Below are positions 1 to 64,000 of a stretch of DNA of 64,000 nt, one piece after another (positions within the stretch are counted from its first letter, which is position 1; every line of letters starts with the position of its first letter). Source of the stretch: Acidobacteriota bacterium (GTDB taxonomy: Bacteria > Acidobacteriota > Terriglobia > Bryobacterales > Bryobacteraceae); contig JAFKEE010000035.1 in NCBI GenBank assembly GCA_017307505.1, positions 62,001-126,000 on the forward strand, in the 5' to 3' direction. The position numbers were made by a program, and so were the translations under genes. Under the pieces are notes generated by a model that was given only the letters and a program-made list of their open reading frames with translations, had not been told where the DNA came from and ran no database searches.

Positions 1-346
1 CTGGATTTGTGCGGGCCAGGATGGCCTTCCCCTCGGCCGTCAACCGGTAACCGCGCTCGCGGCGGTCCTTGGACTCCGCCAGTTCGATCCACCGGTTGCG
101 CTGGAGCACCTTGAGATTCCTCGACAGCGTGGTCTTGTCCAGCCCCAGGATGCGCCCTAGAGCCGCCTGGCCCGAGGTATTGATCATGTTGAGCGCGGTC
201 AACAACGAGTATTGCGCCGGCTCCAGCCACGGGCCCATCTCCTGACTGTAGAGTTGGGTGACCAGACGTGCGGCACGCCGCAGGTTGGCACACAGACACT
301 GCAGGTCTGGCAGTGGGCCCGTTTCCGACGGAGACTTCCTGCTCAT
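1..346 (-). CDS. MarR-family transcriptional regulator (3' end beyond the left edge)
   Basis: The frame reads leftward from ATG 346 to the window edge without a stop, giving about 115 residues. The N-terminus carries the motif CANLRRAARLVTQLY, typical of one MarR subfamily. It is followed by a winged-helix region with GRILGLDKTTLSRNLKVLQ as recognition helix and ESKDRRERGYRLTAEGK as the wing, which is the MarR signature. An in-frame TAG lies two codons upstream, so the start is fixed, and AGGAA sits just before it. It begins 12 bases after the stop of a secreted YciI-like gene on the same strand, so the two are probably co-transcribed. Such proteins usually repress neighbouring genes in response to small ligands; the ligand is unknown. 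Confidence 0.85.
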   Translation of the reverse strand, partial: MSRKSPSETGPLPDLQCLCANLRRAARLVTQLYSQEMGPWLEPAQYSLLTALNMINTSGQAALGRILGLDKTTLSRNLKVLQRNRWIELAESKDRRERGYRLTAEGKAILARTNP

Positions 347-358
347 TTCCTAGCCTGC

Positions 359-745
359 TCAGTGCGCGGCTGGGGCAATCAACGCGCGCAATGGCGTCAA
401 CGGGCCCAGAGGCATGTAATCGAATGTCACATAGTGCGCTTTCATCAGGGGCAGCGTCTCCAGAATCGCTTTCGCTTCTTCAACAGATTTGCAGTCCATC
501 AGAAACACAACGCCTTTGCCGTCACCCTTGGCATACCACTGCTCGATCTTCCCGTCCAGGTAAAGCTGGACGGTGTCGCGCACCTCGTCGTGCATGACTG
601 TGGCGATCTGTTCCCGAGTGACGCCGGAATTCACGGAAAGCGTCGCGAGAATGTGAGTAATCTTCGGCGCGGCCGGCGGCTGGGCCTGGAGCCCAAAGGC
701 CGCCATGAGCAGAAGTAGGATACTGCGGCAGGTCGTTAGTTGCAT
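359..745 (-). CDS. Secreted YciI/muconolactone-isomerase-like small protein
   Basis: A 128-residue product read from ATG 745; an in-frame TTG two codons earlier is possible. The first 22 residues form a clean signal peptide (basic start, ILLLLMAAFGLQA, cleavage near AQ). The mature part is about 105 residues with a ferredoxin-like pattern: a strand around KITHILATLSV, a helix TREQIATVMHDEV, then a strand GVVFLMDCKSVEEAKAILETLP. This resembles the dimeric alpha-beta barrel group (YciI, muconolactone isomerase). It lies 12 bases upstream of the MarR gene. No catalytic residues can be pointed to, so function is open. The secretion signal is unusual for this fold. Confidence 0.7.
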   Translation of the reverse strand: MQLTTCRSILLLLMAAFGLQAQPPAAPKITHILATLSVNSGVTREQIATVMHDEVRDTVQLYLDGKIEQWYAKGDGKGVVFLMDCKSVEEAKAILETLPLMKAHYVTFDYMPLGPLTPLRALIAPAAH

Positions 746-929
746 ATACAACCAATATCACGGAAGCTGCGGAATCTGAGCCGAAAACAATGCGCGGAGA
801 AATTTATCTTTCGATTTCCGGAACAGATGTCGAATTCGATCGGCGAGCTTCGACTGTGCTGTAGAATCCACGGAGCCGGCAGGATTCGCTGGGAAACTGA
901 TCGGTTCGACACCGCAAGGAGCAACTCCC

Positions 930-1370
930 ATGAACTCGAGTGTTTCGAAAACCCGCCGAGCAGGCGCGATTCTTGCCGGCTTCGTGTTCGTCGTGGCCAC
1001 CTCCACCGCCGCAGACATGCTGTTTCACGCCACGGGGGTGTTCCCTCCGATGGGCCAGCCGATGTCGAACCCGTTGTTCGCCTTCGCTCTTCTCTATCGC
1101 TGCGTGTTCGCCATCGTGGGCACTTACCTGACGTCCTGGCTGGCGCCGGACTGGGTGATGCCGCAGGCAACCTTGATGGGTGGCGCCGGCCTGCTGGTCT
1201 CCACCTTGGGTGCAATCGCAACCTGGAACCAAGGGCCGCAGTTTGGCCCCCACTGGTACCCCGTATTGCTTGCACTCAGCTCACTGCCCTGTTCCTGGGC
1301 GGGCGCCTGGCTTTTCCATCGGCTGTCGCGCGGAAGAGCGCACTCGACCACAAACCCGAGCCATGCTTAA
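930..1370 (+). CDS. Small integral membrane protein, unrecognised
   Basis: The product has 146 residues, and AGGAG lies 7 bases before ATG 930. Four hydrophobic stretches are visible: roughly residues 10-28, 50-67, 80-97 and 108-125, so it is probably a four-helix inner-membrane protein. The C-terminus (HRLSRGRAHSTTNPSHA) is basic and polar. I do not recognise the family. It lies 49 bases upstream of a VOC-family gene on the same strand and could share its transcript. Confidence 0.7.
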   Translation: MNSSVSKTRRAGAILAGFVFVVATSTAADMLFHATGVFPPMGQPMSNPLFAFALLYRCVFAIVGTYLTSWLAPDWVMPQATLMGGAGLLVSTLGAIATWNQGPQFGPHWYPVLLALSSLPCSWAGAWLFHRLSRGRAHSTTNPSHA

Positions 1371-1419
1371 CAGGCCGAGCCCGATCTCAACTGAATACGA
1401 AACAAGGAGAACCCCACAT

Positions 1420-1893
1420 ATGAACAAAATCACCCCATTCCTCTGGTTTAACGGGCAGGCGGAAGAGGCCGCGAACCTCTATGTTTCCCTGTTCGAGAAC
1501 TCCCGGATCCTGCATGTCTCGCGGTATGGAGATGCCGGCCCGGGGCCGGCGGGCAGCGCCATGACCGTCAATTTCGAATTGGACGGACGGCCGTTCATCG
1601 GTCTCAACGGAGGACCGAACTATGTGTTCACCGAAGCGGTCTCGTTCGTCATCAACTGCAAAACGCAGGCCGAGGTGGACAAGTTCTGGGATGCGCTCAC
1701 CGAAGGCGGAGAAGAGAGACAGTGCGGCTGGTTGAAGGACAGGTTCGGTCTGTCGTGGCAGGTGATTCCGGAGTGCCTCGGCCGCCTGATGGGCGACCCG
1801 GACTCGAAGAGGGCGGGCCGCGTGATGCAGGCCATGTTCAAGATGAAAAAGATTGACATTGCCGCGCTGGAAGCGGCGCACGCCGGGGCATAG
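1420..1893 (+). CDS. VOC-family protein (PhnB/3-demethylubiquinone methyltransferase-like fold)
   Basis: The 157-residue product starts at ATG 1420 with AAGGAGA 8 bases upstream. The opening MNKITPFLWFNGQAEEAANLYVSLF is typical of the PhnB-like VOC group, followed by the paired beta-alpha-beta-beta-beta modules: FELDGRPFIGLNGGPN, then EAVSFVINCKTQAEVDKFWDALTEGGEE, CGWLKDRFGLSWQVIP and a C-terminal helix VMQAMFKMKKIDIAALEAA. Members are often labelled 3-demethylubiquinone-9 3-methyltransferase, but most have no proven activity. The frame stays open upstream to 1180; that part overlaps the preceding membrane gene and has no ribosome site, so it is not used. Confidence 0.88.
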   Translation: MNKITPFLWFNGQAEEAANLYVSLFENSRILHVSRYGDAGPGPAGSAMTVNFELDGRPFIGLNGGPNYVFTEAVSFVINCKTQAEVDKFWDALTEGGEERQCGWLKDRFGLSWQVIPECLGRLMGDPDSKRAGRVMQAMFKMKKIDIAALEAAHAGA

Positions 1894-1942
1894 CCACACA
1901 AAACCAACGGCGGGCGGGATCGGGTGCCACCAGGCCTGCTAA

Positions 1943-2272
1943 TTGATCTACGGAGTCCTCTCCTTCGTTACCGCGCGGCGCACTCAGGAAATGGGAATCC
2001 GGACGGCAATGGGCGCGACCCGCGGAGATCTGATGAAACTGGTCGTGGGAGGAGGATCCGTACCGGTTCTCACGGGCCTCGTGGCCGGCTTCCTGGGAGC
2101 GCTGGGCGTGGCGCGATTCCTGCAATCCATGCTGTTCGCGACGTCTGTCATGGACGCGCTCACGTTGTTCAGCGTGAGCGCGCTCTTCCTCTGCGTTGCC
2201 CTGGCTGCCTGCCTCCTGCCCGCCTGGCGCGCGGCACGGGTGGATCCCATGCCGGCGCTGAGGCAGGAGTAA
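1943..2272 (+). pseudogene. C-terminal remnant of an ADOP/MacB-type ABC transporter permease
   Basis: About 109 residues match only the last FtsX-like segment of acidobacterial duplicated orphan permeases. It opens with IYGVLSFVTARRTQEMGIR and TAMGATRGDLMKLVVGGG, continues with two membrane helices, and ends with the characteristic WRAARVDPMPALRQE. Full-length family members have about 800 residues. A TAA stop lies immediately before the first matching codon and no earlier part of the gene can be seen in the preceding 50 bases. The only start is a TTG without a ribosome site. It is most likely a decayed fragment left after deletion of the 5' part. Confidence 0.75.
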
Positions 2273-2299
2273 GGCGGTCAAGCCAAACGTCGTCGAATA

Positions 2300-3679
<1,380 letters not shown>

Positions 3680-3791
3680 TCAACGGGGCCAAAGATACTC
3701 TCCAGACGGGATGGGTTCCGTCACTCGCCCGCCGCATACTGGACGCATCCAAGAGAGGCAGTAGTGCAACGGTCGATCGGAAGGGACGAAG

Positions 3792-4106
3792 ATGCGGAAC
3801 CTGGTGATCAAACGAGCGCTGTTCATTTTTCTGTTGGTGATTGGTGTCCTGGCCGGCATTGAGGCCTGGCACGTGATGAGGCATCCGAGTACGAGCCTGT
3901 TTCTGTTCTCGGGCCTGTTCGTTGCCGGACCGGTCTACTGGGCCTTGTTTGTATGGCTGTGGTTGAAATACGACCTCACCGGGCCAGTCATGGACGTGAC
4001 GAGCCCCCGCCAGGCCAGCGAAACGGAGGAGACCGAGGAGTGGCGCAGATCCTCGGTGCTGGCCATTCGCCACAGCGCCATCCATGGGCGGAAGCTGATC
4101 GGCTAG
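3792..4106 (+). CDS. Small two-helix membrane protein, unrecognised
   Basis: A 104-residue product with GGAAGGGACGAAG before ATG 3792. Residues 8-26 (ALFIFLLVIGVLAGIEAW) and 36-58 (SLFLFSGLFVAGPVYWALFVWLW) are membrane helices. The C-terminal 45 residues are polar and charged (SETEETEEWRRSSV). No family was recognised. It is followed by a strong hairpin at 4136-4161, so it is probably a single-gene transcript. Confidence 0.65.
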   Translation: MRNLVIKRALFIFLLVIGVLAGIEAWHVMRHPSTSLFLFSGLFVAGPVYWALFVWLWLKYDLTGPVMDVTSPRQASETEETEEWRRSSVLAIRHSAIHGRKLIG

Positions 4107-4135
4107 CCACGCCCGGCTGGGTGGACCAACGCACT

Positions 4136-4161
4136 CCGGGCAGGAAATAGTACCTGCCCGG
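4136..4161 (+). terminator. Terminator hairpin between convergent genes
   Basis: CCGGGCAGG (4136-4144) pairs perfectly with CCTGCCCGG (4153-4161) around an 8-base AT-rich loop; CAC/GTG bases extend the stem outward. There is no long T-tract. It lies 30 bases after the small membrane protein gene and 142 bases beyond the stop of the converging gene. Confidence 0.6.
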
Positions 4162-4302
4162 GGTGTGGCAATCCCTCGAACTCACTCCGGAGAGATCTCG
4201 CCAGCGGACCCGTCCGCCGCTCCTCGACAACAGGTGTATCTCGACGCGGCCAAGGCGCATACCCGCCTTGCTCTCATTCCACGCGCCGCAGCTCGCCCTG
4301 CT

Positions 4303-4785
4303 TCAGCGTTTGTACCCGATCTTGCGCAGCAGGCTGTGGCGCCACTCGACATCCGCCGGCCCCTCGACGCCCTTCGGCTTCTCGCCGTCAATGACACCCA
4401 GCACGCCCCGTCCCTGCGCGGTTTCCGCCACGATCACTTCCACGGGGTTGGCCGTCGCACAGAATAAACCCACCACCTCCGGCACGTCCTTGATGCGGGA
4501 AAGCAGGTTGATGGGATACCCTTCTCGCATACAGATGACGAAAGTGTGCCCCGCGGCCACTGCCTGCGCGTTCTGAATCGCCATCTCCTTCAGGGCCTCA
4601 TCGTTGCCGTCGGCGCGAATCAGACAGGCGCCGGAGGCCTCGCAGAACGCGATGCCAAACTTCAACTGAGGCACCGTGTTCACAATCGCTTCGTAGATAT
4701 CCTCGACGGTCTTGATGAAGTGGCTCTGGCCGACAATGATGTTGCCATCTTCGGGAATGCTCAGACGGACTGGTTTCAGCTCCAT
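4303..4785 (-). CDS. Adenosine-specific-kinase-family protein
   Basis: A 160-residue protein from ATG 4785; the frame stays open upstream but runs into the divergent M28 gene, and [20 protein letters not shown] is the usual N-terminus. Conserved stretches include [83 protein letters not shown] and a basic C-terminus. These match the compact archaeal/bacterial family annotated as adenosine-specific kinase, known mainly from structural genomics. The family name rests on thin biochemical evidence, so the actual substrate should be treated as unknown. Confidence 0.82.
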
Positions 4786-4825
4786 GGCAACGAATATGGT
4801 AACGCGTCGGTTATCCTGACTCCAT

Positions 4826-6394
4826 ATGCGTCTCGCTCTGCTCCTACTCGCCAGCGCTCTCCTCATTACCGCCGAAGAGCGCATCAATTCGGACATCAAC
4901 CAGAAGCTCCGTAAGGAAGAGGCTGCCAGTTCGCAGGTCATGAAGACCTTGCACATGCTCACTGACCGTTACGGCCCTCGGCTTACGGGTTCGCCCAATC
5001 ACGAGGCGGCAGCCAGGTGGGCGCGCGACAGGATGACAGAGTGGGGTCTCAAGAACGCCCACTTGGAACCGTGGGACTTCGGACATCCGGGCTGGCTCAA
5101 CGAACGGGCCACCGGCTTCGTCACCGCCCCGGTGAAAGACAACCTCGTGTTCGAAGTGCTCTCCTGGACCCCTTCCACCAAGGGCGCGGCGAAATCGCTG
5201 GCCATTCTCCTGGAGCCGCCCAAGACGCCCACCCAGGAAGAACTCGCCGGCTGGCTGGCCGCCAACAAGGATAAGGTGAGTGGACGCATCGTCATGGTGG
5301 GCAAGCCCGCGGTGATCCCCGTCAACTTCACCGCCGTGGCGAAGAGGATGGACGACGAAGCCCTGCAGCGCCGCCTGTCCGGCCAGGGCGGACCCGGCGG
5401 TCCCAACCGCACACCGCCCGCCAAGCCCGAACCCGGCAAGCTCACTGCGGCTCAGGTGAATTCACAACTGGATGAATGGCTGGCCGCCAATGGAGCCCTG
5501 GTCCGCGTCAATGACGCCGCCATGGCCCACGGCATGGTCCGCGCCTTCAATAACCGCTCCTACGACCTGACGAAAGTGGTGCCAACGGTGGTCCTCCGCA
5601 ACGAGGACTACGGCCGCATCGCGCGCCTGCTGGACGACGGCGAAAAGGTCGAACTGGAGTTTGACATCACCAATCAGGTCTATCCGGAAGGGAAGACAAC
5701 TTACAACGTCGTCGCCGAGATTCCGGGCACCGACAAGGCGGAGGAAGTGGTGATGCTGGGCGGCCACCTCGATTCCTGGCATTCGGCCACCGGCGCGACA
5801 GACAACGGCATCGGCTCCTCCATGATGATGGAGGCCGCACGGCTGATCCAGACCTTGGGAATCAGGCCGCGCCGCACCATCCGCATCGCTCTCTGGAGCG
5901 CGGAAGAGCAGGGTCTCCTCGGTTCGCAGGCTTATGTGAAGGAACACTTCGGCACGTTTGAAGAGCCGAAGGCCGAGTTCGGCAAGCTGGTCGCCTATTT
6001 CAATATCGACAGCGGCACCGGCCGGGTGCGCATGGCCAACGTATTCGGTCCGCAGGAAGCGGCCGACGTCCTGAAGTCCGCGCTGGATCCCTTCGCCGAC
6101 CTCGGAGTCGCCGGTGCCTCTGCCAGCAAAAGCCGCCGCACTGGTGGTACCGACAGCACTTCGTTCAATGCCGCCGGCCTGGCAGGTATCGGACTCGGTC
6201 AGGACCCCATCGAATACTTCGGCACCACCTGGCACACCAATCTGGATACGTATGAGCGCATCGTGCCGGAAGATGCCATGAACGCATCCGTCGTCATTGC
6301 CGGAGCCGTGTGGCACCTGGCGAATCGAGACGAGATGCTGCCGCGGTTCTCCAAGGAACAGATGCCGGAACCGGTGACGCCCAGCCGGGACTAG
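4826..6394 (+). CDS. Secreted M28-family zinc aminopeptidase
   Basis: The product has 522 residues and a signal peptide ([18 protein letters not shown]). An inserted PA-like region lies at about 100-290. The M28 catalytic part shows all the zinc and catalytic residues: [19 protein letters not shown] (His314, Asp316, Asp326), [10 protein letters not shown] (Glu360/361), an aspartate in [10 protein letters not shown] (Asp395) and the final histidine in [13 protein letters not shown]. Family members remove N-terminal amino acids from peptides in the periplasm or outside the cell. It is a single gene, divergent from the adenosine-kinase-like gene with 40 bases between, and ends in a terminator at 6420-6444. 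Confidence 0.93.
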
Positions 6395-6419
6395 ACCCCG
6401 TCAACCAAACGGAACAGGG

Positions 6420-6444
6420 AAGGGCTGGCGATCTGCCGGCCCTT
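6420..6444 (+). terminator. Rho-independent terminator of the M28 peptidase gene
   Basis: AAGGGC (6420-6425) pairs with GCCCTT (6439-6444) and GGC with GCC inside it, followed by ACTTTTTCT on the plus strand. The hairpin overlaps the last codon of the converging ABC-F gene. Confidence 0.75.
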
Positions 6445-8068
6445 ACTTTTTCTCCTGGGTCTGCGCCGCCTGATACTCTTCGTAGGTTCCCGGGAAGTCT
6501 TCGATCTTGCCGTGGTCGAAGTGCCAGATGCGCGTGGCCACTTCATCGATGACATCGTGATCGTGCGTCACCAGCAGCACCGTGCCTTCATACTTCTGCA
6601 GCGCGATGTTCAGCGCATTGATCGATTCCAGGTCCAGGTGGTTGGTGGGTTCGTCCAGCACCAGCAGGTTCGGCTTCTGCAGCATCAACCGGCAGAAGAT
6701 GATGCGCGCCGCCTCGCCGCCCGACAAAGCCTGCGTGGGCTTCAAGGCGTCGTCGCCGCTGAACAGCATCTGTCCCAGCAACCCGCGCAGCTCTTCCTGC
6801 GATGCCCGCGGATCGAACTGGTAGAGCCATTCGATCACCGTCATACCGTGCTGGATCGACTCGCGGTGGTCCTGCGCGAAGTAGCCCACGGAGACCTCGT
6901 GGCCCCACGTCACCGTGCCGGCATCGATCGCGAACGCCCGGTCCGAATCGTCAATGCCGCCCGGCGCATTGCGCAGCAGGCTGCGCAGCATGGTCGTCTT
7001 ACCGCAGCCGTTGCGGCCCATCAGCGCGATCTTCTCGCCGCGCGAAACCTTGGCCGAGAACTTCGAAATCACCTGCAGCTCATCGTAGGACTTCGCCAGC
7101 CCCTGGACTTCCAGCGGATGGCGGCCCGACGGGCGCTCAATCTGGAACCGGATGAACGGCCGCTGGATGTTCGACCGCGCCAGTTCGGCGTTCTGCAGCC
7201 GTTCCACTTCCTTCTTGCGCGACGTCACCTGGCTCGATCGCGTACCGGCCGAAAACCGCGCGATGAACTCGTTCAATTGCGCAATCTTCTTCTCGCGCTG
7301 CTCGTTCTGCGCCTCGATGCGAGACCGGATCTGCGTCTTGGCCAGCACCATGTCGTCGTAGCCGCCGGTGTAGGTGATCACCGTCTCATAGTCGATATCG
7401 GCCGTGTGCGTGCACACGCTGTTGAGGAAATGTCGGTCGTGCGAAATGACGATGAGCAGCCCCTCGTACTTGCACAGGTAATCCTGCAGCCAGTGCACCG
7501 AATCCAGATCGAGGTGGTTGGTCGGTTCGTCCAGCAGCAACACTTCCGGACTCCCGAACAACGCCTGCGCCAGCAGCACGCGCACCTTCTGGCCGCCCTG
7601 CAGTTCGCCCATGCGGCGCTCGTGCAATTCGTCTTCGACACCCAGGCCCGACAGGAGAATGGCCGCGTCGCTCTCGGCGCTGTAACCGCCCTCTTCGCCA
7701 ACCACGCCTTCCAGTTCACCCAGACGCATCCCGTCGTCATCCGTCAGCAGCGCGGGATCCTTCTCATACAACGCTTCCCGCTCCTGCATGGCCTGCCAGA
7801 GCGGGGCATTGCCCATGATCACTACATCGAGAACACGATGCTCATCGAAGGCGAACTGATCCTGCCGCAACACACCCAGGCGTTTGGGCCGGGTCACCGT
7901 CCCCTTGAAGGCATCCAGTTCGCCGGTGAGGATCTTCATCAGCGTCGACTTCCCCGCCCCATTCGGCCCGGAAATCGCATAGCGCCGTCCGGGCAGAAAC
8001 GTAGTCGTGACGTCTTCGAACAGAATCTTGGCGCCGAAGCGCATGGTGAGGTTGTTGACGGAAATCAA
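6443..8068 (-). CDS. ABC-F family ATPase, YbiT-like
   Basis: A 541-residue protein of two tandem ABC domains without membrane segments, the ABC-F layout. The first domain has Walker A GPNGAGKST (34-42), a signature around LQGGQKVRVLLAQALF and LLLDEPTNHLD. The second has GRNGCGKTT, LSGGEAARIIFCRLML and LLVLDEPTNHLDLES. The stretch RLGVLRQDQFAFDEHRVLDVVIMG is close to E. coli YbiT. ABC-F proteins bind the ribosomal E site and adjust translation or confer resistance. The start is a TTG at 8068 with a weak ribosome site; an ATG at codon 9 is the alternative, but it would cut into the first strand. Confidence 0.92.
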   Translation of the reverse strand: MISVNNLTMRFGAKILFEDVTTTFLPGRRYAISGPNGAGKSTLMKILTGELDAFKGTVTRPKRLGVLRQDQFAFDEHRVLDVVIMGNAPLWQAMQEREALYEKDPALLTDDDGMRLGELEGVVGEEGGYSAESDAAILLSGLGVEDELHERRMGELQGGQKVRVLLAQALFGSPEVLLLDEPTNHLDLDSVHWLQDYLCKYEGLLIVISHDRHFLNSVCTHTADIDYETVITYTGGYDDMVLAKTQIRSRIEAQNEQREKKIAQLNEFIARFSAGTRSSQVTSRKKEVERLQNAELARSNIQRPFIRFQIERPSGRHPLEVQGLAKSYDELQVISKFSAKVSRGEKIALMGRNGCGKTTMLRSLLRNAPGGIDDSDRAFAIDAGTVTWGHEVSVGYFAQDHRESIQHGMTVIEWLYQFDPRASQEELRGLLGQMLFSGDDALKPTQALSGGEAARIIFCRLMLQKPNLLVLDEPTNHLDLESINALNIALQKYEGTVLLVTHDHDVIDEVATRIWHFDHGKIEDFPGTYEEYQAAQTQEKK

Positions 8069-8272
8069 GGAATTACCATTTTAGCGAAAATGCCCATTTT
8101 TCGCTAGTTTTCGAAACCTGGGCCACCGCACCCGCTTCCAACGCATAGACGGGAAAGAGCGCCGCCCCGCCCCAATCCCGTATCATGCGAGGCATCAGGA
8201 TACGTTGGGCATCCCGCGGGCAAGCAGCAAACCCGCACCTCGCTCGAGCCGGACATCGTAACGGGAGGGGAC

Positions 8273-9595
8273 TTGAGCAGAAACTCTCTACGGGCAAGGG
8301 CGGAAAAAGGTGCCCTCGTTCTCCGCGGCCACTTTCGCCGCTTCTTCTCTGAACTTGGGCCGGGCCTCATCACCGGTGCCGCCGATGACGATCCCTCCGG
8401 CATCTCCACCTACTCCGTGACGGGTGCCGCCTTCGGCTACCAACCGCTGTGGACGGCGCTCTTCACCTTCCCCCTCATGGCGGCCGTACAGGTCATGTGC
8501 GCCCGTCTGGGGATGGTCACCGGCCGGGGACTCGCCAGTATCATCCGCCGGCACTACCCGCGCTGGGTACTATGGATCGCCTGCCTCCTGCTGCTCATCG
8601 CCAACGTCGTCAACATCGCGGCCGACCTTGGCGGCATGGCCGACGTCACGCAGCTCCTCACCGGAGTCAGAGCCATCTACTGGACCCCCGCTTACGCCCT
8701 GTTTATCGCCGGCATGCTCTTCTGGACCAGCTACCGCACCATCGTGCGCATCTTCAAATGGCTCACACTGGCCCTTTTCGCCTACATTGCCGCCGCGATC
8801 CTCGCGCATCCCGATTGGGCCGCCGTCCTCCGCGCAACCCTGATCCCCAGCGTCCAGTGGTCGGCCTCCTTCTGGGCCACGCTGGTGGGGATCCTCGGTA
8901 CCACCATCTCGCCTTACCTCTTCTTCTGGCAGGCCGCCCAGGAGGTCGAAGAGGAGAAAGCCGAGGGACGAGTGACGGTGAAGCAGCGCGAAGGCGCCTC
9001 GAGGAAGGAACTCCTACGCTCTCGCAATGACGTCCTCACCGGAATGTTCTTCTCCAATCTGGTGATGTACTTCATCATCCTGACGTCGGCCGCCACCCTG
9101 CACGCGCATGGCACTACTTCCATCGCAACAGCCAAGGACGCGGCCGAGGCCCTGCGGCCCTTCGCCGGAGCCGGTGCCTACTGGCTCTTTAGCCTGGGCC
9201 TGATCGGCGCGGGCATGCTCGGAGTACCCGTATTGGCCGGCTCCTGCGCCTACGCCATCGCGGAAGCCGCTAACTGGGTGGGCTCTCTGGAGGTGCATCC
9301 GCCGCTGGCCCACGGCTTCTATGGCGTGATCACGGTCGCCATGTCCGTAGGACTCGCCCTGAACTACGCCGGGCTCGATGCCGTCCGGATGCTATTCTGG
9401 TCCGCTGTTGTGAATGGCATCCTCGCTCCGCCGCTGTTGATCTTGGTCATCTTGCTCACCAGCCGCGCGGACATTATGGGGGAACACCGCAACGGACCGC
9501 TCCTCCGCTCTCTTGGCTGGACATGCGCCATCACCATGATCGCCGCCAGCCTCCTGATGCTGGGGAGTTCATTCATTGGCGGAAGCAGCCACTGA
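8273..9595 (+). CDS. NRAMP-related divalent metal transporter
   Basis: The 440-residue product has 11 or so hydrophobic segments, starting at TTG 8273 with GGAGGGG just upstream. The first helix region GPGLITGAADDDPSGISTYS corresponds to the NRAMP metal-binding loop, but reads DPSG instead of DPGN. The second metal motif, MPH in helix 6 of classical NRAMPs, is replaced by ISPYLFFWQ. A charged loop of about 35 residues (EVEEEKAEGRVTVKQREG) follows. The fold assignment is firm; the substrate is not, since the methionine that selects Mn/Fe over Mg/Ca is missing. It could belong to the NRAMP-related branch that moves other divalent ions. Confidence 0.85.
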   Translation: MSRNSLRARAEKGALVLRGHFRRFFSELGPGLITGAADDDPSGISTYSVTGAAFGYQPLWTALFTFPLMAAVQVMCARLGMVTGRGLASIIRRHYPRWVLWIACLLLLIANVVNIAADLGGMADVTQLLTGVRAIYWTPAYALFIAGMLFWTSYRTIVRIFKWLTLALFAYIAAAILAHPDWAAVLRATLIPSVQWSASFWATLVGILGTTISPYLFFWQAAQEVEEEKAEGRVTVKQREGASRKELLRSRNDVLTGMFFSNLVMYFIILTSAATLHAHGTTSIATAKDAAEALRPFAGAGAYWLFSLGLIGAGMLGVPVLAGSCAYAIAEAANWVGSLEVHPPLAHGFYGVITVAMSVGLALNYAGLDAVRMLFWSAVVNGILAPPLLILVILLTSRADIMGEHRNGPLLRSLGWTCAITMIAASLLMLGSSFIGGSSH

Positions 9596-9677
9596 TCCAG
9601 CTGATTTCTAGTGCGCGTGCCCCAGCCCGACCACCCATCCGCGCTAGTCTGAATACCATGACTCTGGTGCTTCCCCA

Positions 9678-10886
9678 ATGATCGGACTCGTCGATATCCA
9701 GAAGGCCATGGCCCGCATCCGCGAGTCCATCCGCCTCTCCCCGCTCGTCCATTCCGAGTCCCTTTCCGCGCTCTCCGGCAATGAGCTCTACCTCAAGCTG
9801 GAGAACCTGCAGCGCACCGGCTCGTTCAAGGAACGCGGAGCCCTCAACAAGATCCTCACCCTGACAGATCAGGAGAAGTCCCGCGGGGTCATCGCCGCCT
9901 CGGCCGGCAATCACGCCCAGGCCGTCGCCTACCACGCCACCGCCCGCGGCATCCGCTCCCGCATCTGCATGCCGCTCGCCACGCCCCTCGTGAAGGTTTC
10001 AGCGACCCGCGGCTACGGCGCCGAGGTCGTGCTGCACGGCCGCAACTACGACGAGGCCTACCAGGAAGCCGTACGCCAGTGCGAGGCCGACGGACTCACC
10101 TTCCTCCACCCCTTTGACGACGAAGCCGTCATCGCCGGGCAAGGCACGCTCGGCCTGGAAATGCTGGCCCAGAACCCGGCGCTCGACGTCATCATCGCCC
10201 CGGCCGGCGGCGGCGGACTGCTGGGCGGCCTGGCCTGCGCCGTCAAGGAGATCAATCCCCGCATCGAGATCGTCGGCGTGGAAGCAGCCCGCGTACCCTC
10301 CATGGCCGCCGCCATGCATTCCACCGGACCCGTCACGGTCGACGCCGCCACCACCATCGCCGACGGCATCGCCGTGCGCCGCGTGGGCGAACTGACACTC
10401 CCGCTCGTCCGCAAGTACGTCGACTCCATGGTCGTCGTGGAAGAGGAGGAAATCGCCAACGCCATCCTGCTCCTGCTGGAGCGCGAAAAGACCCTGGCGG
10501 AAGGCGCCGGAGCCGCCGCCCTCGCCGCCGTCCTTCAGCACAAAACCGCCTATCAGGGCAAACGCATCGGCCTGCTGGTCTGCGGCGGCAACATCGACGT
10601 CACCTTGCTCTCCCGCATCATCGAACGCGGTCTGGTCAAGGACGGCCGCCTCGTCCGCCTGCGCATCCACCTCACGGACCACCCCGGAGCCCTCCGCCGC
10701 CTCTGCGAAGTCATCGAGGAGCAGAAAGCCAACATCGTCGAAACCAAGCATGACCGCGCCTACTACGGCGTCAATCTCGGCGACACCGTCATCGACGTCA
10801 CCATGGAGACACGCGGCACCAGCCACATTCAGGAACTGATGACAGCCCTGAGCGCGGCCGGTTATGTGCATGAGCGCGTCCAATGA
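9678..10886 (+). CDS. ilvA: Threonine dehydratase (threonine ammonia-lyase) with ACT domain
   Basis: A 402-residue fold-II PLP enzyme. The PLP lysine is in TGSFKERGA (Lys51), the substrate loop is AASAGNHAQAVAYHA, and the phosphate-binding glycine loop is APAGGGGLLGGLA. Residues about 325-402 (LVRLRIHLTDHPGALRRLCEVIEEQKANIVETKHDR) form one ACT domain. Length and a single ACT domain fit the form with about 400 residues; it could be the biosynthetic enzyme making 2-oxobutanoate for isoleucine or a catabolic TdcB-like one. No ilv neighbours help decide. ATG 9678 is 82 bases after the transporter gene. Confidence 0.9.
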   Translation: MIGLVDIQKAMARIRESIRLSPLVHSESLSALSGNELYLKLENLQRTGSFKERGALNKILTLTDQEKSRGVIAASAGNHAQAVAYHATARGIRSRICMPLATPLVKVSATRGYGAEVVLHGRNYDEAYQEAVRQCEADGLTFLHPFDDEAVIAGQGTLGLEMLAQNPALDVIIAPAGGGGLLGGLACAVKEINPRIEIVGVEAARVPSMAAAMHSTGPVTVDAATTIADGIAVRRVGELTLPLVRKYVDSMVVVEEEEIANAILLLLEREKTLAEGAGAAALAAVLQHKTAYQGKRIGLLVCGGNIDVTLLSRIIERGLVKDGRLVRLRIHLTDHPGALRRLCEVIEEQKANIVETKHDRAYYGVNLGDTVIDVTMETRGTSHIQELMTALSAAGYVHERVQ

Positions 10887-10903
10887 TGTCAAAATGAAGA
10901 CTT

Positions 10904-13900
10904 ATGCGTCTTCTTCTTTTCCTGTGCGCCCTCAGTGTATGTCTACTGGCCCAGTCGCCATTGGGCACCGTTACAGGTCTGGCCGTCGACCCTAGCGGCG
11001 CTCCTATCCCCAACGCCACCGTGGCCTTAACCAACGAGGCCACTGGCGTCCGCATCGAGACCGTCACCAACAGCACCGGCAATTATCTCTTCCCGAATCT
11101 CGCCCCCGGCGATTACAAACTGGCCGCTGAAGCCAAAGGCTTCCGCAAACTCGAAGCCGCCGGACTTTCCCTGGCCGCCTTCCGCACCCTCCGCCAGGAC
11201 CTGCACTTCGCCCTCGAATCCTCCTCGGCTGAGGTGACCGTCGCCGAATCCGCCTCGCCGGTCATTCAGACGGAATCGCCGAGCGTCTCCTTCGGACTAT
11301 CCAAGACCCAGATCCTCGAACTGCCCTCCAACCTGCGCAGCGTCTACAACAACTCCGGCGACTCCGGCCTCATCGCCAACCTCATGCCCCTCACCGTCCC
11401 CGGCGTTGTGCAGATGGGCAGCGGAGCTTACTGGATGGTCCCCGGCGGCGGCCCCAACGGCCTCAAACTGAAGGTCGACGGCATCGAAACCAACTTCGGC
11501 AACTTCGGCAGCCCGGACCCCGTCTCCCAGCCTTCCATGGAAGCCGTCGAGGAGTTCACCGCCAACCTCACCACCAACCGCGCCGAGTTCGGCGGACTCG
11601 GCACCGTCACCACCGTCACCAAGTCCGGCACGAATCAATATCACGGCGACCTCTTCTGGTACGGCAAGAATGCCGCTCTCGACGCCCGCAATCCCTTCCT
11701 CACCGCCCGGCCCTTCCAGAACATCCACGACTTCGGCTTCAGCGCCGGCGGCCCCCTCCGCAAGGACAAGACTTTCGCTTTCCTCACGTTTGAGGAGATT
11801 CGCGGCGTCCGCAGCTACCCCTTCACCTCCAGCGTCCCCACCGTCGCCCAGCGCGGCGGCCAGTTCAGCGCCGCGGTCCGCGACCCTTACGCCAACAACG
11901 CGCCCTTCACCGATAACAGGATCCCGGTCAGCCGCCTGACGCCCGAGGCCCTCAAGGCCCAGAACCTCCTCTACCCGTTGCCCAACTTCGGCGACGCCTC
12001 CCTCACCGCCGGTAACTACCGCGCCGCCTTCAACGGACCCGAAGTCCACCACCTCTTTGAGACCCGCATCGACCACAACTTCACCAGCGCCCACTCCGCT
12101 TTCCTGCGCTATCAGTGGAAGTACGACGACTACGACATCCCCGGCGCCCGCGGCCAGTTGCCACCCGTCACCGAAGGCACGTCCAAGAACCTGCGTCAGA
12201 TGAACTTTGTCAGCTTCGGCGACATCTGGACCGTCAGCCCCACGCTGTTCAATGAATTCCGCGCGGGCCTCGTCGCCCTCGAATCGAAATCGTCCGCCAA
12301 CGTGAAGGGCCAGAGCCTGCTCGACCAGATCGGCATCACTGGTCTGCCCGTCCGCTCCGGCGCCCCCGGCGTGCCGAACTTCTCCGTCACCGGACTCAGC
12401 ACCTACACCCAGAGCCTGCTCAATCCCGTCGTCGACAATCACTGGCAGCTCGCTGACAACATCACCAAGATCGCCGGCCGCCACACCTTCAAAGCGGGTG
12501 CCGAAGTGGTCCACTGGATGGTGAACAAGCACGTCACCTCCAACGCCGCCCTGTTCGGCAACTTCTCGTTCCAGAACCGCTACACCGGCCAGCCCTACGG
12601 CGACTTCCTCCTGGGCCTGCCCACCACCGTCACCCGCCTCGACCCCTACGCCGCCCAGTACTTCCGCTGGACCGACGCTTCCTTCTACGTCCAGGACGAC
12701 TTCAAGGTCAACGCGCGCCTCAGCCTCAACTACGGCATCCGCTACGAGTACAACCAGCCCGCTTCCGCCCGCGGCGATAACTTCTACAACTTCGACGTGC
12801 CTACCGGCGCCGCCGTCCTGCCCACAGCCGCCGCCCGCAGCCTCATCAGCCCCTATTACCCCTCGACTCTGCCCATCATCACGGCCGACAGCATCGGCCT
12901 GGGCCGCTCGCTGCGCACCTCCGACAACAACAACTGGGCCCCGCGCGCCGGCTTCTCCTACCGCGTCGACAACTCGGGCAAGACCGTCATCCGCGGCGGA
13001 GCCGGCATCTACTATGGCCACTACTCCGTCGGCGCGCTCGGCAGCCAGGTGGCCGGCCCGTTCGCCGTCTCCACCACCAGCAACAACGCCTTCGCCAACG
13101 GAGCCCCCCTCTTCACCCTGGCCCAGCCCTTCGCCGCACCGGGCAGCGCCGGCACGCTGAACCTGAACGGCCTGGCGTCGGATCTCAAGAACACCTACTC
13201 GCTCCAGTATTCCTTCACGCTCGAGCGCGAACTCTCCCGCGACTTCGGCCTGCGCCTCAGCTACATCGGCTCCAAGGGCACCCAGTTGCCCTATATGCGC
13301 AACATCAACCAGCCCCGCGCATCGTCCACAGCCTTCGCCCAGGCACGCCGCCCCTATCCCATCTACAACAATGTGGTCTTCGCCGAAAACGGAGCCAACA
13401 ACAGCTACCAGGGCCTCCAGACCGGCATCACCAGGCGCATGTCCCGCGGCCTGCAGTTCAACTCCACCTGGGTCTGGGCCAAGGAACTCAGCGAAGTGGA
13501 CGACACCAACAACGCCGAGATCAATACGCAGATTGAAGATGCCTACGATCGACGCCGCGACCGCGCCGATGTCTACTCCATCCCGCGGCACCAGTGGATG
13601 AATCAGGCCCTCTGGGAACTCCCGCTGGGCAAAGGCAAGCTTCTGGGCGGCTGGCAGATCAATGCGCTCATCAACTTCAGCACCGGCAACTGGCTGAATC
13701 CGCAGTTCTCAGGCAGCGACCCGTCGAACACCAACACGGTCGGCGGCCGTCCCGACGCCATCAGCCCGGTCACCTATCCCGGGACGCTCGGCGCCTGGTT
13801 CGACCGCACCACCTTCGCCGTACCCACGGGCGGCCGCTTCGGCAACGCCGCCCGCAATTCCGTCGAGGGGCCCGGCTATGTGGTCTTCAACGCCGGAGTC

Positions 13901-14098
13901 ATGAAAAAGGTGCGGTTTGAAAAGGCGGGCGAAGTACAGATCGGAGCTTCGTTCCAGAACCTGCTGAACCACGTCAACTACGGCCAGCCCAACATGACCG
14001 TCAACAACGTCAACGGCGGCGTCATCACCAGCACCCACGTCTTCCTGCCGGCCGGTTCACCGCGCCAGGGCCAGTTGAATCTGCGCTGGAAATTCTAG
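10904..14098 (+). CDS. TonB-dependent receptor with carboxypeptidase-regulatory domain (Oar-like)
   Basis: A 1064-residue outer-membrane protein. It has a signal peptide (MRLLLFLCALSVCLLAQ), then a carboxypeptidase-regulatory-like beta-sandwich at about 20-100 (GTVTGLAVDPSGAPIPNATV, NSTGNYLFPNLAPGDYKL), a plug region at about 110-250 (EFTANLTTNRAEFGGLGTVTTVTKSGTN) and a long beta-barrel ending in the terminal aromatic LNLRWKF expected by the BAM machinery. No TonB box is obvious. This architecture is strongly expanded in Acidobacteria and is thought to take up glycans or peptides. It lies 17 bases after ilvA; the link is probably positional. Confidence 0.93.
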   Translation: MRLLLFLCALSVCLLAQSPLGTVTGLAVDPSGAPIPNATVALTNEATGVRIETVTNSTGNYLFPNLAPGDYKLAAEAKGFRKLEAAGLSLAAFRTLRQDLHFALESSSAEVTVAESASPVIQTESPSVSFGLSKTQILELPSNLRSVYNNSGDSGLIANLMPLTVPGVVQMGSGAYWMVPGGGPNGLKLKVDGIETNFGNFGSPDPVSQPSMEAVEEFTANLTTNRAEFGGLGTVTTVTKSGTNQYHGDLFWYGKNAALDARNPFLTARPFQNIHDFGFSAGGPLRKDKTFAFLTFEEIRGVRSYPFTSSVPTVAQRGGQFSAAVRDPYANNAPFTDNRIPVSRLTPEALKAQNLLYPLPNFGDASLTAGNYRAAFNGPEVHHLFETRIDHNFTSAHSAFLRYQWKYDDYDIPGARGQLPPVTEGTSKNLRQMNFVSFGDIWTVSPTLFNEFRAGLVALESKSSANVKGQSLLDQIGITGLPVRSGAPGVPNFSVTGLSTYTQSLLNPVVDNHWQLADNITKIAGRHTFKAGAEVVHWMVNKHVTSNAALFGNFSFQNRYTGQPYGDFLLGLPTTVTRLDPYAAQYFRWTDASFYVQDDFKVNARLSLNYGIRYEYNQPASARGDNFYNFDVPTGAAVLPTAAARSLISPYYPSTLPIITADSIGLGRSLRTSDNNNWAPRAGFSYRVDNSGKTVIRGGAGIYYGHYSVGALGSQVAGPFAVSTTSNNAFANGAPLFTLAQPFAAPGSAGTLNLNGLASDLKNTYSLQYSFTLERELSRDFGLRLSYIGSKGTQLPYMRNINQPRASSTAFAQARRPYPIYNNVVFAENGANNSYQGLQTGITRRMSRGLQFNSTWVWAKELSEVDDTNNAEINTQIEDAYDRRRDRADVYSIPRHQWMNQALWELPLGKGKLLGGWQINALINFSTGNWLNPQFSGSDPSNTNTVGGRPDAISPVTYPGTLGAWFDRTTFAVPTGGRFGNAARNSVEGPGYVVFNAGVMKKVRFEKAGEVQIGASFQNLLNHVNYGQPNMTVNNVNGGVITSTHVFLPAGSPRQGQLNLRWKF

Positions 14099-14105
14099 CC
14101 GGCAA

Positions 14106-14135
14106 CGGGGCAACCGGAGAACTCCGGCTGCCCCG
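14106..14135. terminator. Bidirectional terminator between convergent genes
   Basis: CGGGGCA (14106-14112) pairs with TGCCCCG (14129-14135), and CCGGAG pairs with CTCCGG inside it around an AA loop. It sits in the 43 bases between the ends of the receptor and the PQQ-propeller genes and can serve both strands. Confidence 0.75.
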
Positions 14136-14141
14136 CCCTTC

Positions 14142-16532
14142 TCACTGTTTTGAAAACTGACGGTTCGGCACCACCCGCTGGTTTGTCGTCAGCCCGGCCG
14201 TTCCATCGCCCGCAATCGACACCGTGACTGCCCGGCTGGTGAAGTCGCCCACCCGGACGACCAGCGGGACCGCGCTGCCCGGCTGGATCTGGTCCGGCAC
14301 GTGAATCCTCACGTAGAGCACCGGGCCCAGCAGGCCCGGCTTCCCGCCCGCATACAACACATCCGCATCCACCCCGCCGATACTCGCCGTCACCGTGAGC
14401 TTCGGCAAGGGAAAGTTAAACGGGATGAACGTCTCGTCGATGCTGTCGTTCTGCGGGTCCGTGATGCCCACGCCGGTAATCAACCCGGAAATAGTGGTGG
14501 ACGGATAAGCCGGATTCTCCACGGAGTTGGGCGTTGCGTCCTCATTATCAAAGGCGCCGGCCCCAACCCCCGAACCATCCACCGTGGCGATCCCCGGATG
14601 CGCGTCTACCACTTCCAGGGTTTGCGGCTCCGTCGTCAGGCCGTCATGCTGCAGAGTCACAGTCACTGAGCTCTTGCCGATCACGGAGTATGGAACCACC
14701 GCCAGGGCCTTCGTGGAAGACGCATAGACAATGGATGCCGGCTGGTCGTCGAACATCACCTTCACCCCGCCCAGAATCTGCGGCAGCGTGCCCGTGCTGG
14801 AGTCGTCCGGCTTGTACTCCACAGCCGTCGCCGGACCAATGCCGTTCCCGGTCACCGCCACCAGTTCTCCCGGCGAAACGGCCCCGCCCTGCATGCTGAA
14901 TGCATTGGCGACGGTGATCTCCGAGAGCCCGTTGCTCCCCCCCGACCGCAGCCCGTAGACCGCGATCTGATTCGAGAACGTCGGCATATAAACACGGCCG
15001 TTGGCGACCGTGGGGTTCGCGAACTTTGCGAAACTCGGCAGCACATCGCCTTCCACCATGTCGCTGTTCCAGAGCTCCTGAGTCAGGTCTGTGGCGTCGA
15101 AAGCATGGAAAACACCGGGCCAGGGCCGTCCCACATTGCCGCCGTCTGTGGTCGTGGTCCACAGAATCGCCGTCGATGGATCGTTCTGGTTCGACGACAC
15201 CGTCATCCCCAGAAACGGAATGCCGCCCGAGTTCACTGATTCGTTCACCGGCGTCGTGTCGAACTTTCCGTCCTTCAACTGATAGGCCCGCACCGGCGCG
15301 CCGAAGCCCTGAACAAACAGCAGCGGGGCGCCCGGCCGGTTCCAGTAAGCCATGTTGTAGAGCCCCGCCTCTGCAATGCGGAAGCTCTGCACCGCCTTCG
15401 GATTGCCTTCGCTCATCTGGCCCATGTTGCCGCGCTTGATCACATACAGGACGCCTTCCTTGCCGCCGCCGATCAGCAGATCCGTACCGGGCAGGGGGAT
15501 GGGCGTGGTCGAACCCAGGTCGTTATCGACGTCGTTCAGATACTCCCAGTTGTCCGGCGTGAACGTGTCCAGCACGCCAAGGTTGCTGTCCAGTTTGAGG
15601 AAGCTTTGCCCCAGGTTGCGCTGTCCGTCGAAGGCGCCGTTCGCTGTGGCTACGTAGATATTCCCGTCTTCATCCACAGACGGACCGTGCCCCGTCATCC
15701 AGAGTGAGGAGCCCTCGCCATCCGGCGAGGCGTTCAGAATCGAGACCTGCTGGCTGAGGTTGGCCGCGCTATAGCCAAAGAGCCAGCCATGGTAGATGCC
15801 CGAGTCACCGTGGGACCCGAAGCCGGCATACACGACTCCTTTCTGGAGCAGCAGCGCCGGCCGCTGGATGTGCGCAAACGGCGTGAACGAAACAACACCA
15901 TCCTTGTTGTCACTGCCGACCCCCGGCACCTCACCGGAGATTGTGGCCGGTCCGCCGGCAACCTGGACGCCGGTCGCCAGATCCAGGCCGTGCAACTTAA
16001 AGGAGTAAGCACGATCACTGTATGTGGCCGCCACCACATAAATCGTGTTGCTTGTGGCATCGATCACCGGAGTCGACAGAATGCCGATCTCCGGGCTGAT
16101 GTCGGTGTAATAGTAGTCGATGCTGTAGTTGGCCGAGGGCACGGCCGGCCCGAGATTTACTTTCCACAGCGGTGGCGTGCTGGGCGGGGCCGCTGCATCG
16201 AAGGCGTACACCGAGTTGTGCATGGTGGCCACGATCAGGACATTCCGCTGGCCGTAACCCGGCACATCCACGCCGGAGACGTACAGAGGTTGGGCGTAGA
16301 CCTGTCCATCCACCTGCAGCGAGTAGAGTTTTCCGAACTGGTTGGGGTTGACGTTCGAGTGCTGCAAAACCGTCTCCGAATTCGTGGAATTCGTCCGGAA
16401 AGAATCGTAATTTGCAGTCAGAACGTTTACTTGAGCGTAGAGAGATCCCGACAATGCGCAGAGCGCCAGCATCGGCGTGCAGGCCAGGCCCGAAAGCCTG
16501 GATACACCCCGGGTAAGGAGAGAAACGAGCAT
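14142..16532 (-). CDS. Secreted PQQ-like beta-propeller protein with Solibacteres-type C-terminal domain
   Basis: The product has 796 residues. The N-terminus holds a signal peptide that may start at M1 or at the internal MLALCALSGSLYAQ. Residues about 35-530 are a PQQ/quinoprotein-type propeller with repeated blades such as RNVLIVATMHNSVYAFDAA, IYVVAATYSDRAYSFKLHGL, GTDLLIGGGKEGVLYVI and GRVYMPTFSNQIAVYGL. Residues about 540-790 match the C-terminal domain shared by many Solibacter/Bryobacter secreted proteins (SPGELVAVTGNGIGPATAV, VMFDDQPASIVYASSTKALAVVPYSV, VLYAGGKPGLLGPVLYVRIHVP). No dehydrogenase partner is nearby, so an enzymatic role is not supported. Two other genes in the window carry a related C-terminal domain. 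Confidence 0.88.
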   Translation of the reverse strand: MLVSLLTRGVSRLSGLACTPMLALCALSGSLYAQVNVLTANYDSFRTNSTNSETVLQHSNVNPNQFGKLYSLQVDGQVYAQPLYVSGVDVPGYGQRNVLIVATMHNSVYAFDAAAPPSTPPLWKVNLGPAVPSANYSIDYYYTDISPEIGILSTPVIDATSNTIYVVAATYSDRAYSFKLHGLDLATGVQVAGGPATISGEVPGVGSDNKDGVVSFTPFAHIQRPALLLQKGVVYAGFGSHGDSGIYHGWLFGYSAANLSQQVSILNASPDGEGSSLWMTGHGPSVDEDGNIYVATANGAFDGQRNLGQSFLKLDSNLGVLDTFTPDNWEYLNDVDNDLGSTTPIPLPGTDLLIGGGKEGVLYVIKRGNMGQMSEGNPKAVQSFRIAEAGLYNMAYWNRPGAPLLFVQGFGAPVRAYQLKDGKFDTTPVNESVNSGGIPFLGMTVSSNQNDPSTAILWTTTTDGGNVGRPWPGVFHAFDATDLTQELWNSDMVEGDVLPSFAKFANPTVANGRVYMPTFSNQIAVYGLRSGGSNGLSEITVANAFSMQGGAVSPGELVAVTGNGIGPATAVEYKPDDSSTGTLPQILGGVKVMFDDQPASIVYASSTKALAVVPYSVIGKSSVTVTLQHDGLTTEPQTLEVVDAHPGIATVDGSGVGAGAFDNEDATPNSVENPAYPSTTISGLITGVGITDPQNDSIDETFIPFNFPLPKLTVTASIGGVDADVLYAGGKPGLLGPVLYVRIHVPDQIQPGSAVPLVVRVGDFTSRAVTVSIAGDGTAGLTTNQRVVPNRQFSKQ

Positions 16533-16609
16533 GCTCTTCTAATGACGTTGAAGAGGTCGCGAACGGTGACAGGCAATGGAAATTAATAGGCGAAGGCGCA
16601 GGCAGCGGA

Positions 16610-16627
16610 GACTATCTAGCGATAGTC
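16610..16627 (-). terminator. Small hairpin just after the HD-hydrolase gene
   Basis: GACTATC (16610-16616) and GATAGTC (16621-16627) form a perfect 7-bp stem with a TAGC loop, starting two bases beyond the stop codon of the HD gene. There is no T-tract, so termination is only a guess. Confidence 0.35.
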
Positions 16628-16628
16628 C

Positions 16629-17183
16629 CTATTCGAAGACTGCACTCACCTCTGCAGAGAAGACCGACGCCAGCTTTGCACCCGGATTGCCGGTCAGCCG
16701 CGACCCAAACACACCCGCCAGCGACTGGTAATACCACCGCTGCTGCTCACGTCCGCGGCGAAACCGGGTCCACGCATGGTCGCCTCGCATTTCAATATCC
16801 TCACGGATTGATCGAATATTGTCTATTTTGTCAGCAATGGCGACCAACAGCAGATCTTCCTCGGCGGTGCTCAACAGATCGATCGTGTGCTGCTTCCGGT
16901 GCTCCCAGGAGGCAGACTTGTCCGGCTCACTCGCCCCACGGACCAGCGCCGCCACATCCCCGCCAAACAGCACCTCGATCTGCTCGTACGTAACGAAGCA
17001 ATCTTCCACCGTATCGTGCAGCATCGCCGCCACGGCGAGCTTCTCCGGACAGCCGGCATCCAGCAGCGTAGCCGCCGCGCGCATCGGGTGAATCAGATAA
17101 GGCACGTTGGTACCTTTTCGATACTGTCCGGAATGCGCCGCTGCCGCAAACTGGATGGCGAAGAAGATCAGGGGAGAATCCAT
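16629..17183 (-). CDS. HD-domain hydrolase of the RelA/SpoT-type (MESH1-like)
   Basis: A 184-residue protein made only of an HD domain. The metal ligands are visible: His32 in PYLIHPMRAA, the His56-Asp57 pair in AAMLHDTVED and Asp118 in VAIADKIDNIRS. The HDTVED and ADKIDN pattern is that of the (p)ppGpp hydrolase half of SpoT and of small alarmone hydrolases, so nucleotide pyrophosphohydrolase activity is likely though the substrate is uncertain. ATG 17183 lies inside the last codons of cdsA, so it is the third gene of the uppS-cdsA operon. Confidence 0.82.
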   Translation of the reverse strand: MDSPLIFFAIQFAAAAHSGQYRKGTNVPYLIHPMRAAATLLDAGCPEKLAVAAMLHDTVEDCFVTYEQIEVLFGGDVAALVRGASEPDKSASWEHRKQHTIDLLSTAEEDLLLVAIADKIDNIRSIREDIEMRGDHAWTRFRRGREQQRWYYQSLAGVFGSRLTGNPGAKLASVFSAEVSAVFE

Positions 17184-17959
17184 CGCTGTTGTAATAACCA
17201 GTAGACCACAGGAACCGAAAACAGACTGGAATCCACCCGGTCCAGCCAGCCGCCATGGCCAGGCAGCAGGTTGCCGCTATCCTTCACGCCCGCCCCCCGC
17301 TTGATAGCCGACTCACACAGGTCCCCCACCTGGCCGGCCACGTTCGCCGCCAGACACAAAACCAGCGCCGGCCCCAGCGCCACCTCAGGGAACTTCCAGT
17401 GCAGGAACCAGGCACCCAGCGCCATGGAGGAAACCGTCGAAGCGATGGTCCCTTCCCACGACTTGCCGGGGCTGATCGACGGCGCCAGCTTGTGCCGCCC
17501 GAAGTTCTTCCCAAAATAAAAGGCAAAGGTGTCGCCCACCCAGTTGATCGCCACGCCAAACAGCATCCACCATGGACTGCGGCCGTGCAGGAATACGGCG
17601 CATCGCCAGGCCCCGAAGATGTACAGCACACCCAGCACCGACATCGACGCCATCGGCAGCACCTGCGGAAGTGCCCGCCGCCGCATGGCCAGGACCCACG
17701 CCAGCAGCGCAAACAGCGTCAGATAGAGCGACTCGTTGTTCGGTAGCACCAGCAGCAACACCCCGGCCAGATAACCGATGGGACTGTGCCGCGGATCCGG
17801 TCCGCTGTCCGGAAAATGAGCGCCGGCGATGCCCTGATATTCGTAGTAACAGAGACACCCGACGACAGCCAGGATCCCCAGGAAGAACCAGTCAGGAGCA
17901 AATACGACAGCGTAGAAAAAGAACGGGGTAATGATCAGACCAGTGAGAAGCCGCTTCAT
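17168..17959 (-). CDS. cdsA: Phosphatidate cytidylyltransferase
   Basis: A 263-residue membrane protein with about seven hydrophobic segments. The C-terminal half carries the CDP-diglyceride synthetase signature: INWVGDTFAFYFGKNFGRHKLAPSISPGKSWEGT, and then GDLCESAIKRGAGVKDSGNLLPGHGGWLDRVDS, with the acidic and SPGKSWEG residues that bind CTP and metal. It converts phosphatidic acid and CTP to CDP-diacylglycerol at the inner membrane. ATG 17959 overlaps the stop of uppS by four bases (ATGA), so translation is coupled; the 3' end overlaps the HD gene by 16 bases. The uppS-cdsA order is the common one in bacteria. Confidence 0.92.
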   Translation of the reverse strand: MKRLLTGLIITPFFFYAVVFAPDWFFLGILAVVGCLCYYEYQGIAGAHFPDSGPDPRHSPIGYLAGVLLLVLPNNESLYLTLFALLAWVLAMRRRALPQVLPMASMSVLGVLYIFGAWRCAVFLHGRSPWWMLFGVAINWVGDTFAFYFGKNFGRHKLAPSISPGKSWEGTIASTVSSMALGAWFLHWKFPEVALGPALVLCLAANVAGQVGDLCESAIKRGAGVKDSGNLLPGHGGWLDRVDSSLFSVPVVYWLLQQRWILP

Positions 17960-18810
17960 CGAGTGGGTAAGCTGACGGCTTCCAACACAGGTTCGTCGGC
18001 AGCCGGTTGGGCCGGCGCCTGGCGAATGCCCCCGAAGCGGCGGTCGCGTTTCTGATAGGCCTTCAGGGCCTCCAGCAGCGCGATCCGATTGAAATCCGGC
18101 CAGTACGTCTCCGTAACATAGAGCTCGGCGTAGGCGATCTGCCAAAGCAGGAAGTTGGAGATCCGCATTTCGCCGGAGGTGCGGATCAACAGGTCGGGTT
18201 CGGGCTGCCCGGCCGTATACAGATGGTTGCCAAGGGAGTCCTCGTCCACCTTCAGGTCTTCCAGGCGGCCCGTCCGCCTCGCTTCGTCGATGACGCGGTT
18301 CACCGCGTCCACAATCTCGGTCCTGCCGCCGTAGTTGATCGCCAGATTGAGGATCAGACCTGTGTTGCCGGCCGTGGCCGCGATGGCGCTATCCAGCTCT
18401 TTCCGGATCTCGCTCGACAACTCGTCCAGCCGCCCAATCGCACGCAGCCGGATGTTGTTCTGCATCAGGTGCGCGACTTACTTCCTCAGGTAGTAGCGCA
18501 GCAGCCGCCACAACGTCTCCACTTCCGTGCGCGGGCGCTTCCAGTTCTCCACAGAAAACGCGTAAAGCGTCAGGCTGTGGACATTTAACTGCGCACACGT
18601 CTCCACCGTCATACGCACTGGTTCGACACCGGCTTTGTGTCCGGCGGCGCGCGGCAGGCTGCGGCTGTTGGCCCACCGGCCATTGCCGTCCATGATCACT
18701 CCGATATGTGCGGGAAGACGCGCCGGATCCAGCGACCGCGCCAATACCCATTCGGGCGAGCCCGGCTTTAGCGTCTGCAGTAGCGCCTGCATGAATAAGG
18801 ATTCCTTCAC
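17956..18810 (-). pseudogene. uppS: Isoprenyl (undecaprenyl diphosphate) synthase, interrupted by one in-frame TAA
   Basis: The frame encodes a complete cis-prenyltransferase: [16 protein letters not shown] with the catalytic Asp (about residue 41), [55 protein letters not shown] and IAYAELYVTETYWPDF. A single TAA at 18478-18480 splits it into 110 and about 174 codons in the same frame. The stop falls where E. coli UppS has Glu (LDSEVKSLHRHNVRLR against LRK-stop-VAHLMQNNIRLR), so one base changes GAA to TAA. An ATG four codons downstream could allow re-initiation, but the fragment would lack the active site. UppS makes the lipid carrier for cell wall synthesis and is normally essential. Start is GTG 18810 or, with AAGGA upstream, ATG 18792. 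Confidence 0.88.
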
Positions 18811-18938
18811 ATCTTATCGCATCCGGCTCGTATAAGAGCCCAACCCCGGAGCTGAAGGACCCGGGCCATCCCGAGTAGGGTCGGAACCTGAGCCAACTAC
18901 ATGAATCTTCTATCATTCCCGCACTTCTGTATTGAATT

Positions 18939-18954
18939 TGACAGCGTACTGTCA
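18939..18954. promoter_or_regulatory. Palindrome overlapping a TTGACA-like hexamer upstream of the metalloprotease gene
   Basis: TGACAG (18939-18944) and CTGTCA (18949-18954) form a perfect inverted repeat around CGTA, and the left arm overlaps TTGACA (18938-18943). It lies 24 bases before the start codon of the secreted metalloprotease gene. It could be an operator. A matching -10 at normal spacing is not clear and would leave almost no room for the ribosome site. Confidence 0.3.
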
Positions 18955-18977
18955 CAGGATTTAAACAGGAGACAATA

Positions 18978-19619
18978 ATGTCCTTTTATCGCGTACTGTG
19001 CCTGATGGGCGCCGTCCTGACGGCCCATGCGGCACATTCCGCGCGAGTGGGCATCCTCGTCAATGTTCCGCCCACCACGCCCGCCCCTGTCGTCGAGGCG
19101 CTGCAATCCGAAACAGAAGACAATCTGAAGGACACCGGCCTGCAACTCATCTGGAGCTTCAGCCAGGAGGAAGCGGCTCAAGAGACCTATGATCGCGTCA
19201 TCAGCCTGCGCCTGCTCGGGCGCTGCGTACCCCTCCGGCCCGAACCCGTAAAGAACTCTCGTGTCCTGGGGTTCACCCACATCTCGGATGGAACGGTCCT
19301 GCCGTTCGTCGAGATCAGTTGCGACACGGTTCTTCGCGTCATGGGCAGCGGATCACCCCGGGTCACGCCCTATTACCCACCCAATGAGTTCGGACGAGCC
19401 CTGGGCCGCGTGCTGGTCCACGAGATGCTCCACGTGCTCACCGTCAGTTCGACTCACGAACGCGACGGCCTGACCAAACCCGCCTTCAACCGCGCCGATC
19501 TCACGCTGGGCAACCTGCGACTCACGGGCCGGGCCCTGCAACGCCTGCACCGCAGCCTGGGTCACCCGGACTTACAGGCTCAGAACGGCGGCAACCAGCG
19601 CGCCAACGCCGAGGAATGA
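18978..19619 (+). CDS. Secreted putative zinc metalloprotease (HExxH)
   Basis: A 213-residue product with CAGGAGA 7 bases before ATG 18978 and a signal peptide (about residues 1-22). The core holds VLVHEMLHVLTVSSTHERDGL: His148, Glu149, His152 and a further His160, giving HExxH-x7-H. That spacing is not the metzincin pattern, which has five residues before the third histidine. The rest (ARVGILVNVPPTTPAPVVEAL, VLGFTHISDGTVLPFVEISCDTV) resembles small acidobacterial secreted proteins of unknown role. The last 48 bases overlap, on the opposite strand, the end of the prepilin peptidase gene. Confidence 0.7.
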   Translation: MSFYRVLCLMGAVLTAHAAHSARVGILVNVPPTTPAPVVEALQSETEDNLKDTGLQLIWSFSQEEAAQETYDRVISLRLLGRCVPLRPEPVKNSRVLGFTHISDGTVLPFVEISCDTVLRVMGSGSPRVTPYYPPNEFGRALGRVLVHEMLHVLTVSSTHERDGLTKPAFNRADLTLGNLRLTGRALQRLHRSLGHPDLQAQNGGNQRANAEE

Positions 19620-20378
19620 TCCGAACGGCAGTTCGTAACTGTCTGATTTTTCGCCCTTAATCCGGATCCAAGCCAGTCCCAGCACCGTCCCCAGCAGCGA
19701 TCCGGCCATCAGCCCCACCAGCGCTGTCTCCAGCCCCAGAAACGCACCCATCATCGCCACCATCTTCACATCGCCGAAGCCCAGGCCCTCCCGGCCCCGG
19801 ATCTTCTCATAGCCCCAGCCCAGAAACCACAACCCGCCCGACAAGGCCAGCGCCGATACCGAAGAGTTCAGAAACGAAGCCAGGGCAGCGCTGCCCGCCG
19901 GGTAGTAGGCCGAGAGCATTGCCGGGATAATCCCGTCGGGCAGGGCGACCACCGGAGACATCATCACACCCAGGGCGACCCCCCACTTGGTGAACTCGTC
20001 CGGCAGAATCCGGCTCTCCAGATCCGAGAAGATCAGTTCGATGAGAATCGCAATGAACAGGCACCATTTCACCGCCGCCCAGTTGGCGCCCAGCCGGTAG
20101 ACCGCCGCCGCAAACAGGAGGCCCGTAATCAGTTCCACCATCGGATACCGGAACGAGATCGGCTCGCGGCAGCAACGCCCTTTCCCGCCCAGCACCACAA
20201 AACTCAGCACCGGGATGTTGTCGTACCACTCGATCATCTTTCCACACCGCGGACATTGCGACCGCGGCTCGTCGATCGAATAGTCGTCCGGCAGCCGGCT
20301 GATGCAGACATTCAGAAAACTGCCGATCAGCAGGCCGAACAGACCCGCCAGGGTTGTATAGAGGAATGCTTCGCTCAA
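19572..20378 (-). CDS. pilD: Type IV prepilin peptidase (A24)
   Basis: A 268-residue polytopic protein. The N-terminal part GLLIGSFLNVCISRLP leads to the cytoplasmic zinc-binding loop with CPRC (42-45) and CC (69-70); the second cysteine pair is adjacent rather than CxxC. It continues into the methyltransferase-region motif and then the two catalytic aspartates of the peptidase: Asp119 in FSDLESRILPDE and Asp203 in GFGDVKM. It cleaves type IV pilin and type II secretion pseudopilin leaders and often N-methylates them. The start is TTG 20378, overlapping the stop of the upstream glycosyltransferase (TTGA), so it is the last gene of a five-gene minus-strand run. Confidence 0.92.
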   Translation of the reverse strand: MSEAFLYTTLAGLFGLLIGSFLNVCISRLPDDYSIDEPRSQCPRCGKMIEWYDNIPVLSFVVLGGKGRCCREPISFRYPMVELITGLLFAAAVYRLGANWAAVKWCLFIAILIELIFSDLESRILPDEFTKWGVALGVMMSPVVALPDGIIPAMLSAYYPAGSAALASFLNSSVSALALSGGLWFLGWGYEKIRGREGLGFGDVKMVAMMGAFLGLETALVGLMAGSLLGTVLGLAWIRIKGEKSDSYELPFGSFLGVGALVAAVLSL

Positions 20379-21259
20379 CTCAGCACCTTCCGGTAGACCG
20401 CCAGCGCATCGGCAGCCATGCGCTCCATCGTAAACCGCGACTCCACCAGCGCGCGGCCCGCCGCGGCCAGCCGGCTCGCCAGGACCTCATCGGTCAGGAT
20501 CCTCCGCACCGCGCCGGCAATCGCTTCGGCCGAGTTCTCCACCAGCAGGCCCGTCTCTTCGTGCCGTACGATCTCCGGCAATCCGCCCACCCGGCTCGCC
20601 ACCACCGGGACGCCATGCGCCATCGCCAACAGCGCCGCCGAGCCAAGCCCCTCCATGTCGGTCACATAGACAAAGACGCGGGCCGTGGCAAAATCGACGG
20701 CCAGGTCCGGACTGAACCGGATCTCGAGCCCCGTCTGCCGCAGCAAGGTGCCCCCCTTGCCCGGATCGTCGGAGGCAATACTCACCACACCGCCCGTCCG
20801 GTCGCTGACTCGCTCCGGGATCGGCGTGCAATCGTAAACGACGCTGATCCGCTCCGGCCCCACTCCGGCCTGCAGCAGCGTACCCCGCACTGCCTCACTG
20901 ATGGCCAGGAAATGCGCTGCCCGCTTGTACTTCCACCACGAGGGCAGACCCTTCTTCACGGGGAACGCCACCCGCCGGCTCACGACGAAGGGACACCTCG
21001 AACGCAACGCCGCCCAGGTGTGCGACCGCGCATCGTGGCAGTGGATCAGGTCTACTTCTCGCGACCCGGCCCGCACCGCGCGCCAGTGAATCGGCTCCGC
21101 CGGGACACCCAGCTGCCGCGCCGCCTCCAGCAGCGGACTCCCTTCGGCAGCAAGCAGCCGCGCCCCTTCTTTCAGCCCGCGCAACAGTTGCAGAACCTGG
21201 TACTGCCCGCCCCGCATCGTCAACCCGGTGTCCAGGTGCAGCACACGCGGAGCAGCCAT
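20375..21259 (-). CDS. Family-4-type glycosyltransferase (GT-B)
   Basis: The 294-residue product starts at ATG 21259 (MAAPRVLHLDTGLTMRGGQYQ); a start 13 codons earlier is possible but would overlap the preceding gene. The N-terminal Rossmann domain has RGGQYQVLQLLRGL and HCHDARSH. The C-terminal domain has the GT4 donor site region VTDMEGLGSAALLAMAHGVPVVASRVGGLPEIV, with GLLVENSAEAIAGAV after it. At under 300 residues it is short for GT4. It lies four bases after a GT2 gene, so the two probably work on the same lipopolysaccharide-like or glycoprotein glycan; acceptor and sugar are unknown. Confidence 0.85.
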   Translation of the reverse strand: MAAPRVLHLDTGLTMRGGQYQVLQLLRGLKEGARLLAAEGSPLLEAARQLGVPAEPIHWRAVRAGSREVDLIHCHDARSHTWAALRSRCPFVVSRRVAFPVKKGLPSWWKYKRAAHFLAISEAVRGTLLQAGVGPERISVVYDCTPIPERVSDRTGGVVSIASDDPGKGGTLLRQTGLEIRFSPDLAVDFATARVFVYVTDMEGLGSAALLAMAHGVPVVASRVGGLPEIVRHEETGLLVENSAEAIAGAVRRILTDEVLASRLAAAGRALVESRFTMERMAADALAVYRKVLS

Positions 21260-21263
21260 CCGC

Positions 21264-22010
21264 TCAGCGTCCCCAGCCCATGAAGCGGGCCTTGGCATAC
21301 TTCAGGAACGTATACAGCGAAGCCATGTAGGCGATCGCCAGTCCCTCGACGCCATCCAGGAACCCACGCTGCAGCACGTAGGTTTTGAAAAAGGTCCACA
21401 CAGGATCCATCAGCAGGTGGCGGTAACGCACGGCCTTCTTGCGGAACACCAGTTCCTCGGCCGCCAGCGTGGTGTAGCGGTCCATCGTCTTGAGGTGTTC
21501 GCTCAACGACCCGCAGGTGTAATGCAGCAGGTTGCCCTGCAGCGAACCAACGCGCCCGGTGCTGACCACCGATTCGTGCACATACTCGCCCACCCACTCG
21601 GACTTGCGGCGGTCGAACAATCTGATCTTACGGTCCGGATACCAGCCCGAGTAAAGGATCCACTTCCCCAGATACTGCGCCAGCCGCGGGAAGGTGTAGG
21701 CGTCGTACTCCACGCCATTCTTCTTCAGCTGCCAGATCTCGCCCTCCAGGTCTTCGCTCAGCGCCTCGTCCGCGTCGATGGAGAGAATCCAATCGTAGGT
21801 GGCCTGTTCCGACGCATAGTTCTTCTGGCCCGCATACCCGCGCCAGTTGGCCTCGATCACACGCGCCCCGAACTTCTCGGCAATCTCCACCGTACGGTCC
21901 GTCGAGCCGGAATCCACAATGAGAATCTCGTCGCAGCACCGCAGGCTCTCAATCGCCCGCGGCAGGTTCCGCTCCTCGTTGTAGGTGATGATAGTCGCCG
22001 AGATCTTCAT
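21264..22010 (-). CDS. Family-2 glycosyltransferase (WaaE/KdtX-like)
   Basis: A 248-residue GT-A enzyme: ISATIITYNEERNLPRAIESL at the N-terminus, DEILIVDSGSTDRTVEIAEKFGA with the nucleotide-binding Asp, and ILSIDADEALSEDL containing the metal-binding DAD. The middle (YLGKWILYSGWYPDRKIRLFDRRKSEW, YVHESVV) and the C-terminal hydrophobic YRHLLMDPVWTFFKTYVLQRGFLDG match lipopolysaccharide core beta-glycosyltransferases such as WaaE/KdtX. It is in the HU-M50-GT2-GT4-pilD run, 10 bases after the M50 gene. Confidence 0.88.
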   Translation of the reverse strand: MKISATIITYNEERNLPRAIESLRCCDEILIVDSGSTDRTVEIAEKFGARVIEANWRGYAGQKNYASEQATYDWILSIDADEALSEDLEGEIWQLKKNGVEYDAYTFPRLAQYLGKWILYSGWYPDRKIRLFDRRKSEWVGEYVHESVVSTGRVGSLQGNLLHYTCGSLSEHLKTMDRYTTLAAEELVFRKKAVRYRHLLMDPVWTFFKTYVLQRGFLDGVEGLAIAYMASLYTFLKYAKARFMGWGR

Positions 22011-22020
22011 CGCACGCGAT

Positions 22021-23004
22021 TTAAGGCAAGAACGTCTGATCGCTATTGTACAGAACAGGCGCGGGGATGAAAGAGAGTACGAAGATAACCAGGGTCACGG
22101 CCAGCAGTTGCCAGCGTCCGCGGCCCAGCGGCCCAGATTCAAACACCGTAAAGTGCCTTCGGCCCCAGAAGAACAGAATCACCGCCCAGAACCACCACGG
22201 CCAGTAGATGAACCCCAGCGGCACCAGCATGCAGATGACGGCCAGCGATACCTTGGAATGCTTTTCGCCGAAACAGGCGTAGACAATATGGCCCCCATCC
22301 AACTGGCCCACCGGCAGCAGGTTCAGCGCGGTGGCCAGCAGGCCCACCCAGGCCGCGCGCGCCACCGGATGCAGATAAACGTCCGACGCGGCCGCCCCCG
22401 GGAAGAGCCACATCTCAATCAGGCGCATCAGCATCGGCGTCCCCAGCTGCATCTCGCCCTGCGTCCCGATGCCCGGCACGACCTTCGACAGCGCAAGCCC
22501 GATGCCCATCGCCGGAATGGCAAACGCGAATCCGGCCAGGGGCCCCGCAACGCCGACATCAAACAACTCCTGCCGGCCTTTTACGGCCGAACGGAAACGG
22601 ATGAAGGCCCCGAAGGTGCCGATGAAGGTGGGCGCCGGCAGAAAGAAGGGCAGGCTCGCCTCAATGCCGTGATACACGCAGGCGAACCAGTGGCCGAACT
22701 CATGGGCCGTGAGAATCAGCAGCAGGGTCACCGCGTAAGGCAGGCCGTCCCGCAGGATGGCGGGATTGCGGAAAACCTGAACAAAAACCATCAGGTCATG
22801 TTCCAGGTCGAAGGGCGGTAAATCGTGGGCGAAGTTGAAGGCCAGGCGGGCGCCAAGCGTAGTGGTGGTGAATGCGGTCAGGACGAAGAGCAGGATGTGG
22901 AGCCACAATCGACGGCGCCACACGGGTGGAGCGGGTTCCACGGGGCGAGCCAGCCAGTAGCGCGCATCTCCGCCGGAACCCGATTCGAAAGACTGGGAAT
23001 CCAC
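22021..23004 (-). CDS. Site-2-protease family (M50) membrane metalloprotease
   Basis: A 327-residue polytopic protein. The zinc motif TAHEFGHWFACVYHG (His101, Glu102, His105) lies in one helix and the third ligand in NLLPVGQLDGGHIVYA (Asp236) in another. Between them is IEASLPFFLPAPTFIGTFGAF, typical of the subgroup without PDZ domains. These enzymes cut transmembrane segments of regulators such as anti-sigma factors. It sits 15 bases downstream of the HU gene and 10 upstream of a glycosyltransferase gene; no anti-sigma substrate is adjacent. Confidence 0.9.
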   Translation of the reverse strand: MDSQSFESGSGGDARYWLARPVEPAPPVWRRRLWLHILLFVLTAFTTTTLGARLAFNFAHDLPPFDLEHDLMVFVQVFRNPAILRDGLPYAVTLLLILTAHEFGHWFACVYHGIEASLPFFLPAPTFIGTFGAFIRFRSAVKGRQELFDVGVAGPLAGFAFAIPAMGIGLALSKVVPGIGTQGEMQLGTPMLMRLIEMWLFPGAAASDVYLHPVARAAWVGLLATALNLLPVGQLDGGHIVYACFGEKHSKVSLAVICMLVPLGFIYWPWWFWAVILFFWGRRHFTVFESGPLGRGRWQLLAVTLVIFVLSFIPAPVLYNSDQTFLP

Positions 23005-23019
23005 CTGAGCTGAGCCGCC

Positions 23020-23289
23020 CTATTCCAGCGACTGCAACTCCTTGCCCGGCTTGAAACGCACAGCCTTTCCGGGCGGAATGGCTACCTCGGCGCCGGTGCG
23101 CGGGTTACGGCCGATACCGGTCTTGCGCGGCCGGACGTTGAAGATTCCAAAGCCGCGGAGTTCAATGCGCTCGCCCTGGGCCAGGGCTCGCTTCATCGAC
23201 TCGAACACGGTTTCGACAGCCATTTCGGCTTTCGTTTTGGTGATTCCGGTCCGGTTGACAACCTCGTTGACGATGTCCAGCTTAATCAA
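23020..23289 (-). CDS. HU/IHF-family DNA-binding protein
   Basis: An 89-residue protein with the full HU/IHF pattern: helical dimerisation part IVNEVVNRTGITKTKAEMAVETVFESMKRAL, beta-arm with IELRGFGIFNVRPRKTGIGRNPRTGAEV and the terminal IPPGKAVRFKPGKELQ. RNPRTG with the intercalating proline is intact. The start is TTG 23289 with a perfect AGGAGG 5 bases upstream, so it is probably well expressed. The N-terminus MIKLDIVNEV is slightly IHF-alpha-like, but a bacterium of this kind normally carries several homodimeric HU paralogues. Confidence 0.93.
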   Translation of the reverse strand: MIKLDIVNEVVNRTGITKTKAEMAVETVFESMKRALAQGERIELRGFGIFNVRPRKTGIGRNPRTGAEVAIPPGKAVRFKPGKELQSLE

Positions 23290-23378
23290 GGGCGCCTCCT
23301 AAACAGGTGAGCGGGGAGCTTTGCCAACCACGGCCCCTTCCGCACCGCAAAGCCTATGATAAGATTAGGGTTTTAGCC

Positions 23379-23891
23379 TTGTCAAGCCAACGCTTACACA
23401 CTTCTTCACCAGAAGCCGTCAAACTGGACCCAATCCTGTTCCGGCGCGCCTGCGGTGCGTTCGCTACCGGCATCACTGTGGCCACCGTTCTCGGACGCGA
23501 CGGCAAGCCCCACGGGCTGACGGCCAATTCCTTCTCCTCAGTTTCGCTCGATCCGCCACTGGTGCTCATTTGCGTCGCGCACAAAGCCGCCACCCATGGC
23601 CCGTTTGCCAGTGCGTCATCTTTTGTAATCAATATTTTAGGATCGGATCAAAAGGACCTATCCATCCGCTTCGCGTCGTCCCATCCCAACCGGTTTGAGG
23701 GCCTCGACTGGACCCTTGGCGAAGTCGGCGCACCCGTCCTCACCGACAGTCTGGCCGTGATTCAATGTGAGACGAAGCGCAAAATCGCCGCCGGAGACCA
23801 CACGATCTTCCTCGGAGAAGTTCGCAAAGCAGACCTGCGCGAGGGGAAACCGCTGCTCTACTACGCCGGAAATTACGTGGAAACGAAGTAG
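23379..23891 (+). CDS. Flavin reductase domain protein (FMN-binding split barrel)
   Basis: About 170 residues from TTG 23379; the frame is open from GTG 23307 as well, so the start is uncertain, and the domain itself begins at KLDPILFRRACGAFATGITVATV. The pattern GLTANSFSSVSLDPPLVLICVAHKAATH, then FVINILGSDQKDLSIRFA and FLGEVRKADLREGKPLLYYAGNY, is that of NAD(P)H:flavin oxidoreductases that feed reduced FMN/FAD to monooxygenases. No monooxygenase gene is nearby. It is divergent from the HU gene and ends before a strong terminator. Confidence 0.88.
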   Translation: MSSQRLHTSSPEAVKLDPILFRRACGAFATGITVATVLGRDGKPHGLTANSFSSVSLDPPLVLICVAHKAATHGPFASASSFVINILGSDQKDLSIRFASSHPNRFEGLDWTLGEVGAPVLTDSLAVIQCETKRKIAAGDHTIFLGEVRKADLREGKPLLYYAGNYVETK

Positions 23892-23926
23892 CGGAAATGG
23901 GTCTCTTTCGATAGCAGACGCGAAAA

Positions 23927-23967
23927 CGCGGGGCGCCGCCGCCCCCGGCGGCCGAAAACGCCCCGCG
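23927..23967. terminator. Strong bidirectional terminator hairpin
   Basis: CGCGGGGCG (23927-23935) pairs perfectly with CGCCCCGCG (23959-23967), with an inner CCGCC/GGCGG stem. It lies between the convergent flavin reductase and thiol peroxidase genes, 36 bases after one stop and 15 before the other. Confidence 0.7.
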
Positions 23968-23981
23968 CTCGTAAGTCAAAA

Positions 23982-24485
23982 CTAGCCAGCCAGTTCCTTG
24001 GCCTTGGCCAGCGCCGTGTCGTAATCCGGATGCTCGGCCACTTCGGGCACATACTCGACGTGCTGGATCTTGTTGTCCTTATCGATCACGAAGATCGCCC
24101 GCGACTCGACACGCCAATCCTTGATCAACGTCCCATAGTTCTCGCCGAAGCTGGCGAACTTGTGATCGCTGATCATCTTCACGTTGTCGACGCCGAAGCT
24201 GTTGCACCAGCGGTTCTGGGCGAACGGCAGGTCCACGCTGATCGTGTAGAACCCGATGTTCGGCAGCTTACCCGCCTCGTCGTTGAACTTCTTGGTCTGC
24301 ATGTCGCAAACAGGAGTGTCCAGCGAAGGCACTACGCTGAATACGCGCACGCCGGAGGTGGATTCCAGCGAAATGGGCTGCAGCGACTTATCTACGGCTT
24401 CGAAGTCCGGCGCTGGATCGCCAACCTTCAACTCAGGTCCGGCCAGTTCCAGCGGCATTCCCTTAAAACTAGTTGTACGGGGCAT
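23982..24485 (-). CDS. tpx: Thiol peroxidase (Tpx-type peroxiredoxin)
   Basis: A 167-residue protein from ATG 24485 with GGAGG 5 bases upstream. The peroxidatic cysteine is Cys60 in SVVPSLDTPVCDMQT and the resolving cysteine is Cys94 in FAQNRWCNSFG; this spacing identifies the atypical 2-Cys Tpx group. It reduces hydrogen and alkyl peroxides at the expense of thioredoxin. It is a single gene, divergent from the MBL-fold gene with 186 bases between them. Confidence 0.92.
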   Translation of the reverse strand: MPRTTSFKGMPLELAGPELKVGDPAPDFEAVDKSLQPISLESTSGVRVFSVVPSLDTPVCDMQTKKFNDEAGKLPNIGFYTISVDLPFAQNRWCNSFGVDNVKMISDHKFASFGENYGTLIKDWRVESRAIFVIDKDNKIQHVEYVPEVAEHPDYDTALAKAKELAG

Positions 24486-24671
24486 GAATCCTCCAAGTCT
24501 ACGACTACCAGTTTGACCAAATCTGAAGCGCTTGTCACGGGAGAGCAGCCCACAAAATTCGCACCTGCCCGGCAGGCCGGGCCGCCGCCGGCGAAAAGCC
24601 AACGTTGACCGCGGCCACCTGCTCGAAAGGGCTATCGTGAGCACTGCTGTTGCGATGTATAAGATGAAGGC

Positions 24672-26144
24672 ATGCGAAACTCGTTAGTCCTTCTCGGTGC
24701 GTGTCTATGCGTGTCAATTTGCGCGTCACAGGCACAAACCCCAGCTGCCGTGGTGGGCCTGGAGTTGGGCGTCGACAAGACCGATATCGAGCGCCTCCCC
24801 CTCCGGTTGAACGAGAAGTTCTCACCCTCCACCCTGCAGTACACGGCGACGGTGGAAGCGAGCTACAGCGAGTTCCTCTACGTCACGGTGAGGCTCTCCT
24901 CCAATCAGGGCGCCGCCCTGAAGATCAATGGCTCGGAGGCGAAACCCGGGGAACCATGCAAGGTGCCGCTCGCTCTCGGAGAGAACCGGATCGCCGTCGA
25001 CGTGATGCCCACAGGCGGTGCGGCCACCACCTACCAGGTTGTGGTGACGCGCAAAGACCTCTCGAAGGAGTACTGGTCCGAGCCGATCGGCAAAGGCATG
25101 TGGCGCATCCAGGATTTCGGCGGCATGATCGGCAACGAGGACATGTACCTCATCGAAGGCAAAGACCGCGCCATCCTCTTCGATACCGGCATGGGCCGCG
25201 GCGATCTGGCCGCCTATGTTCACAAGCTCACCAAACTACCCGTCGACGTTGCTATCTCCCACGGCAACCGGGATCACTTCCTGCAGGTGGACCAGTTTCC
25301 CAACTCCACCGTCTACCTGAGCGAACTGGATGTCACACGGCTCCCTCCAGAACTGGTCACACCCCGGTACAAGTGGATCAAAGGGGGCGACATCATCGAC
25401 ATCGGAGCGGGCAGGAAGTTCGAAGTCATTCCCGTGCCCGGCCATTCCCTCGGCAGCGTCCTGTATGTCGATTTCAAGAACAAGCTGGCGATCCCCGGCG
25501 ACGCAGTCAGTTCCGGCTCAATGGTCTACATGTTTGCACCCACCTGCGCCGCGCTGGATGAGTATCTCGCCGGACTCAGGAAGCTGGAAGAACGCCTGGC
25601 AAATCTCAACGGAATTACGCTGCTCGTCGGCCATCACTACCAGGAGCGCACTCCTCTCCAAGGCCCCGCCGGTAAACAACTGATCACCGACATGCGGATC
25701 GCGGCCGAGAAAGTACTGAAGGGGGAACTCGAAGGCAAACCCGCGCGCACAGGCCGCGGTGGACGCTTCACTGAGTTCCGCCAGGCGAACGTCGGACTCG
25801 CCGGCCTCTGGTACAACCCCCGGAATCTGGTCACAGACCCGGCGGCGCTCGAGTTCCTGAAGATTCAAACGGGGGACGGAAAGAAGGTGATGCCCCGCCC
25901 TGTCTTTTCGTCCATGCAGACGGAGTACAGCGCCTCTCTTGCTACGAAAACCGCCAAAGTGGAGGTGCCCCCCACCGCCTATTGGCCGAACCACAAGGGC
26001 ATCACGATCAACGGCAAACCGGTAAAATCCGGCTCACCGTTGGCCATCGACTTATCCGGAGGGGTGACGAAGCTGGAAGTCGCAGTCACTGCGGAGAGCG
26101 GCTCCGTCCGTACGTACTCGGTTGTTTTCCAGAAGGCGAACTAG
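24672..26144 (+). CDS. Secreted metallo-beta-lactamase-fold protein with flanking beta-sandwich domains
   Basis: A 490-residue protein with a signal peptide (1-21). Residues about 27-128 form a cadherin-like beta-sandwich (FSPSTLQYTATV, ENRIAVDVMPTGGAATTYQVVV) and residues about 405-490 a second one (ITINGKPVKSGSPLAIDLSGGVTKLEVAV, GSVRTYSVVF). In between is the MBL domain: EGKDRAILFDTGMGRGDL, SHGNRDH (197-202), VPGHSLGS (His258), IPGDAVSSG (Asp277) and LLVGHHYQ (His321). The usual HxHxDH metal motif has Asn in place of the second His. Substrate is unknown; secreted hydrolases of this fold act on lactones, phosphodiesters or lactams. Confidence 0.85.
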   Translation: MRNSLVLLGACLCVSICASQAQTPAAVVGLELGVDKTDIERLPLRLNEKFSPSTLQYTATVEASYSEFLYVTVRLSSNQGAALKINGSEAKPGEPCKVPLALGENRIAVDVMPTGGAATTYQVVVTRKDLSKEYWSEPIGKGMWRIQDFGGMIGNEDMYLIEGKDRAILFDTGMGRGDLAAYVHKLTKLPVDVAISHGNRDHFLQVDQFPNSTVYLSELDVTRLPPELVTPRYKWIKGGDIIDIGAGRKFEVIPVPGHSLGSVLYVDFKNKLAIPGDAVSSGSMVYMFAPTCAALDEYLAGLRKLEERLANLNGITLLVGHHYQERTPLQGPAGKQLITDMRIAAEKVLKGELEGKPARTGRGGRFTEFRQANVGLAGLWYNPRNLVTDPAALEFLKIQTGDGKKVMPRPVFSSMQTEYSASLATKTAKVEVPPTAYWPNHKGITINGKPVKSGSPLAIDLSGGVTKLEVAVTAESGSVRTYSVVFQKAN

Positions 26145-26149
26145 ACACC

Positions 26150-26200
26150 CGCTGCCGCGGGGTGCCAGCGCCGCGATCCGGCGCCGCACCCCCGGCAGCG
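26150..26200. terminator. Long terminator hairpin between convergent genes
   Basis: CGCTGCCG (26150-26157) pairs with CGGCAGCG (26193-26200). Inside it GGGGTGC pairs with GCACCCC and GGCGCC-type bases continue the stem. It sits in the 67 bases between the ends of the MBL-fold and DUF255 genes. Confidence 0.7.
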
Positions 26201-26211
26201 AAGGGAGCCTC

Positions 26212-28197
26212 TCAGCCCAGAACTTTCACCAACTCAGCGGCGCTCGCCACGGGCGGCTGGCACACAAAGTCCTCGCACACCATCGCCGTGGCCTCCCCCG
26301 CCTTGTCCCAATGCACCGTCATGAAAGGCCGGAAGTGCTTGCGGAACTCGTGGATCAGCGGCTCGGCGTCCCCCGTGAACTTCACCTCCGACTTCGGAGC
26401 CTGGCTCTCCAGCACCGCACACAACATCTTCGGAATCGTCACACCCTGCTGGTTGATGCGGGAGCCAAACGCAGCCAGCGTATCCCCGGCTGCTTCCTTC
26501 AACGGTTCCAATCCGCAATACTCCGCCAGCCGCAGCAGCGCTCCAGCCGCCACGGAGTTGCCCGCCGGCTCCGCCCCGTCATAGTCTTCCTTCAAACGCA
26601 GCACCAGTTCGTCGCTGTCGTCCGACGTCGAATAGAACCCGCCATTCTGTTTGTCTTCGAACAGTTCCAGCATCGACAAAGCGAGTGCCTTCCCAAACGC
26701 CAGGTGCGCCGGATCGAACGTTGCTTCATAGACATCGACACACGCCTGGGCCAGCGCCGCGTAATCATCCAGAAAGCCCCCAATCGCCGCTTCGCCTTCG
26801 CGCCAGCGCCGCATCAGCTTCCCGTCAACCATCAACTGCCCCTGGATAAATGCCAGGGCCCTCAACGCCGCGTCCAGATACCGCTTTTCGTTCAGCACCT
26901 GCGAACCCTTGGCGAACGCCGAAATCATCAGCCCGTTCCAGGACGTCAGAACTTTGTCGTCGAGGTGCGGCCGGATCCGCTTCGATCGGGCCTCCAGCAG
27001 GATCTGCCGTTCCTTCTCGAATTCGGGAGCCGGAAATGAATCCTTCAGGTACAGGATGTTCTTGCCCGTAAACTCGGCATGCGGATCGTTGTCCACATTC
27101 CCGTTCTCGCGGCAGCCATACTTCTGTGCGAAGGCCAGCGCCCGGTCCGCGCCCAGTATCTGCTTGAGCTCCTCCATCGACCACACGTAAAACGCGCCCT
27201 CACCCTTCTCATGCGGATTCGCCGGGTCAATCACGCTGTCGGCATCCTCCGCGGAAAAGAACCCGCCCTCGGGATGAGTCATGTCCCGCAGGACATACTC
27301 GAAGATCCCGCGTGCCACCTCGGCAAAGGCTTCGTCCCGCGTAATCTGATACGCCTCCAGGTAGGAACTCGCCAGTTGCGCCTGGTCGTACAGCATCTTC
27401 TCGAAATGCGGAACGAACCAGCGCTCGTCCACCGAGTAGCGATGGAAGCCGCCGCCCAGATGGTCGTGCATGCCGCCCTTGGCCATCTCGCGCAACGTCG
27501 TCAACGCCATTTCCCGGGCCTCTTCCTCCTTCGCCGTCACCGAGTAACGGAACAGGAAGTCCAGCACGCTGGGCCGCGGAAACTTCGGAGCCTGCCCGAA
27601 GCCGCCATGATGCGTATCGAAGGTCCGCCGGAAGTAGTGATAGCTCGAGTCGAACGCTCCACGATCGATCTCCGTCCCGGCCGATTGCACCTGCGAATGG
27701 CTCTCCAGTTCGCCCAGAATCGAGATGCTCGAGGAGATCAGCTTGTCCCGCTGCTCCTTCCACGCCTGCGCCAGCTGCTGTAGAACATAGCCGAAGCCGG
27801 GCCGCCCATAACGGTTGTCTGGAGGAAAGTAGGTGCCGCCGTAGAAGGGCTTCAGCTCCGGAGTCATCCAGACCGACATGGGCCAGCCGCCGCTGCCCGT
27901 TGTCGCCTGAACAAACAGCATGTAGATGCGGTCGATGTCGGGGCGCTCTTCGCGATCGAGCTTCACAGCGACGAAGTCGCGGTTGACCTGCGCCGCAATG
28001 GCTTCGTTTTCGAAGGACTCGCGCTCCATCACGTGGCACCAGTGGCAGGTGGAGTAGCCAGCTGACAGGAAGATGGGCTTATCTTCGTCGCGCGCCTTCT
28101 GAAAAGCCGCCGGGCCCCAGGGATACCAGTCCACCGGATTGTGGGCGTGTTGGAGCAGATAGGGGCTCTTCTCGTGAATCAGACGATTTGTGTGCAT
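26212..28197 (-). CDS. Thioredoxin-domain protein of the DUF255/YyaL (SPATA20-like) family
   Basis: 661 residues from ATG 28197, the length expected for this family; the frame stays open upstream only because it is antisense to the M20 gene. The start [25 protein letters not shown] and [19 protein letters not shown] (CxxC thioredoxin-like site) are diagnostic, and [16 protein letters not shown] and FGGGWP-type sequence ([16 protein letters not shown]) follow. The rest is an alpha/alpha-toroid like those of glycan-processing enzymes ([29 protein letters not shown]). The molecular role is unknown, although the family is present in all domains of life. The 5' end is 57 bases from the divergent M20 gene. 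Confidence 0.92.
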
Positions 28198-28254
28198 GGG
28201 GAAAGACCAGAAGGTGCGGGAAAGGACTATTCTAACGGACGAGAGGTTGGATTC

Positions 28255-29610
28255 ATGCCTGATATCGAAAGCTTCAAGAAACAAGCCCTTGACGAGCTCA
28301 TCGAACTGCTCAAGATCCCAAGTATCAGCACTTTGCCGGAGCACGAGCCGGACATGCGCCGGGCCGCCGACACCGTCGAAGCCGCCCTGCTCCGCGCCGG
28401 CATGACGCGCACGGAACAGATCCATCGCGCCAATCACCCGCTGGTCTTTGGAGAATGGCTGGGCGCCCCCGGCAAGCCGACGCTGCTGCTCTACGGTCAC
28501 TACGACGTGCAACCGGCCGACCCGCTGGACGAGTGGAAGTCGCCCCCCTTTGAGCCCGAGATCCGCGACAACAACATCTACGCCCGCGGAGCCACCGACG
28601 ACAAAGGCCAGACCTGGATCCTCGTCAAGGCCGTCGAGTGGCTGATGAAGCGCGATGGGAAACTGCCTATCAACATCAAGTTCCTGATCGAGGGCGAGGA
28701 AGAGTGCGGCGGCGAGGCCATCGAAGCCTATGTCGCCGAAAAGCCCGCCCAACTGGCAGCCGATGCCGCCATCATCTGCGACAGCGAAATGTTCGCACCC
28801 GGCCTGCCCTCCATTTGCATTGGCCTGCGCGGTATCGTCTACGGCGAACTCCACGTGGAAGCCGCGCGCCAGGATCTGCACTCCGGCGTCTATGGCGGCG
28901 CCGCCCCCAACCCGATCATGGCCATCGCCGAGATGCTCACCGCGCTGAAGGACAAGGACGGCCACATCCTGATTCCCGGGTTCTATGACCGTGTCGTGAA
29001 ACCCGCTCCGGCCGAGGCCGAAGCCTGGGCCAGCCTGCCCTTCGACGAGAAGGAGTACCTGGAAAAGGAGATCGGCGCCACCGCGATCACCGGCGAGCCC
29101 GGCTTCTCCGTCTTCGACAAAACCTGGGCCCGGCCCACCTTCGAAGTCCACGGCATCCGCGGTGGTTTCGTCGGCGAAGGCGCCAAAACGGTAATCCCCG
29201 CCCGCGCCGTAGCCAAGATCTCCATGCGCCTGGTCGCCGATCAGCGCCCGGATGAAGCCATCAGCCAATTGAAGGCCGCCATTGCCGCCGTCACCCCCAA
29301 GGGAGTCAAGGCGGAATACAAGTTCCTCCACGGCGCCGGCCCCTCGCTCGTGAATCCGGACAACCAGTTCATCCACGAGTCGGCCCTGGCGATGGAAGAG
29401 GTCTTCGGCAAAAAGACCGTCTACATCCGCAGCGGCGGCTCCATCCCCATCGTCGGCCTGTTCGACACCCACCTGGGCATCCCCAGTGTTTTGATGGGCT
29501 TCGGACTACCCGACGACAACCTGCACTCGCCCAATGAGAAGTTCCACGTGCCCAACTTCTACAACGGCATCGACGCCGTCATCCGCTACCTGGAGCGCCT
29601 CGGCGCCTGA
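28255..29610 (+). CDS. M20-family metallo-dipeptidase
   Basis: 451 residues from ATG 28255 with GAGAGG upstream. Dinuclear zinc residues are visible: [23 protein letters not shown] (His, Asp), GATDDKGQ (bridging Asp), [11 protein letters not shown] (catalytic Glu and metal Glu), ICDSEMF (Asp) and the late histidine in [13 protein letters not shown]. The dimerisation insert carries [13 protein letters not shown]. It matches the cytosolic carnosinase/dipeptidase branch (M20A) rather than ArgE or DapE. No signal peptide, so it probably recycles dipeptides in the cytoplasm. Confidence 0.92.
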
Positions 29611-29620
29611 TCCTTCGAAA

Positions 29621-29646
29621 GGGAGCGAAACGTCGACTTCGCTCCC
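29621..29646 (+). terminator. Terminator hairpin after the M20 peptidase gene
   Basis: GGGAGCGAA (29621-29629) pairs perfectly with TTCGCTCCC (29638-29646) around an 8-base loop, ten bases after the stop codon. A pyrimidine-rich stretch (CTCCGCCTCTC) follows. Confidence 0.6.
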
Positions 29647-29696
29647 CTCCGCCTCTCAAACCTCACTATTTCACCTCTTTAATACAGCTGTACTTA

Positions 29697-29717
29697 CACT
29701 AAACACCACGTTTAGTG
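29697..29717 (-). terminator. Second hairpin, likely terminator of the minus-strand gene
   Basis: CACTAAAC (29697-29704) pairs with GTTTAGTG (29710-29717) around ACCAC, 37 bases beyond the stop of the converging xylose-isomerase-like gene. The surrounding 60 bases are much richer in AT than the rest of the window. Confidence 0.5.
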
Positions 29718-29753
29718 CTCTGTTTCCGGATTGGCGAGTCGGAGATCCAGCCA

Positions 29754-30593
29754 TCACAGCAAACGCCGTAAATACTTGATGTTACGCCGCAAATCCTCTT
29801 CTACATCTTTAGACGGGCTATTCGTCTCCAGCGTGACGTACCCCTCATAGCGGATGTCGTTCAGCGCCTCCAGGGCGGCCTTCACATTCACATCGCCCTC
29901 GCCCAGGTAACCCTTGTCCTTGAAGTGGAGCTGGCAAATGCGTTCACGGCCCAACTGACGGATCTCCTGCGCCGGATCCACCTTATATTGATTGGTCGCA
30001 TTGCCGATGTCGTACCAGATCTTCAAGGCCGCCGAGCCCACCTGATCCAGGATCCGCAGATCGTCCCCGGCCGGGATCGTATTCTCAAAGCCCAGCGTGA
30101 TGCGGGCCTTTTCCGCTTCGCGGCACAATTCCTTCAGCGGACCCACGACCGCGTCCATCTCGGCTTTGGAAGTGAGGGCGCAATTCCCGAAGAAGACCAG
30201 CATCAGGATCTTGGCGTCCAGGCGCCGCGTGATGTCGATGCCCTCCGCGCCCCACTTCACCGCCTGCGGGTCGCTCTTCAGGCAGCTGGCATGCAGGATG
30301 TCGATGTAGGTGGCGACCAGCGGGAGCTTATATTGCTTGGAGTTAGCGAGAAACTGCCCCTGGAGCGCTGCATTGGCCATCACCAGATGGCCGTCCGAAG
30401 CCTGCCGTCCGAGGGTGACCTGCAGTCCCTCCGCTCCGGCGCGGCTCGCGATCTCGATCGAGGCCGGATCCGAACGCTTGCCCACTACCCCGTCCATCAC
30501 CCCGATCTTGATTCTGGCGCGATGGGCGGCGCATAAGGGAGCCGCGGCGGCGGCTGCGAGCAGCGATCGGCGGGTAAGCATCGAAAGAGTCAT
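29754..30593 (-). CDS. Secreted sugar phosphate isomerase/epimerase-like (xylose-isomerase-type TIM barrel) protein
   Basis: 279 residues from ATG 30593; an ATG four codons in is also possible. The N-terminus MLTRRSLLAAAAAAPLCAAH looks like a twin-arginine signal. The mature part is an AP-endonuclease-2-type TIM barrel: IEIASRAGAEGLQVTLG, ATYIDILHASC, ARITLGFENTIPAGDD with the metal Glu, ALKIWYDIGNAT, ICQLHFKDKGYLGEGDVNV with His and Asp, and GYVTLETNSP. Such proteins isomerise or epimerise sugars or inositols. Export by Tat is common among acidobacterial members, and the substrate is unknown. Confidence 0.85.
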   Translation of the reverse strand: MTLSMLTRRSLLAAAAAAPLCAAHRARIKIGVMDGVVGKRSDPASIEIASRAGAEGLQVTLGRQASDGHLVMANAALQGQFLANSKQYKLPLVATYIDILHASCLKSDPQAVKWGAEGIDITRRLDAKILMLVFFGNCALTSKAEMDAVVGPLKELCREAEKARITLGFENTIPAGDDLRILDQVGSAALKIWYDIGNATNQYKVDPAQEIRQLGRERICQLHFKDKGYLGEGDVNVKAALEALNDIRYEGYVTLETNSPSKDVEEDLRRNIKYLRRLL

Positions 30594-30650
30594 ATCACGG
30601 CAAGCCAAGGCAGCGCCAGCGGAAGGGCGGATCCGCGGAGCCCCGGGTGG

Positions 30651-30656
30651 TATACT
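30651..30656 (+). promoter_or_regulatory. Extended -10 promoter element of the NHL-protein gene
   Basis: TGG-TATACT ends at 30656, matching an extended -10 (TGN-TATAAT-like). No good -35 is present 17 bases upstream. Transcription would begin near 30663, just before the series of hairpins in the leader. Confidence 0.4.
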
Positions 30657-30662
30657 CCGATG

Positions 30663-30811
30663 TATTGGGAAGCCCTTTGGGCTGAGCCCGATCACAGGCC
30701 CGGACAGGTTCAGGAAACCTGCCGGACCGGGTGGCCGTCTAGGTTGTTTCGCACTGACCCGGGCAATGCTGCCACAGGTGCGAATTTGGGGAGAAGGAAG
30801 GACTTTTGCGA
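30663..30811 (+). ncRNA. Structured 5' leader with three hairpins (candidate cis-regulatory RNA)
   Basis: Three stems can be drawn between the predicted start site and the ribosome site. P1 is AGCCC-TTT-GGGCT (30671-30683), which competes with an alternative GGGCT-GA-GCCC pairing. P2 is a long imperfect stem at 30697-30736 built from GGCC, CCCGG/CCGGG and CAGGTT/AACCTG with a small loop at 30711-30715. P3 is TTCGCAC (30748-30754) with GTGCGAA (30778-30784) enclosing 23 bases. AAGGAAGGA and the start codon follow. I could not match it to a known riboswitch class. It may be an RNA thermometer-like, ligand-binding or protein-binding leader, or merely mRNA-stabilising structure. Confidence 0.4.
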
Positions 30812-32386
30812 ATGTCGATTGCTCGGTTTGGCGGTTTGAAGCGGAAGTTTGCCGGCGCCCTCGTGGGCGGCGGCCTGCTGCTGGGGCTGCCACTCGTTAG
30901 TTCCGCCCAGTCTGTCCCTTCCTATGTGATTTCGACCTTCGCCGGAACAGGCGCCAACGACGCGACGGAGTTCGCCGGCGATGACGGCCCTGCAACGTCT
31001 GCCCAGCTGAATAACCCGTACAGTATCGCGCTCGATTCCGCCGGCAACGTCTACATTGCTGACCAGGTGCATCACCGCATCCGCAAGGTTTCCACCGCGG
31101 GCATCATCACCACCATCGCCGGAACCGGCACCGCCTCCTGGACAGGCGACGACGCTGTGGCGACCAGCGGCACCCTGAATTCGCCCTGCGGACTTCTTGT
31201 GGATAGCACGGGCGACATCTACATCGCCGATACGCTGAATCACGTCATCCGCAAAATCACAATCTCCACGGGCAAGATCTCCACCTTCGCCGGCAACAAC
31301 ACAGCCGGTTTCTCGGGCGACGGAGACGGCATCGACACAAGCACCGCCACCGTCACCGACCCAGATCCAAAGGCGACCAGCGCGGAACTCAACCGCCCCA
31401 CGGCCCTCGCTCGCGATTCCAGTGGGAATCTGTACATTGCAGACACCTATAACAGCCGCATCCGCAAGGTCCTGGCCAGCAACTCGACGATTAATACCGT
31501 CGTAGGCGACGGTGCGCAGCGCCGTTTCGGCGACGGCGGACTGGCTAATGCGGCTTCGCTGTTCGATCCCCAGGGCATCAACTTCGACGCGGCCGGCAAC
31601 CTCTTTATTGCGGACACGAACAACCATGTCATCCGCAAAGTGACTACGGACGGCAAGATTCAGACCGTGGCGGGCAACGGCGTCTACGGCTACACCGGCG
31701 ACGAGGTTCCAGCCACGCAGGCGTCCCTGTTCTACCCCAAATGGGTGGCTGTCGATTCCACCGGCAATCTCTTCATCGCTGATTCGTTCAACATGCGCAT
31801 CCGCATGGTGACCACTGACGGCATCATTCACACGATCGCCGGCAACGGAACCTATGGACTCTACGGGGATGGCGGCCCGGCGATCGATGCCGCTTTGCGC
31901 TTCCCTTCCTCGGTGACCATCGGCACCGGCGGCAAGATCTACGTCACCGATAACCAGAATCACCGAGTTGCGCTGCTGACCCCTGTCGCGGATCTGGGCC
32001 TTTCCGCGCCCACCTCGCTGAATCTGGGCGGCAAGCAGTATGTCAACGCCGTTCTGGACGACAACCAGACCCTGGTTCTGCCCTCCGACGCGCTGGCCGG
32101 CACGCCTTCGCGCCCGGCGCGCGCTGGCGAAACCATCACGATGTATGCCAACGGTTTGGGCGACACGGACGAGCAGATCAACGACACGCTCAGCCGGATC
32201 CGGATCTACTTCGGACACATGGCCGCCGATGTCAGCTATGCAGGCGAAGCCGGCGACGGCTCCGGCGCCAAGCGGCTGAATGTCGTGGTTCCCAATATCG
32301 AAGACAACGACGCCCTCCCTGTCATGCTGTTTAAGGACGGCACCGTAACCCAAAAGGCGATCTATACGGCAGTTCGTTCGAATTAA
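30812..32386 (+). CDS. Secreted NHL-repeat propeller protein with Solibacteres-type C-terminal domain
   Basis: 524 residues from ATG 30812 (TTG 30806 is also possible; AAGGAAGGA lies between 5 and 11 bases upstream). The signal peptide is at 1-30 (FAGALVGGGLLLGLPLVSSAQ). At least six NHL blades follow with the recurring pattern DSAGNVYIADQVHHRIRKV, DSTGDIYIADTLNHVIRKI, DSSGNLYIADTYNSRIRKV, DAAGNLFIADTNNHVIRKV and DSTGNLFIADSFNMRIRMV, each followed by a TIAGNGxxGxxGDGGPA linker. Residues from about 390 form a smaller version of the C-terminal domain (AGETITMYANGLGDTD). The role is probably ligand or polymer binding outside the cell. A structured leader precedes it. Confidence 0.88.
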   Translation: MSIARFGGLKRKFAGALVGGGLLLGLPLVSSAQSVPSYVISTFAGTGANDATEFAGDDGPATSAQLNNPYSIALDSAGNVYIADQVHHRIRKVSTAGIITTIAGTGTASWTGDDAVATSGTLNSPCGLLVDSTGDIYIADTLNHVIRKITISTGKISTFAGNNTAGFSGDGDGIDTSTATVTDPDPKATSAELNRPTALARDSSGNLYIADTYNSRIRKVLASNSTINTVVGDGAQRRFGDGGLANAASLFDPQGINFDAAGNLFIADTNNHVIRKVTTDGKIQTVAGNGVYGYTGDEVPATQASLFYPKWVAVDSTGNLFIADSFNMRIRMVTTDGIIHTIAGNGTYGLYGDGGPAIDAALRFPSSVTIGTGGKIYVTDNQNHRVALLTPVADLGLSAPTSLNLGGKQYVNAVLDDNQTLVLPSDALAGTPSRPARAGETITMYANGLGDTDEQINDTLSRIRIYFGHMAADVSYAGEAGDGSGAKRLNVVVPNIEDNDALPVMLFKDGTVTQKAIYTAVRSN

Positions 32387-32394
32387 TTCAGCCT

Positions 32395-33579
32395 ATGCGG
32401 CTTGCGGCGCTGCTCGAAGCTGGCCAGTCGGACTTCCTGGACGCCCTTACTGACCTTACGGAAGAGCAGTCCGCCGCCAAGCCGGATCAGAACCAGTGGT
32501 CCGTCCTCGAATGCATCGAGCACGTGATCATTGTCGAGGAACGCCACCTGCGCTGGCTCGATAAGGGCCGGTCCATCGAGCCTCAACGGGACCACGACCG
32601 CGAACTCCGCCTGTTCACCATCATGCGGAACTACCTCGAAAAGCGGGAGGCGCCGGAGGCCCTGCGGCCGAAAAACCGTTTTACGAGACTGGCCGATGCC
32701 TGTGAGGCCTTCCTGGAAGCCCGCGACCGGTCTATCCGGCTGGTGGACGAGCGAGGGGAAACACTTTACGCCGTAGGGGTAAAGCACCCGTTCTTTGGTC
32801 CGGTGAATGGCGCCGAACTGGTCCACTTGATGGACGGTCATGCCCGGCGTCATGCGGACCAGATCCGGTCGTTGAGCAAACCAGCCCCGCCCCCGCGAGC
32901 CCGCCTGGATCCCATCCGGGTCCAACGGGAGGATTCGTCGGCGCCGCGCGTCGAACCGCGACTGCCTGAGGAACTCGCCTCTCCGGCCGACCCGGGCAGT
33001 TTCTTCACAAACGAAGCCAATGTCACCCTTGACGCGCTGCACCTCCGGAATGGGAATGCGCGTGGAGTGAAGGCGCTCAACTTCACCGCGTCCGGCTCGG
33101 TCGTGGAACTTACCAATTTCGCCGGAGCCGAGTTTGAATCCATTGTCCTGAAGGATGTCCGGCTCCTGAATTGCGACCTGGCGCACCTGAAGGTGCAACG
33201 CATGGTCCTGGAGCGGGTCGAGATCGTCGACTGCCGGCTGATGGGCTTCTCGGCGGAGTCGCTTGATGCCCGGGACTTGCTCATTCAGAACTCAGACGTA
33301 CGCTATGCGAGCCTCCATGGGGCATGGCTCCGCAACTGTGAGCTCGAAGGTTCGAAGTGGCAGGAAGCCGACCTGCGCTCCGCCGACCTCAGCGGCACGG
33401 TGATCCGGCGCTGTGACCTGGACCGGGCCGACCTGCGCGACGCCAAGCTCCTGGACACGGACTTCCGCACCTCGCAACTGGAGGGGATGCAGGTGGATAC
33501 GAAAGACCTGCGCGGAGCCATTGTCGAACCCGCCCAGGCGATGATCCTCGCCCAACGGATGGGTCTCCGGATCGTCTGA
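32395..33579 (+). CDS. DinB-like domain fused to pentapeptide repeats
   Basis: 394 residues, starting eight bases after the NHL gene. Residues 1-165 form a DinB_2-type four-helix bundle: QNQWSVLECIEHVIIVEERHLRWL with His at the first metal position and NGAELVHLMDGHARRHADQIRSL with the distal histidines, as in bacillithiol/mycothiol-dependent transferases. Residues about 220-380 are a right-handed pentapeptide-repeat helix (ADLRSADLSGTVIRRCDLDRADLRDAKLLDTDF). A proline-rich linker (KPAPPPRARL) joins them. I know of no characterised protein with this pairing. The repeats probably provide a protein-binding surface. Confidence 0.82.
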   Translation: MRLAALLEAGQSDFLDALTDLTEEQSAAKPDQNQWSVLECIEHVIIVEERHLRWLDKGRSIEPQRDHDRELRLFTIMRNYLEKREAPEALRPKNRFTRLADACEAFLEARDRSIRLVDERGETLYAVGVKHPFFGPVNGAELVHLMDGHARRHADQIRSLSKPAPPPRARLDPIRVQREDSSAPRVEPRLPEELASPADPGSFFTNEANVTLDALHLRNGNARGVKALNFTASGSVVELTNFAGAEFESIVLKDVRLLNCDLAHLKVQRMVLERVEIVDCRLMGFSAESLDARDLLIQNSDVRYASLHGAWLRNCELEGSKWQEADLRSADLSGTVIRRCDLDRADLRDAKLLDTDFRTSQLEGMQVDTKDLRGAIVEPAQAMILAQRMGLRIV

Positions 33580-33596
33580 GGCTCAGCGATCTCGCC

Positions 33597-34910
33597 TTAT
33601 CGGGAAGACGGAATCGCCACGGCTTGTGGAATGAATCCCATCACTCCGAGCTGATAGTCGATGGCCAGATTGAACCCACGCAGGAACTGAAAGCCCAGAA
33701 CGCCTTTCACCTTGAATCCGGCAGCCTGATTGAGATCGTCCATATTGCAGGACGACGCCCTGCCAGCCCATCGTGCCGCGGCTACCTGGAGAACCACTTC
33801 AAAGATGTCATGCCCCGGACAACTCGAGCAGGTCCAGCCTGTCAGGATATGGGTCAGCCCGGTACTGAGAACATTGGCCTTTTTGGGGCGCTCGCCACTC
33901 TGAAAAGTCACATCCGACGCAATCGTGTTCACGGCGAAGTAGGAGGTGAGTTCCGTATCCCATTGAACCGGGACCATTAGGAAGGGACCGAACCGGTGGA
34001 TGGGCACGAAGTCGCGCGAAGAGATGAGTGGATTTTCGGGTGTCGACGGGGAGAGCCGGAGTTCGCGGCGCTCATGGTCGATCTCGATCAGAAAGTCTTT
34101 GAACACCTGGCTGCCGATTACGCCATCGGCGGCGTATTCGAATCGTGTACCTCCGCCACGCACAAAGACTGGGCAATTCCGGAAGGTCAGGTCGCCGATC
34201 TCCAGCGTTTCGACGAGCGAAAGTTGTCCCTCCTGGAGCCACTCCAGCCAGGGATACTGCGTCTTGAATAAGGGCTTCGCGCCCAGAGCCTTGGCCGCTC
34301 GCTGGGTGAGCCAGACTCCGTCGTTCGCTGTGCCAATCAGGAGCCGGAGCGCCTCTCCATTCGGCGCCACGAAGGGCAGGACGAGAAAGTCCTCGGAGCC
34401 CGGATTGCACTCCGGGCAATTGGGGCCAGCCAGCTGCAGCTTGTAAGCATAGGACTTGCCGGTGTCCGACGGCTCGAAGGCCGGCCGGTCTCCCAGCGCC
34501 TCCATAATCCGGATCCGGGTTCGAGTCCTGCTGGCACGTTCGCCCCTGGAAACAGAGAGGAGTTTCCGGGCCGCCGCCAGCCGTTCCGCGGGGGTTGTCG
34601 CCAATCGCGAAAGTCCGTCCAGGGCATCGGGATTTACCGGATTCTGGCTGAGCACGCGTTCAAACAAGGTGCGTGCTGCCTCATCCCGGAAACCACTTTC
34701 GAGTATTCTCGCGGCGGCGAGAATACTCGAAATCCGATTTGGCTCTTTCTCGATGGACTTTGAGTAATAGAGGAGTGCCTGATCGGGCTGCCCGCGTTTG
34801 TAACGGGCGTCTCCCAGTTTCTCCAAGGCTTCGGGCGTATAGCTATCAAGAAGATCCTGACCCGCGGCGGAACAGGCCCACAAAAGAAGAACCGAGATGA
34901 GGATGCGCAA
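33597..34910 (-). CDS. Secreted TPR protein with degenerate retropepsin-like domain
   Basis: About 437 residues from TTG 34910, preceded by GGAG at 8 bases; the frame is open to TTG 34937. Signal peptide LRILISVLLLWACSAAGQ. Two or three TPR-like units follow (ALEKLGDARYKRGQPDQALLYYSKSI, ARILESGFRDEAARTLFERVL). The C-terminal 280 residues resemble the acidobacterial aspartyl-protease group: two lobes around LLIGTANDGVWLTQRAAKALG and FAVNTIASDVTFQSG, and the GVIGSQVFKDFLIEIDHERREL and GVLGFQFLRGFNLAIDY beta motifs. The catalytic D-T/S-G is not present in either lobe. A perfect 16-bp palindrome lies in the TPR part. Confidence 0.75.
   Translation of the reverse strand: MRILISVLLLWACSAAGQDLLDSYTPEALEKLGDARYKRGQPDQALLYYSKSIEKEPNRISSILAAARILESGFRDEAARTLFERVLSQNPVNPDALDGLSRLATTPAERLAAARKLLSVSRGERASRTRTRIRIMEALGDRPAFEPSDTGKSYAYKLQLAGPNCPECNPGSEDFLVLPFVAPNGEALRLLIGTANDGVWLTQRAAKALGAKPLFKTQYPWLEWLQEGQLSLVETLEIGDLTFRNCPVFVRGGGTRFEYAADGVIGSQVFKDFLIEIDHERRELRLSPSTPENPLISSRDFVPIHRFGPFLMVPVQWDTELTSYFAVNTIASDVTFQSGERPKKANVLSTGLTHILTGWTCSSCPGHDIFEVVLQVAAARWAGRASSCNMDDLNQAAGFKVKGVLGFQFLRGFNLAIDYQLGVMGFIPQAVAIPSSR
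34697..34732. repeat. Perfect 16-bp inverted repeat inside a coding region
   Basis: TTTCGAGTATTCTCGC (34697-34712) is followed by the four-base loop GGCG and its exact complement (34717-34732). It encodes the residues ISSILAAARILES of the TPR region on the minus strand. A match of 16 of 16 with so small a loop is far beyond what codon choice gives by chance. Confidence 0.9.
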
Positions 34911-35030
34911 GCCAAATTCTCCGGTGGCCGTGTACAAGGCGCATTTCCAAGTTGAGGTCTATTACATCTCAAATTAGAACTGAAAGTAAGCCCCAATTTT
35001 GATTCAGGCCGGAGTATTCGAAAGTTTGCC

Positions 35031-35516
35031 TCACAGCATCCGGTACATGACGAAGGCGTCCACAAACCCTAGCGACGGGTGCTCGAAGGCCTCGGGTAGC
35101 CGGCCTACGATTGCGAAACCGAGATGCTGCCACAGGCGCACGGCCCGCTCCTTCGTGCTCACGACGAAGTTGAACTGCATCGCGCGGTAGCCGCGGCTCC
35201 TGGCATGTTCCAGGGAATGCAGACACATCGCCCGGGCTACGCCCCGGCTGGTTGCCTGCGCCGCCGTCATGTAGCCGCAGTTCGCCACATGCGCTCCGCC
35301 ACCTTTCTGGTTGGGGTGCAGAAAGTAGGTTCCGGCCACTTGCCCGCCTTCCTCGGCGACGAAGACTTCATGACCGGCTGAGAACCAGTAGGTCAGCGCA
35401 TCTTCCCGGCTAAGGTCGCGCGGGAGCGTGTAAGTCGCCCCGGCCCGGATGACCGGTTCCAGAATGGCCCAGATGGCGTCGGCGTCTGCGGTGCCGGCGA
35501 GTCGGATGGTCCACAT
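35031..35516 (-). CDS. GNAT-family N-acetyltransferase
   Basis: 161 residues, a complete GNAT domain: TIRLAGTADADAIWAILEPVI, the beta4 strand VAGTYFLHPNQKGGGAHVANCGYMTA, the acetyl-CoA loop around QATSRGVARAMCLHSLEHARSRGYRAMQFNFVVS with the R-G-x-A variant, and NFVVSTKERAVRLWQHLGFAIVGRLPEAF at the C-terminus. Substrate unknown; the family acetylates amines or protein N-termini. It lies 27 bases beyond a DUF2225-like gene on the same strand. Confidence 0.87.
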   Translation of the reverse strand: MWTIRLAGTADADAIWAILEPVIRAGATYTLPRDLSREDALTYWFSAGHEVFVAEEGGQVAGTYFLHPNQKGGGAHVANCGYMTAAQATSRGVARAMCLHSLEHARSRGYRAMQFNFVVSTKERAVRLWQHLGFAIVGRLPEAFEHPSLGFVDAFVMYRML

Positions 35517-35543
35517 GATTCCAGGATCCCAGTTCCCGCGGGC

Positions 35544-36194
35544 TCAGGTCAGCCGGACCGGCGTGCCCCCCACCGGACCGCGCGGCACTTCGTCCAGCGT
35601 GTGCCGGCCGGTATCGCGGCGCTGGACCAGGCCGGTCTGGAAACGGAGCACGGCATCCATCATCTCGGGCAACTCCTCTTCCTGCAAAGCGACCCGGATG
35701 GTCTCGGCGGCCGCCTCGAATTCGCCGATGCGGCGCAGGATGTCGACCGCCAGCGCGAGTTCCTCAGCGGGCGTGTCGAGAAAGTCGTGTCCTGCCGCCT
35801 TACTTGCCTGAAACAGACGGATTGCTTTCAGGCGGCACCGGAGGGCGTGCTCCGGTTGATTGCAATCGTCATGACTCCAGGCGGCTTGCAGGTTGATCCA
35901 GCCGGCGTCGGCGAGGTGGCCCAATTGCTCAAGAAGCCAAGCGTGACGTTCGAACCCAATTGGCAGCGCCTGGTATTCGGACGTTCGAACCCAATCGGCG
36001 ATGCCCTCGGCGGCGTAGCTGAGGTCGGGCGCGGCGTAGCCGCAGGACGGGCAGGATTGCATCCAGGTGGAAAGCGTCGAGCGCAGGGGCTCACCAGGCC
36101 GGGTATCGAGGTCGGGGGCCAGTTGGGGTGAAACCGAGGGCGCCTCCGGCTGGTCTGAGACAGCTCCACAAACAGAACAATGATTCCTAGGCAT
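35544..36194 (-). CDS. DUF2225-like protein with two CxxC zinc ribbons
   Basis: 216 residues. CSVCG at residues 6-10 and CPSCGYAAPDLSYAAEG near 48-52 form a zinc-ribbon-like start that is typical of DUF2225 proteins. The rest is helical and TPR-like (HAWLLEQLGHLADAGWINLQAAWSHDD, AIRLFQASKAAGHDF, AVDILRRIGEFEAAAETIRVAL). The function of this family is unknown. It is divergent from the MoxR-type AAA gene (29 bases apart), so the two may share a control region. Confidence 0.65.
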   Translation of the reverse strand: MPRNHCSVCGAVSDQPEAPSVSPQLAPDLDTRPGEPLRSTLSTWMQSCPSCGYAAPDLSYAAEGIADWVRTSEYQALPIGFERHAWLLEQLGHLADAGWINLQAAWSHDDCNQPEHALRCRLKAIRLFQASKAAGHDFLDTPAEELALAVDILRRIGEFEAAAETIRVALQEEELPEMMDAVLRFQTGLVQRRDTGRHTLDEVPRGPVGGTPVRLT

Positions 36195-36223
36195 CCGACG
36201 CTGGTTTTAGCACAATAGAGGGG

Positions 36224-37051
36224 ATGATTGTTGAGATCGACGGCGTACCCCTGCATCTGGCTCACCCCGACGCACTTTCCGTAAAGTGGGTTGGACAGGA
36301 GGAGGTCCTGCGGCAACTGCTGGCCGCCTGGCTGGTGGTGGACGAACGGGACATCCCGATGAATCCACGGCTGGTGGGCAAGCCGGGCGTGGGCAAAACG
36401 ACCCTCGCCTATGCCGCCGCATCGCGGCTGTCGCGCGAGATCTACATCATGCAGGCCACAGTCGATACGCGGCCGGAGGACCTGATCGTCCAGCCCGTGA
36501 TCGAAGGGCCGGGCCAGCTGCGGTACGTCGCTTCGCCTCTGGTGACTGCCATGCTGCGGGGCGGCATCGTCATTCTTGACGAAGGCAACCGGATGTCGGA
36601 GAAGAGCTGGGCGAGCCTGGCTCCGCTGCTCGATACCCGCCGCTATGTCGAAAGCATTGTCGCCGGCATCAAGATCCAGGCGCATCCCCTGTTCCGGCTG
36701 GTCGCCACCATGAACGACGACAGTTCGACGTTCGACCTGCCCGAGTACATCCATTCGCGGCTGCAGCCGCAGATCCTGATCGACTTCCCTGAGCGGGATG
36801 AAGAGCTGTCCATCCTGCGCGAAAACCTGCCGTTCGCCGACGATCGGATGCTGGAGTACGTCACCGACTTCCTGCAACAGGCGCACAACAACGACGAGCG
36901 CTTCACTGTCCGCGACGGAATCAATATCGGCCGGTACGCAATCAAACTGATGACTACCTTGGACGGGCGCGCCGACTTCACGCACGCGGTGCGTTTCTCC
37001 ATCGACAAAGTGCTCGGCGAGGAAGCTCTGCGGTATGCCCGGCGTCCCTGA
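36224..37051 (+). CDS. MoxR-type AAA+ ATPase
   Basis: 275 residues. Walker A is NPRLVGKPGVGKTTLAYAAA (near residue 47), Walker B is GGIVILDEGNRMSEKSW, sensor 1 is FRLVATMNDDSS, and the arginine finger region is LPEYIHSRLQPQILIDFPERDEE. The YIMQATVDTRPEDLIVQP stretch is the MoxR/AAA_5 helix-2 insert that grips substrates. The last 17 bases overlap the next gene, so the two are translated together. MoxR ATPases usually act as chaperones with a partner coded next door, often a VWA protein; here the partner is a 609-residue protein of unknown family without a clear MIDAS motif. Confidence 0.87.
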   Translation: MIVEIDGVPLHLAHPDALSVKWVGQEEVLRQLLAAWLVVDERDIPMNPRLVGKPGVGKTTLAYAAASRLSREIYIMQATVDTRPEDLIVQPVIEGPGQLRYVASPLVTAMLRGGIVILDEGNRMSEKSWASLAPLLDTRRYVESIVAGIKIQAHPLFRLVATMNDDSSTFDLPEYIHSRLQPQILIDFPERDEELSILRENLPFADDRMLEYVTDFLQQAHNNDERFTVRDGINIGRYAIKLMTTLDGRADFTHAVRFSIDKVLGEEALRYARRP

Positions 37052-38864
37052 GAGCCCGGCTGGAGAAGTCTCCAGCCTGCAGCGTGGGCATCTGCGCTAC
37101 TTCCCGGTGGTCCCTGGCCGCATGGAGTTTGCCACGGCGGTGCGGCGCACCCTGTTGGCCACCCGGCCCGAGGTGATTGCCGTGGAATTGCCGTCGTGGC
37201 TGCAACCTTTTTATGTGGAAGCGCTGGACCGGCTGCCGCAGTTTTCGGTCATAGTCTATCCAGAAGGGGGAGAAAGCGAGCGCGGTGTTTATGTCGTGGT
37301 CGAGCCGGCCGACCCGTTCGTGGAGGCACTGCGTACGGCACGGGAGATCGATGCAGAGATTCTGTTCCTGGAACCGAATGCCATCGACCGTCCGCATCTG
37401 CCTGATTCCTATCCGGATTCCCATTCTTTGCGCAGCATCCGGCTGGACGAATACATTGAGGCGTACCGGATCTTCCCGCAGCCGCGGAACGATGAGATCC
37501 AGGATCATGCCGCGGGCATGGCCTGGCGGCTGCAGGGCACCGATCCAACCAAACCAACAACTGTCGTTTTGAGCCTGAACCTGCTGGACGCGGTGCTGGA
37601 CGCCATGGAAGTGCCGCAGGATCCGCCGCAGGAGCGGAAAGACCTGACCGCGGATCTCGTGAATCCGCATCCCGACTGCCTGGCGGAGATCAGCCAGGAG
37701 TACCCGTTCCTACAGGAGAGGTACGAACAATACCGGACCCTGATGGGCGACGATGCCCTGACCGACCGGCGGCGCGTTCAGTACGAACTGCTCAAGGAAG
37801 CGGAGCGCAACTACCTCGCCCAGACCGGTGACTCGATTGCCCACTGGCAGCGTCGCATGATGGCGCGCTACACCCGGAACCTGGCCATGCTCGAGAACCA
37901 GCTCGTGGCCGGACTGTTCGACCTCACGGTGGCGGCGCGGGCGGTAGTGGACGACAACTATGCGTGGGAAGTCTGGCATGCCGCGAACTCCTACGCCTGG
38001 CAGGACGAGCACACGCAACTGGAGACCCTGAACCTCTCGGCGGAAGAGGTCTATCTGCACAGCCGGCGCATGCGCCTGCGGCGGCGGCTGCCGCGCAAGA
38101 AGCAGAAACTGATGCCGCGAGGTCTCAAGGAACGGCCCAAGGAGAAGTATCCCGGCGAGTGGGCTGAGCAGCTCGATGGGAACTCCATCTGCAGCTACCC
38201 GCCGGAAGACCTCGTGATCGAAGACTACGGCAAATTCCTCAGGGAGCGCGCCAAGAGCATCCTGAGGGAAGAGCGGGTGCGGGTGGAGCCGTTCACCACC
38301 TCCGTGCACGACGGCATCGACATCCGTGAGACCATCCGCAACTGGCACGAGGGAAAGATCTACGTCCGGAAGTTCGAGCGGCTCTCGGGGGATGTCGGGG
38401 CGGTGGTGGTGATCTTCGACGAGGATCCGCTGGACCGCTACACCTACATGACCACGTGGCTGGGCGAGCACCAGAACGAAAGTGACATGGCGTACTATGC
38501 CACGCAGCCATTCGAACACCTGGTAGGGCCGGGGATCGGACGGGCGGAGTATGGCGGATTCCTGATGGTGCTGCCGCCGCGCCGGATGTTCGACGTCTGG
38601 AGCGATCCGGACTACGATTTTGCCGAAACGAAGCCGGAGCGGCTGCTGATGGCGGCGCTGGACTACTCCGTGGAGCGGCATGTTGTCTACGTCGCGGCGA
38701 AGCCGCCGCGCTCGATCTTCCGGTCGATTGCAGCGCATCTGAACCGGCAGATCATCTACATTCCCATTGGGCAGCTCTCCCCCACTAAGCTGAAGAAACT
38801 ACGTATAGTTCACGTTCTGGACAGTCATGAAAGAAGGAAAGTGGCAAAAGACTTTTTATGGTGA
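37035..38864 (+). CDS. Large unrecognised protein coupled to the MoxR-type ATPase
   Basis: 609 residues, starting inside the ATPase gene. Residues 20-120 (LRYFPVVPGRMEFATAVRRTLLATRPEVIAVELPSW, SVIVYPEGG) recall the start of TraB/PrgY- or DUF5682-like proteins, which also pair with MoxR ATPases, but this is a resemblance only. A helical middle follows, with a very basic patch (RRMRLRRRLPRKKQKLMPRGLKERPKEK) near 345-375. The C-terminal third contains DGIDIRETIRNWHEGKIYVRKFERLSGDVGAVVVIFDEDP and AEYGGFLMVLPPRRMFDVWSD. No signal peptide or membrane helix. I cannot name its function. Confidence 0.75.
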   Translation: MPGVPESPAGEVSSLQRGHLRYFPVVPGRMEFATAVRRTLLATRPEVIAVELPSWLQPFYVEALDRLPQFSVIVYPEGGESERGVYVVVEPADPFVEALRTAREIDAEILFLEPNAIDRPHLPDSYPDSHSLRSIRLDEYIEAYRIFPQPRNDEIQDHAAGMAWRLQGTDPTKPTTVVLSLNLLDAVLDAMEVPQDPPQERKDLTADLVNPHPDCLAEISQEYPFLQERYEQYRTLMGDDALTDRRRVQYELLKEAERNYLAQTGDSIAHWQRRMMARYTRNLAMLENQLVAGLFDLTVAARAVVDDNYAWEVWHAANSYAWQDEHTQLETLNLSAEEVYLHSRRMRLRRRLPRKKQKLMPRGLKERPKEKYPGEWAEQLDGNSICSYPPEDLVIEDYGKFLRERAKSILREERVRVEPFTTSVHDGIDIRETIRNWHEGKIYVRKFERLSGDVGAVVVIFDEDPLDRYTYMTTWLGEHQNESDMAYYATQPFEHLVGPGIGRAEYGGFLMVLPPRRMFDVWSDPDYDFAETKPERLLMAALDYSVERHVVYVAAKPPRSIFRSIAAHLNRQIIYIPIGQLSPTKLKKLRIVHVLDSHERRKVAKDFLW

Positions 38865-38909
38865 AACCGGGATTGGCGAATCGTGCGTCAGTACCTGGGT
38901 AAGCCCTGA

Positions 38910-38915
38910 TATACT
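38910..38915 (+). promoter_or_regulatory. Extended -10 promoter element of the large NHL gene
   Basis: TGA-TATACT ends at 38915, the same hexamer as before the other NHL gene. The transcript would begin near 38922 and give a leader of about 20 bases before ATG 38943. No convincing -35 is seen. Confidence 0.4.
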
Positions 38916-38942
38916 GAGAGTTTGCGTACCTTGAGACCAACA

Positions 38943-41702
38943 ATGAAGTGGACCGTCTTCTTACTCGCTGCCTCGGCGTTGTGCCAGGCGCAGCAGTACT
39001 CCACCGGCCAAGCGGCCCGACTCGTGATTGGCCAGTTGCCCTTCACGGCCCAGGATCCAGGATCCAGCGACAAGCGGCTGGGTTCGATCGGCGGTGTATC
39101 CTTTGCTGCCGATACGTTGGTAGTTGCTGATTCCAATGGCGTTGGCGGCTCACCGATCAACAACCGGGTGGTCATTTATAAGAACGTCAGTTCCTTTGTT
39201 CCGGACCGTCTGGCGCCCTTTCCACAGATCAGCGACCGCTGCAACGCCTGCGTGGGCCAAGCCACGGTTGTCTTAGGACAGCCTGACTTCACCAGCGGCC
39301 CGATCATCGACAGCAATGGCGACGGCACGATCGATCAGAAGGACATTCCCGCCACGGCAGCCGACACGCTGCGCCGGCCGCTGGGCGTGGCATACAACGG
39401 GCGAATTCTCGCCGTCGCGGACACCGACAACAACCGCGTCCTGATCTGGAAGAGCCTGCCAAATGTGAACAAGCAGCCGGCGGACCTGGTTGTGGGGCAG
39501 TCGAGCTTTACGACCTCCAAGCCGGGTACCACCGCCTCCACGCTGCGCGGTCCGGAAGGCCTCTGGCTGGATGACAACAACGGGCTGTGGGTGGCCGACA
39601 CCGGGAACAGCCGGGTGCTCTACTACGGAGAGATCACGCAGAATGGGCAGAGCGCCAAGATTGCCCTGGGCCAGAAAGATCTCAATACGAATCAGCAGCT
39701 TGCCGCGTTCCCGGACTACAAGACGACCGATCGTTCGCTACTGTCGCCGACGTCCGTTTCGATCAACGGGTCCAGGCTCTTTGTGGCCGACCTGGGCGCC
39801 AACCGAGTGCTGATCTGGAACACGATTCCCACGCAGACAGAGCAGCCCGCGAACATGGTGCTGGGCCAGCCGGACTTCGTTTCGAATACGCATAACAACT
39901 CGGCCGCCCTGTGTCCCCAGCAAGGTGTGGACGCGAATGACGAACCCACCTATCCGGACCGTTGCGGCCGGACGATGGAAATGCCCCGCGCCGTCATTTC
40001 GGACGGGGTGCGCCTGTATGTCGCCGATGCCGGCAACGACCGTGTGATGATCTGGAATTCGTTCCCGACCTCCAACGCGCAGATTGCCGACATGATCATC
40101 GGCCAGCAGGGTCCGTCGTTGAACTTGGCCTCCGATTCGGCCGAACCGCGGCGTATTTCCTCCACTGACTCGTTCCGGACCCCCATTTCGATGGCCTGGG
40201 ACGGGCAGAATCTGTACGTCGCTGACACGTTTAACCGCCGCGTGGTGGCCTATACGCCGGGCGACTTCTCCCTGCCGCTGACGGCCGTGCGCAACGCACC
40301 GAGCCCCGATAACCACTCCACGGGCCGCATCACGCTGGGCGGGACGATGGAAGCGGACTACGAGATCTCAGTGAAGATCGGCAACAATACCGTCAAGAAT
40401 TCGGACGGGACCGTAGTCGACCCGACAGAGTATAAGTACAAGACCGTCAAGGACGACACCTTCGACACAGTGATCGACCAGTTGGTGTTCATCATCAACA
40501 GCAGCGATCCGTATGTGATGGCGGCTCCGAACAAGGACGCGCAGGTTGTGGTTCTGACGGCCCGGGCCTCCGGCGTGGAAGGCAATAACGTCACGCTCGC
40601 GACGACGGTGACGCCGGGCACGGCGAAGTTGACTGTGACCAGCAGTGGAGCGACCCTCACGGGCGGCCAGGATCCGTCGCTGATCGCGCCGTTCTCTCTG
40701 GTGACCGTGCTGGGCGACAATCTCTCCGATCAGACCACATCTGTGGCCGATTTGACTCAGCCGCTGCCCAAGGAACTGGGTGGCGTGCAGTTCTTTGTGG
40801 ATGGCCTGCAGGCTCCCCTACTGGCCGTGGCGCCGAACCGGATCCTGGCCCAGATTCCCCTGGAAACCAATGATTCGACAAGCGCGGCGGGCATCCTGCG
40901 CGTGAAGCGGAACGATGGCTCGGTGACGGTTTCGACAGCAGTGGCGATCCCGATCATCAGCCAGAATCCTTCGGTCTTCAGCGACCAGAGCCTGGATCCG
41001 AAGCCGGGTCTGGCCTACCACTACTCGAGTTCGGCCACCGGGACCATCTCGGTGGACGGCACGGCGCAGGGTGGCGACGTAATCACGATCAAGATTCACG
41101 ATCGCGAAACGACCTACACGGTTCAGTCCAATGACACTCTGGTGATGGTGCGCGACGCTCTAGTGGCGCTGATCAATGCCAGCGACCCCGAGGTGGAGGC
41201 GTTCCCCTCCGGCTTCTACTCGCGCCTGAGGCTGCGCGCCCGCATCCCGGGTCCGGAAGGCAATGGAATTCCCTTCTCCGCGACGGCTTCGACGGGTTCT
41301 TCGGTGATTGTGACCGCCTTCAATTCGACGCTGTGCTGCGCGAATGAAGAAGGCGCTCCGGTGACGGCGGACAATCCGGCGGTGCCTGGAGAGACGATTG
41401 TGGTGCTCGCCAGCGGCCTAGGGATCGTGAACCCCCAGGAAGCGCGCGACGCGATGACAACGGGTATGCCCTACTTCGGACCGGCGCTGAACGACGCGTC
41501 GGAGTCGGTCTCCTCGCTCGCGGGCGGCAAGACGGCGAATGTCCTCTTCGCGGGCCTGCGGCGCGGCTCAGTGGGCATCTACGAAGTTCAACTGGAACTC
41601 AATCCGGATCTTGTGACGGATGCGCAGACGCAGGTGACGATCGCGCAAAGTTTCGAGGTCTCGAATATCTTCACGATTCCAGTCGTAAAAGTTAGACCTT
41701 AG
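38943..41702 (+). CDS. Secreted NHL-propeller protein with two sheath-like and Solibacteres-type C-terminal domains
   Basis: 919 residues from ATG 38943, with signal peptide MKWTVFLLAASALCQAQ; a TTG at 38922 would fall at the predicted transcription start. Residues to about 450 are long NHL blades (RILAVADTDNNRVLIWKSLP, GLWVADTGNSRVLYYGEI, RLFVADLGANRVLIWNTIP, RLYVADAGNDRVMIWNSFP, NLYVADTFNRRVVAYTPGD) alternating with a VLGQPDF motif. After these come two related units of about 85 residues, one at 40321-40610 and one at 41035-41295, of the form tunable-strand, DTLVMVRDALVALINASDP, then LRARIPGPEGNGIPF. They split a TIGR03437-like domain (SLVTVLGDNLSDQ, VDGLQAPLLAVAPNRILAQIP). The role is unknown. 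Confidence 0.85.
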   Translation: MKWTVFLLAASALCQAQQYSTGQAARLVIGQLPFTAQDPGSSDKRLGSIGGVSFAADTLVVADSNGVGGSPINNRVVIYKNVSSFVPDRLAPFPQISDRCNACVGQATVVLGQPDFTSGPIIDSNGDGTIDQKDIPATAADTLRRPLGVAYNGRILAVADTDNNRVLIWKSLPNVNKQPADLVVGQSSFTTSKPGTTASTLRGPEGLWLDDNNGLWVADTGNSRVLYYGEITQNGQSAKIALGQKDLNTNQQLAAFPDYKTTDRSLLSPTSVSINGSRLFVADLGANRVLIWNTIPTQTEQPANMVLGQPDFVSNTHNNSAALCPQQGVDANDEPTYPDRCGRTMEMPRAVISDGVRLYVADAGNDRVMIWNSFPTSNAQIADMIIGQQGPSLNLASDSAEPRRISSTDSFRTPISMAWDGQNLYVADTFNRRVVAYTPGDFSLPLTAVRNAPSPDNHSTGRITLGGTMEADYEISVKIGNNTVKNSDGTVVDPTEYKYKTVKDDTFDTVIDQLVFIINSSDPYVMAAPNKDAQVVVLTARASGVEGNNVTLATTVTPGTAKLTVTSSGATLTGGQDPSLIAPFSLVTVLGDNLSDQTTSVADLTQPLPKELGGVQFFVDGLQAPLLAVAPNRILAQIPLETNDSTSAAGILRVKRNDGSVTVSTAVAIPIISQNPSVFSDQSLDPKPGLAYHYSSSATGTISVDGTAQGGDVITIKIHDRETTYTVQSNDTLVMVRDALVALINASDPEVEAFPSGFYSRLRLRARIPGPEGNGIPFSATASTGSSVIVTAFNSTLCCANEEGAPVTADNPAVPGETIVVLASGLGIVNPQEARDAMTTGMPYFGPALNDASESVSSLAGGKTANVLFAGLRRGSVGIYEVQLELNPDLVTDAQTQVTIAQSFEVSNIFTIPVVKVRP

Positions 41703-41731
41703 CGGCGGAAACGCTGCAATGCCGGACCTAT

Positions 41732-41760
41732 GCCGGGCGGGCCTGCGGGCCTTGCCCGGC
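41732..41760. terminator. Bidirectional Rho-independent terminator
   Basis: GCCGGGC (41732-41738) pairs with GCCCGGC (41754-41760) with an inner GGCC stem, followed by CATTTTTA on the plus strand. It lies 30 bases after the NHL gene and five beyond the stop of the converging small gene. Confidence 0.75.
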
Positions 41761-41765
41761 CATTT

Positions 41766-42041
41766 TTATGTAGCGGGCTGCCCGCCGGGCACATAGACGG
41801 CATGCTTGGCTGCGCGGAGCAAGTCCCGGGCCGTATCCGCCTTATCTTCCGTCACATAGAAGAACGCGCCGATGAGCTCGCGGATGAACAGCACGCCTCC
41901 GCGGTAGCGGTCCGGCTCGACCAGATAGTCGAGGTCCGCCTCGTCCAGCAACTTTTCCACAGCCTTCGACTCGCTCAGCCGTTTCCCTATATAAATGAGG
42001 ACGAGTTCCTGGTCCCCGAAAAAAGCGTCATCCCGGCGCAT
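41766..42041 (-). CDS. Small cytosolic protein, DUF2007-like
   Basis: 91 residues from ATG 42041 with GGAAGAG 5 bases upstream; the frame is open to 42092 but that part lacks a ribosome site. It reads as a small alpha-beta fold: ELVLIYIGKRLSESKAVEKLLDEADLDYLVEPDRYRGG, then VLFIRELIGAFFYVTEDKADTARDLLRA. The alternation resembles the small putative signal-transducing DUF2007 domains. It is divergent from dprA. Confidence 0.6.
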   Translation of the reverse strand: MRRDDAFFGDQELVLIYIGKRLSESKAVEKLLDEADLDYLVEPDRYRGGVLFIRELIGAFFYVTEDKADTARDLLRAAKHAVYVPGGQPAT

Positions 42042-42106
42042 AGTGCTCTTCCAGCGTAACGCAGACAGAGAGCCCTGCCCCATTCCCGGCACTCACTTAC
42101 TGGAAT

Positions 42107-43258
42107 ATGCCGCCTCCGACGTGTGTCCATACCGCTGAACATCTGCTGCACTGGCTTGCCCTGCGGCTGACTCCGGGCCTTGGTGCTCGAAAGACTACCC
42201 TTCTTCTGGAGCGATTTGGCTCTCCGGAAGCAATATTTCGAGCCTCGCCGACGGAACTGGAGGCTGCGGGCCTGCCCGGTTCGGCCGCGCGGAGCCTGGC
42301 CAGCGGCTGCGCCTTTGAAGACGCGGCCGAGCAGCAGGAGAGGCTGAAGGCGACGGGGACCCAGGTGGTCACCTTTACGGATGCGAACTACCCGCCGCAG
42401 TTGCGCCAGATCTACGATCCGCCGCCCCTGCTCTTCGCCCAGGGGCGCGTGGAGTTGCTGGAGACGGTCATGGTGGCGATGGTGGGCAGCCGGCGGCCCA
42501 GCACCTATGGCGTTGTGGCGGCGGAGCACCTGGCCATCGATCTGGCCAAAGCGGGAGTGACGGTATCGAGCGGCATGGCCAAGGGCATCGACACAGCCGC
42601 CCATTTGGGGGCACTGAATGCCGGAGGGGGCACCTGCGCGGTTTTCGGATGTGGTCTGGACATCATCTACCCGGCGGAGAACCGGAAGCTGGCGGCGCGA
42701 ATTGCGGCGGAAGGCCTGCTGTTGAGCGAATTCCCCTTGGGCACGCCGGCGCATCCGCAGAATTTCCCCATCCGGAACCGGATCGTCAGCGGGCTGTCGG
42801 ACGGGGTCGTGGTGGTGGAGGGAGTACAGTATAGCGGCAGTCTGATTACAGCCCGGCTGGCGCTGGACCAGAACAAGGAGGTCTTCGCGGTACCGGGCAA
42901 CATCACCTCGAAACTGAGCTTCGGACCCAACCTTTTATTAAAACAGGGGGCGCAGCTGGTGCAGTCGGCGGCCGACATTCTGGACGGATTGAGTTGGGAA
43001 ACCAGGTCAAAACTGGCCAGGCAGGCGGAGCTCCCGCTGGAGGAGCCGGCCGGGCAGGATCCGGGGCCGATGGCTGGCATTGCGTCACAAGTCCTTTCTT
43101 TGCTTAAGGTTGATACGCCGCTGCATCTGGACAGCCTGCTGGAGCATCTGTTGGATTGTTCGCCATCCGAGGTGATCGCCACGCTGTTCGAACTGGAATT
43201 GCGAGGGCAGGTCCGCCAACTCCCCGGCCGCAGTTATGTTAAGGTGTGGTACGAGTGA
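42107..43258 (+). CDS. dprA: DNA-processing protein DprA
   Basis: 383 residues. After a helix-hairpin-helix-like N-terminus (WLALRLTPGLGARKTTLLLERFGSPE) comes the Rossmann-like DprA core: VAMVGSRRPSTYGVVAAEHLAIDLA, VSSGMAKGIDTAAHLGALNAGG, FGCGLDIIYPAENRKLA, LLSEFPLGTPAHPQNFPIRNRIVSGLSDGVVVVE, SGSLITARLALDQNKEVFAVPG and GPNLLLKQGAQLV. The C-terminal 75 residues hold a winged helix (SLLEHLLDCSPSEVIATLFELELRGQVRQLPG). It loads RecA on incoming single strands during transformation. It is followed by topA 70 bases later, the common dprA-topA order. Confidence 0.94.
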   Translation: MPPPTCVHTAEHLLHWLALRLTPGLGARKTTLLLERFGSPEAIFRASPTELEAAGLPGSAARSLASGCAFEDAAEQQERLKATGTQVVTFTDANYPPQLRQIYDPPPLLFAQGRVELLETVMVAMVGSRRPSTYGVVAAEHLAIDLAKAGVTVSSGMAKGIDTAAHLGALNAGGGTCAVFGCGLDIIYPAENRKLAARIAAEGLLLSEFPLGTPAHPQNFPIRNRIVSGLSDGVVVVEGVQYSGSLITARLALDQNKEVFAVPGNITSKLSFGPNLLLKQGAQLVQSAADILDGLSWETRSKLARQAELPLEEPAGQDPGPMAGIASQVLSLLKVDTPLHLDSLLEHLLDCSPSEVIATLFELELRGQVRQLPGRSYVKVWYE

Positions 43259-43328
43259 ACTGCCTGGGAGACGGCCCTGCCGCCCCCGGAGCCGTGTCGA
43301 ATCGGAATTCATCTTTTAGTTACCTGTT

Positions 43329-45779
43329 ATGGCCAAATCTCTCGTGATCGTCGAATCGCCCGCGAAGGCGAAGACGATCGGCAAGTATCTGGGTAAGGGC
43401 TTCACGGTCAAGGCCAGTCTGGGCCACGTGAAAGACCTGCCCAAGAATGACATCGCGGTGGACGTCGACCACGACTTCCGTCCTTCTTATGTGGTGATCG
43501 AGGGCAAGAAAAAGCTCATCGACGAACTGCGCAAGGCGGCGAAAGACTCCGACGCCGTGTACCTCGCAGCTGACCCTGACCGCGAAGGCGAAGCGATCTG
43601 CTACCACCTGCAGGAGGAACTGCAGCCCAAGAAGGGTGAGGGGCCCAGCGTCTACCGCGTCACCTTCAATGAAATCACGGCGAACGCGGTGCGGAAGGCG
43701 TTTGAGACGCCGCGCGCGGTGGATACAAACCTGGTGGATGCCCAGCAGGCGCGGCGTGTGCTGGACCGGCTGGTAGGCTACAAGATTTCCCCGCTCCTGT
43801 GGGACAAGGTGCGGCGCGGGCTGTCGGCGGGCCGCGTCCAGACGGTCGCCCTGCGCATGATTGTGGACCGGGAGCGTGAGATTCGCTCGTTCGTCAAGCA
43901 GGAGTACTGGTCGGTTGAAGTTCACCTGAACGCCAAGAAGGCGCCTGTGCTGAAGGCTAATCTGGCCAAGCGCGATGGGGCGAACATCGAGATTCCGGAC
44001 CAGACTTCGGCGGATGCAATTGTGACGGCGCTGGAAGGCGCGCAGTATGTGGTCCGCACGGTGACGACACGCGAGAAGCGGCGTCATGCGGTGCCGCCTT
44101 TCATCACGTCCACTTTGCAGCAGGAGTCGGCCCGCAAGCTGCGCTTCAGCGTGAAGCGCACGATGATGCTGGCCCAGCGGCTGTATGAAGGCGTCGAGCT
44201 TGGGGAAGAGGGCTCGGTCGGTCTGATCACCTATATGCGTACCGATTCGACGCGCGTCAGCGACGACGCGTTGAAAGAGGTGCGGGAGATGATCGGGCAG
44301 CGCTTCGGCGCGCAGTACCTGCCGGAGTCGCCCAACGTTTACAAGACGAAGAAGGCGGCGCAGGACGCGCACGAAGCCATTCGTCCGACCTCGGCGATGA
44401 GGCATCCGGACCAGGTGGCGCCTTATCTGTCGGAAGACGAGCTGAAAGTTTACCGGCTGGTATGGATGCGCTTTGTGGCGTCGCAGATGACGCCGGCCGT
44501 GTTCGACCAGACGACGATCGAAGTGGTGGCGCAGGGCACGGACAACTCCGAGTACCTGATGCGGGCCACGGGCAGCGTGCCGAAGTTCGACGGCTTCCAG
44601 GCTGTCTATAAGGAAGGCAAGGACCAGAAGGACGAGGAAGACGACGAGGAGAGTGCCCGGCTGCCGCAAGTGAGCGACGGCGAGACACTGCGCTTCAAGG
44701 CCATCCATCCGGAGCAGCATTTCACAGAGCCGCCGCCCCGATTCACGGAAGCGACGCTGGTGAAGGAGCTGGAATCGGACGGCGTGGGCCGGCCGTCCAC
44801 CTACGCTTCGATCCTGTCAACGATCCAGGAACGCGAGTATGTGAAGCGCGAGGGCGGCAAGTTCATCCCCACCGAGTTAGGGGTGGTGGTGACGGAACTG
44901 CTGGTGGAGAGCTTCGCTGACATCTTCGACGTGAACTACACGGCTCGGATGGAGGACGACCTCGACGAGATCGAAGAAGGCAAGCTCGACTGGCACGTCG
45001 CGATGGCGGATTTCTACAACCGCTTTCTGAAAGACCTGGAAGAGGCCGAGCGGTCGATGCGCGACATCAAGCGCATGGAACTGCCGACGGACCAGATCTG
45101 CGAGAAGTGCGGCAAGCCGATGGTGATCAAGTGGGGCAAGCACGGCAGCTTCCTGGCATGTACGGGCTACCCCGAGTGCACCAACACGCGGCAGCTGAAC
45201 AAGGGCATCCACGAGTTGGACAGCCCGGAGAACGGCGAGGAGAAAGTAGAGATCTCCGAGCAGGACGCGACGGAGTACTGTCCGAACTGCGGGCGTGAAA
45301 TGGTCCTGAAGAAGGGCCGCTTCGGAACGTTCCTGGCCTGCACCGGTTATCCGGACTGCAAGACGACCAAGCAACTGGGCCAGGCCCAGAAGCAGCCGGA
45401 CGTGATCCTGGACGAGAAATGCCCTCTGTGCGATCACAACCTGGTGACGAAGAGCGGCCGCTTCGGCGAGTTCACAGCCTGTTCGAACTATCCGAAGTGC
45501 AAGTATGTCAAGCAGAAGACCATCGGTGTAATGTGCCCGCAGTGCGGCACGGGCGAGATCAGCGAGCGGCGCAGCAAGCGCGGCAAGACGTTCTACGGGT
45601 GTACGCGGTATCCGGACTGCGACTTTGTCGCCTGGGCGCGGCCGATTCCGGAGAAGTGCCCCGAGTGCGGATCGCCCTACCTGGTGGACAAGGTTCTGAA
45701 ATCCGGCCACTTCGCGCAGTGCCCCAACAAGGAGTGCAAGTACAAGCGCGAGGTGGAGGAGACCCCAGTCTCGGCGTAA
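43329..45779 (+). CDS. topA: DNA topoisomerase I
   Basis: 816 residues. The toprim domain has SLVIVESPAKAKTIGKYLG (Glu9) and YLAADPDREGEAI (Asp82, Asp84, Glu86), and the active tyrosine is Tyr302 in GLITYMRTDSTRVS. GRPSTYASILSTIQEREYV and the gate domain follow. The C-terminus carries five zinc-ribbon units, beginning with CEKCGKPM, CPNCGREM, CPLCDHNL, CPQCGTGE and CPECGSPY, each ending in CTGYPECxN-type cysteines. It relaxes negative supercoils. Length and the five ribbons are within the normal range for topA in this group. Confidence 0.95.
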   Translation: MAKSLVIVESPAKAKTIGKYLGKGFTVKASLGHVKDLPKNDIAVDVDHDFRPSYVVIEGKKKLIDELRKAAKDSDAVYLAADPDREGEAICYHLQEELQPKKGEGPSVYRVTFNEITANAVRKAFETPRAVDTNLVDAQQARRVLDRLVGYKISPLLWDKVRRGLSAGRVQTVALRMIVDREREIRSFVKQEYWSVEVHLNAKKAPVLKANLAKRDGANIEIPDQTSADAIVTALEGAQYVVRTVTTREKRRHAVPPFITSTLQQESARKLRFSVKRTMMLAQRLYEGVELGEEGSVGLITYMRTDSTRVSDDALKEVREMIGQRFGAQYLPESPNVYKTKKAAQDAHEAIRPTSAMRHPDQVAPYLSEDELKVYRLVWMRFVASQMTPAVFDQTTIEVVAQGTDNSEYLMRATGSVPKFDGFQAVYKEGKDQKDEEDDEESARLPQVSDGETLRFKAIHPEQHFTEPPPRFTEATLVKELESDGVGRPSTYASILSTIQEREYVKREGGKFIPTELGVVVTELLVESFADIFDVNYTARMEDDLDEIEEGKLDWHVAMADFYNRFLKDLEEAERSMRDIKRMELPTDQICEKCGKPMVIKWGKHGSFLACTGYPECTNTRQLNKGIHELDSPENGEEKVEISEQDATEYCPNCGREMVLKKGRFGTFLACTGYPDCKTTKQLGQAQKQPDVILDEKCPLCDHNLVTKSGRFGEFTACSNYPKCKYVKQKTIGVMCPQCGTGEISERRSKRGKTFYGCTRYPDCDFVAWARPIPEKCPECGSPYLVDKVLKSGHFAQCPNKECKYKREVEETPVSA

Positions 45780-45813
45780 GGAATAGCGGCGCTGCGGCTG
45801 GGCATATCTGGTT

Positions 45814-46173
45814 ATGACTGCTCGAGTATTCCAGGTGTGTCTGCCGGCGATCGTGCTGGCCTTGGCGGTATGGTCTTCGGCGCCGGATCTTTCGGGTCCG
45901 ATGCCGGCGCGGCCTGACGAAGTGTGCGTGGTCTGTTACGGTACCGTCGGATCCTCAGGCATTGCCTATCTGCTGAACGGTGTGCGCTATGCCGTGAGCA
46001 AGGAAGAGGCTCCTCTGTTCCTGAGCGATCCGCAAGGCTATGCCAAGCGGTTTGATGAGCACCAGCGGCCGAGGATGTCGATGTTGATCTGGAGCGGCGG
46101 TCTCTCCGCCTTCGCGGTGGCGCTGATCGTGGCGGCTGTGAGGAAGAGGCGGACCCGGCAATCGACCGGTTGA
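45814..46173 (+). CDS. Small membrane-anchored protein, unrecognised
   Basis: 119 residues with a signal-anchor (about 5-22, VCLPAIVLALAVWSSAP) and a second membrane helix at about 91-110 (MLIWSGGLSAFAVALIVAAV) followed by basic KRRTRQ. The exposed loop has CVVC near residue 38 and an isolated small domain GIAYLLNGVRYAVSKEEAPLFLSDPQGYAKRF. The loop resembles short periplasmic domains that sense metal or heme, but there is no clear family match. TGA overlaps the TTG start of the following HicB-like gene. Confidence 0.6.
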   Translation: MTARVFQVCLPAIVLALAVWSSAPDLSGPMPARPDEVCVVCYGTVGSSGIAYLLNGVRYAVSKEEAPLFLSDPQGYAKRFDEHQRPRMSMLIWSGGLSAFAVALIVAAVRKRRTRQSTG

Positions 46174-46424
46174 GGCCGTCCCATCCGGGAAGGAATCGCA
46201 AGATTACCCGGCAACACCTGGCCGTGGTGGAACAGGCCGAAGGCAACCTCTGCGCCAACTTTCCTGATCTGCCCGGGTGTGTCGCCACGGGCGCGGATCC
46301 GGACGAACTGAAGCCTCATCTCGCGGTTGCCCTGCAGTGGCACCTGGAGGCCTTGCAGGCCCAGGGACAGGCACCTCCGCCACCAACGGCGAGGGTGCTC
46401 CACGTCGACATTCCGACTTCCTGA
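46170..46424 (+). CDS. Solitary HicB-like antitoxin-fold protein
   Basis: 84 residues from TTG 46170, overlapping the stop codon of the previous gene. The UPF0150/HicB core is visible: [47 protein letters not shown], with the partial RNase H-like strand pattern and LPGC. The C-terminus VLHVDIPTS replaces the usual DNA-binding region. No HicA toxin lies next to it. Many such proteins are orphans that regulate or protect rather than forming a toxin-antitoxin pair. Confidence 0.7.
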
Positions 46425-46494
46425 GAGCCGGCGCCCTGGGTGGGTTGCTGCCAGTTGCTGCAGCGGCCTCGGCAATCTAACTACACTGAATAAT

Positions 46495-49119
46495 ATGTCT
46501 GCTGAGCGCCAGCGTTTGCTGGAGGCCCGAGACCGTGTCAAACACTGGAAACGCTGGGGACCCTACCTGTCGGAGCGGCAATGGGGCACCGTCCGTGAAG
46601 ATTACTCGCCGTCTGGCGATGCCTGGCACTCGTTCCCCTTCGAACACTCCCATCAGAGAGCCTATCGCTGGGGTGAGGATGGGCTGCTGGGGATCAGCGA
46701 CAACCACCAGCGGCTGTGTTTCGCGGTGGCTCTTTGGAACGGCAGGGATCCGATCCTCAAGGAACGCCTGTATGGCCTGAGCAATGGCCAGGGCAACCAC
46801 GGGGAAGACGTCAAGGAAGTCTACTTCTACCTGGATTCCACACCGACGCACTCTTACATGAAGGCGCTGTACAAGTATCCGCAGCGCCAGTATCCCTACG
46901 ACTGGCTGCGGCGGCGGGCGGCCGAACTGGGCCTGCACGAGCACGAACCGGAGGTCTGGGAGTCGGGCTGTTTCGACGAGAACCGCTACTTTGACGTATT
47001 CGCAGAGTACGCAAAGGCGGATGAGGACGATATCCTGATCCGGCTGACGGTGCACAACCGGGGTCCGCGCGCGGCTCCGCTGCATCTGCTGCCGACGCTC
47101 TGGTTTCGCAACCGGTGGACGTGGGGCCGGAAGAACCGGTCACGTCCCAGGATCGAGCAGACGGGACCTGGCCTAGTGGAGGCGGTGGAGGCGACGATGG
47201 GCCGCTGGAGCTTCGCTCTGGAAGGCGCGCCCCGGATGCTGTTCACCGAGAACAATTCGAACGAGCACGTGCTCTATGGCAACACGGTGGGCACGGTGTA
47301 TACGAAGGACGCGTTCCACCGGCGGATCGTGAATGGCGAACTGGAGGCGGTGAATCCGGGCCAGACCGGCTCGAAGATGTGCGGCTGGTACGAGTGGAAT
47401 GTTCCGGCCGGCGGCAGTGTCTCGGTGCGCCTGCGGCTGAGGGCCGAGGCTCCCGCCGCGGAGGGGTTCTCGGACTTCGACGAGATCTTCGCGCGGCGCC
47501 TGAAGGAGGCGGACGATTTCTACTGCGATTTGCGGTCGTGCACGCTGTCGGACGACGCGCGCATGGTCCAGCGGCAGGCCTTTGCGGGCCTGCTGTGGTC
47601 GAAGCAGTACTATCACTACGTCGTGGAGGACTGGCTGAAGGGGGATCCGGCGACGCCTCCCCCTCCGAACGAGCGGCTGAACGGCCGGAACTCGGAGTGG
47701 AAGCACTTCTTCACGGACGACATTCTTTCGATGCCGGACAAGTGGGAGTATCCGTGGTTTGCCGCTTGGGACCTGGCCTTCCACATGATCCCTTTCGCCC
47801 AGATCGACGCGGAGTTCGCCAAGACGCAGTTGCAGTTGTTGCTACGGGAGTGGTACCTGCATCCCAACGGGCAGATCCCGGCGTATGAGTGGGCGTTTTC
47901 CGACGTGAATCCGCCGGTGCATGCCTGGGCCTGCTACCGCGTGTTCAAGATCGACTGGAAGGAAAACGGTGAGCCGGATCACGGGTTCCTGGAACGGTGC
48001 TTCCATAAGCTGCTGATGAACTTCACGTGGTGGGTCAACCGCAAGGACTCGACCGGCGACAACATTTTCGAAGGCGGCTTCCTGGGGCTGGACAATATCG
48101 GGGTGTTCGACCGCTCGCGGCCGCTGCCCACCGGCGGCTATACCGAGCAGTCGGACGGCACCAGCTGGATGGCGATGTACTCGCTGAACATGCTGCGGAT
48201 CGCCCTGGAGCTGGCGAAGGTGAATCCGACGTACGAGGACATCGCCAGCAAGTTCCTGGAGCACTTCCTGTACATCTCGTCGGCGATGAATACGCTGGGC
48301 GGCGCGGGGCTGTGGGACGACCAGGACGGGTTCTACTATGACCGGCTGCGGCTGCCGTCGGGCAAGTGCTATCCGCTGCGGGTGCGGTCCATTGTGGGCC
48401 TGATCCCGCTCTTTGCGGTGGAGACTTTCGATTCCGAGACGGCGGCGAATCTGGAGGGCTTCCAGCGGCGTACCAGGTGGTTTCTGGAGCACCGGCGCGA
48501 CCTGACGGAACATCTGCTGTGGCATCCGGCCAGCGACAACAATCCGCTGGGGATCATTGCCCTGATCCAGCCCATCCGGCTGATTAGGGCACTGGAGCTG
48601 ATGCTGGACGAGGAGGAGTTCCTGTCGCCGTATGGCATCCGGTCGATGTCGCAGGTGCACCGGCGGAATCCCTTCGTGATGCATGTGAACGGGGACGAGT
48701 ACCGGGTGGATTACTGCCCGGCGGAGTCGTCGTCGCGCATGTTCGGCGGGAATTCGAACTGGCGCGGGCCGATCTGGTTCCCGCTGAACTACCTGCTGAT
48801 CGAGTCGCTGCAGAAGTTCCATCACTACTTCGGCGACCGGCTGGAGGTGGAGTTCCCCACCGGGTCGGGCAACGTTAGGAACCTGGGCGAGATTGCGACG
48901 GAGATTTCGAAGCGGCTGTCGCGGATCTTCCTGCGGGATGAGAACGGGCGGCGGCCCTGCTACGGGGAAACGGAGCTGTTCCAGAAGGATGAACATTTCC
49001 GGGACTATTTGTTTTTCCATGAGTACTTCCATGGCGACAATGGGGCCGGGCTGGGCGCGAACCACCAGACGGGCTGGACCGCGCTGGTGGCCAAGCTGTT
49101 GACGCAGAGCGGGGAGTGA
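46495..49119 (+). CDS. GH63-like glucosidase (cytosolic)
   Basis: 874 residues from ATG 46495. The N-terminal beta-sandwich region ([46 protein letters not shown]) and the alpha/alpha toroid ([105 protein letters not shown]-type end [13 protein letters not shown]) match bacterial GH63-type glucosidases of unknown specificity. No signal peptide. Likely catalytic acids are Asp in FAAWDLAF and Glu in YEWAFSD. Hydrolysis of alpha-glucosides such as glucosylglycerate or kojibiose-like units is plausible. It ends 19 bases before the first copy of the palindromic repeat. Confidence 0.9.
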
Positions 49120-49137
49120 GGTGGGCGGGTACCGGGT

Positions 49138-49158
49138 TGAGCGGATCAGGGGATCCGC
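49138..49158. repeat. Palindromic direct repeat, copy 1
   Basis: The 21 bases at 49138-49158 recur exactly at 52149-52169. The core GCGGATCAGGGGATCCGC is an imperfect palindrome (GCGGATC and GATCCGC arms) and can form a terminator-like hairpin after the glucosidase gene. The two copies bracket the three-gene segment. Confidence 0.8.
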
Positions 49159-49239
49159 GGACGTCACCAATTGGCGCAGGATCGTAGATCCAGGGAAAGC
49201 ATTTGGCGGACGGATGCAGCGGTGGTCGCTGGACCGGAA

Positions 49240-50125
49240 TCACTGGAGGTAGGGAGCAGGCGGAAAACCCGACGACTGGAAATGTGCAAAGCGTCCCAGG
49301 ATCTCTTTGGGATCGCATGCCTCCGCTACTCCATATGCACAGGCACGCTGGAAGCGCTGCTGAGCGCGGTCACTCAGGCCCCCTGACTCGCGGGTATACA
49401 ACAGTCCGGCCGCCGCGCAACTCGGAGCATAGTTACCGGCGCACGCCCGATCGAAACTCGCAATGGCGTGAGCTACATCAGCCGGCGCACCATCGCCTCG
49501 CAGATAGCTATGGCCTAAGGCGTCACACCCTCGCCACCATGAGTTTTCACGCGCCCGTTGGAGGAATTCCACCGCACGGGAGTGATCCGGCGCCACACCG
49601 TTACCAGCCCGCAACAACGCCGCAAGGATAAAGCACGAACCTCCATCTCCGCGTTCACAGGCTTGCAGCCACGCAGCCTCGCCCTTTTCGTGAACCAGCA
49701 ATGTCATCGAACGGCAACTCTCGCTCAGTCCCAGCTCGCACGCCCGCCAAAGCGACTTCCCCGCAGCCACCGTGTCCCGAGGTACGGCCAGTTCGACCGT
49801 TAGTACCTGTCCCAACTCGAAGCAGGCGCGTGCGGAGTTGCCTTGACAGTTGCGCCCCAAGACATACAAATAGGACTCACATGCCTTGCGCCTGCCCTCA
49901 GAGCAGGCGGTCTTCCAAAATGCCGCTGACTTGCCAGTGTGCCCTACCCCGATCAGATTGCTTGAGAGCATCACGAGAAATAGCAGGCTCCATACACCAG
50001 ATGGACGCTGCCAGTCGAAAATTCGCTCGCACCCGCGGAAGTAGCGCGGAGAGTGCAAGCAGCGACAGGCTAAGGCTAACGAGCGAAAACGGCGATACCG
50101 CGAGCAGCAACCGCGGCACGGCCAT
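49240..50125 (-). CDS. Hcp-like Sel1-repeat protein, probably frameshifted near its start
   Basis: The body (to residue about 270 of the frame ending at 49240) consists of Sel1-like repeats with paired cysteines: ACELGLSESCRSM, ACERGDGGSCFILAALLRAGNGVAPD, ACAGNYAPSCAAAGLLYTRE and ACAYGVAEACDPK. This is the layout of Hcp-type cysteine-rich proteins, whose cysteines form disulfides. The ATG 50125 with GGGAG upstream opens another frame (MAVPRLLLAVSPFSLVSLSL, a good membrane or signal segment). An extra base in the TTTT run at 50018-50021 would join it to DWQRPSGVWSLLFLVMLSSN. Without it the frame starts at TTG 50139 with poor sequence. Confidence 0.6.
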
Positions 50126-50170
50126 CCGGCTCCCAGCAACTGTGTGGCTCATGGCAGGTCTAGAGGTGAG

Positions 50171-51127
50171 CTAACGCGCGGGCGGTGGCGGAGCATTGAT
50201 GGGCGCACCGCGATCGAAGGAAACCACCTGCCGCTCCACTTTGCCCTCGACACTCTGTGATTCCTTGATGACTGGGTTTAGCCCGAGCACGCAAAAGGCG
50301 TCGGCGTCGGCCAAAGCGGGTTGGCACAACAAGCGCCATGGGAATGTGGTCTTTGACTTCGACATGAAGTCCTGCAGGGCAACCCGCGCCGGTTGAAAGC
50401 TCGCGCCCCATTTGATCAGCCCAGCCCTGCCCTCGGGCAGACTATGGCGGGACACGCCGGAAAAGAGTCGATGGAAGCCATCTCCCAAAAGCCCAGTCGC
50501 TGCTTCGACTCGGATACCCGACGCTCTGGTGATCTCTTGAGCGATGGCAACCAAGGTATCGAATGGCGAGCGCTCCTGCTCGGGGACGGTAATGGAGACA
50601 TCCAGCAGGGTGTTTACTGCAACTTGCCGGCCCGAAACGTCGGAGGTTAACTTGGGGACAATCACCCAAGCGTCACCTATCACGCGGAGTTCATACTGGG
50701 CGACGGGTCGCGATCCCGAGTAGGCGGCGATTATTCCGCGCACGACCGCCTCCCGCGCCCGGGTGCCGGAACCGGCCGCTTCGATCTGATTGCGCATGGC
50801 TCCCACATCCAAGACCGTGTACCGAAGCGATCGGGTAACAGTGGCCAAATTGGTTGTGGCTCTCGCCGGTCCCCTCGCCACCAGCGAGGGATCGGGAATC
50901 ATGTCGCCGGCATATTTCCACACCGGCTCTTCGTAGTTGAAGACCCAACCCTTCCGCGCCTGCAACTCTTCCAGTGCGGACAGTAGGGGCCGTCCCCCCT
51001 CGTATCGGAGAGAGCCAAGAGGTGCGCTCGCTGTTTGCGCGTGTGCGGCAAAAAACGCTGCACAGTACGCAAAAGCGAACACTACATTTCGTGCCACCCG
51101 CCACTTTCGGAGAATTCCTGCTTCCAT
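50171..51127 (-). CDS. Secreted protein with STN-like N-terminus, unrecognised
   Basis: 318 residues with a signal peptide (VARNVVFAFAYCAAFFAAHAQ) and GGAAAG before ATG 51127. Residues 35-70 (LGSLRYEGGRPLLSALEELQARKGWVFNYEEPVWKYAGD) resemble the start of secretin and TonB-type STN domains. Later parts show AQEITRASGIRVEAATGLLGD and LIKWGASFQPARVALQDFMSKSKTTFPWRLL and a proline-rich end APINAPPPPAR. No family was assigned. It is the middle gene of a three-gene minus-strand run, 31 bases upstream of the Sel1-repeat gene. Confidence 0.65.
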   Translation of the reverse strand: MEAGILRKWRVARNVVFAFAYCAAFFAAHAQTASAPLGSLRYEGGRPLLSALEELQARKGWVFNYEEPVWKYAGDMIPDPSLVARGPARATTNLATVTRSLRYTVLDVGAMRNQIEAAGSGTRAREAVVRGIIAAYSGSRPVAQYELRVIGDAWVIVPKLTSDVSGRQVAVNTLLDVSITVPEQERSPFDTLVAIAQEITRASGIRVEAATGLLGDGFHRLFSGVSRHSLPEGRAGLIKWGASFQPARVALQDFMSKSKTTFPWRLLCQPALADADAFCVLGLNPVIKESQSVEGKVERQVVSFDRGAPINAPPPPAR

Positions 51128-51160
51128 GATTGTCTTTCCTCTCCATTGAGTTCATAGCAG

Positions 51161-51928
51161 TTAGGGCACCGGCCGAAAAGCGCTAGCACTAGCTCGCGAC
51201 AACCTCACCTCGCCTGGGTGTATTTGGTAGTTCAGCTGATTCGGCCACGGAGTGTAGTATTGCCCTCCCCCACTGTTTCGGCACTGCATGTACATGCTCT
51301 GGTTAGTTTGGATTCCGCAATAACCTCCGGGCCCATTCGCCAGTTGTGCCGAATACCATCGCACCGCTGCTGCGCAGTCCTTGAATCCAATGGCATCCAG
51401 ACCGTACCCATTACTCCGAGCGCCGATGTAGGCGCCTTCAGGGTCAGTAAACAGGTAGATGTTCCCGACGGTCCAGATTTCACTTCCAGATAGAAACAAT
51501 TCAGGAAACGGAGAAGTCGGGAATATAGCCTTGCAGGAATCCGCCAGGGTCATCGTGATCATTTCTTGCACCATTCGTCCATCCAATCCGGTGCCGTCCG
51601 CAAGATCCGCAAGAAAGCCCGCGACATAGGGATGAGTTGCCGAATTGTTATATGCTGAACTGCTTTCGCCGCTCGGATACCGACAGGCGATCGCACGCTG
51701 AGCCGCGGAAGATGTAGTTGCGTTCCACGAACCATACGCCAGCACATAGTGATCCGAGTTGCCCCACCCTGTGCCATCGTCATCAGAGATCGATAAGGAA
51801 GTGGAGGTGCTAACGGTGGAAGTGGTATCGCACCCGCGAGCGGGACATGCAAGTCCATTGGTACAGCCCGGCAGACTGCCCCAGGCCCTGGCGGCAGATA
51901 GTTCGGCGAAGTACGGTTTCCAAGGCAT
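51161..51928 (-). CDS. Unrecognised protein, rich in Ser/Thr/Asn/Gly/Cys
   Basis: 255 residues from ATG 51928; AAGGAGG abuts the ATG, which is too close to be ideal. No signal peptide is visible. The sequence is low in charge and rich in Ser, Thr, Gly and aromatic residues (TVSTSTSLSISDDDGTGWGN, SSSAYNNSATHPYVAGFLAD, NGPGGYCGIQTNQSMYMQCRNSGGGQYY), with eight cysteines. It reads like a short secreted or exposed protein whose start may lie elsewhere. Base composition is lower in GC than the surrounding DNA. It begins a three-gene run with no identifiable function. Confidence 0.5.
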   Translation of the reverse strand: MPWKPYFAELSAARAWGSLPGCTNGLACPARGCDTTSTVSTSTSLSISDDDGTGWGNSDHYVLAYGSWNATTSSAAQRAIACRYPSGESSSAYNNSATHPYVAGFLADLADGTGLDGRMVQEMITMTLADSCKAIFPTSPFPELFLSGSEIWTVGNIYLFTDPEGAYIGARSNGYGLDAIGFKDCAAAVRWYSAQLANGPGGYCGIQTNQSMYMQCRNSGGGQYYTPWPNQLNYQIHPGEVRLSRASASAFRPVP

Positions 51929-52268
51929 CCTCCTTAGCCATCACCCGAGGTTAAGAGCCAAAGTGCGATCCCAGAAGACATGTAAGTCACGTCATATTTC
52001 AGACATCTACTGTTCGGACATCCGAAAAACCCACAACCAGATTATTCTTGATATTACAGAGAGCGGGCTTCCCGTACAAGAGAAATCCCAGAAAGACGGA
52101 GGCATTCCGCAAACATTATGATCTATGGAGATGGGCTTTCGGCCGGGCTGAGCGGATCAGGGGATCCGCTGCGGACGAGGGCGTCCGCCTTACTACGCGC
52201 GGGTCGCGGTGACGGACGGGTGGAGGTCGGAGGGTTGGTGGCCCAGTTTGGATCGGCAGCGACGGGGA
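51929..52268. other. Non-coding gap with AT-richer DNA and the second repeat copy
   Basis: No credible gene. The first 200 bases are visibly poorer in GC than the rest of the window and may hold the promoter of the three-gene minus-strand run. The repeat at 52149-52169 lies here, followed by GC-rich sequence after which the gluconate dehydrogenase small subunit gene ends. Confidence 0.6.
52149..52169. repeat. Palindromic direct repeat, copy 2
   Basis: An exact repeat of the 21 bases at 49138-49158, in the same orientation, 3.0 kb away. It lies 100 bases beyond the stop of the gluconate 2-dehydrogenase subunit 3-like gene, so it could also act as its terminator hairpin. Confidence 0.8.
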
Positions 52269-52868
52269 TCAGCCCTCTTTGAAGGGCGAACGGTTGATCG
52301 CGTAGGTGATGGCTTCCTGGGGTACCTGGAAGACCTGCATGCCGACGTTGCCTTTGTAGCCCAACGCCCTCACTCCGGCGGGTGAGGTGAAGTAGGCGTC
52401 GACCACCATGCGGCGCGCCCATTCGAAGAAGCGAATGCCCGGGCCGGTCTCCGGCGTGTCGTTGCGGCGGTAGGCGATGAGGTCGAGAAGTTCCGCCTGC
52501 TGCGCCGGTTTGGCGGCGACGAAGGTGGCTTCATAGCGCTTCGGGCACTGGTCGTCGAGCCAGGCGAGTCCGCCGAGCCAGATCTGCGCCATGCGGTCGG
52601 AACCGGAGCACATCAGGTCGATGAACTCAGGCGCGCCGGCGCCCGCGCCGCCGACCTCGGATCCTTCTGGCGGGATGATGAGATCCGCCAACCTCGTCAC
52701 CGTCTGGTATTCGTGCGGATTCAGGGCCTTCGGTTTGTAGACGCCGCTGGCCGCCTTCTTCTCCTCGGCCGCGTGCTGGTGGACGTGCTGCATGGCCTCG
52801 GCCGACAACTGCCCGAGCAGGGCCGCGGCGGCGGCGTTGCGGAGGATCGCGCGTCGAGTCGATTCCAT
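52269..52868 (-). CDS. Gluconate 2-dehydrogenase subunit 3-like protein (Tat-exported)
   Basis: 199 residues from ATG 52868. The N-terminus ESTRRAILRNAAAAALLGQLSAEA is a twin-arginine-type leader. The mature region (KALNPHEYQTVTRLADLIIPPEGSEVGGAGAGAPEFIDLMCSG, GIRFFEWARRMVVDAYFTSPAG) matches the gluconate 2-dehydrogenase subunit 3 family, which helps export and mature the flavin subunit. Its start overlaps the TAA of the GMC gene by one base (TAATG), so the two are coupled. No cytochrome c subunit gene is next to them. Confidence 0.87.
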   Translation of the reverse strand: MESTRRAILRNAAAAALLGQLSAEAMQHVHQHAAEEKKAASGVYKPKALNPHEYQTVTRLADLIIPPEGSEVGGAGAGAPEFIDLMCSGSDRMAQIWLGGLAWLDDQCPKRYEATFVAAKPAQQAELLDLIAYRRNDTPETGPGIRFFEWARRMVVDAYFTSPAGVRALGYKGNVGMQVFQVPQEAITYAINRSPFKEG

Positions 52869-54589
52869 TACAGCTCTCCCTTCTTCAGTCCTTCGGCGAT
52901 GAACTCGGACGCGCGCCAGGCCATGGCGCAGATGGTCAGGGTGGGATTCTTGTCGGGATTCGTGACAAAAGGCGCGGCGTCGGCAACGAATACGTTTTTG
53001 ACGTCGTGGGACTGGGAATACTTGTTGAGCGCGCTGGTCTTCGGATCGGAACCCATGCGGACCGTGCCCAACTCGTGGATGATCTCGCCGGGCGTTGAGA
53101 TGGCACGTTTCGTATCGGCCACCGTCTTGGGCCCGTTCACGCGTCCACCCATGCCTTCGATGATGGCGGCGAAGGTCTCGTGCATATGCTTGACCATCTT
53201 GAGCTCGTAGTCGCTCCACTCGAAATGGAAGCGGAGGACGGGAATGCCCCAGCGGTCGACCACATGCGGGTCGATATCGCAGTAGCTCTTCGCATTGGGG
53301 ATCATCTCTCCACGGCCGGCGAAGCCGACGGAGCAGCCGTAGCTGTCGAGGATCGCCTTCTTGAGCCCGGCTCCGTAGCCTTCGTGCGAGCGGCAGACGC
53401 CGTTGAAGCTGCCGAGCATTGGCATGTTGTAGCCGCCGCCTACCTCGATGTGATAACCACGCGGGAAGTCCTTGTTCTTCTGCTCCAGGCCCCACCAGGG
53501 CATGTAGACGTGGCCGCCCGCATAGCCGTCACTGTCGTGCTTCATCATGCCTTCCAGCGCAGGCACGTAGCCGCCCAGGCTGTAGCCGACGGTGTCGGTG
53601 AGATTGCGCCCGACGCTGCCGGAGGAGTTGGCCAGGCCGTCGGGATGCCGCGAGGATTTCGAATTCAACAGGAGCCGCGCACTTTCACAGGCGCTCGCCG
53701 CCAGCACGACGACGCGGCAGTTGATCTGCTTTTCGGTGCGCGTGGTCTTGTCGATATAGCTGACTGCCTTGGCCTTGCCATCGGCGCCGGTGATGATCTC
53801 ACGGACCATGGCGTTGGGGATGACGGTGAGCAGGCCGGTCTTCATTGCCGGGAAGATCTGCACCTGGCTCGAGGAGTAGTTGGAGGCGGTGACGCAGCCA
53901 CGTCCGCACTGGCCGCAGTAGTGACAGGCGAGGCGGCCGTTCTTCGGTTTGGTGAGAATCGCCATGCGCGCCGGCACGCATGGAATATTCAGTTTTCGCG
54001 AGGACTTCTGGATGAGGTATTCGTGAACGCGCAGAGCCGGGGCGGGCAGGAACCGGCCGTCGGGCGCGGAGCGCAGGCCTTCGGCGGTGCCGCAGATGCC
54101 GATGAAGTCTTCGGCCTTGTCGTAGTAGGGCGCGATCTCTTCGTAGGTGACAGGCCAGTCTGTGCCCAAGCCGTCGTTGAGCAGGCTGGCTTTGAAATCG
54201 TAGTCGGCGAAGCGCAGCGAGATGCGGCCATAGTGATTGGTGCGGCCGCCGAGGATGCGCGAGCGGAACCAGCGGAACTGGCTGCCTGCGGCGACGGTGT
54301 AGGGCTCTTCGTCGATCTCCCAATAGCCGGTGGGTGCACTGAAGAAACCGAAGTCCTTGCGGCCGAAATAGGAGGAGGCGTCGTCGCCGGCTCCACGGTG
54401 CGGGTAATCGGCGGGGGTCTTGTGCTCCTTGTAGTCACGCGCGGGATTGAGCATGGCTCCGGCTTCCAGCAGCGTAACCTTCACGCCGAGCTTCGTCAGT
54501 ACGTGAGCGACGGTTCCGCCACCGGCTCCAGAGCCGATGACCACAACGTCATGAACCGGTGCGCCCCTCATCACCTGTGGCATGTCCAT
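52868..54589 (-). CDS. GMC-family FAD oxidoreductase (gluconate/choline dehydrogenase-like)
   Basis: 573 residues from ATG 54589; an earlier in-frame start at 54640 exists. FAD-binding VHDVVVIGSGAGGGTVAHVLTKLGVKVTLLEAGAM, then GGRTNHYGRISLRF and a CHYCGQCGRGC cysteine cluster, which many of these membrane-associated enzymes carry. The C-terminal GMC catalytic part has HELGTVRMGSDP and ADAAPFVTNPDKNPTLTICAMAWRASEF with the expected His/Asn. It is co-transcribed with the small subunit, which carries the Tat leader for the pair. The sugar, alcohol or polyol it oxidises is not determined. Confidence 0.9.
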   Translation of the reverse strand: MDMPQVMRGAPVHDVVVIGSGAGGGTVAHVLTKLGVKVTLLEAGAMLNPARDYKEHKTPADYPHRGAGDDASSYFGRKDFGFFSAPTGYWEIDEEPYTVAAGSQFRWFRSRILGGRTNHYGRISLRFADYDFKASLLNDGLGTDWPVTYEEIAPYYDKAEDFIGICGTAEGLRSAPDGRFLPAPALRVHEYLIQKSSRKLNIPCVPARMAILTKPKNGRLACHYCGQCGRGCVTASNYSSSQVQIFPAMKTGLLTVIPNAMVREIITGADGKAKAVSYIDKTTRTEKQINCRVVVLAASACESARLLLNSKSSRHPDGLANSSGSVGRNLTDTVGYSLGGYVPALEGMMKHDSDGYAGGHVYMPWWGLEQKNKDFPRGYHIEVGGGYNMPMLGSFNGVCRSHEGYGAGLKKAILDSYGCSVGFAGRGEMIPNAKSYCDIDPHVVDRWGIPVLRFHFEWSDYELKMVKHMHETFAAIIEGMGGRVNGPKTVADTKRAISTPGEIIHELGTVRMGSDPKTSALNKYSQSHDVKNVFVADAAPFVTNPDKNPTLTICAMAWRASEFIAEGLKKGEL

Positions 54590-54782
54590 CAGGTTTATCA
54601 CATCCTTGAGGAAAGAGTGAAGGAAGGGCAATCCGCTCAATGCGATGGATCGCCGGCGCGGGAGCTTGCGGAAACATTTTCCGGCTTGGGCGCATCGATT
54701 GAATCATGGCGTCACGCAATTCGCTGGAATCTGGTGCGCCATTTGTTGACAGTTATCACGAACGAAAAGGCTGGCCCTATTC

Positions 54783-55289
54783 ATGAGAATCATTCCGCTG
54801 CTCATCTCTGTTTCCGCGCTCTGCCTCGATGCGGCGGGGCAGGCACGCCCTGCTGGCTCCAATCCGCAGGACATCGTCCTGCTGGAGTACACACCGGGCT
54901 TCAAGGACGGCTGCGGGTCGAACAAGATGGAGTTTGTGCGCTCGTGGGGCGACGGAAGTTCGGAGACCTCGGCCTTTCGAGTGACTGAAGGAGCGGGGCT
55001 GGTAATTACCGATGTCGACTGGCGCTATGTCACGGGACCGCCCAACCAGTTCGCGGTTTTGCGGCTGCTGGTGCAGAACCTGGGGGATCCGTCGAAGACC
55101 CGGCGCACCTTCGAGTCGGCCGTTCGCCTGGACGGCTATGGCAACGGGGGCACCAGCGAGCATATGACCACCGGCTTCGTGGTGCGTCCGGAGGCGCGGA
55201 TCTGTGCCGAAGTGCCGGGCGAGGCTCAAGGGTCCGTGGTGCGGCTTTCGCGCGTGCTGCTGCGCGGCTATTTGACAGGCGGACGCTAG
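54783..55289 (+). CDS. Secreted protein, unrecognised
   Basis: 168 residues with a signal peptide (IIPLLISVSALCLDAAGQA). The mature part is beta-rich (KMEFVRSWGDGSSETSAFRVTEGAGLVITDVDWRYV, AVLRLLVQNLG, EARICAEVPGEAQGSVVRLSRVLLRGYL), probably a small beta-sandwich. No family match. The last four bases overlap the end of the converging large glycosyltransferase gene. Confidence 0.7.
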   Translation: MRIIPLLISVSALCLDAAGQARPAGSNPQDIVLLEYTPGFKDGCGSNKMEFVRSWGDGSSETSAFRVTEGAGLVITDVDWRYVTGPPNQFAVLRLLVQNLGDPSKTRRTFESAVRLDGYGNGGTSEHMTTGFVVRPEARICAEVPGEAQGSVVRLSRVLLRGYLTGGR

Positions 55290-58204
55290 CAACCGGCCTG
55301 CATGGCAGCGGGCGGGACGGAAGGATCCGCGCTCGAGCCTGCGCTCACTCCAGCCGGAGCATCAACGTACGCAAGCGCCTCCAGCCGGTCGCGCATCAAC
55401 TGACCGACTGAGCTGGGGCTCAGGTTGGTCCGAACGAAGGCGCTGGCGGCCGCCGACAGCCTGGTGCGAACACCAGGGTCCGCCACGAGGGTCCGCATAT
55501 GGCTGGCGGCCTGTTCAATTTCCGGATCCGCCCAGCGGCTGTTCTCGTCGTAGGGCAGGCAACCTTGCCCGACAGGGATCAGGCGGAAATCCACCAGCAT
55601 GGAATTGTCGCTGCGCGTGAAGTCGACGTTCCCGGAGTAGTTCGTGACGATGGTGGGCTTGCCGAAGTACATGGCCTCGGCGATGTGAAGGCCGAAGCCT
55701 TCTGATCTGTGCAGCGAGACGATGCAGTCCGCAGCTTGCGTGAGCGCATGCATTTCGTTGCGGGAAAGCGTGGCATCGAAGATCCGAATATTCGGCGAGA
55801 CGCAGGCGGAGGTCACGTCTTCCAGCGATCTCCGCAGCTCTCTGGGCGCGGTGGCCGCGTTGTTGACCTTGACGACGAGCTGACAGTCCGGATTGGAGCC
55901 GAAGGCCGCCAGGAAGGCGCGAATCGACGCCAGAGGGTTCTTGCGTTCAATCACACTCAGCACGTCGAACGCGGTGAGAAACACAAACTGTCCGGGCTTG
56001 AACCCAAAGGGATGCCGGCCAGCATTGCCGGAAACCGAGGGGCAGACCGCGTGCGGGATGGTATGCACGGACACGGGGGCCTTCCGCCGGATGGCTTCGC
56101 TGCAGAACTCGCTGGGCGTCCAAACCTCCTGGTAGTAGGAGAACGCATCACGCCAGCGGTCAGGGAACTCCTCCAGTTCCCAGGCCCAGTAGCCGATATT
56201 GTGGCGGTTCCGGAAGAAGCGCGAGCCCAATTGGGCGGCCACATTGGCGGCCTGGTCCGCGTTGACATGCAGCAGATTGACCGAGTACGGGAACTCGGCG
56301 GACATCGGCCCCACCGAGCGATCGCGGGTCTTGCAGAAGCCGGCCTCTTCGGCGCCGCGCAGGCTTAGCGGCACCGATGCAGCCCGCAGGGCTCCGCAGG
56401 CAGCGCGCACAGATTCCCCCACTCCGGTTTCAGACCGGAAATACCCCACCAGGTTGACACCAAATTCGCCGCATTCCGGCTCGGGTGGAGCAGCCGCAGC
56501 CAGTTCGGACGGTGCGGCGTAGGGAAGGTTTGCCACGGTCTGGGATTGCCGGGATCCCTTGCGCAATTTGCCAACGCCGGACACCAGCCTGTCGAGGAAA
56601 GCGCGCGCGGACCGGGACGCGCCCATGGCTGCCAGGATGGCCTGGTAGCGAAGCCTGTCGAAGGGACCCGGCAAGGAGTCGAGCACGGCGCGCCACTGCT
56701 GATTCAGGATGGCGACGTGGTGACCGGAAAGCTGATACTCCTGGCGGCCATAGGTGAGCAGCCAGACGAGGAAGCGCGCACGATCGCTACCGCGCGGGTC
56801 GGGGAAGATGCGCTGCAGCTCGGGGCGGGCGCTATAGATGGCCGCGGCCAGCCGCGTGAGGCGGAGCCGCGAGCCGTCGGCCGGGCCTCCGCCGGATGCT
56901 GCGTCGACATCTTCCCGCTCGTCCTGCGGATCGGGCTCGGCCGCATTCTCGCGGTGCTCGCGGTAAGTGCGGGCGGCGGCCGTGATCGTGGTCAGGAAGG
57001 CGTCCCCGACGCCGTGCTCGACGCGGCCGCTGCTGAGCAGCCACTCCAGAAACCGCAGGTAATGCCCGCCAAAGATATCGGGCATCGCGGCCTGGACATC
57101 GGTCCTGGTGCGGTAGATGCGGTAAGCCAGGCGGGAGATTCCAGGGCGGCCGGCGTGCTCCTGGATCGGCCGGTTCCAAACCTCCACGAACAGCCGGAAG
57201 CCCTCGGCGGAGAAAGGGTCGGAGACAGACCGGGCGAGCTCTGGTTCTTCGTGATGGATGGGCCGGCACATATCGGGGATGGCGGTCCCGTTCTCGAAGT
57301 AGGAGTAAGCCTGCGGCCAATTCCGGCAGGCGGTGAGGCCTTCGGCCAGCAGTTGTTCGCCATAGTCGCTGAAGATCTGGCGGACCACCTGGGGCAGGGC
57401 CTGCAGGTCGTGGCGGTTCTGATGCTTGGACACCTTGCCCGGTTGATCCACATCGTAGCCGCTGAAGTGGAAGAAGGCGAGCGGCGCGCCCGCGACGCTG
57501 TAACCGGCCGCGGAGCGCGTGATGGGCCGGTGGGAGAGATTCCAGTAGGCCACGTTGTAGCCGGGATCCCGAAGAATGGCGACGCCCTCGAACATACCGG
57601 GCACAAGGTCCACCCAGCGTTGATCGACAAACAGGCCGCGCGGCAGATCCACCAGGCAATGGTCAAACAGGCGCTGCTGCCACCAGCAGAGAAAGGCCGA
57701 CGACGAAGCGCAGCGGGCAATGGCAATGAACCCGAGGTTGTACGAGCCCGACCGGAGAATATCGATCTCGCTGGGCCGCTTCGCATCCTCGAGGGCCGCA
57801 GTGAGGTGGGGCGTCAGGACAATGGACGATGACCGGAGGGCTTCCGTGACGCGGCTGAGCGGCGAATAGATGCGGATGTCGGGATCGAGATAGACGATGC
57901 GGTCGAAGCCGTACAGCCGGAAGAGGTGCTCAAAGGCGTAGGGCTTTACCGCGGTGCTCAACTCCAGAATGCTGTACTTGAAATGGAACCAGCGCGACTC
58001 GGGGATGGACAGGTCTGTGGAGGAAAGGAGTTCGAAGTTTTCCTGAGCCGGATCGAAGTAGCCGTCGACGCGGTCGACCAGGATCACAAAACGGCGCCAA
58101 TCCGGATGATGGACCGCCGCCGAGCGCATGAGTTGGCGCGCGTGGGCCAGGTAGTTCTTCGCGATGACCGTAAATAGAGCGGTACCACCCATGGAGCGTT
58201 CCAT
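55286..58204 (-). CDS. Two-domain glycosyltransferase (GT-A-like plus GT-B) with central repeats
   Basis: 972 residues. Residues 1-290 resemble GT8-type glycosyltransferases with a metal motif in RIVYLDPDIRIYS (DxD at 107-109). Two repeats of about 45 residues follow, at about 355-400 and 447-492, sharing RLAxxIYxxRxxxQxxxPD and RFLxWLLxxGRxE. Residues 581-960 form a GT4-type domain (FGVNLVGYFRSETGVGESVRAACGALR, SEGFGLHIAEAMYFGKPTIVTNYSGNVDF). Such fusions build polysaccharide repeats with two successive transfers. The start overlaps the stop of the upstream PPT-PhyH gene by one base, so this is the last gene of a three-gene glycan cluster. Confidence 0.88.
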   Translation of the reverse strand: MERSMGGTALFTVIAKNYLAHARQLMRSAAVHHPDWRRFVILVDRVDGYFDPAQENFELLSSTDLSIPESRWFHFKYSILELSTAVKPYAFEHLFRLYGFDRIVYLDPDIRIYSPLSRVTEALRSSSIVLTPHLTAALEDAKRPSEIDILRSGSYNLGFIAIARCASSSAFLCWWQQRLFDHCLVDLPRGLFVDQRWVDLVPGMFEGVAILRDPGYNVAYWNLSHRPITRSAAGYSVAGAPLAFFHFSGYDVDQPGKVSKHQNRHDLQALPQVVRQIFSDYGEQLLAEGLTACRNWPQAYSYFENGTAIPDMCRPIHHEEPELARSVSDPFSAEGFRLFVEVWNRPIQEHAGRPGISRLAYRIYRTRTDVQAAMPDIFGGHYLRFLEWLLSSGRVEHGVGDAFLTTITAAARTYREHRENAAEPDPQDEREDVDAASGGGPADGSRLRLTRLAAAIYSARPELQRIFPDPRGSDRARFLVWLLTYGRQEYQLSGHHVAILNQQWRAVLDSLPGPFDRLRYQAILAAMGASRSARAFLDRLVSGVGKLRKGSRQSQTVANLPYAAPSELAAAAPPEPECGEFGVNLVGYFRSETGVGESVRAACGALRAASVPLSLRGAEEAGFCKTRDRSVGPMSAEFPYSVNLLHVNADQAANVAAQLGSRFFRNRHNIGYWAWELEEFPDRWRDAFSYYQEVWTPSEFCSEAIRRKAPVSVHTIPHAVCPSVSGNAGRHPFGFKPGQFVFLTAFDVLSVIERKNPLASIRAFLAAFGSNPDCQLVVKVNNAATAPRELRRSLEDVTSACVSPNIRIFDATLSRNEMHALTQAADCIVSLHRSEGFGLHIAEAMYFGKPTIVTNYSGNVDFTRSDNSMLVDFRLIPVGQGCLPYDENSRWADPEIEQAASHMRTLVADPGVRTRLSAAASAFVRTNLSPSSVGQLMRDRLEALAYVDAPAGVSAGSSADPSVPPAAMQAGC

Positions 58205-60372
58205 CAGCGGAAAAAGGGGATCCCTCTCGGCGTACGTGCCTTCTTCAATTCAGCCTCCAGCGACTTTGCATAACGTTCCGATTCCAGCCTCATTTCCTCG
58301 CGCCGCTGATTGTCCTCCAGCAGGCTGCGGGCATAGCGTTGGGCCTCTTCCGCCATCTCGCGCAACTGAGAGGATTCCGCCAGCACCGCACGCAGGAAGG
58401 GCATGGCGGATTCCGTGTCTTCGTGCGTGCCGAAGACGATGGGGTAGCGCGTACCGGTGAGGGTACCCAGCGTGCGTCCGTCCATATAGCAGGCGCTCAG
58501 CGCGCGGCGCGGCGTCCCGGTGCGGTTCACGTCGCTGCGATGGATGAGCCAGTTGTGCAGCAACAGGCCTTCGCCCGGCTCCAATTCGAGATACTCGATC
58601 CGGTCTTCGGGACAGTACTGTTCCACGTGCTCCGGACTGAGCGTGCTGCCGTTCCTGCTCAACAGACCCAGATGGTGCGAGCCGGGAATCACCTGAACGC
58701 AGCCATTCAGACGCGTGGCTGGATCGAGCGCAATCCAGGAGGTGACCAGGGGGTCCCGATCGAGCTTCCAGACGTCGCCGGCGTCCTGATGCCAGGGGAG
58801 ATAGGTGCCCTGCCCGGCCGGCTTGTTCATCATCATGACCCGGAACACGGAGATGGGTACGTGAGGGCCGTAATGCCGGGCGCAGATCTCGCGGAAGACC
58901 TCGCGCCGGACCAGTTCCAGGATCAGCGGATCGGCCTCCAGACCCTGGATTTTGCGATAGGCGAGCGTGGCGCCGGAGTGGCCGGGCACGGGGTCCGGCA
59001 AGTCCTCGTATGCGCCTCCGGTATCGAGCTGCATGTGCAGAGTCGGATAGCGCACACGGCCCAGCATGATGTCGTCGAGCCTCTCGCTCAGACGAGCGAG
59101 TTGATCAGCATCCAGAAGGCGGCCCAGGCGCAGATAACCGTTGCGGTCGTATTCCTTCCACTGCTCGCTGGAGATGAGGCCGGTGGGGCTCGCGCTTTCC
59201 TCCGGCTTGACGTGAATGGCCGGAGCGGCCGGCCAATCTACGGAGGAAGGCGTCAGGCGCAATGCGCCGAGGATCCCTGCCCAGCGTTGCGGCTCGTGGC
59301 TCCAGGCCCGCTGGGACGCGGCAGCGAGCCGTTTGCGAACTCCGTGCCGCTGATGCCAGAGCTCCATGGCCAGCGGCAGCAGGGCGCCCCGCTCCACGTC
59401 GGCTACGGAAAGACACCACCCGTCGGCGCCGGCGGACACCTGTGCGCCGTGGAGCTTGGTCCGGGTGTAGGAGTCGACGGTGATGCCGAGGGACGGAACT
59501 CCAGACGCGGTGGCGAACACGATTGGGTGATAACGTGCCGAGACCACGAGCTCCGCCTGACTGGTGAGCCACGCCGCCTCGCGCGGCTCCCACGGATTCA
59601 GCAGCAGCAGACCGGTCCGCATCAACGCACGCAGAGCGCGGCCGGCCTCGGCGTCCCCGCTGCCTTGCGGTCCGCCGACATGAGGAACGAAGATGAGCGA
59701 AGCGTCCAGGCTGGCGGCGAGGCAGTCGAGCTGGCTGGCGAGCACCTCCAGCGTCTTCGCGCGGTGCGAAGTGGCAAAGGAGGGATCCAGGGTTACCAGG
59801 ATCCACGGATGCGGCAGCGCGTGTAGCGGTTCCGCGCGCTCGTCTTCAACAGGGAGAGGATCCAGGAAGTAGGCATCATCCCACTGCCTGTGCACGCGCG
59901 CCGGATCCACGCCCAGGCTGAGAGCCATGGAAGCGGAGCAGTCGTCGCGAACACCCAGCCAGTCGCACTTCTGCAGCGAACCCGCCAGGCGGCGGCTGAG
60001 GCTGCTGGTCAGGTGGGGTCCGATCATCTGCCCCAGCAGCACCGTGGGGAGGTTCAGCGACTGAGCATGCTCCAGCAGGAGGATCCGGTCCATCACCTTT
60101 TCGGGCCAGGTGGAGCACAGGTTCCCGCCCCCGGAAACTACCAGTCCGCGGGCTCCGGCGATCAGTCTGTCGACCGGTTGTTCAAAGGGGCATTTCACGG
60201 AATTCACCCGGTAGCGCTGGCTGGTCCAATCCGGATCAGCCGAGGCAACCGTGAATTCAAGATTGGGAATGAGCCGCGCCAGAGTGAGCAGGTTGGCCTC
60301 GAGCATTGCTTCATCCCCGAGATGGAAATGTTCCGGACCGCCTACGTCGCCAATGACAACGAGGCTATGCAT
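58204..60372 (-). CDS. Polysaccharide pyruvyltransferase-PhyH dioxygenase fusion
   Basis: 722 residues from ATG 60372 (a GTG at 60417 would overlap the methyltransferase gene). The N-terminal half is a polysaccharide-pyruvyltransferase-like GT-B fold (MHSLVVIGDVGGPEHFHLGDEAML, GLVVSGGGNL, VSARYHPIVFATASGVPSLGI). The C-terminal half, from about 400, is a phytanoyl-CoA-dioxygenase-like domain with LPWHQDAGDVW (His528, Asp530), HNWLIHRSDVN (His611) and a PRRAL arginine for 2-oxoglutarate. A coiled tail (about 680-722) ends the protein. It probably adds a pyruvyl group and oxidises the same glycan. I know of no described member with this fusion. Confidence 0.85.
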   Translation of the reverse strand: MHSLVVIGDVGGPEHFHLGDEAMLEANLLTLARLIPNLEFTVASADPDWTSQRYRVNSVKCPFEQPVDRLIAGARGLVVSGGGNLCSTWPEKVMDRILLLEHAQSLNLPTVLLGQMIGPHLTSSLSRRLAGSLQKCDWLGVRDDCSASMALSLGVDPARVHRQWDDAYFLDPLPVEDERAEPLHALPHPWILVTLDPSFATSHRAKTLEVLASQLDCLAASLDASLIFVPHVGGPQGSGDAEAGRALRALMRTGLLLLNPWEPREAAWLTSQAELVVSARYHPIVFATASGVPSLGITVDSYTRTKLHGAQVSAGADGWCLSVADVERGALLPLAMELWHQRHGVRKRLAAASQRAWSHEPQRWAGILGALRLTPSSVDWPAAPAIHVKPEESASPTGLISSEQWKEYDRNGYLRLGRLLDADQLARLSERLDDIMLGRVRYPTLHMQLDTGGAYEDLPDPVPGHSGATLAYRKIQGLEADPLILELVRREVFREICARHYGPHVPISVFRVMMMNKPAGQGTYLPWHQDAGDVWKLDRDPLVTSWIALDPATRLNGCVQVIPGSHHLGLLSRNGSTLSPEHVEQYCPEDRIEYLELEPGEGLLLHNWLIHRSDVNRTGTPRRALSACYMDGRTLGTLTGTRYPIVFGTHEDTESAMPFLRAVLAESSQLREMAEEAQRYARSLLEDNQRREEMRLESERYAKSLEAELKKARTPRGIPFFR

Positions 60373-60395
60373 TGGTCCGGCGCCGCCTTGAAAAT

Positions 60396-61172
60396 TCAGG
60401 ATTTGCGGACGAAACACTCCGCGCCGAGTGTGCCTGAGTGATTCGTAAATTTAATGGACACGTCGGCGATCCCATTTTCGTAAAGGTAGCACAGGATTTC
60501 ATTCATGTTGTAATGATTCATCTGAATTTGGGTGTCGCCGGCCGGATGCTCGACGAGTTTTCGAATCCCATCCGGTGTGCGCTCAAAAAAACGGTATAAG
60601 GATCCGCTCACATTGTCGGCTTCATACTTCACGCTCTGAATTTCCGCGGCGAAGGTAAAGTGAAGATATCCGGCTCCGCCGCGCTTTAATAGACGCAGAA
60701 GGCCATTGAGGATTTGAACACCCCGGCGGGGCGGGATGTGCTGGAAGACGATGTAGCTTGTGATGAGATCAACACTGCCGGCGTAGCGCGCCACCGCTGC
60801 GAGATCGTCGGTGGACCGGACCAGCTCTATATTCCTGACATTTCGTCGATCGGCATTCTCGCGACAGAATTTGAGCATCGTGGGGGAAACGTCCAGGCCG
60901 ATGCTTTTCTTGCTTCTGGCGGCGAGCGGCAGCAGAAGCCGCCCAAGGCCGCAGCCGAAATCGAGGCTCAAGTCGAAGGATTTCGGCGTACCAAACCGCT
61001 GGCTAAGCCCGTCAACGATGGAGGAGATACTCTCTTCGCCGCTGCGAAAGAACCGTTCGACGGCTTCGGGCCGGAGGTTCTTCCTGCGAAACTCCTCGGC
61101 GGAGAGGACGGACCAGTAGGGTTCACTTTTCGCGAATTCTTCCCAGTCCTGGTCCGTATTGTGGTCGGGCAT
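60396..61172 (-). CDS. Class I SAM-dependent methyltransferase
   Basis: 258 residues. Motif I is LDFGCGLGRLLLPLAAR, followed by IGLDVSPTMLKFCRENA, VDLITSYIVFQHIPPRRGVQILNGLLRLLKRGGAGYLHF and a C-terminal cap. This is the class often found modifying sugars in polysaccharide clusters. It is the first gene of the three-gene run with the pyruvyltransferase fusion (24 bases) and the double glycosyltransferase. Substrate unknown. Confidence 0.88.
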   Translation of the reverse strand: MPDHNTDQDWEEFAKSEPYWSVLSAEEFRRKNLRPEAVERFFRSGEESISSIVDGLSQRFGTPKSFDLSLDFGCGLGRLLLPLAARSKKSIGLDVSPTMLKFCRENADRRNVRNIELVRSTDDLAAVARYAGSVDLITSYIVFQHIPPRRGVQILNGLLRLLKRGGAGYLHFTFAAEIQSVKYEADNVSGSLYRFFERTPDGIRKLVEHPAGDTQIQMNHYNMNEILCYLYENGIADVSIKFTNHSGTLGAECFVRKS

Positions 61173-61276
61173 TCGACAAGTTTAACAGCCGTTCCATGCA
61201 CCGTGGAGTTTTGAATGCGCGGCCCGGTGGTCCCGTATTTCGCATGCCGCACGACAAGCCCGAAGCTTCTGGGCGG

Positions 61277-61573
61277 CTACCCGCCCGCGATGGCGCCCAG
61301 AATGATCAGCGTTTCCCTGCCCTGGGCGATCGCTTCCGGCAGTGGTTTGTCGTGCGACTCGTGCGACCAGTCCTCTTCGCAGGCGAAGAAACGCAGGAAG
61401 TCGCGGCGTTTCAAGGTCACGTGATCCCGCATTGTGCCGGCGAGCATGGGGTAGCGGCGCTCCAGTTCGTCCAGCACGGCCCGGATGGTCACCGGGCCGG
61501 CCAGATCGAGTTGCAGTTCGCCTTGAATGCCCGCCAGGTTCCGGAGATGGGCGGGCAATTCGACACGAATCAT
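61277..61573 (-). CDS. MoaD/ThiS-family ubiquitin-like protein
   Basis: 98 residues with a beta-grasp fold: [41 protein letters not shown], and a C-terminal [21 protein letters not shown]. The end is GG, the diglycine that is adenylated and thiocarboxylated in MoaD and ThiS. Its ATG overlaps the stop of the propeller gene by four bases (ATGA), so both are made together. No moaE, thiG or other sulfur-transfer partner lies nearby. Confidence 0.88.
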
Positions 61574-62685
61574 GGCAGGGTCTGGACCTCCACGGAAAGC
61601 ACCGCAGGAAGGTCGCGGACGATGGGCGCCCAACTGTCGCCGGCATTGCTGGAGGCGTAGACCTGGCCCCCGGTGGTGCCGAAATAGACGCCGCACTGGT
61701 CGAGCTTGTCAACGGCCATTGCATCCCGCAGTACGTTTACATAGCAGTCGCTTTGCGGCAGGCCCTTGGTGAGCGCCTCCCACTCGTTGCCGCCCGTGCG
61801 GCTGCGGTACACCTGCAACTTGCCATCAATGGGGAAGTGCTCGGAGTCGCTCTTGATGGGGACGACGTAGATCGTCTCCGGCTCGTGGGCGTGGACGTCG
61901 ATGACAAAGCCGAAGTCCGTGGGCAGGTTTCCGCTGACTTCCTGCCACATGTCTCCGGCGTCGTCGCTGCGCATCACATCCCAATGCTTCTGCATGAACA
62001 GCGTGTTGGGCCGCGATGGGTGCATGGCGATGCGATGGACACAGTGGCCCACTTCGGCCTTGGGGTCGGGGATGTATTGCGAGCGGAGACCCTGATTGAT
62101 TGGCTTCCAGGTGACGCCGCCATCGTCAGTGCGGAACGCGCCCGCGGCCGAGATGGCGATGTACATGCGGCCCGGATCGCTCTTGTCGAGAACGATGGTG
62201 TGCAGGCACATGCCGCCCGCGCCGGGCTGCCACTTGGGTCCGGTGCCGTGGCCGCGCAGGCCGGAAAGCTCGGCCCACGATTTGCCGCCATCGGTCGATT
62301 TAAACAAGGCAGCATCTTCCACACCGGCAAAAACGGTATCCGCCTCGGTGAGCGACGGTTCCAGGTGCCAGACCCGCTTGAACTCCCAGGGGTGCGGAGT
62401 GCCGTCGTACCACTGGTGCGTGCCAGGCACGCCTTCATAGACAAACTTGTTGTCCATGGGGGCCCAGGTCTTGCCGCCGTCATCCGAGCGTTGAATCAGC
62501 TGGCCGAACCAGCCGCTGGACTGCGAGGCATAGATCCGGTTGGGATCGACGGGCGATCCCTTGACGTGATAGATCTCCCAACCCGCGAAGTGCGGGCCGC
62601 TGACATCCCATTTCTCGCGCTTCGCATCCGATTCCAGAACAAAGGCACCTTTGCGAGTGCCAACCAATACCCGTACGCTGCTCAT
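61570..62685 (-). CDS. Cytosolic BNR/sialidase-like propeller protein coupled to MoaD
   Basis: 371 residues without a signal peptide. It carries several sialidase Asp-box motifs: [44 protein letters not shown] and [10 protein letters not shown], each in a blade. [20 protein letters not shown] opens the first blade. Catalytic residues of true sialidases cannot be assigned. Similar propeller-MoaD neighbours are common in other bacteria, which argues for a shared but unknown pathway. The gene is followed, in the same direction, by the MoaD gene with an ATGA overlap. Confidence 0.85.
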
Positions 62686-62761
62686 CCCTCAGCTCCTTTC
62701 GAACTTGATCCCAAACGGGGGAATCGCGCCGGCAAGCCCCAGGCAAGCGCAGCGCGGCCGG

Positions 62762-63121
62762 TTATTCGTGCTCCGGCAATCCCTGGAGTTCCACGACGGG
62801 CCTGACTTCGACGGTCCCCTTTTTGGCGCCGGGAATCCGGCTGGCGATGTCGATGGCCTCGTCCTGATCCTTGGCTTCCACCATGAAGTAGCCGCCCAGT
62901 TGTTCTCTCGTTTCGGCAAACGGGCCGTCGGTCACCAGCCGTTTTCCGTCGCGAACGCGGACACTTACAGCGGTGGAAACCGGCTGCAGTGGAGAGGCGC
63001 TCACATACTTTCCGTTGGTGCTGAGCTGGTGGGCGAGGTTGGATGACTCGCCGTAGCACTCTACACGCTCCGGTTCGGTGTAAACGTGTTCCTCCGCATA
63101 AATCAGCAACATGTACTTCAT
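62762..63121 (-). CDS. YciI-related (DGPF) protein
   Basis: 119 residues. MKYMLLIYAEEHVYTEP, then LVTDGPFAETREQLGGYFMVEAKDQDEAIDIASRIPGA, the DGPF motif and the characteristic DQDEAI helix. The family has a ferredoxin-like fold, and some members are found with ECF sigma factors, but none is adjacent here. It lies 77 bases upstream of the propeller-MoaD pair on the same strand and may be read with them. Confidence 0.88.
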   Translation of the reverse strand: MKYMLLIYAEEHVYTEPERVECYGESSNLAHQLSTNGKYVSASPLQPVSTAVSVRVRDGKRLVTDGPFAETREQLGGYFMVEAKDQDEAIDIASRIPGAKKGTVEVRPVVELQGLPEHE

Positions 63122-63684
63122 CCCAGGGTCTCCTTATGGTCGTCGAACGCGAATGACGGAAATCGACACCGCATCCGGAAAATATTTGGGGTGTGACTCT
63201 GTTGTATCGCCATTTCTTCGCCCCTGCAACAGGGAAGCAAGGCGAATGGCTGTCAGATATGTAAATTCCCGGCGTAGTCCGCCTCTGAGGCCAACTCCGA
63301 CCAGACTACCCCATCCCGATCTCCAAGTCAGCCGTCGGGGGAAGTGTTGGACGTCCCACACAAGCAAAGGGCGGACGCCCGCGACGCCATCAGGCGGGCA
63401 GGAAGGGCGCCTTCCCATTCAAAAAACGGGGATTAGCTTCCGCCGCGAGACCGGCTGACCGGCCAGGAATCACGCAAATAGAGAGCGAAGACCTCCGCCC
63501 GGCAGAATCATATGTCGGGCGCCATACAGTCTTTCAGACCTCAAACTCTAAAGTCCTCCACTCAAATAAGCGATGTACCCCTAGGGCCGATTTCGAGCCG
63601 CGACCGGTGGAGGCACCGGCGTGCCGGGCGGCGCCCCGGACGGAATGCGAGCGGCAGGACGCCGGTTGGGTGGAGGAGATAAGA
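63122..63684. other. Intergenic region, no gene seen
   Basis: 563 bases with no credible coding frame, no tRNA fold and no strong inverted repeat. It should hold the promoters of the divergent YciI-like and chemoreceptor genes. Plausible elements could not be singled out. GGAGGAGATAAGA at its right end is the ribosome site of the chemoreceptor gene. Confidence 0.6.
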
Positions 63685-64000
63685 ATGACTGAGAGCGAGA
63701 CGGGATTCGGGTCGATGCAAAGGCAGAGCCTGTGGACCAGGTTTGAGCAGGACAGCCGCCACCTTCGCGAAGCCGTCGCAGCCGGAGAGATTCAAGCACG
63801 GCTTCAGCCCTCCCAATACGAAGGCGAGGCCGCCGCGGCGTGCAAGCTGATCAACGAGACTCTGGACGTCCTGGTGGGGACATTCACCAAAGCCATGCAG
63901 TCCGTAGAGCAGATGAGCATCGGGCAGATTCCTCCGCCCCTCTCCGATGGCTTTCCGGGAGGATTCGCCTACTCCAAGGATGTCTGCAACGGGTTCATCG
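63685..64000 (+). CDS. Methyl-accepting chemotaxis protein with HAMP-like region (start only)
   Basis: The first 105 residues are seen, starting at ATG 63685 with GGAGGAG 7 bases upstream; the gene runs past the right edge. No membrane segment occurs in this stretch. AACKLINETLDVLVGTFTKAMQSVEQMSIGQIPPPLSDGF matches the linker of HAMP-type units that are repeated in soluble chemoreceptors (poly-HAMP). A cytoplasmic receptor is therefore likely, but the signalling domain is outside the window. Confidence 0.6.
   Translation, partial: MTESETGFGSMQRQSLWTRFEQDSRHLREAVAAGEIQARLQPSQYEGEAAAACKLINETLDVLVGTFTKAMQSVEQMSIGQIPPPLSDGFPGGFAYSKDVCNGFI

Follow-up and report, generated by a model that had tools for sequence, protein, structure and literature searches.

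How can an uppS gene contain a stop codon in its middle when UppS is described, in the excerpted text of PMC6339874, as essential for bacterial cell-wall synthesis? The question is raised by the window, a stretch of 64,000 nucleotides of Acidobacteriota DNA whose initial annotation reported a single TAA within an otherwise continuous uppS frame. Translation showed that the minus-strand frame from 18810 to 17956 (uppS1, 285 codons) ends with TGA and contains one internal TAA at 18480-18478. The continuity of the frame was confirmed by matches to PF01255 on both sides of the TAA and by alignment with the nearest genome, G006, in which codons 1-284 align in one frame (protein identity 96%). The stop falls at position E96 of E. 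coli UppS, the Glu with which the annotation had aligned it. The features of the locus are as follows.

18478-18480, minus strand: in-frame TAA at a conserved Glu codon (E96 of E. coli UppS), from translation and alignment
18478-18810, minus strand: N-terminal part of uppS1 (110 codons, then the stop), containing IMDGNGRW with the catalytic Asp; listed start GTG at 18810
17956-18465, minus strand: C-terminal piece of uppS1, 169 codons from the first in-frame ATG past the stop, without IMDGNGRW
17168-17959, minus strand: intact cdsA-type gene, whose start overlaps the uppS1 stop as ATGA
16629-17183, minus strand: 184-codon gene that follows cdsA; its position is the same in a close relative, G005
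19572-20378, minus strand: upstream neighbor of uppS1, followed directly by cdsA in another relative, G018, with no uppS1 between

The ATGA overlap agrees with the description of cdsA as an intact gene in an operon with uppS. We take the 184-codon gene to be of the HD type and the gene at 19572-20378 to be prepilin-peptidase-like. Elsewhere in the window genome (G000), a second CdsA-type gene (C50:42444-43241, L130), which is also found in G006, shows 38% identity to the operonic CdsA over its C-terminal half, and its presence could soften a polar effect on the operonic cdsA. A separate observation concerns positions 1934-2272 of the window, which hold a C-terminal remnant (~110 residues) of an 882-residue gene, presumably permease-like. 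G006 carries the complete gene, whereas its remaining part found no match here.

At the window uppS we found no uninterrupted PF01255/TIGR00055 frame: the pieces of 110 and 169 codons each match part of the profile, with PF01255 scores of 94 bits ahead of the stop and 177.5 bits from the ATG past it. With the stop marked, the whole frame gave a full-length match to the operonic type of UppS (TIGR00055, PRK14830, PF01255), which uppS1 resembles in its active-site residues and its operon with cdsA and from which it differs by the one nonsense codon at E96. Across both pieces, the DNA keeps D26, N28, R30, R39, H43, S71, N74, W75, R77, E81, R194, R200, and E213 (E. coli numbering, taken from the PDB chain), which are active-site residues of UppS. 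Asp26, Asn28, Arg39, His43, Ser71, and Arg77 are among the residues named in the excerpted text of PMC6339874. The TAA parts the catalytic Asp, in the N-terminal piece, from the Arg and Glu residues of the C-terminal part. As the annotation had stated, the ATG four codons past the stop (18465) yields a fragment without the catalytic Asp, because the 169-codon piece lacks IMDGNGRW. At the upstream end, an ATG at 18792 behind AAGGA seems a likelier start than the GTG at 18810.

At the stop site, all 29 of the other operonic-type loci that were aligned encode Glu, as GAA or GAG; these loci are those extracted by profile search, a subset of the relatives' copies. Both of the nearest genomes, G005 and G006, have GAA there. 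A single G-to-T change therefore accounts for the TAA, as was originally proposed. The uppS copies of 40 relatives, among the matches listed, have no stop at this site, so the inactivating change is absent from the close relatives of the window genome (own genome plus 40 relatives, one genome per species). We also surveyed 120 genomes of the order with a completeness of at least 90%. An uppS1-type gene scored above the cut-off in 114 of them, and a stop lay inside 1 of these 114 genes, that of the window genome, among the matches listed. The invariant Glu and the solitary stop favor a consensus sequencing or assembly error, in which case uppS1 would be intact, with GAA at this codon, in the living strain. 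That the affected genome is a draft of 75 contigs and that a single base is concerned point the same way; against an error, the TAA site lies outside any homopolymer. We regard such an error as a serious possibility, if somewhat less than probable.

Selection on uppS1 bears on the age of the stop. Between the window genome and G006, uppS1 has a dS of 0.36, a dN of 0.024, and a dN/dS of 0.067, values within the range of its neighbors. The differences at the first, second, and third codon positions number 5/1/20 ahead of the stop and 7/4/39 past it, a pattern by which both sides look coding. With G005 as the outgroup, the window genome's own branch carries 6 nonsynonymous and 20 synonymous changes in uppS1, compared with 3 and 19 on the G006 branch and with 12 and 40 on the own branch of cdsA; both contrasts fall short of significance (Fisher 0.48 and 1.0, respectively). 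Past the stop we observed 5 nonsynonymous changes, whereas 47 would be expected had the whole own branch been neutral, so at most about a fifth of that branch could have been unconstrained. Relaxed constraint past the uppS1 stop was thus not detected, which fits a very recent event or an error. Because both sides still evolve as coding sequence, the stop must be either recent or false. Selection on the two sides is indistinguishable from that on a working gene, and because a real mutation and an error both predict an absence of decay, an error fits the sequence nearly as well; the lack of any decay beyond one base accordingly counts against a real, tolerated loss.

We scanned for other nonsense codons by comparing G006 frames of at least 90 codons with three contigs, C16, C24 (first 140,000 of 144,578 bases), and C50. 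We discarded matches with an identity below 65%, a dS of 0.15 or less, or a dN/dS of 0.35 or more, and thinned overlapping frames, which left 65, 56, and 20 frames, respectively: 141 gene-like frames (54,187 codons), some of which may not be genes. The uppS1 TAA was the sole stop in these frames to have highly identical sequence with a coding pattern on either side. Twelve other stops were listed, two of which (C24:8480 and C50:22536) passed the flank-identity filter; these were rejected as mid-gene nonsense, as they lie upstream of the true start, with no third-position change before them and many after. For the remaining 10, identity was weak or missing on at least one side. The stops at C16:125136, 116706, 65682, and 63940 were dismissed because they fall in leader sequences, in a stretch that aligns poorly, and in a truncated remnant; those at C16:79387, 79315, and 79279 share a single frame, whose start precedes the 184-codon gene. 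The reverse scan, for G006 stops inside frames of the window genome, flagged 8 sites. Four were discarded because their frame, which overlies an ABC ATPase, is on the wrong strand (C24:13948-14970); each of the other four involves a leading segment (51, 19, 46, and 15 codons). Two reverse-scan segments (C16:66303-66962 and 162183-162860) show some third-position bias, and we do not claim that G006 is free of nonsense codons. The absence of any other supported mid-gene nonsense codon from the 141 frames argues against an error-rich assembly, for the part that was sampled, and thus against an error at uppS1.

The constraint kept on both sides of the stop is also what readthrough of the TAA, yielding a full-length UppS1 enzyme, would predict. 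This option, raised in the initial annotation, found no support. TAA follows the last aligned codon in 27 of 121 compared genes of the window genome, so it is an ordinary terminator and has not been reassigned there, and the absence of the stop from the copies in the 40 relatives, among the matches listed, leaves no conserved recoding signal. We consider readthrough highly improbable. We give as little credence to a split enzyme, in which the 110- and 169-residue pieces would be made separately from one transcript, by re-initiation 12 bases past the stop, and would assemble into a working two-chain cis-prenyltransferase while translation stayed coupled into cdsA. The constraint on both parts and the in-frame ATG at 18465 with AGGAAG upstream would suit such an arrangement. 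However, this ATG predates the stop, as G005 and G006 carry it without one; the AGGAAG lies 15 bases ahead of the ATG, which is probably long for a ribosome-binding site; the break appears to fall inside a conserved helix region rather than a linker; and no feature specific to a split form was seen in the sequence.

A whole-genome profile search revealed a second cis-prenyltransferase gene, uppS2, at C24:68259-68873 of the window genome. It is intact, with no stop, and scores 239.5 bits against PF01255, 222.7 bits against TIGR00055 (an intact full-length frame above the cut-off of 109.55), and 333.2 bits against PRK14839, about 1 bit under the cut-off of 334. Two profile searches gave two family matches in this genome and another gave three; the third match is taken for a split match to uppS2. 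The gene follows a membrane protein and an HTH_34 winged-helix regulator and, in the window genome, stands outside the cdsA operon. It resembles the PRK14839-type second uppS of the order in its family, its conserved residues, its intactness, and this module of membrane protein, HTH_34 regulator, and uppS2. The module is conserved (L002, L120; L205-L210), and in three genomes of genus g24 it adjoins uppS1-cdsA divergently. The best named protein match of uppS2 is from a Bryobacterales MAG (64%), and a uppS2-type gene is present in 8 of 8 other genomes of the genus. In a tree of 138 of the 140 extracted proteins (L120 was dropped as a duplicate of L002, and L160 as a broken tandem copy), 28 uppS2-type proteins, including that of G018, form a clade apart from uppS1 (support 100/100).

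The dN/dS of uppS2 between the window genome and G006 is 0.017, compared with 0.067 for uppS1; uppS2 is under strong purifying selection. It keeps all of the residues listed above for uppS1 (D26, N28, R30, R39, H43, S71, N74, W75, R77, E81, R194, R200, and E213), and also A69 and L137. A69 has a role in the product length of UppS. In E. coli UppS, the substitution L137A lengthens the product from C55 to C75, according to the excerpted text of PMC7573591. The product of uppS2 may be an undecaprenyl-type carrier of suitable length, a length that sequence alone does not fix. Against the idea that uppS2 buffers the loss of uppS1, it departs from uppS1 at NYGGR, which is replaced by DYSSR, and in a shortened helix region.

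The survey of the order showed that the two types are not always found together. A uppS2-type gene is present in at least 75 of the 120 genomes (rows at 290 bits or more, tallied by eye); that uppS1 is nevertheless found in 114 indicates that it is normally worth keeping, which counts against a buffered loss. Six genomes lack an over-cut-off uppS1: G004, G018, G069, G075, G096, and G123. In G018, cdsA comes immediately after the prepilin-peptidase-like gene, within a contig of 95 kb, and the one family match, of the uppS2 type, is on another contig. In G069, the module of membrane protein, regulator, and uppS2 (the one family match) comes immediately after cdsA, whereas in three genomes of the same genus (G077, G041, and G064) uppS1 sits between cdsA and this module. 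Conversely, G042, also of that genus, keeps uppS1 and the membrane-protein/regulator pair with no uppS2 beside them, and has one family match, among the matches listed. Either copy can therefore be missing in these bacteria, with the reservation that the G018 and G069 assemblies are drafts (completeness 96% for each) and that uppS1 could lie elsewhere in unassembled DNA. The other four genomes are best explained by gaps in the assembly or by fragments and were not counted as losses: G004 lacks any PF01148 match, so its operon probably falls in such a gap; in G096, uppS1 is cut at the contig start; G123 has a weak fragment and no cdsA; and G075 has no cis-prenyltransferase match at all.

Damaged or possibly damaged copies were also seen elsewhere in the family. 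In G028, a tandem second uppS (L160, G028:C1:1288500-1292500, ~1714-2456) is broken by a frameshift near an intact uppS1, and the uppS2-type matches of G041, G043, G064, G068, and G083 show one stop inside the match.

These observations bear on two further statements of the initial annotation. Its suggestion that a dead copy is rescued by a second uppS gains support from the intact uppS2 and from G018 and G069, which appear, from their assemblies, to have only the uppS2 type. The second intact uppS that the annotation said would mark this copy as a dispensable pseudogene is present, as far as sequence can tell. Its description of uppS as normally essential is too strong here, where either copy can be missing, widely though uppS1 is retained across the order. 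Among the best literature matches we found nothing on the present case, either for a uppS pair or for a broken uppS in this bacterial group. Clostridioides difficile offers a comparison, as one of its copies (uppS1) is beside cdsA and the other (uppS2) is elsewhere. There, uppS1 is reported as essential, with a caveat about polarity, and uppS2 as non-essential by Tn-seq (excerpted text of PMC12548448); an earlier paper describes a failed inactivation of uppS2 and a growth defect upon knock-down (excerpted text of PMC4973711). As far as these excerpts go, the roles would be the reverse of those proposed for the window genome, and the presence of a paralogue is no guarantee of compensation.

A real loss is plausible given the intact second copy, which weighs against an error, and the view that uppS2 is able to compensate derives mainly from the natural absence of uppS1 in G018 and G069. 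On balance, we lean toward a recent null mutation of uppS1 that is buffered by uppS2. In this account, the housekeeping uppS1 would have been inactivated when a recent G-to-T change in the uppS-cdsA operon replaced a conserved Glu codon by TAA, the base being presumably real in the living strain. The older uppS2 would make the undecaprenyl-type carrier lipid, so that the cell tolerates the loss, and cdsA would probably still be expressed, possibly through re-initiation at the ATG at 18465, which would carry translation to the overlapping cdsA start. The case is ordinary in kind: a recent gene loss of the usual sort is the likeliest cause, and a sequencing error the next likeliest. Should the base be wrong, the lesson of the locus is that paralogues and reads ought to be checked before recoding is invoked. 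If the base is real, the window genome would be a natural knockout of the housekeeping uppS and, together with G018, G069, and G042, would suggest that two distinct cis-prenyltransferases can substitute for each other in these bacteria, which would have consequences for targeting UppS alone with drugs and for the practice of inferring essentiality from a family name.
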